Under the pieces are notes generated by a model. It was not told the DNA's origin. It saw only the letters and a list, made by a program, of their open reading frames with translations, and did no database searches. 64,000 nucleotides of DNA, taken from Styela clava (taxonomy: Eukaryota; Chordata; Ascidiacea; Stolidobranchia; Styelidae). The DNA is taken from contig NC_135263.1 in the NCBI RefSeq assembly GCF_964204865.1, positions 7,132,501-7,196,500 on the forward strand. Direction: 5' to 3'. This document shows, in pieces, positions 1 to 64,000 of this stretch (position 1 is its first letter; the number at the start of each line of letters is the position of its first letter). The position numbers were made by a program, and so were the translations under genes.

Positions 1-239
1 TGTAATACAAACACGGAAGTTAGACAATTAGTGTGCTTAGTATTTATCTCAATAAAGTAATGCTGTACCTAGTTAAGCGTCCGTCCTAGATTACTGAAAT
101 GTCAAGGTACAATCACAAACAGAAGTTCAAGCGTTCGAATGTAAAATGAATGGTCCTCATTTTTGTAAAAGCAATTCAAGAGTTTTTGGGTCTCATTATG
201 CGAATGTTTATTTTAATATTGACATTAGTAAACTCCTAC

Positions 240-3200
240 CTTTACATGATAAGCCTGCCCAATCAGTTCTGAAGGATCCTCTACAAAATTTTCCTCTTCT
301 GGCAAAGGTTTCCCTTTAGCATTGCATGGTGATACAACAACGTATAAGCCTCCTTCTTCTTGACCCTGTCAAGTTATTAAAATAGGCAAACTGTATAAGC
401 ATTCGATGTTCAAAATCAATGAAATTCAAAACAATTGTTTTGTAATGACATTGTTTTAGAGAATTATTTTTTGCTGATCCTTTCAGGTTTAGAATAAACA
501 TATATATTCATATATATATATATATGTCAGAAAATACCGAAATTATTATTGTTATTCGTTGCGGTTGATAAGAGAGGCTTTTCATCCAAAGTATTGGATG
601 TGTAGTGTTATACGCTGTATTCATATACGCCTATAATATAGATAGCTAAAGATATACTGTACAAATTCTATTGCGCAGAAATGAATATAATTTTGGAGTA
701 TACTTTTCACAAAAAGCAGTCTAAAGCTTGCCTTGTGGTCAGTTATTGTAAGTTTGTCATCAAAATCAAGAGCATATGATAGAGATTGGAGGAATGCATT
801 CGACGAACCAATCAAATAATCTTGCGGTGGATCGTAGAACGGATCCTTCTCCTTTTCAATAGTCAAGTACGAATCATCTCCATCGACAAATTGTTGATAC
901 AATTCCTAAAGTTTAAAATAAAGACAATGCCGGTTTACTTTCTTGAATTATATTCTAGTTACTTAATTTTGATTATAATCTGAAAACTGTATACGCACTT
1001 GAATCATATATCGTCTGTTGATGAATTGTCCTCTTTCCCACATCCAAACATTTTTATTGAGAAGATTGGTTACACGAACCATAACTCTAAATACAAAATT
1101 AAATACGGGGGAATAAATAAATAAAAACTAAGGAGATTACATTCAATTTTTATGTCTGGTTTCACTGAAAAGCAACCAGATCAAACCTAAGCATTGAGCG
1201 TATTTGATGATTGATTTTGGTCCAAAATCGATAGATTAGTTGACTTTAATATGAAATTAAGAAAAATGAATATATAAAATAAACGCTTCATGGGATTCTT
1301 GAGGCCAAACGACCTAATTGCCTAATATGCAAATATGTTATGTGTAATTTGCAACTAAATCCCGAATTGATGATAGAATAATCCCTGACGGAAAAGTTCG
1401 TTATTGTTTTTGACTATTATATGTATTACCGTGTTCCTTTATCTTTATCGTCCTGTGTCGCACCAGATATCAGAATAAGTTCAAAATGTCTATATTTGTT
1501 CAATTCCTCAGATACCGCATTCACTTCACCAATCATTGGAAGAAGTTCAAGCACCTGTTCCTGAGCCTTTTGTTGATCTATTCAAGTAGATATGATTAAA
1601 AGATACTAGAAATTTATTTGAAACCTCAGCCTATTCTCATACCACCATACAGCAATATTTTACAAGTTATGGTAAACTAGAATAATCATTTATGAGGAAG
1701 GTTTCACCTTAAGGTCAGTTTCTTCAATTTACTAAAAATATGTAAAGTTTCAAACAGTTGCTGATTCAGCCGTTTGTTTATTATAAAAGAATATTATAAA
1801 GTTAAATATAGTATAAAGTTATAAAATGAAATCTTCATATCTTTGTGGTTCATGCCTGAATAACCTTTGCTTTACTTTTTTGATACAAGCTAATGAATAT
1901 ATTACCTTTAGTCAAGCCACTCTGCAAAGTTGAAAATCCACTATTTTCTGCCAATTCCTTTTGTGCAAAATCCCAATCTATAGTTTCGGGTGTCCCTTCA
2001 GGAGAAGTCGGTTTGAGTGGGTTTTGGAAGATATACAAATGATTGGAACCTTTGAGGAAATAGATATAAAATTGCAGATAAAATTGTATCACATAATTAA
2101 AAAATTGTATCAATTTTAATTTAATTACCGAACAATATTCTATCATTGTGCTCAAGTTTTCTTTCTCCGGTCAATGGCGTCCCGTTGACCTTCGTTTTTG
2201 CGCCTTGACTTCCGGGTTTTATGACGACCTCTCCATCGCTCAAACTCAAACTAGCATGCTCTTTTTGTATGCTGTAAGATATGAATTTGAACAGCCGAAA
2301 TTAATGAGTTGCAAAAAAGGGGAAAGGCAAACTTGGAAATGGACCTTAATTTAAATATGGTTTTCTCATCCAGACCAGGGTATTTTGCCGTAAAATATTC
2401 AGAGGTATTTTCCATCAGAAAAATAAAAATATAGTAAATAGTTCGTAGACTAACCTTAATCCTGTCAGAATAATGTTAGGCTTCGGATCGGCATCTTTTC
2501 TTCCAATCAATGTAACTTTGTCCTTTGATAATCCATGCACAATAACTCCGGATAACATTGGATCCTCGTTGAGGTTAACCAAATGTGGAACATTCTTTTG
2601 CTTTTCTTTCAGCTTCGTTTCCTTCATTGAAGTCTTTTCTTCTTGTCTGGCCTATTGAAACATTACGGAATGTAAAAAATGATCTGCAGCTGATCGAATG
2701 ATTTGTTATTGACTATAAATAGTGTGAAGTAATTTGTGAAGAATTGAATAACATTGTTATAGCTGCACCTCTTTCAATTTCTCGTCCCAATCCATTCCAG
2801 CTAAATCATTTTGGTTAGCAAGCAGCTGTGCACGAATTTCGTCTTCCATCTGTTTACGCATTTTGTCAACATCTGAATAACGAGATAAAAAGTTATGATA
2901 CACATTAATAGAGGTGTAAAATATTAGATGTGAAAAATTTAAAGTAAATTTGTGGTGTTTAAATATCATTTTCCCAATAATACCTTCTTGACTCATTCCT
3001 TTTTCTTGAGTAAGAACGACCCCTCCAGTTAGCGAAGCCTTAAGTCGTTCATTTTCTTCCCTCAATTCACGGATGAGTTTGTCCATAGGATTTTCATTCA
3101 CGACAGCTTTGTTCTTAATTTTCTTTGCTCTGTCAGCATACCTATAATTGTTTGATTAAAATTAGTTTGTATTGTCAAAGAAAATGGGATGTTATTTTAT

Positions 3201-6200
3201 TAAGGTAAACGATTTCGATGACACTTCAGCAAGTGATGAGTGAAAAGTTGACAAACAAACTAAAGTTTAGTAAGTTACTGGACGTAGTTATCTTGGTTGA
3301 AACAATCGACCAATTCTGGTATCTGTATCTCTATAATGCAGTGTTGTTTTTGTATGAGCACAAAAATTAGAAAAAAACAGAAAATATATACCTCAGTGTA
3401 CTCAAAGTTTCATCATAATTAATATCAGCAGGAGATAACGCAGCAATCATAATTGTTTTCGAATTTCCACCAAGAGCATTCATCAAAAGTTTAGTTAATA
3501 TGGAACCACGATATGGTACAAGGACCTTTTTCTTGCCCATTGACAAATCAGCAAGAGCCTGTGACAAAAGCAAACACCAATGATTAGGTGTTGAATTGCG
3601 TTTTAAAACAACGATAAAATAAAACGCAGCTCGCATTCTTTAAAAAAATGGATGGGGTAAAGTTGTTGAAGTGATAGATTGATATATAATACTGCCACTC
3701 GGTTATAGGCATTTTCATTATTTTAGACATAAGTTTGAGTCAGAGAAATCAAAAAGTCCATGGGGAGTGTTTTTTAAATACTATGAGAATATCCTTATTA
3801 AATAAATCATATGATGCACATAAGTAACTGAAGTTGCCTAACCTTTCTATGGGTTTGGTTTTATTACCAAATTACTGTTGATTTTACATTTATCAGAAAC
3901 AGGAACTGCAAATTGACATTGAAAAAAGAAATCTTAAATTCAGTTCTTACAAGACCTATACCGCAGGTTATCATTACAGGTTGTCTAACAAATTCATTTA
4001 AGTATTAAAATATTAGCTGAACGTGACTTCACCGAAATGACATTTCCAAGAGCTGAAAGAGATTTATTGATATTAGCTCCTTCCTTCAAACGATCACCCG
4101 TTGCTCCTGTGCTGTCAGCTCTTTCAGATCCTGAGTACACACGGAAATAATAGAAATCTCGTTAAATTTTTACAAAAATTGATTTACTCTAGTAGTGCAT
4201 ATGTTGAATGACAATGCTCCCAGTCATATTAGGCCAAAACAAATTGAATGTATGATTATAGTGCTAGCATGCAAAAAAGTCTCGTGGAAAGGGCGAACAA
4301 ACCGGCTAAATCGACGAGATTAATGCTGGAACTCTTTTTCGTTTCGTTTCCATCTTTTTTCATGATTTGGTCGAATGTGATCGTGACGACAGTATGGGCC
4401 CGAGAACTTGTAGCATTCATCTGCGTTGATGCAACAGTTCTATTTGCCGTTCCTGTTAAACACAGCTGTTATAGTTATTAAAGTTACAGATATACATCAG
4501 ATGTCTCTTTGAGAAAAGAAGAATTGTAGATAATTCTTAATCTGTGTATAATTCTATGTAAAAATATTAATATTTATTCGTACAAATTATCTCGTTCTAA
4601 ATGTTTCAACTCTACCAAATTACTGCTGCAATAGAAAATAGTTTCATCAATCACAACATTGAACAATGTTGAACGTGAACAATAGAAACTTGCATTTCAA
4701 GAAGTATACTCTTAACCTATAAGTATCTATAAGATATCTAAGCCTCTGTCATATAAACTTAGTTTTCAATGATCATATGTCATAGGTGTAACATTGTTAA
4801 ATGTTTCCAATCGTCATTTGAATGGCCTCTCTCGTTTTAAGGCATATTGGACAGCTGTTTGCTTCTTATCGCATGGTTATAATGTAATGGGATAGTAATT
4901 TTCAAGTTTAAGGTATACCTCTGCTACATATTCAGAACTGGCTGCGTGTTATTATCCATTCCAGTTTTCATTCTACTATTGAAGGTAGTAGAGAGGTTAA
5001 ATTAAAAGTTTGAATACCTTCATCCATTCTTCTTTCAATTTCTTTGTAACTACCAACGGCGACTTTTTTCTGATTTTCAACATAAAAGAGACCAAGTTTT
5101 GGGTTTTGTCGAACCGCCAGTCCTCCTTTTGGATTGTCCTTTGTAAGCAGATCTCGAACTTGTTCATTGTAAATTTCCAACATAGAAAACGTAATTTCGT
5201 ATTTCTGTAAACATAAAAAGTTTTATCGAAGTATAAAGATATTAACAACGTCAGAAATGAATGAAATACACAGAAATTTAAAACAAATAATATTCTCATC
5301 CAGTGAAATTAAAATGTTAGTATAAGGAGTTTGGAAAGAAGCCTATTGTATTTGAACACAATAATACTGACATTTGCATACACAAGATGGGAATATTAGT
5401 TACCACGGGAATGACGAACTCGTCAAATTTTCAATTATGGGGGATTAATTAAGGAAAGTTAGATGGCAAAATCGTATTTCTCCATATGCCGAATTTTTAT
5501 TTGTTTAAACCACCAACAATCTTTTCATCAAAGTGCTATATCTTTATAAAAACATCAGTATATATGAAATTTCATCAATTGATATTTCATAGCTGTGCTT
5601 ACTACCTATTTCAACAAATAACAACTTTTATGGCAATTTCGTGGGAGTGGTATATTTTAAAACCTGAAACTTTATCTTACGAGTCATAAAGTTATAAAAA
5701 AATTATTTGTTCTATTGTTCATTGACATTCAAGAAAATGTTTTCTGACACTTTATAAACTAAATATTTTCCGACGCCAATTCATACAATAAAATATCGTT
5801 TGGAGAATTGTCGATTTTTGTCTGAAAAATATGTACGTTTCAATTTGGCGAAACAGAATTGTACTTACGACATCTCCCGATGCCCTTTCAATTGCTTGAA
5901 ACAATTCATCACAGGAAATAGGCACAATTCCCCTAAAATGTAAGTAACAAATATTTAGTCTACGACTACTATCTAAAACGTAATTTATATATTCCTTGGA
6001 ATCGCGATATTCATTACATACTATACTAGATCAGAAGTTTTAAAAATTTGGAGTTGGAACATCAAAATTATGAATGATAGTAGATGCAGACGAATTTAAT
6101 AAAATTGCTAGAAGGTTACAAGAGTTTCATATTACCTTACCTTGTTTATTTCAAGGAATTGTTCAGTATTTCAATTTGAATTATTTGTGTTTATTGCGAT

Positions 6201-9200
6201 TTATCGTTAGCTTGTGATATAAAAAATAATATTCATTTTCTGCGTTAAATACATTACCACCAGCACGATAAATCAAACTAATGTATTCGTTTACCTATTC
6301 TTTCCATAACCGACCATAGAATATGACTTCCCGGATCCAGTTTGACCATAAGCAAAAAGAGAACAGTTGTATCCTGAATAGTATATCAAAATGGAAGTTT
6401 TTTTTTAATACAGAAAACAATAGCATTTCAAATCGTTTTAGAAATTTGATGTTGTAAATAAGGAAGGAATTGCTTAGAAACTTTCCGCGCAAAAGGACGT
6501 ATATATACTGTAGGCAAATACTCAGAAGATATAAAGACAGTGTGCCATGTCGTTGAATAGTATGTCAAAACACGTTGTTAAAATGGCGATGAGCAGTATT
6601 TAAATGATTGGGTTCAGGTTTTAGACTCACTTCTAGGCACTGATACAAGAATAAATTTTTGTTGCGCCAAACAGCGTTGAAAATTACTGCTTTCCGTTAT
6701 CAGTCGCAACTATAAGTAATTTGTGACTAACCTTCAAAAGCATTGTCAAGTACACCTTGTCCCAAGTCTTCAAATACTCTTCTTTGTGTTGCATATTTGT
6801 CGTTATCGGCAACCAATACGCCATCATCATCATGAAATCCATCATGAGACCTGGATACATTTAAAAAGTTGTTCAAGATTCCCTTCTAGTATACGCCCTA
6901 AATTTATTTGTAGAACTATGTATATTTAAAAGTATATAATGTATCACAAAAATAGCTTGGAAGCATTGCCTATGCTTTCCTGGTAGATGGTTCTCGACGT
7001 AGATGTTATGGCTTGGAATGTGTTGTCTGGGCGAGGTAATAGATCTATTTGGTGTGTAAATATAGGCCTTTTCCGCGTTCACACTTGTCTGGGCAGGTTT
7101 TTTACTGGATAATGAACACGAAAAATTTCTTCCGCAATATTTGCGTTAAAGGTTTGGTTAAATGCCATGCTCAAAACCGAATGACTAATAATTTTGTATT
7201 ACACGATTTCTAAAGAATGATGGATGTACTTTCTCTATTTGTTCTACTTGTGCCAAACAAACGATGGAACCAAAGAATGTGACATACAATTCCAAATAGA
7301 ATTCAAACGTTGTCAAAGCATTATTTCTATCATTTAGACTAGTAGGTTCTTATGAATCAAATTATTATAAAATACCAAAATGATGAACTTCGCATTCGCT
7401 TAATAGTACATAATTTCATAAAAAGAAGCGTTTCATAACTATTTGAACAAATTAATCAATATTTTTTTTATTTCCTGTTAAGAATACTGTCAGATCCATT
7501 GAATGACCTTTTACCCCTCGTGTGAAAAGTTACTCTAAAATGGGAAGTTTATATAAGCTGGTGTGACACAATGTTCTCATAACTAATCACGCAAGTATGA
7601 CGTTTTAGTGTTAAAAGTTCCACTTAAATCTGGGAACACCCAATAAGCAAATACCGCTGAATAGATTTTGTTCTTTATCTAAACTTGTGAGATGTACTGA
7701 AACGATAGCGGTTAGACTCTTCTTGTAAGTTCATTTAAGAGAGGACGTAAAATTCTACTGCTCCGCAAAATGAGCAGAACAAATAGCCGAGCGTTGACGA
7801 ACTGAGTAATCCAAATAAATATCAATTTGCGTAAGTCAAAACCACAGCAATATTATATTATGGGTCGATCAGGGGTATGACGTCATAACAATAAATTCGT
7901 TTGATTTAAATACGGCAGTTTAAAAATATATTAAACTTCGGTTATTGGAATTGAGAAATCAAAGTTCAACGAGTTCAATTTTATTTCCAGGTAATGATAT
8001 ATAATTACATGTGCATAGAAGCGCATGAAATACTCACCAGTAAGAGTAATCGAATGCAAACTGAAACGACAAAAAATAAAATCAACAATGAAAGAACGAA
8101 GCGTCTTGTTATATGTTTTCTTTGTTACTGTTAGAATAGTAATCCTGCATGGCCTTTGTCATAAGAATGTCTGACTTGAAATCAATTGTTTTAACTGATT
8201 CAAAAAAATAATTTGAAATCAAATGCTTGCGATTCTGACATGAAGTTTATTGAAAGTAATTGCCAGTTTATTAAGCTATCAATCTGACTGAAAAATAACT
8301 TTGATATTCTGTTCAGATCACGCACTTTATTTACGGATTCACATGTAAGGTATAAAATAGAAAAAACAAAAACATCGAGATTAATGAAAATGATCTCAGA
8401 ACTCTAATAAATATATATTAAACAAAGGTGCCTGATACCTTTATTTTTTCTTAAAATAATTTTTGAGTATTCCCTTATGTTCCGAAGTATTTATTCCCTC
8501 AACTACACATTTAGAATTTAACTCTTTTATGACTTTTAAAAATTGATTTGTAGCATTAACCAAAGCAAGACTAAGGGAAACAATCATTGCAGTATTTAAT
8601 TCCATAAGCATAATCAGCACTTATCTAGGGTAAAATATTATGGAAGTAACGTTGTCGAAAACTCACCGTTTTTGGATCTTCACCTAGAAAGATAAATAAA
8701 AGACCCCGTTAAATATAATATTCTGGAAGCCACTTACAGTATCAGAATATTCAACAACATAGCAGGCATGAAGCACATAACATATTGAACATTAATAATA
8801 AAGAGTGAAGTGTCTTATCATTGGGCCACAGCAGGGCCGTGCATCATTGGCCATCAGTCATAAACAAATATGAAATTTTCGAAGACATAATTCGAAAATT
8901 TCAGTATTTGCATTGTAACAAATTTATTGATATATTACGCCAATCCAAGTGTTTTTTATTTGTATACAGTCATAAATTGCTCAAAATGTTCACAAAAGTA
9001 GTATTGAACCCTTTCCATAATTCGGAACTAGCTGTTAAACGCAGTGACCAAACAAAATTGGAATCATGGTGTATTGCGCAATTCGCTATTTGGAAAGCGG
9101 TTCAGATTCGAATCCTGTAGTTGTCATCATAATTTCTATACCTTCCGATAGGTATTTCACTATATCAAAGAGACTGCTCATCTAGGGTGCTTCTCCGATA

Positions 9201-11144
9201 TACCGTGTCAGTGAACGTCATACTATGAACAATAGAGGAGTTTTTTGTACCTAATTCCATAAACAAATTCAAAATTGTTTCAGAATTTTTCAAGAGATTT
9301 GTAATGCAAAGGTGAACATTTAAGCTGTTTAAATACATTTGTTATGAAATCTTCGAAACTCAACATAAAAAGTCAACAAAGAAAGATAAAACGAAGGAAT
9401 GATTTGCCACCGAAAATGATATCAATTTGTTTGTTGGTAAGGTGACAGGTTGTAAATCATGATAATGTTTATTTTGCGTGATGATACAGACAAGTTTGGA
9501 CCATTGATAAAATGCGCTACTTTAATGCCACAAGATGTTACCTATTTTTCTTTGAATGAGCTATATTTTGGATCATTTTGAACAAAATTATTTCAACATG
9601 GTTGTACAAGGTTGTAATTTACAACGCATGGTACGGATTAAGAACAAGACGAACATATATCGACGATAAATCAATCTTAAATAGAATATATATTTAGCTA
9701 TCATAGATAGATTGGTGCGTATATAGCTGTTTCGTTAAGCCAAAAATAGCTTACAGAATTTTAGTATTAATGTTTTACCTATATTTTATTTCATGTTAAT
9801 ATACGTCTATTATGCCACGTTTTTGATATTGATTATTTGTATCAAGAGAACCCGAAACCTATATCTATAACCTTTATAATAGTCGGGTATGTGGAAGAAA
9901 TTGAGGATTCACGTAAGCCCAGTTGGTGCTTTCGAGTTAAGGATATTTTCAACTTATCGTTTTCAAATCGAAATTAACCATCTCTTATTAGCCGGTAGAA
10001 GTTTTTTATTGCCGTTTCGGTGCTATTAGAACTATTTTAATATATCACAGTTCTAAATTCTGCTTTGAAAAGATTAAAACAATACAGAATGAAATAAAAA
10101 CCCAGACATTTGCTCACCAGATGCCAATCGATTTTTAAGTATTTATGTAAGCGGAAGGACAGATAAAATATTTGTTCTTGCACATTTTTTATTTCAAAAG
10201 GAAGAAATGTTATTAAAATTTATGGTATGATATTACTGTGCACAAATAAATTAAAATTAAATTTGAGATTTCCAATAACCCGTATACTATAAATTAGTTA
10301 TTCTGAAATTACATTATGATTGAGCCGACTTATTGGCCTGTTTTCCGCGGAATAAATTTGAAGTTCGTGATTATTATTCACTGAACCAGCTAACTTGCTT
10401 GTAATAAATTGTTCGCAGTAAAACTTAATTAAAAAGTAGCTAAGTTGTGTTTACCCGGTTGTGGATCCGGATTTGTAATTTTTGTTTGTGTTCGGTCCAT
10501 TTCAATAATACATACTGATCCTCGATCCCTTTCTCTAAAAATAACAAAAACATACATATCGGCATTTTGACAGCATACCGGATACTAAATTTATGTATGC
10601 GTTAAGATACCTATGCATTTAGAATTATTATTTATTTTATCAATCACAGATGTACATTCCTTGCCTAAAAGCAAATCTTACCTCTGATTAAATGGCCGCA
10701 CTCGCACAGCTACTTTTACCCTTTGAAGAAACAAAAAACACTTTCAGGTTGGGTAATGGTATGTGTATATTTATGAGTTTAAGTCGACCGTAACTAGTGC
10801 AATGTTCGAATAAAGAACTGGGTTTCCATCAAATACAAAGTTTTTAACGAAAAGGCATTTGGCATATTCTTTTTCTTAATTAGAATTTAATACAATCAAT
10901 AGGATATGATTTTGATAAACTTAATTTCGGCAAATCTTATGTGCAACATCAATATTGTTTAAGTTTAAAACGTATACCCCACTGTGCAACATAAAAAGTT
11001 CTAGCTAGAGCCAATTGACTATCATTTCTTGAGTGCAAAATAAAATAATTCAAAAGTCTTTGTCGCTTCAAACTGGTAGAATATGAAAATGTTATTGCTT
11101 AATGAAAGATGTAGCTAAACTCACCCTTCTCCTTCGGACGACAT
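240..11144 (-). CDS. KIF28: KIF28-like kinesin-3 motor protein, 5' part of gene (21 exons, 775 codons)
   Basis: ATP-driven microtubule motor. Exons, 5' to 3': 11144-11125, 10720-10682, 10534-10455, 8683-8667, 8060-8038, 6850-6732, 6373-6295, 5932-5869, 5204-5018, 4452-4303, 4130-4033, 3558-3392, 3141-2984, 2872-2769, 2651-2455, 2271-2129, 2049-1906, 1577-1430, 1086-999, 905-732, 365-240. They sum to 2325 nt and every phase closes. The product starts MSSEGEG, then the kinesin core strand [10 protein letters not shown]. The P-loop GQTGSGKS is near residues 109-116, switch I NATSSRAH near 222-229 and switch II LVDLAGSE near 255-262. A short neck/coiled region follows, then an FHA domain from about 457 to 560, and a kinesin-3-type segment with DPFYDPP and [12 protein letters not shown]. 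The FHA domain after the motor places it in kinesin-3; KIF28 is favoured over KIF1/KIF13 from the residues after the motor, which is recognition without alignment. The 3' end lies beyond position 1. The 17-nt exon and one GC donor are reported as findings. Confidence 0.93.
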
Positions 11145-14100
11145 TGTCGCTGATTAGTAGAAAGCGACTTCCGTTAAAAATTTTCAAATACAAAATATGA
11201 AAAATAAAATAACCTAAAATCTGGAATGGGAAAAAAATTAAAAATGCGTTAAAGACTAGTGAAATTCACTAACTAGAGAACCACATACTATTCTTTACAA
11301 GGTAGTAGTTACAATAGATAGTTGCTCTTATCATTTGGGCTTCGGGCGCCACGTTTTGTTGTCGATAGGAGTTGATTTCAAGAAAAAAAATATATATCTG
11401 TCCCTTCAGTGCACGTCCGTAGTGATTGAAAGAAACACGTTTAACATAGAAGGACGATTAGTTTTGAGTCTTTAACAATACTGATTTGAACAAAAGGGTG
11501 GGCTCGTAATTTGAGAGTTTCTGTTCGCGGGTTCTCTGTGTGCTATACAAGTGGAAATCATGATAAAGGAACTTTACCTAGCCAGACTGAGTTTATTTAT
11601 CTATATATCGTCATATGTTGTTCATGGCTTGAGAATTGGGATGGTTACAATCTAACCTTTGTCCATGGTAGACAACAAATATATTATTTGCTTGAGAAAA
11701 TAAATTTATTGAACTAAGAACCATTTTCATTCTGGAGTGAAGGGTTTCGATGTCTAAACTGTGTGTTTATATAAATATACTTCTAAATTTGAAGTGGGTT
11801 GAATCAAGATGCTTTGTCAAAACAATATGCTATGAATAATGGCGTGTAAATATGACGTTATAGAAATGGTTGTCTCTCCAGACTTGATAAACATAAACTT
11901 GTTATCTGAATTATTTTTGTTCTCAGTGAATAGTGCTTTGAATAGTTGTTTGTGTCGTTTTTGTACTATACTTTGAACATTTTAATTTTGCATAGATATA
12001 AGAAAATACAAGAAATAGCCAGGTTGACGAAAAACGAAATTGGGAAAAAAGACAAGATTGTAAACGCTTAGTTATATTGAAAAAACATGACTGAAAATTT
12101 GCTAGTTTGTACTAGGTATGTACTTGTTGCTATAGATTGTCACCTTATTCTGATTTTGGAGATTTTTTGGCGACCATACCAGGATCTATTGGCTCACTAG
12201 TAGGAAGACCTCGAACAAATTTGACAATTCCAAAATCAACGTTTGAGTTTAGCAAAAACACGATGTTTGTAATGTGCAGTGCGTTACTCGCAAATAATAC
12301 AAATGCTAACACTCAAATTCTTTGAAATATTTATTTAAATGCGAAATTTGTTATAAATTGTTTGTGGCATTAAACAATTCGAGGAAAAATATTTCTTCGA
12401 AGCAATAATGAAAGTTTATGTCCGGGTTAGACAAGCCACAGATAGCTTACAAATTACTTCTTGTGTCGTCAAAATTACTTGGCTAGAAAGCAAATATTTG
12501 ATCAGACCTATCCTTTATTGCTCGCTGCACCGTCATCCATAAATTATAGCTGGTTATTTTATCACCTTACCATTCTGAAAATCGTAATTACATAACGTAT
12601 TAAGATAATCGTTCAAAAGAAATACTGTAATTTTGGACATTGAAAAATCTCATTGAGTTCGTTGTACTTACATTTACTGGATATAGCTACAAGAAAAGTT
12701 ACCTTTGTTTTCAATAAATTTCACATGTGACACCTCAGTAAACCGCAACAAAATTATCAGAATTTTATGTCATTGACAGCGACTTTCACAGTCCAGCAGA
12801 AAAATTGTTTTCCCAGTACCAACTTTCTTATCTGGGAGGCAGCCATAGTGGCCGACCCATGGTGCTAAATAAATCGATATTTCTAGTCGCGCTATCGAAG
12901 TTAAAAGAATGATTAAATGCATTAATTGTTGACCATTTAAAAATGTTATTCAATTTATGCTGAAAACATGAAACTCCGAATAGTAGACTGACTGATGAAT
13001 AAGATTGTCAGGAATTTAAACTTAGGTGAAAATCTCTAAATTAGCCTAATCTGGTTGTTTCACCTCCCCATATTTTTTATATTTCTACACCAATATAGAG
13101 TTTTTGATATGTATTCAATTCATTGGTCGACCGCTGCAACTAAAAAAAAAAAAATTTGTAGCTGACTAATATTAAATATTAACCCACGCCATGGTTGGTC
13201 AACTAAATACCTATTGTAAAACATATCAAAAAATCGATATGTTCGCAATAATATTTAATGCATCACGAATAAGTGAGAGAGCTACTTTATAGTGAAATTG
13301 CTAGACTTTCCTCGCTAACATTTTAAAGTTCCACTGCCCCTTCATATATCTACCTATCGGAAAGCCTACCTATTACGTTATATGATTGTGAGGTCTGTGC
13401 ACCGTGATATATAACACACAGAAACATTCAATATTCTATTGTTGTCTCTGCGCACTGAACCATCCCGTTGTTCGGGGCAAATCCAATAGAAGAATATATC
13501 TGATGTCACTGCGATATCTAGAAGTAAATGAGTTGTTGGCTAATTAACTAGCAACATTTTCAAGTTTATGTGGTCATTTTAAAAATGTCTTATATACGTT
13601 TGTCATCTCAAATATTGGCTATAACTCATTACAAAGATACTAAGCAGTACATAAAATTATGTAAGATAATTTAAAATTAGTTGGCTGTGAGTACCTAATA
13701 GAAATGATGAAAAACAATTATGTATGTTATTATAATATCTTTGTAAATAAACTTGAATTAGGTTATAAATACAAATATGATCATGAAATATTTAGAGACA
13801 AAATGAAATGAAACTTTTTAATAAATTGTTATTATGTACTATATTTCCCTTTCCACATGCTGTATATAAACAACGTCATATACCGAACTCGAACAAAAGA
13901 AGAGCGCCTATGTAATTGCAATCATCCTTTTGTAAAACATCACGTTCATACAACATCATCTGCGACCACCTGGTAGATTTCGTAAACGATTTAGGATTAG
14001 GATATGGCCAGGTAATTTGTTCCATAAACCCCAATAAATTAAAAAGAGGTATGACAAAAAAACTTCTTTTATTAACAAAAGATTTATAAATTATCAAGTG

Positions 14101-16468
14101 ATAGAGAAAAACCAACTTACTAAAATTGTTGGTATATATATAAGTTACAAATGTAGTATTTTACAAATACTGCGTATATATTTGAGTGTGCATATTCGCA
14201 TACGTAGACAGACACAAATACCCCACGCAAGAGTTAAAAAGTGATTGCTAAATAGCAAATAGCCGATCAGAAATCAACATGGCGAATATTTAATTTTGGA
14301 TAGCTAACCACATAATTAGTAAGTAACTCCATATTTTTGTACAGCGCTAAATTGTTAAAACCTCCTGTTTGCATTAAAAAAGCTTTTACTTAAATTTTGC
14401 TGGTGTGCCATTTTTACGCCTATCAATAAATTTACCCTAACCTGACTTGAGTATACACAGTCTTACGGTAACATGCTAATATTTGTAATTTGAAAATGTC
14501 CAGCCAATGCATTCAAATAGCCCCAGCGTAGCCTTGAATATGAAACTAAGCCAATCCTGTCAAAATCAAACACAACACAGCCTAAAGACAAACAGATTCA
14601 CACGTACTCCCATAAAACACCTTGATCTCCCAGATAACGGTAGTAAATTGTGTCAGTACAGACACTAATTCCAAACTAGAATGTTAAATTATCGTGTATG
14701 ATCTACTGTATTGACGACCCACGCCTAACTTCAATGTTTACCTATCTTTCTTGTGACGCAGAGACCTGGAAACGATTTGTAAAGGAAAGGATTAAAATGA
14801 TATTTGACGACCGTGGTTACCAAGTGGCAGACAACATCTTCCAATGTTTGCTCCGTTATTTATCTTATGCGGGTGAGGTTTGAACATTTTGGTCATAGGT
14901 AAAACTCTTCTCAGCTTTTTAAACATTATTCTTTGTAAATATGGAAACTAAATTTTCATAAAGACTGGAAATTATTTCTTAGGAGAACAATGAAGCCTAT
15001 ACACTTCACTTCTTCAGTTTTTACCTTATTGTTGTGTTGCCTAGATAATCCAGATTAATAACTGTTGTCTACTTTTCTAAAATAACAATTGGTCGGTCAG
15101 TCGGTCACGCAAATTCACGTGAGGTCTATTATTCAAAAGTGGTATACGATGTTCACGCACTGGTCGTGATTACAATGTGTAACTGAAACGTTAAACAAAT
15201 TTATCTGGAAAAAGACTTGTGTTTTATTGAATGCGTTAAGAATGAACCATTTTCGAACTAATCGTTTTTCATTTTATTACTGACATAACTGAGAGTTTCA
15301 GATTCTACTTTTACAATCCATCGACAATGAATAATCATTTGAAGTACGGTATGTCGTGCAGGAGCATTTCCAAATGTCAGCAAAGTAAAGCACTTTATCG
15401 TATGTGGAGTCCGCAATATGAGGCAAATTGATATGAAAAACAACCCTCTGTGACATGCTCTGTGAAATTTTTTTTGCGCACAATTATAGTCCTACTTCTC
15501 TGGATAACCGAATTTTTTGTTTCCTTGATCTCAAAAATATATCACAGTGCCCGAGGCTGGAAGATTAATACAAAAATTTAAAAAAGGGGCCAAAACCATT
15601 TTTTTTCGCTTAGTACGCGTTTTTAAATATATGAATACAGTATCCATTTCTTTCGTCATTGGCAGTACCCTTTGTTATTCTCTCTAGTGGGAAACGTCCA
15701 CCCCATTCACATCGTGTCTATTTTATCTGGTAACTCTACAAGTTGCGTTTGTTAATATATGTTTCGTTTTGTAACCATCCAAAAAAGTATGAACATTTGA
15801 GCTTCTCATATAGATACTCCTTATCATATTTTTTTTGCCGCGTGACAATTGTATCAGATAACGGTGCGAGGATCGATTAGCAGCGCTATTTACTAATAAT
15901 GGATGATTAAAAACACAATCGCGCGTTCTTTATTTGTATTAGAATCTTAGATTTGATACCAAAATGTTGAGTATCGGTTATTATTGTTTTATTTGCCACA
16001 AGTCCATAACAACAACAATTCAACTTTACAACAATTACATCACGTTACAGACAATTGTTCAAGCAACAATTCGTTTTCGTGCAAAGACGAAAATATATCA
16101 CATGACAGAGATAATGACTCACACAAACAACTGAAACCTGACATAATTTAAAATTTATACTATTTCTTGCTTTATTTAATCAGCACTCGTTGAAATTTTA
16201 CAAACTTATTTTCTGGGATTGATCATAATATATTTATTCTAACATTCTACAGTCGCGATATGTATGAAAGGTGGACGGAAGATACCGCTACATTGTGATT
16301 GAATTGAACGACAATTCGTCGGCAAAAATAAGATTCATTTTGTCTGAACCAATTGAAACACGAAACTTCATTGTTTTCCTGTCCAATACTTATAATTACG
16401 AACAAAAAATTTGTGGGGTCATCACATCTCACTCTGATAAGAATGTAAGAAGTGTTTTCGATGCAACT

Positions 16469-16492
16469 AATATATATATATATATATATATA
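16469..16492. repeat. (TA)n microsatellite
   Basis: Uninterrupted TA dinucleotide run of about 12 units, read directly from the sequence. Confidence 0.9.
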
Positions 16493-16656
16493 CGTATTGT
16501 CTATCTCATCCTGTATTTTTTTATTTAGTCGTTTGTTTTTACTTTGTTTAAGTTTATGAGATAGCGGTAAATCTGGCGAATAAAAATATTTCAAATACCC
16601 TAAAAGCTCAAACTCACCCATTTGGTAAAACAAGTTAAAAAAAACACAATTGCAGT

Positions 16657-16662
16657 TTTATT
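16657..16662 (-). terminator. Polyadenylation signal of creatine kinase
   Basis: The plus strand reads TTTATT, that is AATAAA on the minus strand, about 80 nt after the creatine kinase stop codon. Spacing and orientation fit a cleavage signal. Confidence 0.6.
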
Positions 16663-16742
16663 CACTGTGGTCATGTATTTACATATCGAATATTATTGAC
16701 AAGAAATGCCATAATAAAATCAAATATCGTCAGGTTCTAATA

Positions 16743-18459
16743 TTATTTTTGTTGAAGTAGGCGAACATCATCTTCAATAGATTTTCCCATTTCCAAGTTC
16801 TTTTCGCATTCGATCATGAATTCAACACCGTCTACAACCATTTGCACAAGTTCAACTTCAGAAAAGCCAAGACGATCAGCATTTGATATGTCAAAAATTC
16901 CTCCTTCCGCTGCTGTATCAACTCCACCTGTTCCACGTTTTTGTAAACGAAGTTTTCTGAGAACTTCGTCAAATTTTGGATGTTGGGAGAAGAGAGGTAT
17001 CCTTAAGTGAACACCAGCTCTAACACCGGTACCGAGATTACTTGGGCATGTAAGGATATAACCGAGGTGTTCGTTCCACATGTACTCGCGACCAAGTTCC
17101 TTCATTTGAATTTCAATCTGAAAAGGAACGTTAAAATATTTTTACGGTACGACATATTAAAATTGCAATATAATAAATTTTACAAAATGAATGGATCAAC
17201 TGTATTTTAATGCTATTGTTGTACGCAGTGAGCATCACTTTCCAAAGCAATTGTGTCGAATTCGTTAATTTTCAAAACGCACCTCTCTAAGTCCTTTGCA
17301 CCAACGGGTGAAAACTTCTTTCATTTTCCCTCCATTCTGCATTGAGATTACTCTGAGGTGATCTTCTTCATTTATCCAAACAAGAAAATTCTTTTTGTCG
17401 TTATGCCTGAAATGTGTTTTGCATTTTATAACTGTACTTGAATATTTTTTAATTTCACAATAAAATGATTATCACTCACCATATTCCTCTGGCATCTGGC
17501 CAATCACGAGCCATGCCGGCGGAAAGTAACAATGGCGAAACGGGTTTATCAAACAAGAAGTGGTCATTAATTAGTTGTTCCTGATCTTTGTCTGACATTA
17601 TATTCAGTGGGTAATATATTCCTTTTAATTCTCCGTCCAACTTTTCTAAGGCTGAGAAAAAAGTTCTTTGGTTAAATGATGTTGAATGTTTGTAACTTCA
17701 GTAAAACAGTGATCAAAATCAGTACCTTTGTATGAAATTTCTTCAATTTTTCTTCTTTCAGCGCGGCTACAGTGTGGCGGAAGGCATAGTCCCCTGATAC
17801 TCCTTCCAGTTCGTACTCGAGATGAAAGAACATATTTTTCATCCAAGCAATCACCTCCCTGAAAACAATCAAAACGATTCATATATTGTTTTCCAGCATG
17901 ATTTTTATTTATAATCACCTCGATAAAAAGAACGTTTATGTTGAAAAATATGTGCAGCAAGCTCTTATTATTGAAAAGTTACAAAATCACTGAGAGGGAA
18001 ATTACTGATTTTATCAAGCCTGGAGCATCCACAGTTTAGGTTGTTTACCATCAAATGTTCTGGATTCAAATCTGTCTTATGTTTGGCTGTTTTCTTGTAT
18101 CCGTTATGCCTAGCTTCAATAACGGGATCGAATAATTCAGCAAAAGTTTCATACGATTCTTCGTCCCCAGCAACACATCCCACCGTCATAATGAAAGGAT
18201 GTCCTAAACCAATATCATATTTTGGGTTCAAAATTGCTTCATGTCACAAGGATAACGATGATACAAAGATCAACATTATACCTGGATTATCAACGCCGGT
18301 TTGAATAACGTTGTCGATGTTGAATCCATTTGGACTTTGTCGGGATCTCAAGGTTTTGTAAATATCTTTTGTCAAACATTTTGCCATGTGGTTATTGTGG
18401 TTGGATAGATCCGGAAACTCCTCTCGTGCTGTATATTTGATAGTGCTAGTATTTGGCAT
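16743..18459 (-). CDS. CK: Creatine kinase, cytosolic type (complete, six exons, 378 aa)
   Basis: Catalyses reversible phosphate transfer between ATP and creatine, buffering cellular ATP. Exons: 18459-18282, 18203-18049, 17858-17726, 17651-17480, 17406-17283, 17117-16743. They total 1137 nt, giving 378 aa plus stop, close to the ~380 aa usual for the family. The protein shows the N-terminal phosphagen kinase domain ending in TGVDNPGHPF, then [11 protein letters not shown], the arginine-rich [14 protein letters not shown], the [13 protein letters not shown] and [11 protein letters not shown] blocks, and the reactive cysteine in [14 protein letters not shown] (Cys278 by my count). CPSNLGTG with a following RAGVH is the creatine-kinase rather than the arginine-kinase form (CPTNLGTT). 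No mitochondrial presequence precedes the N-terminal domain, so a cytosolic enzyme is inferred. The ATG at 18459 gives MPNTSTIKY. Confidence 0.97.
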
Positions 18460-18872
18460 TTTTTGCTGGTTCGGTATTCATTTCCAATATAAATTGAATG
18501 TTGCAAATATTCTTCTCCGGCTTGAGTGGGTATTCATGAGATCGATGATTAGTTTCTGTTCATGCTTAGTTTTGTACCATGAATTTCGCGCCTGATTAGT
18601 GCGAACAACTACCTTATCAAGCCAATGTTATCACTTTTTGTCGAATTGCGCGAACATATGATAATACCGCCAAATAAAATATGCGAGTCAACCCACGATT
18701 CCACGAACAAAGATTTACGTGCCAAAGTGTAGACTTAAATGAATTAATGTATTTCATGCATTAGTCAGCGGCTACACGAGTGTTGAGTAATAAAAATTTA
18801 CTAGTAGAATGCCTATATTGATGTTGCGACTTGCGAGCTGCCACATTAAATTTCAGAATATATGCTCTACAG

Positions 18873-19647
18873 CAGCGGTTCCCCAACTATGGGTCGCGAC
18901 CCGCTGGTGGGTCGCAAAAGGAATCTTAGTGGGTCGTGAAAAGATGTAGAAAGCTTTGATTATTTATACTGGTTATTAGAATCGGTGGCGACTATGTGAA
19001 TCTTCGAAAAAAAAATTGAATTTAAATTCTTATCTGTGAAAGTTTCCTTTTTACGATCTTCTCAAAGGAACAAAAATTTGCTACACAAAGAATGACCATG
19101 TGGCTTTTTTTAAGCATAGCAGTTTTGTACACCGTACAGCACTTTGTACCGTGTTTCCCTGAAATTTAGACAGGATTTAGATTTATTTTCTTTTGAAGAA
19201 TAACACTATGTTTTTTTTTAGGTTTTTTTTTTTTTTTTGGTTTTTCTTTTGTGTTCATACATTAAAAATAAAATTACATTTTAGAAAAGCACGAGATTTT
19301 TTAATAAACATTATATAAAAACCGAAATCCATTGTTTTTATTTGTATTTCCTATAAAAAAATAGCATAATTGTGATATCACACAATCTTGAATAATGGTG
19401 TAATCACCACCTTACATCAGGTTATTGAACCTATCCTCTTCCACACATTTTAAATTTATTTTAAGGGTAGGGTTTAATTAAAATCATTTTTAAAATTCAA
19501 ATTAGGTCTTATTTTCGAGGAAACACGGTAGTTTGGCGATGATTAGCCATTGCTGTGTTCTGTGTTATGTCATAAAAATTAAATGAGTCGCCATAAGCTG
19601 TGGTAATAAATAGTGGGTCCCAACAGTAAAAAGTTTGGGAACCACTG
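18873..19647. mobile_element. Non-autonomous hAT-type element (775 bp)
   Basis: Left end CAGCGGTTCCCCAACTATGG and right end GTTTGGGAACCACTG form short imperfect terminal inverted repeats. The 8 bp CTCTACAG occurs directly before the element (18865-18872) and directly after it (19648-19655), a perfect target-site duplication of the hAT length. The interior is AT-rich with no ORF for a transposase. It lies in the gap between creatine kinase and the SDR gene. Confidence 0.92.
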
Positions 19648-20370
19648 CTCTACAGGTTACAAGTTAATTCGTTTTCTAGTTGAACGCAGCGATGTATGTA
19701 CAATTGGATTCCTCAAGCAGTACATTCTCATAGAACTCTGTAACACCCTATACCTTTTCTGCTAATAAATTTATGTCAAAATATGATGTTACCTTGTGTG
19801 GCGGGAATGTAGTAAGTCAACGAGTAAATCTCTTTATTCAATTTCAGCAAAATTATAGTTGAAAAATAGTAATAGAATATTAAGTTTGAATTGAAAAAAT
19901 AATCAGCCTCTTCGTCTCTTCAATTTTTGAACGTTCAACTGCAGATGTCGTAAAAAAATAGCAGATGTGCCCAAAGTACACATCATAAGTGATTTTTTAC
20001 ACAAGTTCGTATGCACCGTAGCACGTCCCTTTATTCGCTAAGAGCCGTGAGCGACGGGCCATTCTGTCTACTCTGAGTGAACACCAACGGCATGCGACAA
20101 TGCTGAATACTAGATCAGCTAATAAAAATAAACTTGTCTTGGTTTTATGACTGGTTTGGGAAGCGGATAGCAAGTTACTCTGTATGGCCAGATCCCCACA
20201 AATCCCTCAACATTTTTCCAAATTTAGGAATATTATGAGTTTGTAAACTAATGTTTGAAACGATGCAATGTTTGTGTAATACCCCTTTTTGAAAGTGATT
20301 ATTTGTCACACTTTATAGAATCGCGCAAAAGTTAATCCGCTGTATAACCAACCAACCAACGTGTATAAGG

Positions 20371-20794
20371 CAGGGATGAGCTGAAAAAATCGTAACAACC
20401 GGAACGCACCTAATTTGCAAAAATGTAATATATTCACAACACGACGCGTACGTTTACAGAACTGCGAATAAATTATATGAAATATGTTTGTATAATATTA
20501 TAAGAGTATTCATAGCAATTCAATACAAATCTAGTTATTAGAAAGGTATAGAATGAACTTTCACGGGGTCAAAAGTTGGGGAAACATCTATTACACGTTA
20601 CTGCTGTACTAAAGTAAAACTGTAAAAAGACGTACGAATTATGATGTAACAAAACATAAATTAATAACTAAGTTTACCAGAGAAACTAGACTTTTTGTAC
20701 CACAATTTTATTCAACAACAGGAACGAAAAATGAAGTAAAATGTCAAACAACCGGAACGCCGTTCCGGTGCGATCCGGCCACAGTTCACCACTG
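20371..20794. mobile_element. Non-autonomous hAT-type element (424 bp)
   Basis: Left end CAGGGATGAGCTG pairs with right end CAGTTCACCACTG as imperfect inverted ends. Flanking 8-mers GTATAAGG (20363-20370) and GTACAAGG (20795-20802) differ at one base, so an aged hAT target-site duplication is likely. Copies of ACCGGAACG lie near both ends, and a CCGGAACGCCGTTCCGG-like palindrome lies near the right end. Confidence 0.8.
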
Positions 20795-20890
20795 GTACAA
20801 GGTGAATTGGAGGTTTGGAATGTATAGTATGGTATTGTTTAACGCAAATCAGCACAATTATAATAACAGAGAACTGACATTCTGTATGGT

Positions 20891-20896
20891 TTTATT
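20891..20896 (-). terminator. Polyadenylation signal of the SDR gene
   Basis: TTTATT on the plus strand (AATAAA on the minus strand), about 65 nt downstream of the SDR stop codon. Confidence 0.55.
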
Positions 20897-20959
20897 GATC
20901 AAACTCAACAAATGAAAAATGTGAAAGACTTCAGAAAAAAAATACAACCACGTTTAGAG

Positions 20960-21733
20960 TTAGTTGGCATTTAACGACCTGGCGCCATCCAGCACTAAAC
21001 ATTGCCCTGTCGTCCAACTAGAAGCATCAGATGCCAAAAACATTACTGCGCTGACGACATCCTCAACCGTCCCAAGTCTACCCATTGGATGAAACTGGGC
21101 AAAATTGTCCCATGCTGAATCTGCATCTTGATTATTCTCAAATTCATGTCGAAGTAGTGATGTCCGTATACCCGATGGATTCACAGCATTAACTCTAACT
21201 CCTTTAGGAGCATATTCGAGAGCAATTGTTTTCGTAAACTGATCCAAGGAAGATTTAGTCATTCCGTAGATAAGAGCTTGGGGATATTGTATTGTACTGG
21301 CCACGCTGGAGAGATTAACAATATTTCCCTTGGATTTTACTAAATGTGGGATCAATAACTGAGACAGATAAACTACAGATTTGATATTAATTTGAAACAT
21401 CCAGTCAAAATCTGGGAACTTCACACTTTCCAGATCTCCAAATCTTGCCACTCCTGCATTATTAATAAGAACATCGAGTTTTCCATATTTCTCAATGGTT
21501 TTCTCTGCTACTTTTTTAATATCTTCTAAATTTACAAAGTCAGCCAATATTGTTAGCACTTCTCTCGCTCCTTTATCTTTACAGTCTTTGGCAACATTTT
21601 CCAAATTGACTTCATTTCTTCCAGTCAGTGACAACAATGTACCATGCTCTGCAAATTTGCGAGCAATTGCGGCTCCTAATCCACTCGATGCACCCGTTAT
21701 TAAAACTATTTTCCTTTGAAAAGAACTATCCAT
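20960..21733 (-). CDS. Short-chain dehydrogenase/reductase (classical SDR, 257 aa)
   Basis: NAD(P)-dependent oxidoreductase of the classical SDR family; the substrate cannot be told from sequence. An intronless coding region from the ATG at 21731-21733 (MDSSFQRK) to TAA. The cofactor-binding TGASSGLG is near residues 13-20, NNAG near 91-94, the catalytic serine in NLSSVAS (about 143), and the YGMTK Tyr/Lys pair near 156/160, followed by the PSGIRT segment. About 257 aa is the normal length for the family. An alternative upstream TTG in frame is not needed. The absence of introns beside multi-intron neighbours could mean retroposition or a naturally intronless paralogue. Confidence 0.95.
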   Translation of the reverse strand: MDSSFQRKIVLITGASSGLGAAIARKFAEHGTLLSLTGRNEVNLENVAKDCKDKGAREVLTILADFVNLEDIKKVAEKTIEKYGKLDVLINNAGVARFGDLESVKFPDFDWMFQINIKSVVYLSQLLIPHLVKSKGNIVNLSSVASTIQYPQALIYGMTKSSLDQFTKTIALEYAPKGVRVNAVNPSGIRTSLLRHEFENNQDADSAWDNFAQFHPMGRLGTVEDVVSAVMFLASDASSWTTGQCLVLDGARSLNAN

Positions 21734-24272
21734 TTTATAGAACAAATTAGCGCAAAGATAATTAGACTTGATCAGCCCGTCGCTCTGTGGAAATTTACGC
21801 GAGGGAGTGAAAAGAACTGTCTATGAATGATTTTATACCAGTGCGAGAGAAATTAACCACTGACTTAGTAAATTGTTTCGGTTGAGCAAACATGCAACGT
21901 TGCGTTTGATTATTGGAGTGCGATCAAAGCACTGAACTGAAGATACATGTAACGATCTTCTCTCTCGTTTTGCGTTGTCTCAGCGCGGGATAAATTGATC
22001 GCCGCCATCTTTGCATTTATGTTCCCAAAGTTTCTTCGTGCTGCATCTGGTTTTGGCCTGTTTTTCATCTATTTTAGTACCCAGTGATCCGCATATGGAT
22101 GTATATTCGACACTTACTGGATATTCAAATACAATGATATTCAAGTTATAAATTTAGAGCCTGATGTGGATCTCGTTCTGAAAACAATTTGGTTGTTCAC
22201 GAGATTACACAATAGAATAATAGATGATATAAATGGAAGCAATTGGTGTTGTCTGATATCATAAAAACGCAATAACCTTCACGGGGAAGATTTCACGCCT
22301 TCGATTGAGGGCGAAGCGCACTTTAGTTGATACTCCCGTAGTGTGTGTATCAGGTTGGGGTTAGGCCATCATTTTATTCCGATTTTCCTTAATTTAGTTC
22401 TATTACGAGTTCGGGAACTGTTTGTGTTAGTCAAGTGAATATACCCCCTTCACATAGGTTTCAGTTCCTGTACACAACTTGGTGTAAAGTAGGCGAACAA
22501 AATTAGTTATCTCCATATTGGTACACACACTTCTGGAGATCCATTTAGTTCCATTTTTATGTATAGCTCGGGTACTACGAAGCCAGGCCACACAATGATA
22601 TTGAGCTCGCCACGCAAAATACGGCGATATAGGGGGAGCGATTCCGATAAGCCATGTTGGTTAATGTTCTGTGGTCGTTGTTGGATGCTTTTGACTGATA
22701 CGTTGGCAATATTATTAATCCACGACTTAACGCAAATTGATAAAACAGTCAAAATTAGCACCGTATGGCGGGCTGGGATATATTAGCGTTTGATACATAA
22801 ATGTGAAACGAATCAAGATCAGGAGAATATGCAAGTAAAATCGACGCAAATAATTGATTTCTGTCAAATCCCATAAGAAATGCATTACGCGCCTCGTAAA
22901 AGTTGGAAGTCTATCGCCAAAAAAGAGAGGCTTGAAATTGTCTCTCGGAAATAAGAGAGAAGCGCACTCTATCTCTGTAGATCACAGAAATATATTTCCA
23001 GTTCAGTGAGTGCGATGCTATATTGCATTTTCATGGATCAATTGGGATATCGTATGGCGGTATGTTCAGTTGCGCTGCACAGCATACATTCTCGCATATT
23101 CATACTCTTGATCCATGATTGGGCCATATCTCAGGAATAATTAGCGGACTTGGGGTTGACATACCATAAATCGAATATTCTCGATTTTGAATATTAAGGC
23201 ATTTCCATATACCAGTGACAGAGAATGCAGCAATGTGTTTTGAATTAAACACTTTTATTTATTTCAAAACTTCCTGTGGGCTCTGTGGGATTCGTTTTCC
23301 TATCTGAAGTTTTTTGAGGGACGTCGATATAAAATTAAAAATAATTTTAGCGCTTCCGCGACCGTCCATCAGCGGATCTTGTATTTAGCGAAAATCAACG
23401 GATCGGTTCCATTACATTTGAACCCACGATAATTGCATCTGCATACTATTGCATCTACGGAATTTTTTTTACGGATATTTGAACCCATATTAACCCTAAC
23501 CCATGGATTTTAGCACCCTCATATAGATTGAACGCGCGGATATACGGGTGCAAATGTACGGCCATCCAACGGACCTCGTGCTCTGCGAAAGTTGGACGTT
23601 TTCTTACGAAAAACAACAATTAGGTGTTTCAATTCACGTTGAAACTGAAAGCATTAGCCATCGTCACGGGGTCTGGAAAAGCTGGGACAGTCATGGTACT
23701 GGTAAGTTACCGTGGCTGTTCCACAATTCCAGCTTCCACCGATGTCGTCACATCTTCGATATCCAATCAAAACCTGTTGCGTGATCTGGAGTTGAGGTGT
23801 ATATATAAAATTCACAAATTGAATGAAGGAACTGAACATCATCAATAAAGTACTTGGCAACAGTCTGAAATTGTAACTTTTTAATTTTTTTGTTACTATT
23901 ACCCTTTTCAACAAAGGAATACGTTTATAATACAGAGAGTTGCCTGTGAATGTCGAATAATTTATTTTTTGTTTTGTTTTTACTTCGTACCTCACAAATC
24001 TTCAAGTAGTGCAAACGAAAGATATTTCATTTAAAAATGGTAATGTCTGTCTGTTTAGTGAAATGAAAATCCGGCGTTTGAAGGTTTACCCTTTTTACGA
24101 CAACAACAATCTTTAAACACCATATATTTCAAAGCAATTGATGAAACATTCTGGATTAACAATAATAACTCTATATTGCAAAACATTTTCAAAATATTAT
24201 CTATTAAAAATAATTTTTCGGAATCAGAAATAACTTTTATCAACTTCTTGAAATTTGAGTTCTAGTATTTTT
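21734..24272. other. Intergenic region upstream of the SDR gene
   Basis: Contains the putative SDR promoter and short ORFs on both strands (for example around 22507-22761 and 23548-23848) that I cannot match to any family. GCCGCCATCTT at about 22002 resembles a YY1-type promoter element. A 55-bp block near 23513-23570 recurs at 44509-44567 and marks an unnamed dispersed repeat. Confidence 0.4.
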
Positions 24273-26106
24273 TCATTTCTCTATCGACAACCAGTTTGTT
24301 TCCGAACAGGTTGAAGCATGAAAGTTGGCTGATATTCCGACTTCATGAAGAACATTGATGAATGCTGCAACCTGTGACAAAGTTGGTGTCGGATTTGAAA
24401 AACAGCCCCAAACCAAACGGTGCCCTGCAAACGAGAATAAGTACTACTATACTGAATGAAATAAATATTATTCAGAAAAACTGTTCCATTATAAGCATTC
24501 CATATTTGAAATAACAATGAAAAGTGAATGTATTCAAAATTTGAGCTTTTGGTACACTGGAGAGATGAAGTTTTTCCATGCAATAATAATGATCTGACTC
24601 AACACAAAATATGTTTATATCTTTATCATTAAGCTAATGAAATCTTTGTGAGAAGTGAACTATTCTTGTGTTAAAAAAGATTGTTATATTGCTTCCATTA
24701 GATATGAATGTGATGTGTTATACCTTTACCAGCGACTCCATTAGGTGGACATATAAAAATTGCGAAGTAATTTTCATAGTCAGTCAAGAACACATGATCT
24801 CCATTGTCGAAAAAGTTGTCTTAAAAAATAGAAGTGAATCGATAAGCTCCCAATGAACAAACTCTGTAACATATTTAATAATTTGACATATTCGTTGTTT
24901 AATGTATGCTTACCCATATCCAACACCGCTTTCCTATCCATTGCGTTCATTTCGCTTTCGTGCTTGGCGTGATTATGTTCTACAAAAATTTAATTTATCA
25001 AAGAATGAGAATGTGTTTTATGGTATTTAAAAATTAAATGTAAACAACATACTTCTGTCTGATTTGCTCAAAAGATATGTTCCATTTCCGTCATTATTGA
25101 AATGAACTCCAAATTGAACAAATCTATGAAAAAGTGGAAGTTGACATATTAACATTAGCATATAACTTTTCGATTGTGTCATTTCCTTTCGTACTGGTTA
25201 GCATTACGTTTCACACCGAATAAAACATTCGTATTCAATCTAAAATATATTAGAATTGGTAAATTCATTCGAAACTTTTCGATTTGCTATAACCCAGGGG
25301 AGGAAATGGGCATAAAAATAGTCAGGGAAAACCTGAAATAAATAACCTGATATGTGAATTTGTTTGAATGTGATCATCTGTCGTTATGAATTTTTTAACC
25401 AATTTATTTATTACAAATAGCTTTGATTTGCAAGATTGATCACATATTGCTTATCTTCGTACACAGATTCGAACTCTACCTTCTTTTATTCATTCATTTA
25501 ATAAAATGGTGAAACTATAATTACCCAATGATGCATTTTGTCGAAAAAAGTTCTTACTGGCAGATGGACAGTATATTTTTTGTTACGAGTAAAAGCTCCT
25601 CATAAACTCACCTAACACCGTGTTCCGTTAGCAGTATTCCGAAACTGGAGTTTGTAGAAGTGAAATTATTAAATCTGGCGCAGGAAATCATCGACGCTGC
25701 AATATCATTGGTCTGCAGTCCAGCATACCAAGTAGTTCCAATCAACTACAAAATTGGGGAATTAAAATTCAACACAAGACACTGGGAAACTTTTTCAACA
25801 TTTTTGTCATTTATAATATTGATCAAATATTAGGTTCAAAAGATTTTGCGAATGTGGTTTCATTTATCTAATATAGATTGAAAATCGCCTAATATTTGCA
25901 AGATTTTAACATAAAAAACTGACGAAGGCGCACACTGGAATCTCTATCGAATTTATAGTCAGTGAAAAGGCAATTTGTTATAGATTCACTTTCTCGGCGT
26001 CTAGTTCGTTTGTCACTTTAGGTAGATGGCATCTTTGTGATATGGATGCAGTCGATACTAATGCAAATGATAACGGCATCATAAGTAACGAAACGCACAG
26101 GATCAT
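24273..26106 (-). CDS. Secreted lipocalin (complete, six exons, 211 aa)
   Basis: Small extracellular carrier of hydrophobic ligands, by family. Exons: 26106-25990, 25745-25612, 25123-25053, 24979-24914, 24819-24724, 24424-24273; total 636 nt with all phases closing. The ATG at 26106 opens a hydrophobic signal peptide (MILCVSLLMMPLSFALVSTA), then a Cys. The lipocalin GxW motif is GTTWYAG (Gly42, Trp45). The second signature is FLTDYENYF (TDY about 142-144), with a cysteine soon after, and the third conserved Arg is in HRLVWGC (Arg164). Cysteines at about 26, 61, 153, 169 and 201 could pair. Sequons include NFT near 66 and NSS near 71. The exon pattern and length are typical. It could be apolipoprotein-D-like or a fatty-acid-carrier type; the ligand is unknown. 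Confidence 0.85.
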
Positions 26107-26708
26107 AGTTATTATAAGTTTCTGTTAATTCTCCTGTGTTACGTGTAGCAAAATTAAGAGAATTTTAGATATTTATGTATCAAACTAATTTTTCATATTC
26201 AAAACAGAGTTGAAGAAGTAGGCACAATACTAATAGGTATTTTCCACATATGCCATAGAACAGCTATAAAACAAAACGCTCATTTTCTCAACAAAAATAA
26301 AGTACGATATACTTCGTATAGCATAGCTACATTGCAAATGATACAGTATCCAATCTTAGCTTCTACTTACATGCTTTTTTGTAATGTTATTTTTCTTTGC
26401 ACGTTCACGTTACACTGATCAATACGTTTGAGTGCTGCAATTCAAATATACTTGCACAATACTGAAAACAAAATTTAGTTTGCTATGTTCTGATTATCAT
26501 AATGAACGTGATGCAGCCAGACACGATATCAAGATGCGAATATTCTTTGTTTTGTCTCGCGACTCAATCAGTCACTCGAATTCGATATGTATCATAGTAA
26601 TTTTATTTCAGTGGAAATCATTATAAGTTCGCTGCCAATATATGTGCGTGTAAAATATCTGGCCTTATTGCAAGTATACATAGATGGGAATATACGTATG
26701 TTTTAAAG

Positions 26709-28434
26709 CAGGGGTGTGCAGCCTTTTTCACAGGCGGGCCAAATACAAGTAACTGGGTGAAGCCACGGGCCACACCTAGAAACTCTACCTATACAAAAGT
26801 CTCTTGATACGAAAAATTTGTAGTTTTTATTCGGTATTTCTCTGTACTTTTATGTTACCATAGAATTTCTACTTGTAAAGGGGTTTCCGTAATTGGGACG
26901 AAATTGATTTGTTCTAAGCCCCGTCGTAAGTAAAAAAATTTTAAGTACGGTCCGTTCAATCCCCCACAAAAGTAGGACATAAGATTTGACTGGCTAAAAA
27001 AAGACCATGGAGAGTAGGACGACGGTGGTCGGAGGAGGCGTTGAAAGTTGAAATCTAGGAGAGAACCTAATGTACGAAAACGAGCACACGCATATGAAAT
27101 TCAAAATTAGAATTTACTCCTTTTATTTTGCATTTTCATTTAAGTTTTTTTCTTTGGTCTTACCTGTTACGCGTAGCATCGTCTTCTCAGCTGAAACTGA
27201 GTTAGACTTATTGTACGTACTCGCGGAAAACGAACGGGCCAACGGTATGGCAGATAGTTGATTGGCTTGTGGCAGAGCAGGTGACTTCGTTTTCGTATTG
27301 CTTACGACACCATTCGTTGATTCAGAAAAACGCAAATGTAATTACGCGATCATCGTCATTTTTAAATGCATGAACCTGATTTCCGAATTATCATCTGCCA
27401 ATAAAAGAGAATTGAGACCGGAAATCTTATTTTATTTTGCGAGTCGGCGCTGATTTAAATATTTCATGTCGGCTGTTATGACTTTATTTTTGATTATAAA
27501 TTAATACCATTAACTTAAACTGAACGATATTGTCATCAACGACGCCGCGATAGATACTAAATAATATATTTTATACGATCTAAAACGCAAGAAATGAAAA
27601 AAATTGCCCTTATATTCGGTCACTATCGAAATAAACGGATGAAAACAATTTATTACAACACAATTTGCTTTCAGATTTATTGCCGAGGTCGCACAAACTA
27701 CCTCGACAAAATTGAAATACACGATAAAAGTTGTAAAATATTTCTAATCCAAAACATCCTCGCCGTGTAATGAGCACTTCAAGTCAGCGCTAATTGAAAT
27801 CCTTTCATGCCGACTGTAATTTACTGCCGTATCGCACACGACTGCCTTCGATTGCGATAAATATGATATAATTGAAAAATGTTTTAGACCCAAACGTTGA
27901 CGGCGGCGCTATAGGATATGTGTGCCATATTCGATATTCTTACAAACACGAAAAACGGTAATCGAAGTTTGCGATATTCAAATTGGACTGTGATTCAAGC
28001 ACTGCATTAAATTAAGCGTTTTAGCAGGGTTCTTGGTGTTTTTTGACGGGTTTTCACTGTTTTTGGGCGTTTTAGCAGGGTTAACCTAAAATAAAAAAAT
28101 GTCACAACACGCGTTTTTTGTTTTCGGTTTTTGGCCTCTCGTATGGAAAAAAACTTACGTTGGCCGAAGCAATGTTTTTTACGAAATTCTCCTAAGTCAA
28201 TTTTTTGTATCCAGAGCCTTTCGTAGGTAGAGTTTTTACTGTAGATGCAAGCACAAAAAAATATTTCTTTTCGTTATTGATTTCACGGCATTGTTTGGGG
28301 TCCTGGCAGAAATGTTGAGTTAAAACACAAAAATTAAAAAAAAAACTGCTGAAAAGTTGTCACTTCTCCGCGGGCCGCACAATTTTTCTCTGCGAGCCGC
28401 ATTTGGCCCGCGGGCCGCAGTTTGCACACCCCTG
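26709..28434. mobile_element. Non-autonomous hAT-type element (1.7 kb)
   Basis: Ends are CAGGGGTGTGCA and TGCACACCCCTG, perfect inverted repeats over 12 bp, with further GGGCC-rich sequence just inside both ends. The flanking 8-mer TTTTAAAG is identical on both sides (26701-26708 and 28435-28442). Only short ORFs lie inside, so no transposase is encoded. It carries two close copies of GCGTTTTAGCAGGGTT near 28016 and 28067. Confidence 0.95.
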
Positions 28435-28442
28435 TTTTAAAG

Positions 28443-31400
28443 TACTCATGCGCAAGTGTATGCGTTCAATTGCCTAGTTTGCGAATGTCCGAATGTGATC
28501 TAAAGCAGCGTCACGCCAATAGACCAACGTCCTGAAGTGATGGAAATATTCTTTCGCACCCTGGCTGCTTCCAAGGAGTGGGCAAACTAGATTTCAACCG
28601 TTATCGAAAGGTTCATTCACTATTTCACTCAGTATTTAGTTTCATTTCAGTATTTTCCCAGTGCATTTAATATTTATACAATAATAAACGTAAGAATTTC
28701 GTTATTTTTTTTAATTTTCCTTGACGTTTCATGCTTCAAACTGTCAATGCAAGACAACGTACCGAATACATTTAAATACCCAATCCCATCTGTGCCGTTG
28801 CATTTCAGTGTGATCAACCGTGCTAAGCTTTATTAAGTAAATATTTGTTCAAATGAAATATTTAATATTCGCAATCTGGTGCAGTCCAGTCCAAATTGAA
28901 AAAAAGGATCTGTTGCATGACATTTTTGATTTATTTATACGGAAATTGTGGTATGCAAAAATGGCCCTAAAGATCTAGGCATATCCTGATATGAGCAGAG
29001 AAAATGAAATATATTTTTGACTAAATGAGTTTTACTGTTACCTAAATATAAATTAAATGATTAAACATTCAGGTTAGCCATAAATGTTACTACAAATTCC
29101 CTTAATCTAGCTATCAGTTTAACTATGCTTTAAATTAGTTCAAAGGCAATATTTCTTCGATTCATGCGCACAAGCTCGTACATATAAAGTATTTCACATA
29201 GTTATGAGATGTATGAGTGCTTTTATAAAAAATATATGAATGTTTAAAAATATTCCAGAATGACTTTTCAAGTTCGACTGCGTCAAGCAAGTGATTGAAG
29301 GGGCATTTGCTTTGTGTACATTCCTTATTGCTTTTTTTTTATATGACACCAGCAAATAAAATTCTCCAAATGTAATTAAAATTATCGATAATATGTATGT
29401 AAATTAAATTTATGCATGTGAGATACGTTTTTTTTAACATTACACCAACGCAGGGTTACCATATCGTGCTTATTTCCAAGATTCGTGCCTATTTTATGTT
29501 AGAAACATGAATGACTCGTTCATGTTTTGCGTACAAAGCTTCCATGGAAACGAGGGACGATATTTATTATTATACGCAACGCGTATTCGCGCTTTACTGT
29601 TACTATTGTGACGTAACAATTATCCGCGTTTCACCGTAACCTAATATCACTTTCAGTGCGAACTGTTACAGTTAATGGTGGGTTATCACGCGAGCATTTT
29701 TATTTCACATTTGATTCTATATAACTTTTTTAAGATTTTTGGCGTTCATCGTTTGCACTAAGTTCGTTTTGCGAGACTTGAAGTTCCAAGTCAGCCCTGC
29801 TGAAATCGAACGCAAAATTAGTATGTCCCGTTGATGACATAGAAGTGAGAACTTGTCGTCGTAATTTTGCAAAAGCAATTATAGCATTCTGTGTACTCGT
29901 TTTGAACCGTGTTCCAGTTTTATTGGGCGGTGCATTTGGAAACGCTCCAGTGGTTTGAATATCTTCAAATAATATCATTGCATTATACGAAATTACAACA
30001 AACTCAACTAATCGAGGTCAAGATGTACTCGAGTTCTGTGCTGGACCTTTTGCAGTAACACATTTTCCAGTGGGATAGCGCAAACCAGGTTATTTTTGTC
30101 TCAAATCATCTATAGATTTTATAATTTATGGGTTTAATATGCTTTTCTGATCCTGTTACCAGTCTTTTTGTTACACGGTAATATATAGACCAGTGTTTTC
30201 CAATCTCACACGTGAGAATATTTCAATTTGATTCTGTTGCCAAAAATATGGAATACTGATACACTGAACATGGGTTTGAAAGTATAAACCCAATGTTATT
30301 TGTGCATTTTCGCTTCTGAGGGTTATCTAGAAAATGTAAACAATTTTTTTAAAAATATTTCCGAAAAAATTATTTAGTTTTATTTGCACTTGAACTTTTG
30401 TTTGCGAATGATTATACTCCGAAGTTTCGCAAAATTGTCAATCATTCACTTGGTTTTCTGCTGTCAGGACATGGAAATGAAAGAGTTTAAACGGTGAATA
30501 CAGAACATTACATGGTTGTGCCAAGAAAAATCTGCACATTACTTAAGGGATTCATAGAGGTTATTAGCAGTGGTTCCAGCATGACGAGGTGACGCCCCAT
30601 ACATTAAATCAGACGCTTGCTTTCCTGAGAGAAAAGTCAACAACGACATCCAGTGGGCACATTAATTATCGGACTGAAAACTCTCAGATTTTGATATGTA
30701 GGGTGTCCGAAGGACAATTTGTATCAGGACAATCCTCAAAATATTGGTGAACTCAAGGCTGCAATTGCAGATATAAAATAAAGAAATACCCAAAGAAGAG
30801 TGATTGACAATGTTGCAAAATAAATGCAATTCTTTCTTTAATGTCGAGGAGAGCATTTGGAATATATTCTAGGAACAACATAATTTTTGTACAAAACGTC
30901 CTAGATTTTCTGACACTGCTGGGTATAAACATACGCAAACAAAAATTCAAGTGTAGACAAAATTAAATGTCAGACACCACATGATAGAACAACAGGCTAG
31001 ATCTTTGCCGTTTGCCAAATTATGTATTTTTCATGTAGCCTTATCATATTTTTTGACTTCAAAGCGGGACGCCTTCTGTAACTTTACAGTTTCCGATTTT
31101 ACTACATAGGCCTACATTTAAGCAATCCCGGATGTCTTCATTGACCATATTGTCATCGAGAGTTCAAGCACATATTCTCTATCTAAATATCGAGTTCAGT
31201 TCAAAAAATAGAAAGGAATAGACGCTAACGATACAAATGGTCTGAATTTAGATTTTTTATGTACAGCAGAAGGAATGAAGAATATTGAAATAGTCTGCCG
31301 TTTTCAAGCATTGAGAATTTACTTATTCGCCCAAGCATACTTTCCTGTAGATAACACCTTTAAATTAAACACCTGAATTTCTCGTGTAATAAAACAAAAA

Positions 31401-32594
31401 TTGTATGGACCCAGCCTTACAACAAGTATTCACTGTATTTTTAATTTCACCAAATATATCTAGGGGTGAGCTTAAGCTTAATTATTGACCTAAATCATAA
31501 ATTTCAGGTTTCATCTCTTATTAAGTGACAATTATCCCACCTTTACAAGCAGTCAGTCATGCTTGTGAAAACTCATATTGTCTTTTCTCGGCATGACATT
31601 TTTATTACCTATTATCTACTATGAATTTTTTTTTACATATTTGATTCAACTTTGATTGAACCACTGTGTGAATGAGAAGATATTATGTAAGAAAAAACCT
31701 TGGCTAGTCATCCACTGTGATGCCATGTAATATCAGAACAAAGTCAGTTATATATTGGTAATATTTGAGCCTGATCTAAGTTACTAAGAACTTGGTCTCT
31801 GGCACCCTTAACATTATTATAATGTTAAACCATATTCGATTGTAAATTGTTTTTTGATCTTTGTACATTTGTCACCGTTGAGTCATATGACGTTAGATTT
31901 TCATCAATCTACCTTTATTTATTCCAAGTTGTGTATAAAGCGGTTAGTTCCACAAGACATTTAATCCTATCTTGATCTTGTGGAATACCGTTTATTCATT
32001 GATCATGTCCTTTCTGATTTTACAATTCCAGTGTGCTAAACTTTGATTCCAGAACGCAATCATTGAATCCAGAAACAGACTCTCGTACATTTAATTATAT
32101 TCTTTTCTTACCATAAAGGTTGAATTATTTATTACTACTACTATTGTATGCATATTATACAACTGGCAGGCTTTCCGTTTGTGAAAGTCAGTTTTACTGA
32201 AGCCCTGCGCCATACACAATCAACGTACAGTTTTCTATATAAGACCACAGTCGCTTCACAATAGTACAATTGTGAACCACTGTGAAGCTAGCAGCACTTT
32301 CAGCCAGAATATTTTTACACATTGAATATATGTTCTACGCGCATATAATGTTCACTTATAGTTACATATAAAAATTGAAAAGGCTGATCAAAATATAACT
32401 GTAGCACGGAAATACATGAAAAATCTTTAAACTGAATGAATAGAATAAATTTGACAAGGAAATATTGTTTAAAAAAAGACTAACTGAGCGGAAAATGAAT
32501 TTTCAGATATTCCGCAAATACGAAGTTTCGAAAAATTATCGTATTTGGAACGTCGATTTCTCGAAAACCGCCAATAAAGGCAGTACCACGACAC
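28443..32594. other. Long gene-poor stretch
   Basis: AT-rich sequence with no protein family I recognise apart from one small unassigned ORF (separate entry). CAGTGTTTTCCAATCTCACA near 30192 and CAGTGGTTCCAGC near 30568 look like lone hAT ends, but I could not find partners or duplicated targets. Confidence 0.35.
29730..29978 (-). CDS. Small hypothetical protein (82 aa), doubtful
   Basis: An ATG-initiated ORF on the minus strand. Its composition is balanced and fairly hydrophilic, with a segment AIIAFAKLRRQVLTS in the middle and a polar C-terminus. No signal peptide, membrane segment or known motif is seen. It lies alone in a long gene-poor stretch, so it may be chance or a relic. Confidence 0.25.
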   Translation of the reverse strand: MILFEDIQTTGAFPNAPPNKTGTRFKTSTQNAIIAFAKLRRQVLTSMSSTGHTNFAFDFSRADLELQVSQNELSANDERQKS

Positions 32595-32845
32595 ATAGAT
32601 GGAAGAAAGAATATTTGCCTCTGCTACAAGAAAGACAAAAATGGCACACTACACAAAGAAATCTGGAAGATGGCGATTTGGTGTTGATCTTTGATGATAG
32701 TTCCCCTCGTAGTCCTTGGCCGAAGGCTATTGTTGATGAGACATACCCTGACAAGCATGGTATTGTTCGAAGGGTCAAGGTCCGTACTGCAAATTCTACC
32801 TATGTAAGGGATGTTCGCAAATTGTGCTTGTTAGAGGCCATATAG
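32595..32845 (+). pseudogene. BEL/Pao retrotransposon pol C-terminus remnant (DUF5641-like)
   Basis: The open frame reads from HRWKKEYLPLLQERQKW through a GDLVLIFDD block, WPKAIVDE, the GIVRRVKVRT block and VRKLCLLE to a stop. This order of motifs is the conserved tail of BEL/Pao polyproteins that follows the integrase. Sequence before about 32595 is not pol-like, so the element is truncated at its 5' side. No reverse transcriptase, RNase H or integrase core is left nearby. Confidence 0.8.
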
Positions 32846-33779
32846 TGACACGCACATACACACACATTCTACATAACATGCACCTATTCACATAACATAT
32901 CACATTGTATATGACACAACAGGAATTAAGCTTGTACCTCATTCCTACCCTTTCCCTAGAGATTTTCGTTTACCATTTTTATGTGGGTCTAATGATGCTC
33001 ATTGTTTCAGATTAGTTATTTCTGATTATTTTTTTTATGTGTCTCACACATTGTGCTGTTTTAACATTTCTTTTATCGCTTTAAAAAATACACAAAATAC
33101 TTTTCATTTTCTCTAATTTGGGCCCGGTATGTAAGAAATGTTCCCTCATCTTAATTATGGTCACTAGGTTGTGTTCCAGAAAAGTGTTTCGTAATATCTA
33201 TTTCTCGCAATCATGCCAGTCTTACGATAATTGTTCAATTTTATAAGCGTAGTACATTCATATTCGGTTAAATGGAGTGATTAATATCCAAAATTTGATA
33301 CTAATAATTAATTCCATGTATTATTCCTATGGTTTATACAAGACGAGTCCCAAATATATATTCTATTGAGCCAACTTGACTGTATATTCTGACCAATAAT
33401 CTCGCATCTGTAAATTCTCCCACACGCCGCTCTCTTCTTTCGTGGTTTTAGTGAGCGCACCTCTGTTCCTTAAGCTCCGTAATTTGTCAATTTGTAAGTC
33501 GTATTTTTCATGTTTGTTTTTACTTATTTAGCTAATATTTGGAGTGATGATCATAAATTAGAATAAATTGTGTGTAATTACTGGAATAAACTGACTCATC
33601 GATGTTCATTACTACTGCGATAATGCAATAAAGTCAAAGCATCAAATATTGGATGAACTATTTGGGATCGGGCTTTTTAAGTATTTCTGGTGTTACTCGC
33701 ACATTGGATCACACGATATCACTCCACATCATAGTTAGGTGATAGCACCGTTTATTACTTACACCAACCCCGAATTCAA
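32846..33779. other. Non-coding flank of the BEL/Pao remnant, possible 3' LTR
   Basis: A purine/GC patch GGGCCCGGTA at about 33120 precedes TGTAAGAAATG, the arrangement expected of a polypurine tract and LTR start, and an AATAAA lies at about 33584. I could not place an LTR right end, and no 5' LTR copy is in the window, so this is tentative. Confidence 0.25.
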
Positions 33780-34254
33780 GAACAGTACTAATTTCAAAGA
33801 TGCCTTCCCCAACGAGCCTGGAGAAATTCAGACCTATCACGATAGGTCCGTTGATATCCTGGGTTTTTCATAAGATCTTGGGAAGGCGACTTGGGTGAAT
33901 CATGTCTCTCTCAAACCACTACAACGGGCGTTCCCTCCCATAGACGGATGCGCAGAAAATATCATGCTGCTGGACGCCTTATTGGAAAATGCTAGGAAGC
34001 AACAAAATTCGTTGCATATAGCATTCCTGGATTTGAAGAAGGCTCTTGACTCAGTACATCACTCGAGTATTAGACGAGTTACCATTAGGATGGGAACACC
34101 ACCATCAATGGTAGCATACCCCACGAGCTGCTACATTGAAGTAACAACATCAATCAATGGTGTCGAAGTACACTAAACGTGGGAACAAAGAGTCGGTCAT
34201 CTAGATCCCGCCCGAATCCGATCCTTACTGGCCCCACCAACCGAAGGAAAAGGA

Positions 34255-35881
34255 CAGTAGTGGGCAACCTTTTTCGGCTCGCGTGCCAAAATCGGCTAAA
34301 GTTAACAACGATATACTTCCGCGTGCCGACCAAAATTAAAACAATGCTTTGCTACTTCAAAGCAAAAATACATAATAATGAACCGTTTAAACATGTAGGC
34401 TACAGACGGATTCACTATTTGGATAAATATCAATCCGACAAATTAATTTGACTGCTTTTCTTATTCTATATCCTTGGGACTTCTGCTGCTGCATCACCGC
34501 TGATAGAGATTTTACATTGGGTTTATATTTTGTAACTTTCGAAGAAAAACACGAAGTACTGGTTTCAACTTCCAGGCTACTCTTGTTACGAGACTTTATA
34601 AAGTTCCAGTCATAACTGAGAACAAAGATTCACAAGCATATGCAGATGATAACATGTAGAACAGTGGTCGGAAAACTTTATGTACTTGCGGGCCAAATAT
34701 ACACATTCCCTGTAGCGCACAGGCCGCAATATTTCCGCCTTCGAACAATCGCTAGATTGAATTTCAAATTGTGGCGCATTCACACCTTCTATTATTGCGT
34801 TAAAAGCCTGCTACTATGAGATGTGTATGTGCCGTTTTTTAATATATATATTATCCAACAACATATTGTTTTTATTTACTTGTTATTAATGTGAAGGATG
34901 ATGTTTTTATGCCAACTTGCCCACGGTACGTCGTCCAAAGGAGATCTGACAAGCGAGTACAAAGTTTAATCCAAGTGTAATGCATTTTAGATAAAGCTGT
35001 TTGCAGAAATATGTGCTTCCGAACGTGCCCATCACATGTTTTACACTGTCGCATAGATCAGCTGTGACGCAGTCCTGGGTCTCGGGTCGAATTTTTTGTC
35101 GAAACACATTGGAATGTTCGGCCCTCGTCGCGAGCTACCCTGCGTTTCCCTTGAATTTTAAAAATCACAATTAACTCGAACGACATGTAACTGACGCTAC
35201 ATATTAGAAAACAAGCGCCATACAGCAGAACTTGTTACCACGTAAATCCGCGTACAGACAATAATAAATTTTGGGTCAGTTTTTTTTTCATTTAATAAAT
35301 GTCGGGTTGTTCGAGGGCCACAACAAATGAGCTCGCGGGCCGCATTTGGCCCTCAGTTTGCCGACCCCTGTTGTAGAGTAATGCAGTTGCAAAGTTTTTA
35401 GGTTTAAAAAAATTCTCGGGAATGGCATCCCAATCATGTAATAGTTCGGTTTCTGCACTTTTCTCTTGTATTCCTTTCCTTTCTTTTGAAATCAATTTAT
35501 AACAGTAAGCTAGCAAATACCTCTAACCAACATGAGCTGCACAACTCCATAAATCAATCAGAAATATATATTACGTAACAATGTAGCCAAGTGAACGTTG
35601 TGTTCATCTCGACAAAATTCGTAGAGAGCTCAGTTGTTACACCATAATCCACCGTATATATTTCTTTGAAGCCATATGTCACGAAAAGACAAAATAGTTT
35701 AAATAAATTACAGATTGTTAACAAACGATGAATAAACGAACACCGAGTTTTATCAGATAATTCAATCTCGAAACTATTTATCTGAAATAGGACGATCTCA
35801 TTTCTGAGGCCTCGCTCGCGTGCCGAATAAACGAGCTAACGTGCCAAGTTTGGCACGCGTGCCAGGGGTTGCCCGCCCCTG
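34255..35881. mobile_element. hAT-like element inserted in the R2-like remnant
   Basis: Left end CAGTAGTGGGCAACCTTTTT and right end AGGGGTTGCCCGCCCCTG are imperfect inverted repeats. R2-like sequence resumes immediately right of it. The flanking 8-mers do not match clearly, so the exact ends are uncertain. Internal stretches (about 34350-34440 and 35545-35640) recur at 50265-50440, showing a family with at least two members here. Confidence 0.6.
34662..35370. mobile_element. Nested non-autonomous hAT-type element (709 bp)
   Basis: Starts CAGTGGTCGGAAAACTTTA and ends GTTTGCCGACCCCTG. Subterminal GCGGGCC blocks mirror each other. Flanking 8-mers ATGTAGAA and TTGTAGAG agree at six positions, consistent with an eroded target duplication. 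It sits wholly inside the 34255-35881 element, so it inserted later. Confidence 0.7.
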
Positions 35882-36429
35882 CCCTAGGACACATAAGCCA
35901 GCATTGCCCTGTGCTGTGGGGACTTATGATCCGGCGGCACGATCGACTCTTAAAATTCGTCGCCGGCAGACTAAAACAAAGGAATGCGCAAGCCCGACCT
36001 AATCTGCTGGAGTCAGGTCACTGGCGCCAAGGTGCTAGACGCCCAAATAACGTCTGACTCCGCCATGGGATCTATTTCTCTGGGCCACCAAAAAAGAATA
36101 GATTACTATGACAAGGTGTCTATGAGAGAATACGTGGCCCGGGAATCAGGGATCCCCGCAGATCAAGTTAAGTTCTCCTCCATTACCAACAACTGGAGGG
36201 GATGCTGGTGCCCACAATCAGCAAGAGACCTTTAATACGTGGGCATCACAAGGGCCGACCTCATGTTAATGTCTGTGCGTACCCTGGGGAACATCTATAT
36301 GTGCAACATCAGGAAAAGATCCTTGGTGAGGCAGAAGGAGTAGCCACATAATGACGCGATGAAACGCCGACCAAACTCCAAGAGAACCCGAAGAGCAAAG
36401 ATGGCAACAAGCTCCGGTCGATGAACTGT

Positions 36430-36515
36430 GGAGTGTACTTGATATTTTGTTGTGATTGTGTGTTTGTAGGGGCAAATAGGGCGAACCGAGAAAAAGCTCG
36501 CACCCCCCTCTATTT

Positions 36516-36570
<55 letters not shown>

Positions 36571-37700
36571 ACCTCTGTCCCTGTCTGCTATGAGTACATC
36601 GGAGGAGGCAACACACATCAACATTCCATCAAGATCACGTCCCCGTACGATCTCGAGGTGGAACCACGAGGAGGTGTTTTTGCTGGCCAGAGAAGACCTA
36701 CGCTTGGAGGGGGGAAGGCATCAAAAGGAACTGATATGCCCGTCTGCAAAAAGTTCTTTCTCATGGCACTCCGGATGTCATAAATCCGAGACGATTTCAA
36801 AAGCATAAAACGACAAATCGCCGGGGGAAGAAATAGAGAAAAACAAAAGATACAAGAAAAACATGAAAGAAAGGCAAAACTTAAGATACAAAGTGTAAAA
36901 GAAAAAACACAAGATACCAGTAAAAGAGAAAATGGAAAGCATGAGATATCAATAATCCCCGACATACAAAAGCATCCCGCAGCTGCCTTCCCTGAAAGCA
37001 GATATAAAGATCATGTACTTACTTGCCTTGAATCTCTGGGAATATCAGACCGAGGCCATCCACGATCGACTCGACGGTGACGAATTGAAGTCTATACTCA
37101 ATGAGCATGCTTCGCCTCTCGCTCATCAGTTATCCGTCAAGTATCGTACCGAATCTCACATAAACAACAACCCGGGAAACTGACAAGAGCGCGGAATTCA
37201 ATGCAAAAAGATTAAGGCGTTGTACCGCAAGAAACGATCTTCATGCGCTGAGCGTGAGATGGAAAACCAACAGCACCAAAGGGAATGGACCCACCAAAGA
37301 AAAACTAAAAACGTTATAAAAAACACCATTGAAGCTCCGAATATCGAGGACAATCGACCGGTTACCCCTGTAAGATTTACAGCATGGAAGATGATTGAGC
37401 CTATAACCAAAGAGGCGGTCTTAGACACCATCAAAGGACTAACTGAATCATCTCCCGGACCAGATAGAATCTCTCTTCGGATGCTGAAGTTCACACTGTT
37501 AGACAAAGCTTCCCGGCCTTAAAAGATCTGGGTCAAAAATTGGAAGGCAAAAGGTTCTTGCTTTAGGACTCGTTGACGACGCCAATATAGCGACGGAGAC
37601 TGGGAAAATCCTACAACATCAAGTGGACTTCTTCTTAAACGAAGTAAGTAAATGCGGTCTCCGACCTAACGCCAGTTAAATTAGCAACCTCTCTCTCACC
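36430..37700 (+). pseudogene. Second R2-like fragment (N-terminal and RT pieces)
   Basis: Around 36650-36800 a frame carries REDLRLEGGRHQKELICPS followed by SWHSGCH, which looks like a decayed zinc-finger region. A lysine-rich linker follows. At 37220-37515 the frame has ITKEAVLDTIKGLTES and SPGPDRISLRML, the entry to the reverse transcriptase domain. At 37550-37680 another frame has LGLVDDANIATETGK and NEVSKCGLRPNAS, a degenerate catalytic block where FADD is usual. RT sequence between these parts is deleted. It reads in the same direction as the copy to its left but begins again from the N-terminus, so it is a separate insertion or a duplication. Confidence 0.6.
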
Positions 37701-38391
37701 TAAGCCAAAAACTAACAGCACTGTAAGCTGAACACTGTAACAATCCTACTGATGGCTATCAGCGCAGCACACTGCAATCTCCAGGAACGTACACTCGCGT
37801 TGAAAGAAAATTTATTCTGTTCACAGCTCACAAGGTGTAGATGTTTTATCAAAATTATAATTTCAATACAAGATGTCACTTACAAAAAAAATAATGAAAT
37901 CGAAATATTCCTAAAACCTAGTCTATAGGTTATTCTTTTTTTTACCAATGTGAGCGCCATACAATGACAAAAAGAGACGGAGCTTCATGAGTACAAAAAA
38001 ATATAACCCAGGCCATTTGGAACATATTCTAAAGCAGTTTTTCACAAACTGGGATTCGTGATGACAGCACAGGGGAGGGGGTCCGCAACGATATGAAAAG
38101 AGTCTGATCGATCTTTAATAATTGATTTCTATTAAAAAGCCAGTGCATCTGTTTGTTTGAGCGTTACGAACGACTATTCATTGCTGTCAGATGATTTGGC
38201 TACTGACTAAGTCGTGTTGAATTTAACAAAAATTCAGGTTCAAATACGAGTTAATGTTAAAACCTTTATTTATTTCTCATCCTAGATTTAAATTATATTT
38301 GGCATCGGAATCGAAAAATACGCCATATGAATAAGCCGTCTTATCGAATATCCTTTACTCAAGTTAAATTTGAGATTAACTATTTTTATCG

Positions 38392-38535
38392 AAACACAGG
38401 AATCAAAAAAGGAAAGTTCCTATTCAAATCAAAGAAGGAATAGTTTCAGAGGAAGGTTCTACATCAGAGGAAAAATCTACATCGGATTCTACCAGCAGTG
38501 ACGAGGAGGAAGAAAAAGATAAAAGTCAATCAGAT
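38392..38535 (+). pseudogene. Acidic Ser/Glu-rich exon copy 1
   Basis: After a CACAG acceptor the frame runs QIKEGIVSEEGSTSEEKS then TSDSTSSDEEEEKDKSQ. It resembles the acidic tail found in UBF-type HMG proteins. No donor site is evident before block A sequence resumes, so it is probably inactive. Confidence 0.45.
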
Positions 38536-38851
38536 CAGTGCATCTGTTTGTTTGAGACAAATATTCATTGCTGTCAGATAATTTGGCCACTGACTAAGTC
38601 GTGTTGAATTTAACGAAAATTCAGGTTCAAGTACGAGGTAATGTTAAAACCTTTATTTATTTCTCATCCTAGATTAAATTATATTTGGCATTGGAACCGA
38701 AAAGGGCAAGCTTTTGTAAATAAACTGTTTATTAATCATAGTTTTTCATATTGAGTTTTAAGCCTCCAGCCAAGTCTATCATGTTTAACTGGCCCTCACA
38801 AAAAGTAATTGCCTACTCCTGCTCGAACCCCTAAGCCATCTAATATTTTTA

Positions 38852-39185
38852 GAATCCCTACAAAGGAAATGTGAAGAAACATCCTGATCATCCCAAACGA
38901 CCTTTGACTCTTTACTTCCAATTCTTCCTCGGTGAAAGAGAGAATTATGCTGCAAATCACAAAGATTCAACTAATCTTGAAATCACCAGTATATTGAGTA
39001 AAAAATATAGAGAAATACAGGAATCAAAAAAGGAAGGTTCCTATTCAAATCAAAGAAGGAGTCAGAGGAAGATTCTACATCTGAGGAAGAATCTACATCA
39101 GATTCTACCAGCAGTGACAGTAGTGATGAGGAGGAAGAAGATGAAAGTCAACCTGCTTCTTCATTCGATGCAAAGGTTACCATTC
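38852..39185 (+). pseudogene. UBF-like HMG-box exon fused to the acidic exon
   Basis: After a TTTTTAG acceptor the frame reads NPYKGNVKKHPDHPKRPLT, YFQFFLGERENYA and NLEITSILSKKYREI. This is an HMG box close in pattern to box 1 of UBF/UBTF, the RNA polymerase I factor (KHPDxPKRPLTPYF and ILSKKYKE are its hallmarks). The exon then joins ACAGGAATCAAAAAAGG, the start of the acidic block, without an intron, and the reading frame is lost for the acidic codons. A recombination product is inferred. Confidence 0.6.
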
Positions 39186-39942
39186 TTTGTTTTTATTATT
39201 TCAGCTTTCAGTTGTCATCAAGTAGTTGTATACTAAATTTTAGGAACGGGTTCTCTTCTGTATCGAACCAATTTACAACAGGTTCCTTCATTTTTAAAAA
39301 TGCAATCATGTCGCTATGCAAGCTACTCCATTGAATGAGATTCATCGATGAGTTGAGTTAGTTAGTTAGTTAGGTGATTGATAAATCGCGAACGGTACCG
39401 AGGGCTATGAGGTTGTGAAATCAGTGAAAGTTTTAATGAAAAATCTTTATGACGTACAAATTTTTCCCTATTTCTGATCTTCAATTCTTATTATGAATAA
39501 AAACCATGTTTCCTATATATATTCAATTAATTGAGGGATCTTTGGCTTGAGTCAAAAAATTTTAAGACACGTCTCCCAAAAATTCAACACATAACTTTCC
39601 AGACATCAAATATAACGCTAGTCGTCTACGTGTTATATATATATTTTGATAGAGCTTCATTTTTATTTGAGCGTTACGGACGAATATCCATAGCTGTCAG
39701 ATGATTGATGGCTACTGACTAAATCGTGTTGAATTTAACGAAAATTCAGGTTCAATTACGAGTTGATGTTAAAATCTTTATTCATTTTTAATCCTAGATT
39801 AAATTATATTTGCCATTGGAATCGAAAAATACGCCATAAGATTAAGCGTCTTATCGAATATCCTTTACTCAAGTTAAATATGAGATTCTTACTACTTTCC
39901 GATTCCAAACTTTATAGCAACGAACTATTTTTATCGACACAC

Positions 39943-40115
39943 AGGAATCAAAAAGGAAAAGTTTCTATTCAAATCAAAGAAGGAGTACTTTTAGAGGAAG
40001 ATTCTACATCAGAAGAAGAATCTACATCGGATTCTACCAGCAGTGATGAGGAGGAAAAATATAAAGAAGTAGAAGATAAAAGTCAACCTGTTTCTTCATC
40101 CGATGCAAAGGTCCA
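39943..40115 (+). CDS. Acidic Ser/Glu-rich exon, copy 3 (UBF-like protein part)
   Basis: An open frame after CACACAG reads NQKGKVSIQIKEG, then EEDSTSEEESTSDSTSSDEE and VEDKSQPVSSSDAKV. Strongly acidic and serine-rich with casein-kinase-2-like sites. It is the most intact of the three copies. Whether it is spliced into a live transcript is unknown. Confidence 0.35.
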
Positions 40116-40326
40116 AAACTGGGGTTCGTGATGACTGCACAGGGGGTCGTAACGATTTGAAAAAAGTCTTATCGATCTTTACTGATCGATTTCTGTTAAA
40201 AAGCCAGTGCATCTGTTTGTTCGAGCGTTACGGACAAATATCCATTGCTGTCAGATGATTTGGCTACTGACTAAGTCGTGTTGAATTCAACGAAAATTCA
40301 GGTTCAAAAGCCATCTAATATTTTTA

Positions 40327-40507
40327 GAATCCCTACAAAGGAAATGTGAAGAAACATCCTGATCATTCCAAACGACCTTTGACTCCTTACTTCCAATTCT
40401 TCCTCGGTGAAAGAGAGAATTATGCTGCGAATTACAAAGATTCAACTAATCTTGAAATCACCAGTATATTGAGCAAGAAATATAGAGAAATAACCATTGA
40501 AGAAAAG
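40327..40507 (+). CDS. UBF-like HMG-box exon, intact copy
   Basis: Runs from a TTTTTAG acceptor to a GTAAGA donor after ITIEEK. The HMG box reads VKKHPDHSKRPLTPYFQFF, then ERENYAANYKDST and ILSKKYREI. The intact splice sites suggest it was, or is, a working exon of a UBF-like nucleolar transcription factor, but neighbouring exons needed to complete the protein were not found. It may be a fragment left by segmental duplication. Confidence 0.5.
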
Positions 40508-40894
40508 GTAAGAAAATATGGCGATGGAAATGGAAAACTGTATGGTTGGTATTGATTACAAGCTAAAGTGTATCAAATAACTGTTTTCCTGTTCATATTG
40601 ACATGAACTTCTTCAAGTCTCATATAAATCGATATTCATTAACACAAGCGCAATTGGCCTACTTTTTTATGGTGACGGTAGCTTGGCATTTTAGTGGTTT
40701 TTAGCTAAATTGAGTACTTTTCTCAATGTTGTTTTTTGTGAACAAGATTTTCTGAATGCAGCCTTTGCAAAAAAAAAACAACACTATTGTTCTAAGCTGG
40801 GATAAAGGGATAAGCTGATCATGACTGAAAATCATATAATTTAACATGGCGTCTTAGATTAACAATGAGTTAACCATTAGGCTATCATGCTAAA

Positions 40895-41089
40895 CTAAAA
40901 TTGAATTATTTCTTCCTCGTCTTTATTACTATCTGGTGCATTGTTAGTAGTATTAGAGCTGGGTAATACACTTCGAGTTTCGCATTTTGGTTTTACGTCA
41001 TGTGCTATTAGGCTTTTCATTTCCGAGGGACGATCATAAATTATTCTTTGAATTTCAAAATTATTCTCTATAGTTCTACCAGTACCAGT
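40895..41089 (-). CDS. Candidate terminal exon of an unknown gene (64 codons)
   Basis: A minus-strand frame from a plausible AG acceptor at 41090 to TAG at 40895-40897 is exactly 65 codons including the stop. It reads NNFEIQRIIYDRPSEMKSL, then IAHDVKPKCETRSVLP and an Asn/Asp/Glu-rich tail DSNKDEEEIIQF. Composition looks like protein, but I recognise no family and found no upstream exons to its right. Confidence 0.35.
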   Translation of the reverse strand, partial: TGTGRTIENNFEIQRIIYDRPSEMKSLIAHDVKPKCETRSVLPSSNTTNNAPDSNKDEEEIIQF

Positions 41090-43537
41090 CTACCAGTGTA
41101 ATCAGCGCTCTTAAATATATCTACCTCATATTTCACTCGCTCGTCTTCATCCCTATTATTTGGTAGTAGACTACTATATAGTTAGGTAATATTCTTCACC
41201 AAATGTGAAATTAATAACAATCCAACACCAGATATTTTGACAATTTGTCTAGCTCAAGGAACAAAAAGAATAAAAAATCAAAAAAAAGCTTTTTCAGAAT
41301 GACGAAATATCCATTTTTGACAATTCGCGAAATGAAAATGTCAAATTTCATCTAGCCAGTGTGCAATGTTATTGTACACCGGGGTGAAAATATTGATATT
41401 GGTGACTTACATTAGGAATTGGACCAGTTCTCACCTGTCTTTGGACCCCGAAAGGTCGAATTGTAAAGGCGGAATAGGCTTTGTCACCATCCATAGAAAT
41501 AACATATTATACAATGATACGTTATCAATTGAATCAATTTATTTCATTACACTGAAAAAACCCAACAAACAAATTACGGTACCGGTACCGTGCACAAGAG
41601 ACAGGACAAACAAACATGGAAGTACTGCATGGAAAATATGTATGTCACAAACATAGAATAATCATGGAAAAGTCCACTCTACAATAACTCAGTTAAAAAG
41701 CAATACTGGAATAATACCCAGTGGCATTACAGAGTTTAGCAATGAATCTAATCAGATTGTATGGAAAATCGCGGGTCTAACATCAAGGAGTGCCCGGAGT
41801 CAACGTTCTGATCTTTTTGTATTATTAGTTATTATAATTTTAAAATGGCTAAATTATAAAATGAAAAGATATAAATTGTCTTGCCGTCCGGTTACTAGTA
41901 CGATTCCGCATATAAATAGCTACGTTTATGCCTAACTAATGACATTGTCAGATTGTAGGGTTCTTGGTACCGGTATTGTTCTAGACTAGACTCCGCGTGC
42001 CGAGACTGGGCTTTCTTTCAGCTGTCAGTTTCAAGGACTCAATTAATAACGAGATTGCTTGGTTGTGCAATGTATTCTCTAGTTATTAGGCGCGGCAACG
42101 ATAAAACAATGATTGCAACCAAACTACAGGTCATCGGAAAACATAAAGAAAATTAAGGTATCCGATATACAGCTATTTTTGGAAGCACAACTGAAAGCTG
42201 TCAAATAAGCTAACACACAAAACCACGAAAACAACAAAACGTTTACAGCCATATATGTTCACGCATGCTTATTCTATTTCGCCACGCGTAGTCTAGTGCA
42301 GTGTTTTTCAACCATTTTCTTTTTACCGTGGTATATCTTTCACAATTTTTCAAGAACTTTGTATACCTTACAAATACCAAGCTTTATTAGGGCTTAAATA
42401 AACATTAAATCTTAAGCACAGAGATTGTAAAAAAAAACTGGCGATATTGCAATATCACCATGCAATTTGATGGGCTACTGTATACAAGTTGTGGACGGTC
42501 AAAATTCGACTGACGGCCCTATAGCGTCAATGGGAATAATGTTCAGCGCGAATCAAGCTACGTGCATGGCGGCCGATATCCTCAACCCAGACGCGGACGC
42601 CTGCATTATCTATTCTATATATTTGTGATGTAACAATGTGCTCAAATCGGTTCTTGCGTAAATGACATTGTATATTTCAAGTGCGCCGCGCTTGCATTGT
42701 TGTCTCCAATTAATTACTTCATAATATATTATATTGGAATTTGTTAATCCATGACTTTGGCTGTACACCCTTCGTATACCCTACATATGGTCTGGTATAC
42801 ACTTGATTGATATACCCGGTTGAAGAGAACTGGACTTGTGAGTAGTGACATTGAAAGAAAAGGATCATTTTACGACACATTATTACATCGACATAAAGCA
42901 ACAAGACGAAGAGATGCATGAAATTTCAAAATTATTGAATTAGGTAAGAAAAGAAAAAGTCCCAAGTGTAGTTTCTTGAAATCTCTCGCGCCCCTCTGGG
43001 GGGATTTTTGATGCTTACTATTTACATAAAGTTGTCTTAGTTTTCTAATTATGGATTTTTGAAAACCGCTTCAACGAAAATGACCCTTGAACACGTAGTA
43101 CTGAAAACTCAATGCAGAACTTGCCTCGCGCATTTGCGAGTAAGGTGTTTAACTTCTGTTTTTGCTGTTAATCCTAGTTCCTCATCGCGTAGTTTTATAA
43201 AAATTGAAACAATAATGCGATGAAAACAGAAATGCTAACGCATAGAAAGTTCTGAATGTAAGGGGATCATGCAATGGCGTTTTATGCAATGACAGAATGA
43301 ACGTACCGGTACTGACCGCCCGTCAATAGGCTTTAATATTTAAAGAACTGATTCTAGAGTAAGTTTTTACCACTTTATTTTGTTTTTGGCTGTTTGGTGT
43401 AATAATCGGTCAAATTAGAATGCTACTAAGTCACACTATTATATATATTACCCAACTTTACACATGGTTCAAGTTGCAACCTGAGCGTCTGGGCAGTACA
43501 AATCGTAGATTTACCAAGAGAGTGATAGTCTACGACA
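41090..43537. other. Unassigned stretch
   Basis: Short ORFs only. CAGTGTTTTTCAACCATTTTC near 42300 resembles a hAT left end with no partner found. A GC-richer patch near 42480-42600 contains GCATGGCGGCC. No gene is supported. Confidence 0.35.
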
Positions 43538-43690
43538 GCGTTTCCCAAAACTGTGTTCCGCGAGCGTCTTCGAAGTGTTCCGTGGAAAAAGAATCAAAAC
43601 TACGTCGAAAATGGTCGCCATGGTGATCTATGGAACGTGAAGTTGTCGCCCAACTGACCATTCGATATCGCGTCACCGTCGGCGGGGCTG
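43538..43690 (+). repeat. Terminal part of a hAT-like family, copy 1
   Basis: Starts CAGCGTTTCCCAAAACTGTG and continues with GCGAGCGTCTTCGAAG and GGAACGTGAAGTTGTCGCCC. The same roughly 150 bp occurs in reverse orientation at 51560-51711. The left end is hAT-like, but no right end or target duplication was found next to it. Confidence 0.65.
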
Positions 43691-43743
43691 ATGCGAAATA
43701 ACATTGGGGGATTGTGGACGTCTTAAAATCATACAGTTGTAAC

Positions 43744-43880
43744 CAGCGGTGGGATTCAAATTTTTTGTTAGCCGGTTCCATCACAAAAGTCATATTTTGC
43801 CGCCGGTTCTGTTACAAAAAGTCATGTTTTTTCAGTAATGCTAACCGGTTCGCTGATATCATAAAATTCCGTGAGACGGT
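43744..43880 (+). mobile_element. Possible hAT-end fragment
   Basis: Begins CAGCGGTGGGATTCAAAT and carries three GCCGGTTC-like blocks. This kind of start is common in hAT-derived short elements. The matching right end is not visible. Confidence 0.35.
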
Positions 43881-44593
43881 TCTATAGAACCGTGTTTACC
43901 GTGTTCAGTTTTTTATCCATTTCACATCATTATGCAACACGAAACTGTGCATGCTGAACATTATTAATCTGTCTTGTGAGTGGTGATATTATCCCGAACT
44001 CGTGTATACCAGTTCTATCAATTTATTTGTATACTTTATGTTTTCCACTTCACACTACTGTTATATTGACAATACAGGCCAACTTTCAACAAAGGTACAC
44101 ACACATTGAGCTGGTAATTCATTTAACAATGTTGGAGTATGATTAGAGAGAACACGAGATACCAGTTCAATCATGTGTAATTACTAATAAAAGAGAAATG
44201 TTTTTGAGTTCATCTTGAAATGAAGTTGGCCCTTCCATATCAAAGGATATATTTATATCGAGGATTGTTTGGAATGAAATGCCTGGGATAACAAAGCACA
44301 TGTCTAAGGTCAATGCAGTATATATATAACACGAGGCATCAAATAATGGAGATTCGTGATAAAGCATTTACGGACATGAATGAATTACGTGTGATGAAAT
44401 TGCGCTTGCTGAAATGTCATGGATCAGAAATTTTAAAAATATATCAAAATTTAAATTTGATGAACTGCGTCAGATGTCGTTGTTTTGATCCATAGTTTTC
44501 TTCTAGGTTTCAGCACCCGCATACAGATTGAACCCGCGGATATACACATGGGTTCAATGTACGGTCACCATGTATGCCTCATGATTCCTCAGT

Positions 44594-44846
44594 TGGGGTG
44601 AAGGTTCTTCAGTATGAATATCAGAATTCAGAATATCCCCCTCCCCTAAACCACCTAAGCCGATAATACCAGCTGATCCTTTATGTTTATTTGACTTGGA
44701 CTAATTATTTAGTAGGGTTAGGATTAGTTGGGGTAGAGATTCTACAGTTGGTCTTAGCTGGGGTGGAGATTCTACAGTTGGTCTAACTTGGGTGGAGGTT
44801 CTTCAGTTGGGTATTCTTTGGGGGGGGGGGGGGGGGGGCGGGGGGG
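44594..44846 (+). repeat. Degenerate ~30-bp minisatellite ending in a poly-G tract
   Basis: Variants of TTGGGGTGGAGATTCTACAG repeat from about 44590 to 44815. They lead into a run of 19 G (44820-44838), one C and 7 more G. The tract is suited to G-quadruplex formation and may be a collapsed or length-variable locus in the assembly. Confidence 0.75.
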
Positions 44847-45074
44847 TTTCCTCAGTTGATTCATGTGATCGTAGTTTAGAAAATATCGTCAATTAATCTT
44901 TTGTTGATTTATTCAATTGTACTTGATTTAAAGTCCCGCGTGATAAGGGATCGCTTATTTTGGAAGTTACACAGGCTTGGACTGAGAATCATCATTCTAT
45001 AAATGAGCAGTTCCAGGTGCACCCGTTGATGGTAGCTGGACTGTGTTCTCAATGGACCTTTCCCCGAGCATCGA

Positions 45075-45150
45075 CTTCCTTGTTTACTTTGTGACATTGG
45101 CCAATCAGCAAGATGCAAAAAGTGACGTAACAATGCCTCCTTTTCGCATT
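45075..45150. promoter_or_regulatory. Possible promoter elements
   Basis: GGCCAATCAG at about 45096 (CCAAT box) lies 20-30 bp from GTGACGTAAC (cAMP-response-like element), and AATTGGCCGCCATTTTCG (YY1-like) lies at about 45587. This spacing and mix are typical of housekeeping promoters. The putative gene at 45711-46373 is downstream on the plus strand. No start site can be shown. Confidence 0.3.
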
Positions 45151-45710
45151 CGCTCAGACAGATTTTCAAGCGTGGTTGTAAACATTACCTCGTTTTCGCG
45201 TTTTTGATCTCTATTCGTTAGTTTTCAGTTGTGTTTCAGAAACCTAAATATAAATCAGATAATTCAAAGATCACTCTGTCTTCCCAGGAGTTTTAATTAA
45301 ATTGCAGTAATAAAAATTAGTTTAGAAATAGCTGTGATAGACTAGCCTGAAATTCTTTACCGGTACTTTTAAAAAACAGATTGTTGTATGCGATGAATCA
45401 TAATGATGGTTTGAAACACATACTCCATTTTACAAGCGCCAACTCGTAAAACCACTCTTAAAATAGCCCCGAAAATTTTGCAATGGTAAAGTATAGGAAA
45501 AATTTTCCGGGGGTTAAAGGTCGGGGAAAGGTCCATAGCATTGTGAACCAAAGCCCATATATACCTAAGTTGCGCAACAATGGAAATTGGCCGCCATTTT
45601 CGATCAACATCGCCTGCGAGGTTACGGCGGTTCTGCGTGATCCGCGGCTAGGCTGGTGACTTCTGCTATAGAATTAAAGGCCGTTCGGCTCTTAATTGCA
45701 GCGGGAATAG

Positions 45711-46373
45711 CAAAACAGTGCAACTATTGAAGCTATCATCAGATGCAGAGAAGGAGGAAATGGGAAAATAATTGTAGGCGACGTAAAGGCTGGAAATCTG
45801 GCCCAGGCAGTTCCTTGTGTGAGGTTAGTCAAACGAATGGCCTAATGTCAAACTAACACCAGGAAAGATAGGTTGTACACAGTTTTAGGATGATGTCATA
45901 TTTAATTATTTATGTCACGTTGCCGATTCGACTCATTTAAGTTAGCTCTGACCCCAGGAAAGTTGAGAGTTACGTTAAATTAGTAAGATTTTCTAACTGC
46001 TGGCTTCAGGTGTCAGGTTAGGGAAACTGTTTTCAAATCTTCCTAAGTAATGCAAAGTCAGAACATTGCATTGAATGTATCAGATTCATTGTCACGATTG
46101 TTTAAAGTACTGCGGTAACAAAAATTTATAGTAATTAGCAGCATTATGAGTAGACAATTCGGAGCTTAGTGGAAATAATGAATTTCTGAACTGAATGCGT
46201 GTTTCGTTAAGTCACTGTCAATTATATTTTGTGTTAAAAATGGGATGCTGAACGCTTGTTATTTCGAAAGTACGTTCATTGTGTAACCTACAACTCATTC
46301 CTTTTTCAGACTTATTTTTGAAGAATACCAATTTGATCCGAAGAGTACGGATAAATGGAAAAAATCTAAATAA
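45711..46373 (+). CDS. Candidate last two exons of a small unknown gene
   Basis: Exon a, 45711-45823, runs from an AATAG acceptor to a GAG|GTTAGT donor. Exon b, 46310-46373, runs from a CTTTTTCAG acceptor to TAA. The frame is open through the join: IRCREGGNGKIIVGDVKAG, then NLAQAVPCVRLIFEEYQFD and a basic tail STDKWKKSK. The two exons total 59 codons with the stop. A YY1-like site lies about 120 bp upstream. I do not recognise the protein and could not fix a start codon; a competing frame in exon a is also open for part of its length. Confidence 0.35.
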
Positions 46374-46655
46374 AAGGGGATGACAATATTCGATGTGTCA
46401 AATCCACCAAATAATTCAAATCATCAAGACCTGAATTAACTAAAATATTGACTGAGATGAAGTTTCAAAAAATAACAATAGCCCTACAGTGAGTTGTGAA
46501 TGCCAAAGTAAACTTTAATTGCCAGTTTGAATGTTTGTAAATCATTTCTTAAACGTTTTAGGTTTGATTGAAACATCCGACTCCAGGACGAACCAGTTGT
46601 GTCATAAACTTATAATGTTGGGTCATATAAAAAAGCACAAAAATGTGAAAATTGG

Positions 46656-46670
46656 GGGGGGGGGGGGATT
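46656..46670 (+). repeat. Poly-G tract
   Basis: About 15 consecutive G, seen directly, within non-coding sequence. Confidence 0.8.
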
Positions 46671-47769
46671 TCCCTCTAATCGTTTTTTGCGATATGAAAC
46701 AACATAACACTTTCATTATAACACGGGGGTGCCTTTTTTTGCGTTTTTTCTCATCCACTCATATGTAGTCGCCATCGCTTGGCTGACATGGGCAGTCCAG
46801 AGCTCGTGATGGAACTAAGATGAGGAAGGTCAGAATAAATATGGGCCTAACCGTCACTTGGTACACATACTGCTGAAGTTTCAATTATTGTACCTTTTTC
46901 ATGTCTTTGGTATTTATTTGTTAAAATTTTAATTGTTGATCAATCGAATAGCACTTCTTTTCTATGTCTTTCATATTTCATATAATATTACATATTATTC
47001 TTGATCAATTAAATGGTCCATTTCTCGTGTCTTTGTTATTTGATAAGTATTATTTCTTTTTATTGGTTAATCAAATTATTTCCAAATTGATCTGGACTAT
47101 TAGTTTATTTGTAATGGTTTCATGAATCATACTGTAACACCAAAGATTTAAATAAAAATGTTCACTATTCCTATGATGATCATTGCTCGCTTTGTTTTGT
47201 AGACACGATTCCCAAGATGTGAATTATTGAATTTTCCTATTGATTGATCCTTTATGTGAGTCAGAAACATTCTCAAAACCCCACCTGCTAAACCTTATTG
47301 ATAAGTACATTATAAGTATTAACATTTTTGGAGTGCAAGTTCGCAAAAATTCCAAACATATATAAAAAGTTCATGCATTTTTTAAACATTTTCAGATTAT
47401 GACAAACCTATGAATAGAATTCCTCTTGCCCTTTCCAGTGTGTTACTTTTTTTAATACTGTGTAATGTGTATGTCCACTGAGTTGCGCTTTATTTTATTT
47501 ATTATTTTTCACGTTCAGACACATTCTCATCATATTTATTTTTTGGTCCCTGATCCACTTTGTATATATAGCCAATTTTTTTTTTTTCTGATTATTATCG
47601 TCCAAACCCCATTGAATTTAGTTATCAGTTAAGTATGATTTTCCATCACATCCCTCATTTTGTTCACAAATTTATTGTAAAAATATTATCGTAATAGTTC
47701 AAGTTTTGCCACTAGTCATTTTTCAGTGTTACTATTAATCACTTCAGCGTATATCGCCGGATGAGAACA

Positions 47770-48200
47770 GAAGGGGCCTAGGTCACATTTTTGGAAAATT
47801 CACTTTTTTCAATATTTTGGGGTTTTAGCCATGCTCTACAAGGTGGTGGTCTTGAAATCCTGAATTTCTCAAAAATTAAAAATTTTAGCTGGACTTGGGA
47901 CTATAATATTTTGTAGAAGTTAAAAACAGAATGGGCCCAAGTCCAGCTAAAAATTTTATTATTGAGAAATTCAGGATTTCAAGACCACCATCTTGTAGAC
48001 TCTACAAGGTCTCTTGAAAATCCTGAATTTTTCAATAATAAATGTAAATAAATACAATGTAGTGCATGGCTCGAAACATCAAAATATTGAAAAAAGATAG
48101 TCCTAAGTTCCAATATGATGGGCATGAGAAATTAAATGTCCGAAACTTACATCCCTAAAAATTTGTTCAGTGCAACTTAGGCCTAAGTCACCTTGTTTTA
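47770..48200. repeat. Nested foldback (long inverted repeat)
   Basis: Inner arms at about 47838-47902 and 47936-47999 are near-perfect reverse complements (GGTGGTCTTGAAATCCTGAA against TTCAGGATTTCAAGACCACC), separated by about 35 bp. Outer arms at about 47803-47835 and 48063-48097 (TTTTTTCAATATTTTGG against TCAAAATATTGAAAAAA) extend the pairing. A third partial copy of the inner arm lies at 48001-48045. It could be a foldback MITE or a hairpin transcript. Confidence 0.8.
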
Positions 48201-48227
48201 CCTTTCATCCCATACAAAAAATTTCAG

Positions 48228-48479
48228 AAATTGTTGAGAACAGAATGGGCCAAAAAGCTTTATAGGGGTAAAAAGCAGGAAGGAATTGAAGCTGAAGTGC
48301 CAACAAATATTGATTACAAAGATATTCTCATGCACATCAAAATAACCAGAGCTCAGGTCTTTACTAAGTGTGAATATCTAGCTAGATATTCAAAAATGAA
48401 AAAAATCCAAATTGGTTTTTGCGTTTTTCTCAAAATTGTGGTTGTGGCTATTTTATTGATGACTGTATTTTTTGGTTGA
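48228..48479 (+). CDS. Candidate terminal exon with C-terminal membrane segment (83 aa)
   Basis: Follows a TTTCAG acceptor and is open for 84 codons with the stop. It starts KLLRTEWAKKLYRGKKQEG, has a middle part VPTNIDYKDILMHIKITRAQ, and ends in a hydrophobic stretch FCVFLKIVVVAILLMTVFFG. An AATAAA lies about 10 nt after the stop. This suggests a tail-anchored or last-helix membrane protein end. No family is recognised, and upstream exons, if any, are not found across the foldback to its left. Confidence 0.35.
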   Translation, partial: KLLRTEWAKKLYRGKKQEGIEAEVPTNIDYKDILMHIKITRAQVFTKCEYLARYSKMKKIQIGFCVFLKIVVVAILLMTVFFG

Positions 48480-49242
48480 CAAAATAATAAAATATTTCTC
48501 TCATTGTACTACCATGTGTAAGGACGTTTACAATTCAGTTATGCAGCTGGAGTGTCTAAAAGGGGCGAATTTCTAATGTAAAATTGACATCAATATTTAG
48601 CTACAGTCCCATTTGACGTCGCCTTCACTGTCGAAAAATTTAGTTCGTTTTAGTCATTTAGGCCTGTTGTACTGTGAAACTGTGTGTGTCTACTATCCTA
48701 ATGGGAAAATCAACATGGAGGTTTTATTGCGCCATCAGGACGCCTTGGTTGTCAGCAAATTCCGGGACGCCAGACGTCAAATTCGGGATTGTCCCGGCCA
48801 TTCCCGGGACGGTTGGTAGCCCTAGCATAATCAGGTCTCGAAGAGTTTTAGATTTTGCCTACTTTCCCGAAGGCTATATGTGTGTGTGTTGACTTGCATT
48901 GCCTATATATTTGTTTTAGTGTTACGGAAAATCGAAATAAACTTTACTTTACTAACTGTGCGTTGCGTCTATATTATGTTTGTTACCGAGCGGCGTGGGT
49001 TCTCAATGTAAGTGCCCCGTATTGGGTTCGATACTGATTGAGACATCCCATCGGATTTCTGCGCCCTCGGAATATACCTACTAATTTAAATCTGCCCCAA
49101 TAGCCTTTTAAAACTACTAAAATTAGGCTTGTTTGCGTTACACTACTCGAGCCGAATGATCGAAAATGGCGTCCATATGACGCCATAATGGGACAAGTTA
49201 GTTCCGCGGGGTTGTTGTGAACTAACTAAAAATAGCCTATAG
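48480..49242. other. Unassigned stretch
   Basis: Short overlapping ORFs without recognisable motifs. CCGAGCGGCGTGGGTTCTC with GGGTTCGATAC downstream (about 48988-49033) resembles a decayed tRNA-like promoter, too degenerate to call. Confidence 0.3.
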
Positions 49243-50890
49243 CAGGGCTACTCAACTATTTTTACCAAAGGACCGTACACAAAATTTACCTGGGTCCGGT
49301 CATTCCAAGGATACATTTTTTGCTACTGAACAAAATTACAAATGCATCGTTTGACAAAACACAAGAGCAATGCTTAATTAATATCACGCTTCGGTGTTGG
49401 TATGATAAGGCTTCAGTTGTGAAGCCGAGCGTCTGAGATGACGCTAGTGTAAAATATATATAGGCTATAAAAGCAAGCTAAATTTCACCGTCATTTCCAA
49501 AAATCTGTGAAAAATGTTTCAAGAAGCCACTTAAACTTAAGTTTTCATGCCTTCATTGACATCTTCTTGATCAGTCACATAAGTGAGTCAATTAAGGTGA
49601 CCATATTTTCAAATCGTAAAAGGAGGACACATCGTTTGGTAGATCCATATACCACCTGTGCCTGAGATATATGTATATTATCTACTAAATTCTCGAGGAT
49701 TAAAAATAGTAGCGACAATAGACGATGTGACGACAATGCAATAATGCATTCTTGTCTTGTCAACGAGCAACTGTAGTCGCAAGTAATGCACTCCGCTTCG
49801 CTACCAGCTCGATCTTTCCTAAATCTAAACCATGGATACTTTTGCTTTAGTTCCTGAGCAAAAAACGTTTTTATTTTTGGCATAATTTACTGGGTCTACT
49901 GTGGTAATTTTCTGCTAAAACCGAAGTTTCACCAAATTGCTAAATACAAGATGAAATGACGTAAAAGAAACAGCAGAACAACACGATTTTTACGTGATAA
50001 GGAATGCATTTGAACGAGAGCAGTGTCCAATTTTTTCGGGCCTGCCAAACCACGAACGCTATTGTACAAGCGCCCTTTTAACCCCATTCAACGGTTGAAA
50101 TTATGAGCGCAATTAGAACTTCACAATAGATAAGCTAATTTTGTGTATGGTTATAGAAAATTAACATTGTGGTGTAACCTTACCTTAGTTACCAATATGT
50201 AGCGTAGAAATAGTCATTGTTGTGTCACTTATTTCCTACATTCAACCTGTTCGTAAAACTGAGCGCTTTGCTACTTTCAAAGCTAAAATACACAATATTA
50301 AACATTTTAAACATGTACAGACAGATTCCCTATTCGGGAAAATATCAGTCTGGGAGGGTGGCACAGATGAACTATACTACGTAAGAAATAGGAATGTAGC
50401 CAAATTAATGCTGCGCTCTTCTCGACAAAATTTCTTGAGAGCTCATTATATTCTTTCGTGACAGATATTACTTGAAGTCAAACTAGACACTGTGTGATGG
50501 GCAAAGAAATACGTTTCCGCCGTGTTTTCCTTATGTCACCTTTCATGTGACACTCATTTTATTACGAATTGTTATATTTGAGTAATTTGAAAACTTGCAG
50601 CGTGAGCAAGCTTAGTGCCATCGTCAAATAACAACCAAGTCCGTCTAAGTTGGTATTTCGGGACCTAGCTAAAAATAAAACTGGATTGCGCGGCGTTAAG
50701 TCGGCTCTGCGTTTCGCTACTGTCACATGACCCACGCTTAAAAATGGAGAAGTGTTTTATTACTAAAATAAAGGCACAAAGCATTAGAAAAGGGGGTTTG
50801 AATCTCGGGATCCCAACCCCAGTTGGAATAGCTAAAAAACGTTCTGCTATTAGATACAAATATACGCTAAAATTGGTCTGTGGGCCGCAC
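49243..50890. mobile_element. hAT-like element fragment(s)
   Basis: CAGGGCTACTCAACTATTTT at 49243 looks like a hAT left end, and GGTCTGTGGGCCGCACGG near 50876 like the subterminal part of a right end. The stretch 50265-50440 is related to parts of the element at 34255-35881. No matching terminal pair or target duplication is found, so this may be two overlapping remnants. Confidence 0.45.
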
Positions 50891-51559
50891 GGAATGTATC
50901 AGCATGACAGGGTTTGAACCATCCTGGTCTACCTCATCAAAAAACTCCCGACTTCGCTGACCACTAGATCGTTGAAGTGCAATCGTGGAACCGCCACATA
51001 GTGCAAATAGTTCATTAGTCCAATTGTTAAAGGGAAAATTTTTTATTGTTATAAAAATGCAGCAACAAGGAGGATACTAGGAAGAAAAACAACAACAATT
51101 TGAGAAAACGACTCATAGGCCCACTTCGTGTCAAATAAATAGGTTTCAGTGTTTATTTTTAATAAAGAAGGATAATATGATACTTGAAGACGAAAAATAA
51201 GCAAACATTTCAAAGTGTTAGGCGTCTGGTGAACTCGAAATATTTTCCCAATGGGTTCTCGTGGCGAGTTGCTGAATGCGCCGTGGAAACTAAAAGAATT
51301 GTGTTAAACATACCTAACTATGAACATATTACATTTATCATAAATGTTGTATTGTTTCTTAATTTAAACGCTGTGTATATGAATCAATTCATTCAGTTTA
51401 CTATTCAATGTCGTTTACTTTGCATTACGTAGTGTTTGCCTCTCTACCTAATTGCTTGCCTATAGCAAAATCAAAAGCATTGATGTAAACTTGCTAATGA
51501 ACTTAACAATCAACAAGCTAGGCCGACGGTTAACGAAAATGCCACTACCCCACCCTAGT

Positions 51560-51711
51560 TACTCCACTTAAGGCCGACGGTGACGTGATGTCGAACAGGT
51601 CAGTTGGGCGACAACTTCACGTTCCTTAGACATAGATTGACGACCATTTTTGATTCCTTTTCCACGGAACATATCGAAGACGCTCGCGGAACACAGTTTG
51701 GGAAACGCTGA
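51560..51711 (-). repeat. Terminal part of a hAT-like family, copy 2
   Basis: Reverse-complement relative of 43538-43690, ending CACAGTTTGGGAAACGCTG. Small indels separate the copies. The flanking 8-mers of the two copies (GTCTACGA and ATCCAGGT) do not match, so they are probably not two ends of one insertion. Confidence 0.65.
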
Positions 51712-51745
51712 TCCAGGTTTTCCCAGTTATGTTATTCCTAGAGGC

Positions 51746-52586
51746 CAGGGATGGCAAACCTTTCTCAATGAATGGGTCAAAAATTATATTTTTATCGCGG
51801 AACAGAAGACAGTGGGTCACAGATATTTAATTAATGTTTGTATCTATTAGAAACTTCTGAAACCAATCTTATATGTTTCTATCATAAGCTTCTTATGCAG
51901 CACTCCTATCAGGGACTTTTTATGGCACTCGATTAGAGTACGAAAACACGCACATGAATTCCCAAAAATGTTTAGTATGATGCGGCAAATTATTTTACGG
52001 TTCCAAAGATTTTGGAGGGAATTCCACTCTGATAGTGTTATACTTTTCGATGAGCTTTCAACCACATTACGGCTCTTTTGTGCACTGCCCCATTGCTATT
52101 TCAGATTTCTAGGTTTTTACAAGTCCGAAATTTTTTTTCCCACGGCATTGTAGGCGAGAAACTAATGCAATGCGAAGTAGCATCTAGTCTAGTTCCTGTA
52201 AAAACCCTAAAATAGTCTGCAGATGCACTTCCGAAAGAGACATGATGTTGTGAGAAATGAACAGATCAATTGCATCTGTGTCATAAACACCAATAGCTGA
52301 ATAACGGTAGACAGCGGTACAGACATGCGTCGAAGATTGGGGGTTTTGAAAATTACCATACCGGCCCGGAAATTAACAATTTAAATATGAGCAATCGCAG
52401 CCCTGACTGCCCAACTGACGGTACATTATAATAGTTTAGTTATTATTAGATTAATTTAAGGCCGGTTTTATCAATTTTCATCACATATATGTTAGCATAT
52501 TTTTATTTTATTCGTGCCTTGGCGGGTCACGAATAAAACGCGGTGGGTCGCTTTGTGACCCGCGGGTCAGTGGTTCGCCATCCCTG
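51746..52586. mobile_element. Non-autonomous hAT-type element (841 bp)
   Basis: Starts CAGGGATGGCAAACCTTTC and ends GGTTCGCCATCCCTG. GGGTCA-rich subterminal sequence is found at both ends. Flanking 8-mers CTAGAGGC (51738-51745) and CTATAGGC (52587-52594) differ at one base. No transposase ORF is present. Confidence 0.85.
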
Positions 52587-52594
52587 CTATAGGC

Positions 52595-53815
52595 CTATAT
52601 ATACTATCATTTTCATAACATTTACTCATCCTTTCTTAACTCAAATATTGAAAGCGACATGATTCTATGGTTGATGAAATGCATAAATTATTCTGGTTCA
52701 AAGTTGGTTTATAATTTATATAACAGTGGAACTTGATAGCATCGCAACTTATAAACTTGACTGAATGTTATTTCAAACCTACGAGAAAACAACGTAGGCC
52801 GTTTTCAAATTGCGGTCGATTTTTTTTGCTAAATTGAGATGGAATGGAAATTATTTTCTGCTTACAAATGATACAGCGCCCCAAACATGGACATCGCTGT
52901 ACTCTACAGATTTCTTCCCAACATCATAGGAAACCCCCACTGTGAAATACTGTAGGACCTAATATTGTTGGACTTTGAACGGAAGAATCTTGGGGACCGA
53001 TCTGGACCAGAATATGCCTGCATAGAGTATTAGGCATATATACATGCGGAATTACATCACAACTTCATTCTTTGGTGTGAGAAGCGTTTATTGCACTACA
53101 ACGACTGTGGCAATCGTATCGAAAACGAAGTTCGCCGTCAGGGAAGTAATTGGAGTACATACAGTTAAAACGAATCTGTGTTTTTTACACTAAAGCGCGT
53201 GTATTCAAAGCATATGCTCTCTTTCTCTCTCCCTATATACATATATATGTTCTGAATGAACCCACGTGAAAGAATTGTTTCAATTGGCAACAACGACATA
53301 TAATCCAGTTTTAAAGAAGATTGTTCAAGCCAAGGAATGTTGTAAATCGCAACAAAACAGCACTCGAGTCGGTTATGTATTTTAAAATAACGACATCAAC
53401 AAAACTTAGGGTAAAACCTAATTAACTTGACATTGGTTTTTCATTGTGATGTTGCATTCTCTAGCAATAAATATATCAATAGCTGGATTCCTATTAATAT
53501 ATATTTCAATTTAAAAATATTTTCTTTTTTGGATATTTATGAAGAGAAATTTTTTGAAGGCATACTTGACCTTTTGTTCTAAATACCCTAACGTTGCACG
53601 GGGTACGTGATACGCCTGTCTGATTGCGATTACCGAAAATAATTAAATCAGTGTACTAAAACGTAGGCTAAACATTGTAAGAAAAAACTACAACACTATG
53701 GCATCATATTAAAAAGTTGCACTCGAACGACCTAGCAGCTACTACGATGTAGTAGTGCACTTTAGCCTTTCAATTTCAAGTCATTGATTAATTTTCAATA
53801 GAAATGATAAATTTC
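52595..53815. other. Unassigned stretch
   Basis: AT-rich, with no ORF of note and no paired repeat ends. Nothing supportable. Confidence 0.4.
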
Positions 53816-54600
53816 AAGGGATAATGGGAGCCGTAAAGAAGCCGTTGACTGGTCTATATTCTATCTATACGATTTATCACGGTGGAAATTTTAACAATGC
53901 ACTTGAATTTATTATTCCTTCACTCAAATCTGGCTGCTCCCCTGGTCCTGATGGGATAACCAAGAAACATCTGATAAATTCTCATCCTATTTTATCAGCG
54001 CTTTTATGTTGGTATATGAACACCTGTATGAATCATAGTTATACTCCACCATCTTCTCTTTAAGAACAAAAATTTGTAGCGCAAGTAACTACAGGCAGTA
54101 TCAGTATCGAGGTAGCCTCTGTCTTATCTAAGATTTTTGAAGAACGTATTTTAAATAACATTGAATCTTATTTGACTACATCTCACAACAAGTTTGGTTT
54201 CAAGCCTAGTCACGGTACTGACATGTACAGTTTCACACTAAAACAGCTAGTTGCTTATTATTCCAAAAAATCCTCAGCAGTTTTTATAGCTTTTTTTGGA
54301 TGCTACTAAAGATTTTGATCAAGTTAATCATTGGTCTCTATTTCGTAAATTTATCAACAGAAAAAGTCCGAAAATATTTTTGTATCTGATTGTGCACATG
54401 TATCGTAGTCAATCCATGTTTGTTAGCTGTGTGTCAGATGCATTCTCTGTCCATAATGGCACCAAGCAAGGCAGTATTTTAAGTCCGTATTTATATGCTG
54501 TTGTCGTGGATGTTCTTTCTAATAAGGTAAATTTATAGGCCATTGGATGTGTTGCAAATAGAAAAATGTTCAGTCATATTTTTCAATGATCTTAATTCTC
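53816..54600 (+). pseudogene. Broken non-LTR retrotransposon reverse transcriptase
   Basis: Frames in order: SLKSGCSPGPDGITKKHL, VLSKIFEERILNNIE followed by HNKFGFKPSHGTDM, then after a frameshift DATKDFDQVNHWSLFRKF, MYRSQSMFVSCVSDAFSVHN and GTKQGSILSPYLYAVVVDVL. These are the fingers and palm motifs of a non-LTR reverse transcriptase. At least one stop (near 54061) and one frameshift (near 54290) disable it. The typical ADD box, endonuclease and 5' part are not visible. A CR1/jockey-like clade is likely, and it is distinct from the R2-like fragments. Confidence 0.8.
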
Positions 54601-54934
54601 AAAGTCAGAGATGACCTTGACTGGAAACGTCAATACAATTTAAAAAAAAATTGTCAATTGTTTCACCACTGTGAATTTTTTTTTATTTAAGACATGTTGC
54701 AGTATTTATAACTACCATCTTTTGTTGTTTTCTGATGATTATTATTATAAATAACTTATCATTTCGTACAATAATCGCGTAATTCAGTACATTTCTAGAT
54801 GTGAGAGTATCCGTGAAAGAACGGTAGGCTATTTGGGAACATTCCCTCATCCGAGGCACTCTATAGAAAAATATGTGGTTGTTTATGAGTAGATGTTGAA
54901 ATTCAAAAAACATCTTGTTACAATCATTATGTCG

Positions 54935-55378
54935 GCGGTTTGGCTCACCGTGGTGGAAATAGGCTCGCCCCCGCATCTCTGATTACTTTGCGTGGGTTCG
55001 CAGGTTCGAATCCCATGCGGGGATGGTCATGTGCGAAAGGATTGCTCCTCGCCACCGTAGGGTGGCTCACGTAACCGCTGGTCGGTTAACTTGAACCTGA
55101 ACTGTTTGTGACGGGCTCCTCTCCGATTCTAAACTTTCTCACTTATGGCCTTTCAATATAAACAGGACCTGTGTGCTACGACGCACTCTTTTTTGAGTCC
55201 TATGAGCTTTTTAGTCTACTCAGCCCTACCTTAAACTTGATTCACTTCATTGTGGTATTTTCCTGTGATATTCTTATATACTGTGCTATTTTTGTATTTG
55301 ACTGGGTTTATTGATTTATTTGTGTTATTTAATATGAACCATGATGGTCTGGTATAATAAACTTGAATTGAATTAACA
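54935..55378 (+). mobile_element. tRNA-derived SINE
   Basis: Starts with a tRNA-like head: TTTGGCTCACCGTGGTGG as box A and GGTTCGAATCC as box B (about 55004), about 55-65 nt apart. An unrelated body follows, then a tail ATAATAAACTTGAATTGAATT. Head, body and short repetitive tail are the standard parts of a SINE transcribed by RNA polymerase III. A TTGAATTGAATT tail suggests a partner LINE with the same 3' end. It lies just after the broken LINE reverse transcriptase. Confidence 0.75.
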
Positions 55379-56334
55379 AACTAAATCCTGTGTTTTCCAA
55401 TGGGTTTTAACCCTTTGACAACTTACCGCCTCAGTCAAACTCAAATTTATTGCATGTATACATAACAATGCGACCGTTCTGCTAGCACCAAAAGTGCTCA
55501 AGCCAGACGCTCGATCGAGCGCCTCCTACATATTAGTCGAGACAACGGCTCGCTCATTAGCATCGTCTTTGTACTTTAACATTTTTTTGGCTCTGCCGCT
55601 ATCGACACCGAGGCGCCGCTTCTGTCGCGACGCGGCACTCTCTCGCCCGCCGAGGTAGAATGCCGGTCACCGTGCGCCGGACGGCGCGGCGAAAAAAAAA
55701 GACAAGTCTAACAACACGATGGCCCGGCGGGTGGAGTGAAAAAAAAATCCCAAAAGGACAAATCGAAGATCTTGAGGATGACTCTCAACACTTCGCAGTG
55801 AGAAACTGCTCTTGTGGGTACGACACCCCGATCTTTGATAAACAGCATCAGCGATGGTGGTCGATCGACGCCGCACGACGGCGGAGTCACGCCAAATTCA
55901 TAACCCGGTTCCCTGGCTCTTTGGTTGTCTATTCTCGATATTGTGATCAAAACAGGCATCGTTTTTCAATATATCCTTCGCATTTTTTGACGTCTTGGAC
56001 GCTCTGTCTGTGCTGTTGTGTGGCGTTGTCTGTCGGATAGATTTATATTTGGCAAGTTACAATTGGCGCAAAAGAAGAAAAGCGAAGTTATAAATAGAGT
56101 ACCGGTACCGGTACGCTACCACTGTCATGCCAGCCAAATACCAGCCAAATATCAAACTCATATTCCCGAATTTCATATTAAAGTGTTTCCTGGTCTAACA
56201 AAATGTACTTCCTGACTTTCTACGAAAACTAATACTTTGGGACATCACGCTATCGGAGGATTTATATTCAGATGTTGATTTGGGAATATTACTGCAACTT
56301 ATTATAATGACATGATATGGAAATATTCAATATT
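55379..56334. other. GC-richer patch between SINE and repeat array
   Basis: Positions 55560-55730 are notably GC-rich (GAGGCGCCGCTTCTGTCGCG), and a 126-codon ATG ORF runs 55660-56040 with a basic start and a CSCGYDTP segment. I recognise no domain. It may be part of a promoter or CpG-rich repeat. Confidence 0.35.
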
Positions 56335-59300
56335 TGAAAAAAAAGTTCAGTTATGTGAAAATTGAATTTTTTCATTAAAAAATAGAATTATTTCAAATCT
56401 TTCCGGCCTCGGAGGAAAAGATTTGAATATACCATTGGGTAGAGGATTAACATAAGAACATATTCCGACAAAAAAATTTGAGTGATTTTCGAACTTTTTG
56501 AGGTTCGAAAATCTTTCAAGTATGCGAAAATTGAATTTTTTTAATAAAAAATCGAATTATTTTAAATCTTTCCGGTCTCGAGGGCAAAGATTTGAATATA
56601 CCATTGGATAGGGCACTAACATAAGTACATATTCCAACAAAAAATTGTGGTGACATCCCACGAGTTTTCGAATTTTTTGAGGTTCGAAACTGTTCAAATA
56701 CACAAAAATTGAACTTTATCATAAAAAATCGAATTATTTCGAATCTTTCCGGTCTTGGGGGCAAAGATTTGAATTTACCATTGGATAGAGGACTAACATA
56801 AAAATATATTCCAACAAAAAAATTGTGGTGACATCCGACGAGTTTTTGAACTTTTTGAGGTTCGAAAATGTTCAAGTATAAAAAAATTTTACTTTTTCAC
56901 AAAATATCGAATTATTTCGAATCTTTCCGGTCTCGGGGGCAAAGATTTGAATATACCATTGGATAGTAGACTAATATAGAAACATATTCCAACAAAAAAA
57001 TTGTGGTGACATCCAACGAGTTTTCGAACTTTTTGAGGTTCGAAAATGTTCAAGTATGAAAAAATTGAACTTTTTCACAAAATATCGAATTATTTCGAAT
57101 CTTTCCGGTTTCGGGGGCAAAGATTTGAATTTACCATTGGATAGAGGACTAACATAAAAACATATTTCAACCAAAAAATTGTGGTGACATCCGAAGAGTT
57201 TTCGAACTTTTTGAGGTTCGAAACTGTTCAAATACACAAAAATTGAACTTTTTCATAAAAAATCGATATATTTCGAATCTTTTCGGCCTTGGGGGCAAAG
57301 ATTTGAATTTACCATTGGATAGAGGACTAACATAGGAACATATTCCAACAAAAAAATTGTGGTGACATCCCACGAGTTTTTGAACTTTTTGAGGTTCGAA
57401 ATTGTTCAAGTATGAAAAAATTTAACTTTTTCACAAAATATCGAATTATTTCGAATCTTTCCGTTCTTGGGGGCAAAGATTTGAATTTACCATTGGATAG
57501 AAGACTAACATAGGAACATATTCCAACAAAAAATTGTGGTGACACCCGACGAGTTTTCGAAATTTTTAAGGTTCGAAACTGTTCAAATACACAAAAATTG
57601 AACTTTTTCATGAAAAATCAAATTATTTCGAATCTTTCCGGTCTTGGGGGCAAAGATTTGAATATACCATTGGATAGAGGACTAACATAGGAACATATTC
57701 CAACGATAAAATTGTGGTGACATCCGACGAGTTTTCGAACTTTTTGAAGTTCGAAAATGTTCAATTATGAAAAATTTAACTTTTTCACAAAATATCGAAT
57801 TATTTCGAATCTTTCCGGTCTTGGGGGCAAAGATTTGAATATACCATTGGATAGAAAACTAATATAGGAACATATTCCAACAAAAAAATTGTGGTGACAT
57901 CTGAAGAGTTTTCGAACTTTTTGAGGTTCGAAAATGTTCAAGTATGAAAAATTTAACTTTTTCACAAAATATCGAATTATTTCGAATCTTTCCGGTCTTG
58001 GGAGCAAAGATTTGAATATACCATTGGATAGAAGACTAATATAGAAACATATTCCAACGAAAAAATTGTGATGACATCCGACGAGTTTTCGAACTTTTTG
58101 AGGTTCGAAAATGTTCAAGTATGAAAAATTTAACTTTTTCACAAAATATCGAATTATTTCGAATCTTTCCGGTCTTGGGGGCAAAGATTTGAATATACCA
58201 TTGGATAGAAGACTAATATAGGAACATATTCCAACGAAAAAATTGTGGTGACATCCAACGAGTTTTCGAACTTTTTGAGGTTCGAAAATGTTCAAGTATG
58301 AAAAATTCAACTTTTTCACAAAATATCGAATTATTTCGAATCTTTCCGGTCTTGGGGGCAAAGATTTGAATATACCATTGGATAGAAGACTAATATAGGA
58401 ACATATTCCAACAAAAAAATTGTGGTGACATCCGACGAGTTTTCGAACTTTTTGAGGTTCGAAAATGTTCAAATACACAAAAATTGAACTTTTCCACAAA
58501 ATATCGAATTATTTCGAATCTTTTCGGTCTTGGGGGCAAAGATTTTAATATACCATTAGATAGAAAACTAATATAGGAACATATTCCAACTAAAAAATTG
58601 TGGTGACATCTGACGAGTTTTCGAACTTTTTGAGGTTCGAAAATGTTCAAGTATGAAAAAATTGAACTTTTTCACAAAATATCGAATTATTTCGAATCTT
58701 TCCGGTCATGAGGGCAATGATTTGAATATACCATTGGATAGAAGACTAACATAGGAACAGATTCCAACAAAAAAATTGTGGTGACACCCGACGAGTTTTC
58801 GAACTTTTTGAGGTTCGAAACTGTTCAAATACACAAAAATTGAACTTTTTCATAAAATATCGAATTATTTCGAATCTTTCCGGTCTCGGGGGCAAAGATT
58901 TGAATATACCATTGGATAGAAGACTAATATAGGAACATATTCCAACAAAAAAATTGTGGTGACATCCGACCAGTTTTCGAACTTTTTGAGGTTCGAAAAT
59001 GTACAAGTATGAAAAAATTGAACTTTTTCACAAAATATCGAATTATTTCGAATCTTTTCGGTCTCGGGGGCAAAGATTTGAATATACCATTGGATAGAAG
59101 ACTAATATAGGAACATATTCCAACAAAAAAATTGTGGTGACATCCGACCAGTTTTCGAACTTTTTGAGGTTCGAAAATGTACAAGTATGAAAAAATTGAA
59201 CTTTTTCACAAAATATCGAATTATTTCGAATCTTTCCGGTCTTGGGGGCAATGATTTGAATTTACCATTAGATAGAGGACTAACATAAAAATATATTCCA

Positions 59301-61075
59301 ACAAAAAAATTGTTGTGACATCCAAAGAGTTTTCGAACTTTTTGTGGTTCGAAACTGTTCAAATACACAAAAATTAAACTTTTTTCATAAAAAATCGAAT
59401 TATTTCGAATCTTTCCGGTTTCGGGGGCAAAGATTTGAATTTACCATTGGATAGAGGACTAACATAAAAATATATTCCAACAAAAAAATTGTGGTGACAT
59501 CCAAAGAGTTTTCGAACTTTTTGAGATTCGAAACTGTTCAAATACACAAAAATTGAACTTTTTCATAAAAAATCGAATTATTTCGAATCTTTCCGGTCTC
59601 GGGGGCAAAGATTTGAATAAACCATTGGATAGAAGACTAACATAGGAACATATTCCAACAAAAAAATTGTGGTGACACCCGACGAGTTTTCGAACTTTTT
59701 GACGTTCGAAACTGTTCAAATACACAAAAATTTAACTTTTTCACAAAATATCGAATTATTTCGAATCTTTCCGGTATCGGGGGCAAAGATTTGAATATAC
59801 CATTGAATAGAAGACTAATATAGGAACATATTCCAACGAAAAAATTGTGGTGACATCCGACGAGTTTTCGAACTTTTTGAGGTTCGAAAATGTTCAAATA
59901 CACAAAAATTGAACTTTTCCACAAAATATCGAATTATTTCGAATCTTTCCGGTCTTGGGGGCAAAGATTTGAATATACCATTGGATAGAAGACTAATATA
60001 GGAACATATTCCAACGAAAAAATTGTGGTGACATCCGACGAGTTTTCGAACTTTTTGAGGTTCGAAAATGTTCAAGTATGAAAAATTTAACTTTTTCACA
60101 AAATATCGAATTATTTCGAATCTTTCCGGTCCTGGGGGCAAAGATTTGAGTATACCATTGGATAGAAGACTAATATAGGAACATATTCCAACAAAAAAAT
60201 TGTGGTGACATCTGACGAGTTTTCGAACTTTTTGAGGTTCGAAAATGTTGAAGTATGAAAAAATTGAACTTTTTCACAAAATATCGAATTATTTCGAATC
60301 TTTCCGGTCTTGGGGGCAATGATTTGAATTTACCATTAGATAGAGGACTAACATAAAAATATATTCCAACAAAAAAATTGTGGTGACATTCGACGAGTTT
60401 TCGAACTTTTTGTGGTTCGAAACTGTTCAAATAAACAAAAATTAAACTTTTTTCATAAAAAATCGAATTATTTCGAATCTTTCCGGTCTCGGGGGCAAAG
60501 ATTTGAATATACCATTGGATAGAGGACTAACATAAAAACATATTCCAACGAAAAAATTGTGGTGACATCCGAAGAGTTTTAGAACTTTTTGAGGTTCGAA
60601 AATGTTCAAATACACAAAAATTGAACTTTTTCATGAAAAATCTAATTATTTCGAACTTTCCGGTCTTGGGGGCAAAAGTTTGAAAACACCATTGGATAGA
60701 GGACTAATAAAAAAATTTATTTCAACAAAAAAATTGTAGTGACATTCGACGAGTTTTTACACTTTTTGAGGTTCGAAAGTGGTCAATTTCGCTAAAACTG
60801 AACTTTTCACTCGAAAAATCGATTTATTTTGAATCTTTCCGGTCTCGGAGGTGAAAATTTGAAAATACATTGGATACTGACTAATGAAACAACTTATTCC
60901 AACAAAAAAATTGTAGTGACACCATTGAAGTTTTTGAACGTTTGAGGTTCAATTATTGGCAAATTTTTCATAATTGAAAATTTTGATGAGATAATTTTTC
61001 CGACTATTTTCAAATTTTGCGGACCCGGATGAAAAAAATTGAAGTTATCTATTATGATTCAAAAATTAATTTATT
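56335..61075 (-). repeat. Tandem array of ~178-bp units, left arm of a large inverted repeat
   Basis: About 26 head-to-tail copies. The period is 178 bp, with some 177-bp units. Each unit contains TCGAATTATTTCGAATCTTT, CCATTGGATAGA, ATTCCAACAAAAAAATTGTG and TTTTCGAAC-TTTTTGAG-GTTCGAAAA. Copies from about 56.9 to 60.6 kb are very alike, while the inner end (60.65-61.07 kb) decays gradually. Chance ORFs of 86 aa or more run through units on the minus strand, but most lack an ATG or shift frame each unit, so they are not called as genes. Confidence 0.93.
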
Positions 61076-61426
61076 TTATGAAATTATAAGTAGAGGTTAC
61101 GCGAGGCTAACTACTTATTCTTTTTCAATGCCTTTGCGCTAGTGGATTCATATGCATGTGATGCAAGGATGCTGACTTAAGCAGGAATTAAAATACCATA
61201 CTATACAATTCAAGAGTGCTGCTGCACACCAGCACAAATGTATTTCTGTAACGTTTTCCCTGACCCAAACCAGAATTCCGCAGACAAGCAGTTTACTACA
61301 ATCCTTGTGTTTTGGATTTTTGCGCATAGGAACCAGAAAACGTTGGTTTTTCAAGACGAAAATTTGTCTATTTCGAGTCCTGGCAATTAACTGTCACCTT
61401 CCGCTGAAGGTCTTAGACCACCTCAC

Positions 61427-62113
61427 CTAAAGTTGAATTTTAAATGAGGTACGATAGCAATAAAAGTAAAAACAAGCGTGATTTTCTTTAAACATAATAA
61501 TTTTGACAACCAAATATTGAATTATTCGGAGACAAAAGTGAAAGCCTTCTAAAGAAAAATGCAAACTTGAAGCACTGAAAAGCTTTTGTTTATTAGAGCA
61601 GATCATATTGACTGCCATACACATGTATACTCCACAACTCATTTGGTCTACATGAGGGAGCATAACCAATTGATCGAATCTGACATCTTCTATATTTTCA
61701 AATTGTTTTAGGAAGGGCATGAAGTGAATATTTATTTTGCTTTTTAATTCGTCATTATTACCGTCAGCCGAATCAATCAATGTCAGAGAACCGGAAGACG
61801 AGCACATATGCAGGACAGTAAAATGATTTTCATATAATATTGGATAAAATGTATGCTCACGGAGAATCTTGTTATTGGAAGGTGTAGTTAATTCCTGTTT
61901 CAAATTAGTGAAGTTTTTTATTTTTTTTCCAGATAAAATATGGTTAGTGAACAAAGCAGCAACAGAACCATGAATATTATTTTCTTGTAGTTCGTTGTAA
62001 CTGCGAGTCAATTGCTGAATGAACGCGCAAGCAACATTATCGGTCAGCCATCCGCGATTATGATAAGGATTATTTGAATGCTTTTTAGGGCACTTTTTTG
62101 TGTAATTGAACAT
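61427..62113 (-). CDS. Ulp1/SENP-like cysteine protease domain (C48), 228 aa
   Basis: By family, cleaves SUMO or ubiquitin-like peptides, or processes transposon/viral proteins. The N-terminal part has GWLTDNVACAFIQQL, the WLxDxxI motif of Ulp1 domains. The catalytic triad fits His97 in ENHFTVLHM, Asp114 in LTLIDSADG and Cys160 in MSCGVYMCM. The usual oxyanion Gln about six residues before the Cys appears replaced by His154, with Gln157 nearby; this needs an alignment. About 170 residues look like protease; the last 50 are less conserved-looking and may be past the true exon end. The ATG lies inside the first repeat unit of the right arm, with an in-frame stop four codons upstream, so either translation begins here or an upstream exon is lost. 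Transposons of the KDZ, Mutator-like and Maverick groups carry such proteases; a diverged cellular copy is the alternative. Confidence 0.75.
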   Translation of the reverse strand: MFNYTKKCPKKHSNNPYHNRGWLTDNVACAFIQQLTRSYNELQENNIHGSVAALFTNHILSGKKIKNFTNLKQELTTPSNNKILREHTFYPILYENHFTVLHMCSSSGSLTLIDSADGNNDELKSKINIHFMPFLKQFENIEDVRFDQLVMLPHVDQMSCGVYMCMAVNMICSNKQKLFSASSLHFSLEGFHFCLRIIQYLVVKIIMFKENHACFYFYCYRTSFKIQL

Positions 62114-64000
62114 TTTCGAACCTCAAAAAGTTCGAAAACTCGTCAGATGTCACCACCATTTTTTTGTTGGAATATATTTTTATGTTAGTCCTCTATCTAA
62201 TGGTAAATTCAAATCATTGCCCCCAAGACCGGAAAGATTCGAAATAATTCGATTTTTTGTGGAAAAGTTCAATTTTTGCATACTTGAACATTTTCGAACC
62301 TCAAAAAGTTCGAAAACTCGTCAGATGTCACCACAATTTTTTTGTTGGGATATGTTCCTATATTAGTCTTCTATCCAATGGTATATTCAAATCTTTGCCC
62401 CCAAGACCGGAAAGATTCGAAATATTTCGATTTTTTGTGGAAAAGTTCAATTTTCGCATACTTGAACAATTTCGAACATCAAAAAGTTCGGAAACTCTTC
62501 GGATGTCACCACAATTTTTTTGTTGGAATATGTTCCTATATTAGTCTTCTATTCAATGGTATATTCAAATCTTTGCCCCCAAGACCGGAAAGATTCGGAA
62601 TAATTCGATATTTCATGAAAAAGTTCAATTTTTGTGTAATTGAACATTTTCGAACCTCAAAAAGTTCGAAAACTCGTCAGATGTCACCACAATTTTTTTG
62701 TTGGAATATGTTTCTATATTAGTCTTCTATCCAATGGTATATTCAAATTTTTGCCCCCAAGACCGGAAAGATTCGGAATAATTCGATTTTTCATGAAAAA
62801 GTTCAATTTTTGTGTAATTGAACATTTTCGAACCTCAAAAAGTTCGAAAACTCGTCAGATGTCACGACCATTTTTTTGTTGGAATATATTTTTATGTTAG
62901 TCCTCTATCTAATGGTAAATTCAAATCATTGCCCCCAAGACCGGAAAGATTCGAAATAATTCGATTTTTTGTGGAAAAGTTCAATTTTCGCATACTTGAA
63001 CATTTTCGAACCTCAAAAAGTTCGAAAACTCGTCGGATGTCACCACAATTTTTTTGTTGGAATATGTTCCTATATTAGTCTTCTATTCAATGGTATATTC
63101 AAATCTTTGCCCCCAAGACCGGAAAGATTCGGAATAATTCGATTTTTCATGAAAAAGTTCAATTTTTGTGTAATTGAACATTTTCGAACCTCAAAAAGTT
63201 CAAAAACTCGTCAGATGTCACCACAATTTTTTTGTTGGAATATATTTTTATGTTAGTCCTCTATCTAATGGTAAATTCAAATCATTGCCCCAAAGACCGG
63301 AAAGATTCGAAATAATTCGATTTTTTATGAAAAAGTTCAATTTTCGCATACTTGAACAATTTCGAACATCAAAAAGTTCGGAAACTCTTCGGATGTCACC
63401 ACAATTTTTTTGTTGGAATATGTTCCTATATTAGTCTTCTATTCAATGGTATATTCAAATTTTTGCCCCCAAGACCGGAAATATTCGGAATAATTCGATA
63501 TTTCATGAAAAAGTTCAATTTTTGTGTAATTGAACATTTTCGAACCTCAAAAAGTTCGAAAACTCTTCAGATGTCACCACAATTTTTTTTTTGGAATTTG
63601 TTCCTATATTAGTCTTCTATCCAATGGTATATTCAAATCTTTGCCCCCAAGACCGGAAAGATTCGAAATAATTCGATTTTTTGTGGAAAAGTTCAATTTT
63701 CGCATACTTGAACATTTTCGAACATCAAAAAGTTCGGAAACTCTTTGGATGTTACCACAATTTTTTTGTTGGAATATGTTCCTATATTAGACTTCTATTC
63801 AAGAGTATATTCAAATCTTTCCCCCCAGGACCGGAAAGATTCGGAATAATTCGATATTTCATGAAAAAGTTCAATTTTTGTGTAATTGAACATTTTCGAA
63901 CCTCAGAAAGTTCGAAAACTCGTCAGATGTCACCACAATTTTTTTGTTGGAATATGTTCCTATATTAGTCTTCTATCCAATGGTATATTTAAATCTTTGC
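62106..64000 (+). repeat. Tandem array of ~178-bp units, right arm of the inverted repeat
   Basis: At least ten copies of the same unit as the left arm but in reverse-complement orientation, running to the window edge. The inner boundary is sharp at about 62105. Units fall into mixed subtypes, for example one with TCTAATGGTAAATTC and AAATCATTGCC at about 62200, 62920 and 63275, and another with GAACATCAAAAAGTTCGG at about 62473, 63363 and 63721. The first subtype also occurs in the left arm. Confidence 0.93.

Follow-up and report, generated by a model that had tools for sequence, protein, structure and literature searches.

Foldback transposons with arms made of repeats, such as Tm1 and Tetris, are already known, as are Ulp1 domains in transposons. 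FB/NOF of Drosophila and FARE of Arabidopsis have foldback arms of tandem repeats, and Kaonashi MULEs carry ULP-like genes; we liken these to the present element by description only. Galileo, a foldback-like member of the P superfamily, resembles our element in its long, internally repetitive inverted ends, as far as the available part of its description goes, but has a P-type transposase with a THAP domain, which was not listed for the protein of our C9 copy at E up to 1.

The remaining comparisons refer to those parts of the cited papers that were available. Tetris of Drosophila virilis has inverted arms of ~220-bp tandem repeats and target-site duplications (TSDs) of 8-10 bp, the copy number of its repeats and its middle domain both vary, as in our family, and its repeats have seeded satellite arrays (PMC4079207). 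The available text finds no transposase or coding capacity in Tetris (PMC4079207), whereas one copy of the present family holds an uninterrupted 1757-codon ORF between its arms; our family also has arms as long as 89 units or more and a core that lies in either orientation. Tm1 of root-knot nematodes, a Mutator/foldback element, is likewise built with asymmetric ends and foldback arms of tandem repeats in variable number, its TSDs are 8-10 bp (mostly 9), and it comprises transposase-coding and non-coding groups; it differs in having arm repeats of 13-15 bp and a transposase like the Phantom subclass of Mutator, and neither a satellite-length unit nor a protease domain is reported in the text at hand (PMC3169594). 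Aedes aegypti MULEs, among them Muta1, which is classed as a foldback element of type 2, share 8-9-bp TSDs, long terminal inverted repeats, and subterminal tandem repeats, but these repeats measure 9-15 bp, the transposase has 504 aa, and the term "Ulp" is absent from the main text, as available (PMC5225508). Ulp1 and PHD domains are found in the transposases of Ginger1 and of hydra Mutator elements, in Trichomonas a C19 domain accompanies a transposase_11 domain, and a role of ubiquitin and SUMO in transposition has been proposed (PMC2836005). Ginger differs by its Gypsy-type integrase, and the accessible part of that paper reports no single protein that combines PHD, Ulp1, and USP domains and no satellite arms (PMC2836005). 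Given Tetris (PMC4079207) and Tm1 (PMC3169594), the suggestion of an undescribed class of mobile element, made in a preliminary description of this DNA, was too strong on the evidence of the available texts.

The window analyzed here is the whole 64,000-nucleotide stretch of Styela clava DNA (NC_135263.1, positions 7,132,501 to 7,196,500). The structure in it is a transposon, known here from assembled sequence, with a layout of imperfect terminal repeats, inverted 178-bp satellite arms, and a core, which measures ~8.2 kb in three copies. The window copy begins at 56118, not at 56335 as first described, and ends 1,905 bases beyond the window, where following the assembled sequence to the right located the R terminus at C18:7198405, followed by the right TSD copy. 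The features are as follows.

56110..56117, no strand: left TSD copy, GGTACGCT; the right copy lies outside the window at C18:7198406-7198413
56118..56345, plus strand: L terminus, (A)CCACTGTCATGCCAGCCAAATACCAGCCAAAT, and unique subterminal DNA; 27 of 32 bases equal the R terminus
56341..60923, minus strand: L arm, 26 satellite units of 178 bp each, with decay in the outermost and the innermost
60924..61581, plus strand: core piece 1, a decayed array edge (to ~61060) and then noncoding DNA; 98.5% identical to C9 core positions 1-659
61581..61582, no strand: deletion junction 1, ~2.79 kb of core lost; identical breakpoint in the C1 copy
61582..62093, minus strand: core piece 2, a gene fragment that encodes residues 1058-1229 of the 1757-aa polyprotein; its Ulp1/C48 domain stops short of the C-terminus
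61427..62113, minus strand: 228-aa ORF, which spans core piece 2 and reads on into the array on one side and into core piece 1 on the other
62093..62094, no strand: deletion junction 2, ~4.26 kb of core lost, so that the core abuts the R arm; C1 shows this junction too
62093..64000, plus strand: R arm, 178-bp units of opposite orientation, running on as far as C18:7198330; the R terminus is at C18:7198405

The earlier counts of about 26 minus-oriented units on the left and at least 10 plus-oriented units running out of the window on the right agree with our profile search. It gave 26 matches in a single orientation on the left (56341-60923) and 12 in the opposite orientation on the right (62093-64000), 10 of them near full length, with 22 in total once the right array was followed beyond the window. 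TRF assigned a period of 178 to 56486-60950 (25.1 copies) and 62095-64000 (10.7 copies), and a decayed unit was detectable at ~60924-61060 (local score 77 against a maximum of 56 from 200 shuffles). Units averaged 90.1% identity among themselves in the left arm and 91.6% in the right arm, and 90.0% when left units were compared with right ones. From a further comparison of 310 units we left out those that spanned under 165 positions of the profile, those lying beyond the C14 element, and those of the C9b copy.

We searched the genome with the termini and the spacer. The L terminus had 13 matches at ≥87% identity over at least 190 of its 228 bases, and 12 of these had a correctly oriented R terminus, giving 12 paired elements of 1.1-20.2 kb, the window copy among them; in two of the 12 (C10:17.5k and C14:21.72M) the first 20 bases are missing from the L match. 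The genome matches included no partner R terminus for the L terminus at C2:11.57M, and the terminus search did not find the L end of C6b. All five copies with both ends read are flanked by perfect TSDs of 8-9 bp, each different: GGTACGCT (window), GGTCAACGG, CTCAAAAC, GAAATCCG, and TATCGTCGG. The longest strings shared by the flanks of the five copies measure 10, 9, 8, 10, and 9 bases, the window TSD lengthening to 10 bp when the invariant A and C at the termini are assigned to the flank; in a chance control, 5 of 5000 random 14/14-mer pairs shared at least 8 bases. Neither a 21-mer of the repeat nor the protease picked out related loci when viral contigs were scanned.

The spacer of ~1 kb, at first taken to be unique, is present in full once more, at 98% identity, and in split copies at other loci. 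The genome search with it that had been suggested found these copies between arms of the same kind; single-copy status, named beforehand as counting against a mobile element, is therefore not what we see, and other sites show the same arrangement. A 77% relative, C9b, showed a single array, its L flank having been fetched just partly. These data bear on the alternative offered in the preliminary description, namely that a protease gene or fragment came by chance to lie where an ordinary, immobile satellite array changes direction. The decayed array edges, as in ordinary satellites, would suit this reading, and satellites often switch orientation; nevertheless, we reject a captured gene at a satellite inversion and hold it to be extremely improbable, because the spacer is multi-copy and other elements of this layout, with these termini, are flanked by TSDs that differ. 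An assembly artefact in the satellite arms is also very unlikely: tandem inverted repeats are difficult to assemble, but the architecture is present at many loci with differing arm lengths and unit sequences, and in five copies the TSDs are common to the flanks on both sides of the arms.

The best explanation, and in our judgment a highly probable one, is a foldback-type DNA transposon of which the window holds an internally deleted, non-autonomous copy. The traits of foldback elements are all present, namely inverted arms of tandem repeats round a middle domain, TSDs at dispersed copies, and variable arm length. The suggestion of a mobile element with satellite arms was thus borne out by the paired termini, the TSDs, and the spacer copies between similar arms.

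Both arms are present in all six fetched core-bearing copies of the family, with arm sizes from 4 to at least 89 units. In two of the six, C6a and C14, the core lies the other way round with respect to the termini: the C-terminus of the ORF points toward the R end in these two and toward the L end in C9, C6b, C18, and C1. The inverted cores could stem from recombination of one arm with the other. Strongly decayed inner-edge units travel with the core, in an edge test that left out C6b and for which the L arm of C14 (2 units) was too short. The L-end arm of the flipped C6a is without the R-like inner units expected after a simple single crossover, and the R arm of the unflipped C6b also holds L-like inner units; because of these two patterns, unit typing alone is no proof of a flip. 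Core inversion and variation in arm length indicate rearrangement through the arms, as would be expected if the copies had spread by segmental duplication or by ectopic recombination between satellite arrays, with no transposase involved. Against such spread, which we judge highly improbable, stand the sharp termini beside unrelated flanks, the 8-9-bp TSDs in five of five copies, and an ORF with signs of constraint.

That ORF is found in the C9 copy, where 1757 codons form a single frame without a stop and, in order, encode a PHD finger (Pfam match, E 1.3e-5), a putative DDE transposase, a Ulp1/C48 protease, and a USP deubiquitinase; the core has one other frame of at least 90 aa, of 103 aa. 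The USP domain matches PF00443 (peptidase C19) above cut-off (E 1.1e-18), and the same family matches the 46% relative (E 3.9e-19), P0002, and P0003; it was not detected in P0004, a protein that ends inside the domain. The C48 domain of the C9 copy passes the PF02902 cut-off (E 1.3e-4, 22.3 bits against 20.7), and three of five members match at E up to 10; a Pfam scan of the full-length C9 protein did not list C48 at E up to 1. Residues H89, D106, Q146, and C152 of this domain, the H-D-Q-C set of C48 peptidases, are invariant in all five proteins, and the PDB matches to its profile at E up to 10 were all to SENP8 (E 0.12). The Ulp1 and USP domains resemble, in sequence, enzymes that remove SUMO and ubiquitin. 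dN/dS values against C9 were 0.47, 0.55, and 0.49, and the polyprotein ORF shows signs of constraint at the sequence level. An NCBIfam search gave nothing relevant, and our literature search did not find a polyprotein combining PHD, transposase, Ulp1, and USP domains.

The C48 protease ORF noted earlier exists on the minus strand, and the homologous domain of the intact copy passes the C48 cut-off, but the window ORF is truncated and not a whole gene. Rather than a protease in the loop, it is a remnant of the polyprotein gene after two deletions. In this fragment the conserved C48 Gln is His, and the domain lacks its C-terminus; the ORF as it stands had no Pfam C48 match, and Pfam and PDB searches with it alone gave nothing of use. 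The C1 sister copy has both deletion junctions in common with the window copy and a different TSD, so that one deletion derivative is present at two unrelated sites; in C1 the frame of the loop gene is broken. We reject the window protease as a functional gene on account of the two deletions, the Gln-to-His change, and the broken frame in C1.

The superfamily of the transposase is unsettled: by sequence it appears MULE-like, yet the Pfam MULE cut-off is missed. PF10551 (MULE transposase) matches two of five members weakly and below its curated cut-off (best E 0.019), residues 631-692 of P0005 match at E 0.041 (14.8 bits against a cut-off of 27.6), none of 123 genome-wide PF10551 matches falls at the family's loci, and no Pfam family matches the transposase region, residues ~380-1010 of C9, above cut-off. 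D566, D640, and E897 are candidates for the D-D-E catalytic residues and C686/H689 for the CxxH motif; all are invariant in four proteins. The AlphaFold model of this region was poor (mean pLDDT 41.5), and a PDB search with the transposase profile gave nothing credible. TSDs of 8-9 bp lie in the MULE range of ~8-11 bp. Maverick/Polinton, with its DNA polymerase B, integrase, and capsid genes, is rejected, as the C9 ORF lists only UCH and PHD families; Ginger1, with its Gypsy-type integrase core, is rejected because no integrase family was found for C9 at Pfam E up to 1. The transposase might instead belong to KDZ/Zisupton or to an unnamed superfamily, a reading that is compatible with the foldback transposon and that we rate as possible, though short of probable. 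The failure of PF10551 to reach its cut-off or to find any of the family's loci would fit it, and Zisupton TSDs are 8 bp. With a KDZ model in the Pfam library, the lack of any KDZ match in scans to E 10 would, like the weak PF10551 matches, speak against this reading. The 8-9-bp TSDs also equal those of mosquito MULEs, as given in the available text (PMC5225508).

Beyond the family itself we found 19 related loci, of which 11 were tested (31-46% protein identity). Inverted arrays lie on both flanks in 6 of the 11 and on one side only in two (C1:30.75M and C18:15.2M); no arrays were seen in the 4-kb flanks of C18:17.54M or within the 701-base snippets of C10:16.48M and C4:11.09M. The arrays at the 6 loci with both flanks occupied consist of other, unrelated satellites of 185-196 bp, the unit lengths across families being 178, 185, 186, and 196 bp. 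In 30 comparisons of units, the score rose above the highest of 100 shuffles twice, each time by a single point: for 178 against 185 (minus) and for the 196-bp units of C14 and C18:15.2M (plus). Our literature search did not find sibling families with different satellite arms. We consider it evenly balanced whether these loci represent an undescribed lineage of giant satellite-armed transposons, perhaps a superfamily of its own, in which a constant protein architecture is combined with unrelated satellites of near-nucleosomal length and the arms act as core-inverting tracks and satellite factories.

Transposition itself was not observed, and the basis of our model is sequence. The transposase domain of the polyprotein would cut at the imperfect terminal repeats and insert the element with a stagger of 8-9 bp, and short copies such as that in the window would be moved in trans. 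The inverted satellite arms may lengthen and shorten through unequal exchange and may recombine with each other, flipping the core. The PHD finger probably directs the protein to chromatin. The role of the two protease domains we can only infer: they probably act on repair or silencing factors during transposition, freeing them of SUMO and ubiquitin, or, alternatively, might cut the polyprotein.

How satellite DNA originates and spreads has long been an open question. Tetris and similar foldback elements have been proposed as a source of satellites, without an autonomous copy in the available account (PMC4079207). The present family is an unusual example of how a transposon may build and spread satellite DNA. 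Within this single genome we can compare how arrays arise, homogenise, decay at their edges, and recombine from arm to arm: one copy has an uninterrupted ORF, others are deletion derivatives, arm size runs from 4 to at least 89 units, the core is found in either orientation, and related loci share the layout but use units that are unrelated yet similarly long. The union of SUMO-protease-like and deubiquitinase-like domains with a putative transposase in one polyprotein makes the role proposed for ubiquitin and SUMO, as set out in the available part of that paper, testable (PMC2836005). If the proposed lineage is real, satellite-armed elements would be factories of new satellite DNA families, which they would spread along chromosomes.

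The inverted arrays of 178-bp satellite described in the window are real, as confirmed with both TRF and a profile search. TRF placed a period of 178 at 56486-60950 and 62095-64000, and the profile search returned, within the window, 26 unit matches on one strand and 12 on the opposite one. Units were on average 90.1% identical inside the left arm and 91.6% inside the right; across the two arms, the mean was 90.0%. The inner edge of the left arm could be followed as a decayed unit as far as ~61060 (score 77; the highest of 200 shuffles reached 56). By eye, a BEL/Pao-like integrase tail (32444-32845), a LINE-type reverse transcriptase remnant (53824-54538), and a tRNA-like SINE sequence (55000-55110) lie near or left of the element.

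We searched the 376.6-Mb assembly with the spacer, the DNA between the arms, for copies lying between like arms, as the preliminary description had proposed. Its concern that the spacer might be single-copy did not hold, as a second full copy is present on contig C1 (98%). Altogether, six core-bearing copies were found (C18, the window copy, the window being C18:7132501-7196500; C1; C9; C6a; C6b; and C14, named by contig), all with inverted arms of the 178-bp unit and 4 to at least 89 units per arm. The spacer halves are split by about 2.8-4.3 kb in C9, C14, and the two C6 copies; the DNA between the arrays measures 8.2 kb in C9, C6a, and C14, ~10 kb in C6b, and ~1.1-1.2 kb in C18 and C1. The core end at window 61086-61302 (spacer query 12-228) matched 61 further genome places at 83-88%, often as nearby inverted pairs, and another dispersed repeat appears to sit in, or derive from, this end.

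One end of the element (L) is ACCACTGTCATGCCAGCCAAATACCAGCCAAAT and the other (R) is GCCACCGCAATGCCAGCAAAATTCCAGCCAAAT on the opposite strand, as read in five copies at both ends and in C6b at one. From CCAC on, the two termini agree at 27 of 32 positions. A target-site duplication (TSD), which the preliminary description had proposed to look for, is present at each of these five copies as a perfect direct repeat, and its sequence differs from site to site.

TSDs, perfect direct repeats just outside the termini, with the longest string common to both flanks
C18 (window copy): GGTACGCT, 10 bases
C1 copy: GGTCAACGG, 9 bases
C9 copy: CTCAAAAC, 8 bases
C6a copy: GAAATCCG, 10 bases
C14 copy: TATCGTCGG, 9 bases

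All L ends seen have an A adjoining CCAC, and all R ends seen a G; because this constant base probably belongs to the element, we read the TSD as 8 or 9 bp. In a control, 5 of 5000 random 14-mer pairs drawn from the window shared at least 8 bases. The structure is a transposon.

Genome searches with the L terminus gave at least 29 matches, at least 13 of these at ≥87% over at least 190 of 228 bases, and those with the R terminus at least 41, at least 13 of these at ≥91% over at least 110 of 115 bases. Pairing of L and R yielded at least 12 elements of 1.1, 2.9, 4.4, 4.4, 5.8, 6.3, 8.9, 9.0, 9.8, 14.5, 16.0, and 20.2 kb; both ends were read as sequence in five of the 12, and in two the L match is short of its first 20 bases. 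The L terminus at C2:11.57M and the R terminus of C6b had no partner. The 1.1-kb copy (C14:21722653-21723775) has both termini and four units and lies ~12 kb from the 14.5-kb C14 copy. Sister elements of 5.7-12.2 kb, their termini paired in the right orientation (L 82-90% over partial lengths, R 85-86%), were observed at C17:7.679-7.691M, C14:8.518-8.528M, C2:14.165-14.171M, and C18:14.650-14.656M.

Compared with the intact C9 copy, the window copy lacks core positions 660-3451 and those from 3965 up to the R arm. Both deletion junctions are common to the C1 and window copies, which differ in target site and arm lengths. A single deletion derivative thus occupies two target sites, which points to movement in trans. 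The protease ORF noticed between the arms does exist, but not as a whole gene: it is a remnant corresponding to residues 1058-1229 of the C9 polyprotein. The conserved C48 Gln is His in the window copy and is kept in the sister C1 copy, whose frame is broken; for these reasons, this remnant is unlikely to function as a gene.

The C9 copy contains a single uninterrupted frame of 1757 codons on the minus strand, with the following features.

Residues 176-219: PHD finger (Pfam, E 1.3e-5)
Region upstream of C48: putative DDE transposase
Protease region: Peptidase_C48 (PF02902; E 1.3e-4, 22.3 bits against a cut-off of 20.7, when scanned alone)
Residues 1270-1536: USP/UCH domain (Pfam, E 1.1e-18)

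The Pfam scan of the full-length protein listed no family between PHD and USP. The His, Asp, Gln, and Cys of C48 do not vary among five aligned proteins, and a profile of this region searched against the PDB matched only SENP8 up to E 10 (E 0.12). The region upstream of C48, which we take for the DDE transposase, has candidate residues D566, D640, C686/H689, and E897, invariant in four proteins; its AlphaFold model was poor (mean pLDDT 41.5). In the other copies with a long core the ORF is broken up, into three frames in C14, five in C6a, and more in C6b. Their dN/dS values relative to C9 (0.47 for C6a, 0.55 for C14, and 0.49 for C6b) suggest past selection on the polyprotein.

The protein database contained three relatives of 1735-2074 amino acids (3 of 2524 candidates), with 37-39% identity over residues 440-1000. 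The PHD finger was matched by all three, in two cases with a score under the curated cut-off; USP was above its cut-off in two, and the third protein stops inside this domain. Searching with a profile brought in two more sequences, both fragments (2 of 2934 candidates). With the window ORF as query, one of 373 candidates was retrieved, the database protein P0001, which covers 20% of the query at 98% identity. The Gln is retained in P0001, as is the C-terminus missing from the window copy; by eye, its end shows the same shifted frame as C6b.

The Pfam MULE transposase domain PF10551 matched two of five members weakly (best E 0.019), and its match to the related protein P0005 (E 0.041) covered the expected stretch; none of these matches reached the curated cut-off. 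Ordinary MULE transposase frames are numerous in the genome (123 PF10551 places, best E 6.1e-10), and none of these 123 matches fell at loci of the window family. PMC5225508 reports TSDs of 8-9 bp for mosquito MULEs, the length found here. We therefore call the family MULE-like in its target-site behavior rather than a MULE member.

Arm units are decayed at the edges and more homogeneous toward the middle. Among 310 units (C9b, a 77% relative, and units covering <165 profile positions were left out), 181 had their nearest neighbor within their own arm of their own element and 103 in the corresponding arm of a different element; for 7 it lay in the opposite arm of their own element, and for 19 in the opposite arm of a different one. 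Each arm thus evolves largely on its own and is inherited with the element. One C6b arm (C6:64254-79999) has at least 89 units, runs past the fetched DNA, and shows a higher-order period, its self-matches peaking at 178 bases and at 1245, the latter about seven units.

The core occurs in both orientations relative to the termini: the C-terminus of the ORF points toward the L end in C9, C6b, C18, and C1 and toward the R end in C6a and C14; the C9b ORF has the flipped sense. Strongly decayed inner-edge units (79-86% identity) lie in the L arm of C9, C18, and C1 and in the R arm of C6a and C14, and so accompany the core. The R arms of these last two copies have a single R-like unit, the outermost, and are otherwise L-like, a pattern as might be left after a crossover near the R end. 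However, a single crossover would leave R-like inner units in the L-end arm of C6a, where there are none, and L-like units also occur within the R arm of C6b, which is not flipped. It must therefore be assumed that turnover followed or that R-like units spread in the C9/C1/C18 lineage.

Foldback elements with tandem-repeat arms are already known, and FARE (foldback arms) and Kaonashi (MULEs with ULP genes) are further elements for comparison. Published examples are Tm1, with arm units of 13-15 bp (PMC3169594); Tetris, with ~220-bp arm units and no known transposase (PMC4079207); and Muta1, a foldback element with tandem repeats (PMC5225508). Mutator and Ginger transposases with Ulp1 and PHD domains, and one C19 domain beside a transposase_11 domain, are also described (PMC2836005). 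Among the titles and abstracts listed, from open-licence papers only, none describes a polyprotein with this domain set or sibling families whose satellite arms are unrelated, which is not proof of novelty.

Searched against the genome, the C9 protein gave 46 matches. C9b (C9:8242675-8259695), 77% at the protein level, has paired termini ~17 kb apart and one diverged 178-bp array in the fetched DNA, which excluded DNA adjoining the L terminus; its units are still matched by the unit profile of the window family. Besides the family and C9b, there were 19 related loci (31-46% identity, best piece), and at 18 the frame is open for 1033-1950 codons. The flanks of 11 were tested for arrays.

Arrays at related loci
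C1:9.18M, inverted on both flanks: 186-bp unit
C14:20.09M, inverted on both flanks: 196-bp unit
C6:15.75M, inverted on both flanks: 185-bp unit
C8:8.397M, inverted on both flanks: unit grouped with the 196-bp ones by eye
C18:11.807M, inverted on both flanks: 196-bp unit
C2:18.747M, inverted on both flanks: 196 bp on one side, 212 bp on the other (cross-match ~82%)
C1:30755700-30759700, one side only: 370-bp unit
C18:15213700-15217700, one side only: 196-bp unit

Inverted arrays thus occupy both flanks at six of the 11 loci and, within the fetched DNA, one side at two; they were absent from the fetched DNA at three, for two of which this DNA consisted of 701-base snippets. By eye, the 196-bp units of C14, C8, C18:11.8M, and C2 look like one satellite, which would make four arm satellites, including the 178-bp satellite of the window. 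The consensus units of 178, 186, 196, and 185 bp showed no convincing similarity, with local scores within the range of 100 shuffles; the sole exception was 178 against 185 (minus), one point above it. The unrelated arm units at sibling loci and the 178-bp units in C9b suggest that the layout persists while the arm sequence turns over, the unit length staying at 178-196 bp. A link between this length and nucleosomes would be speculation.
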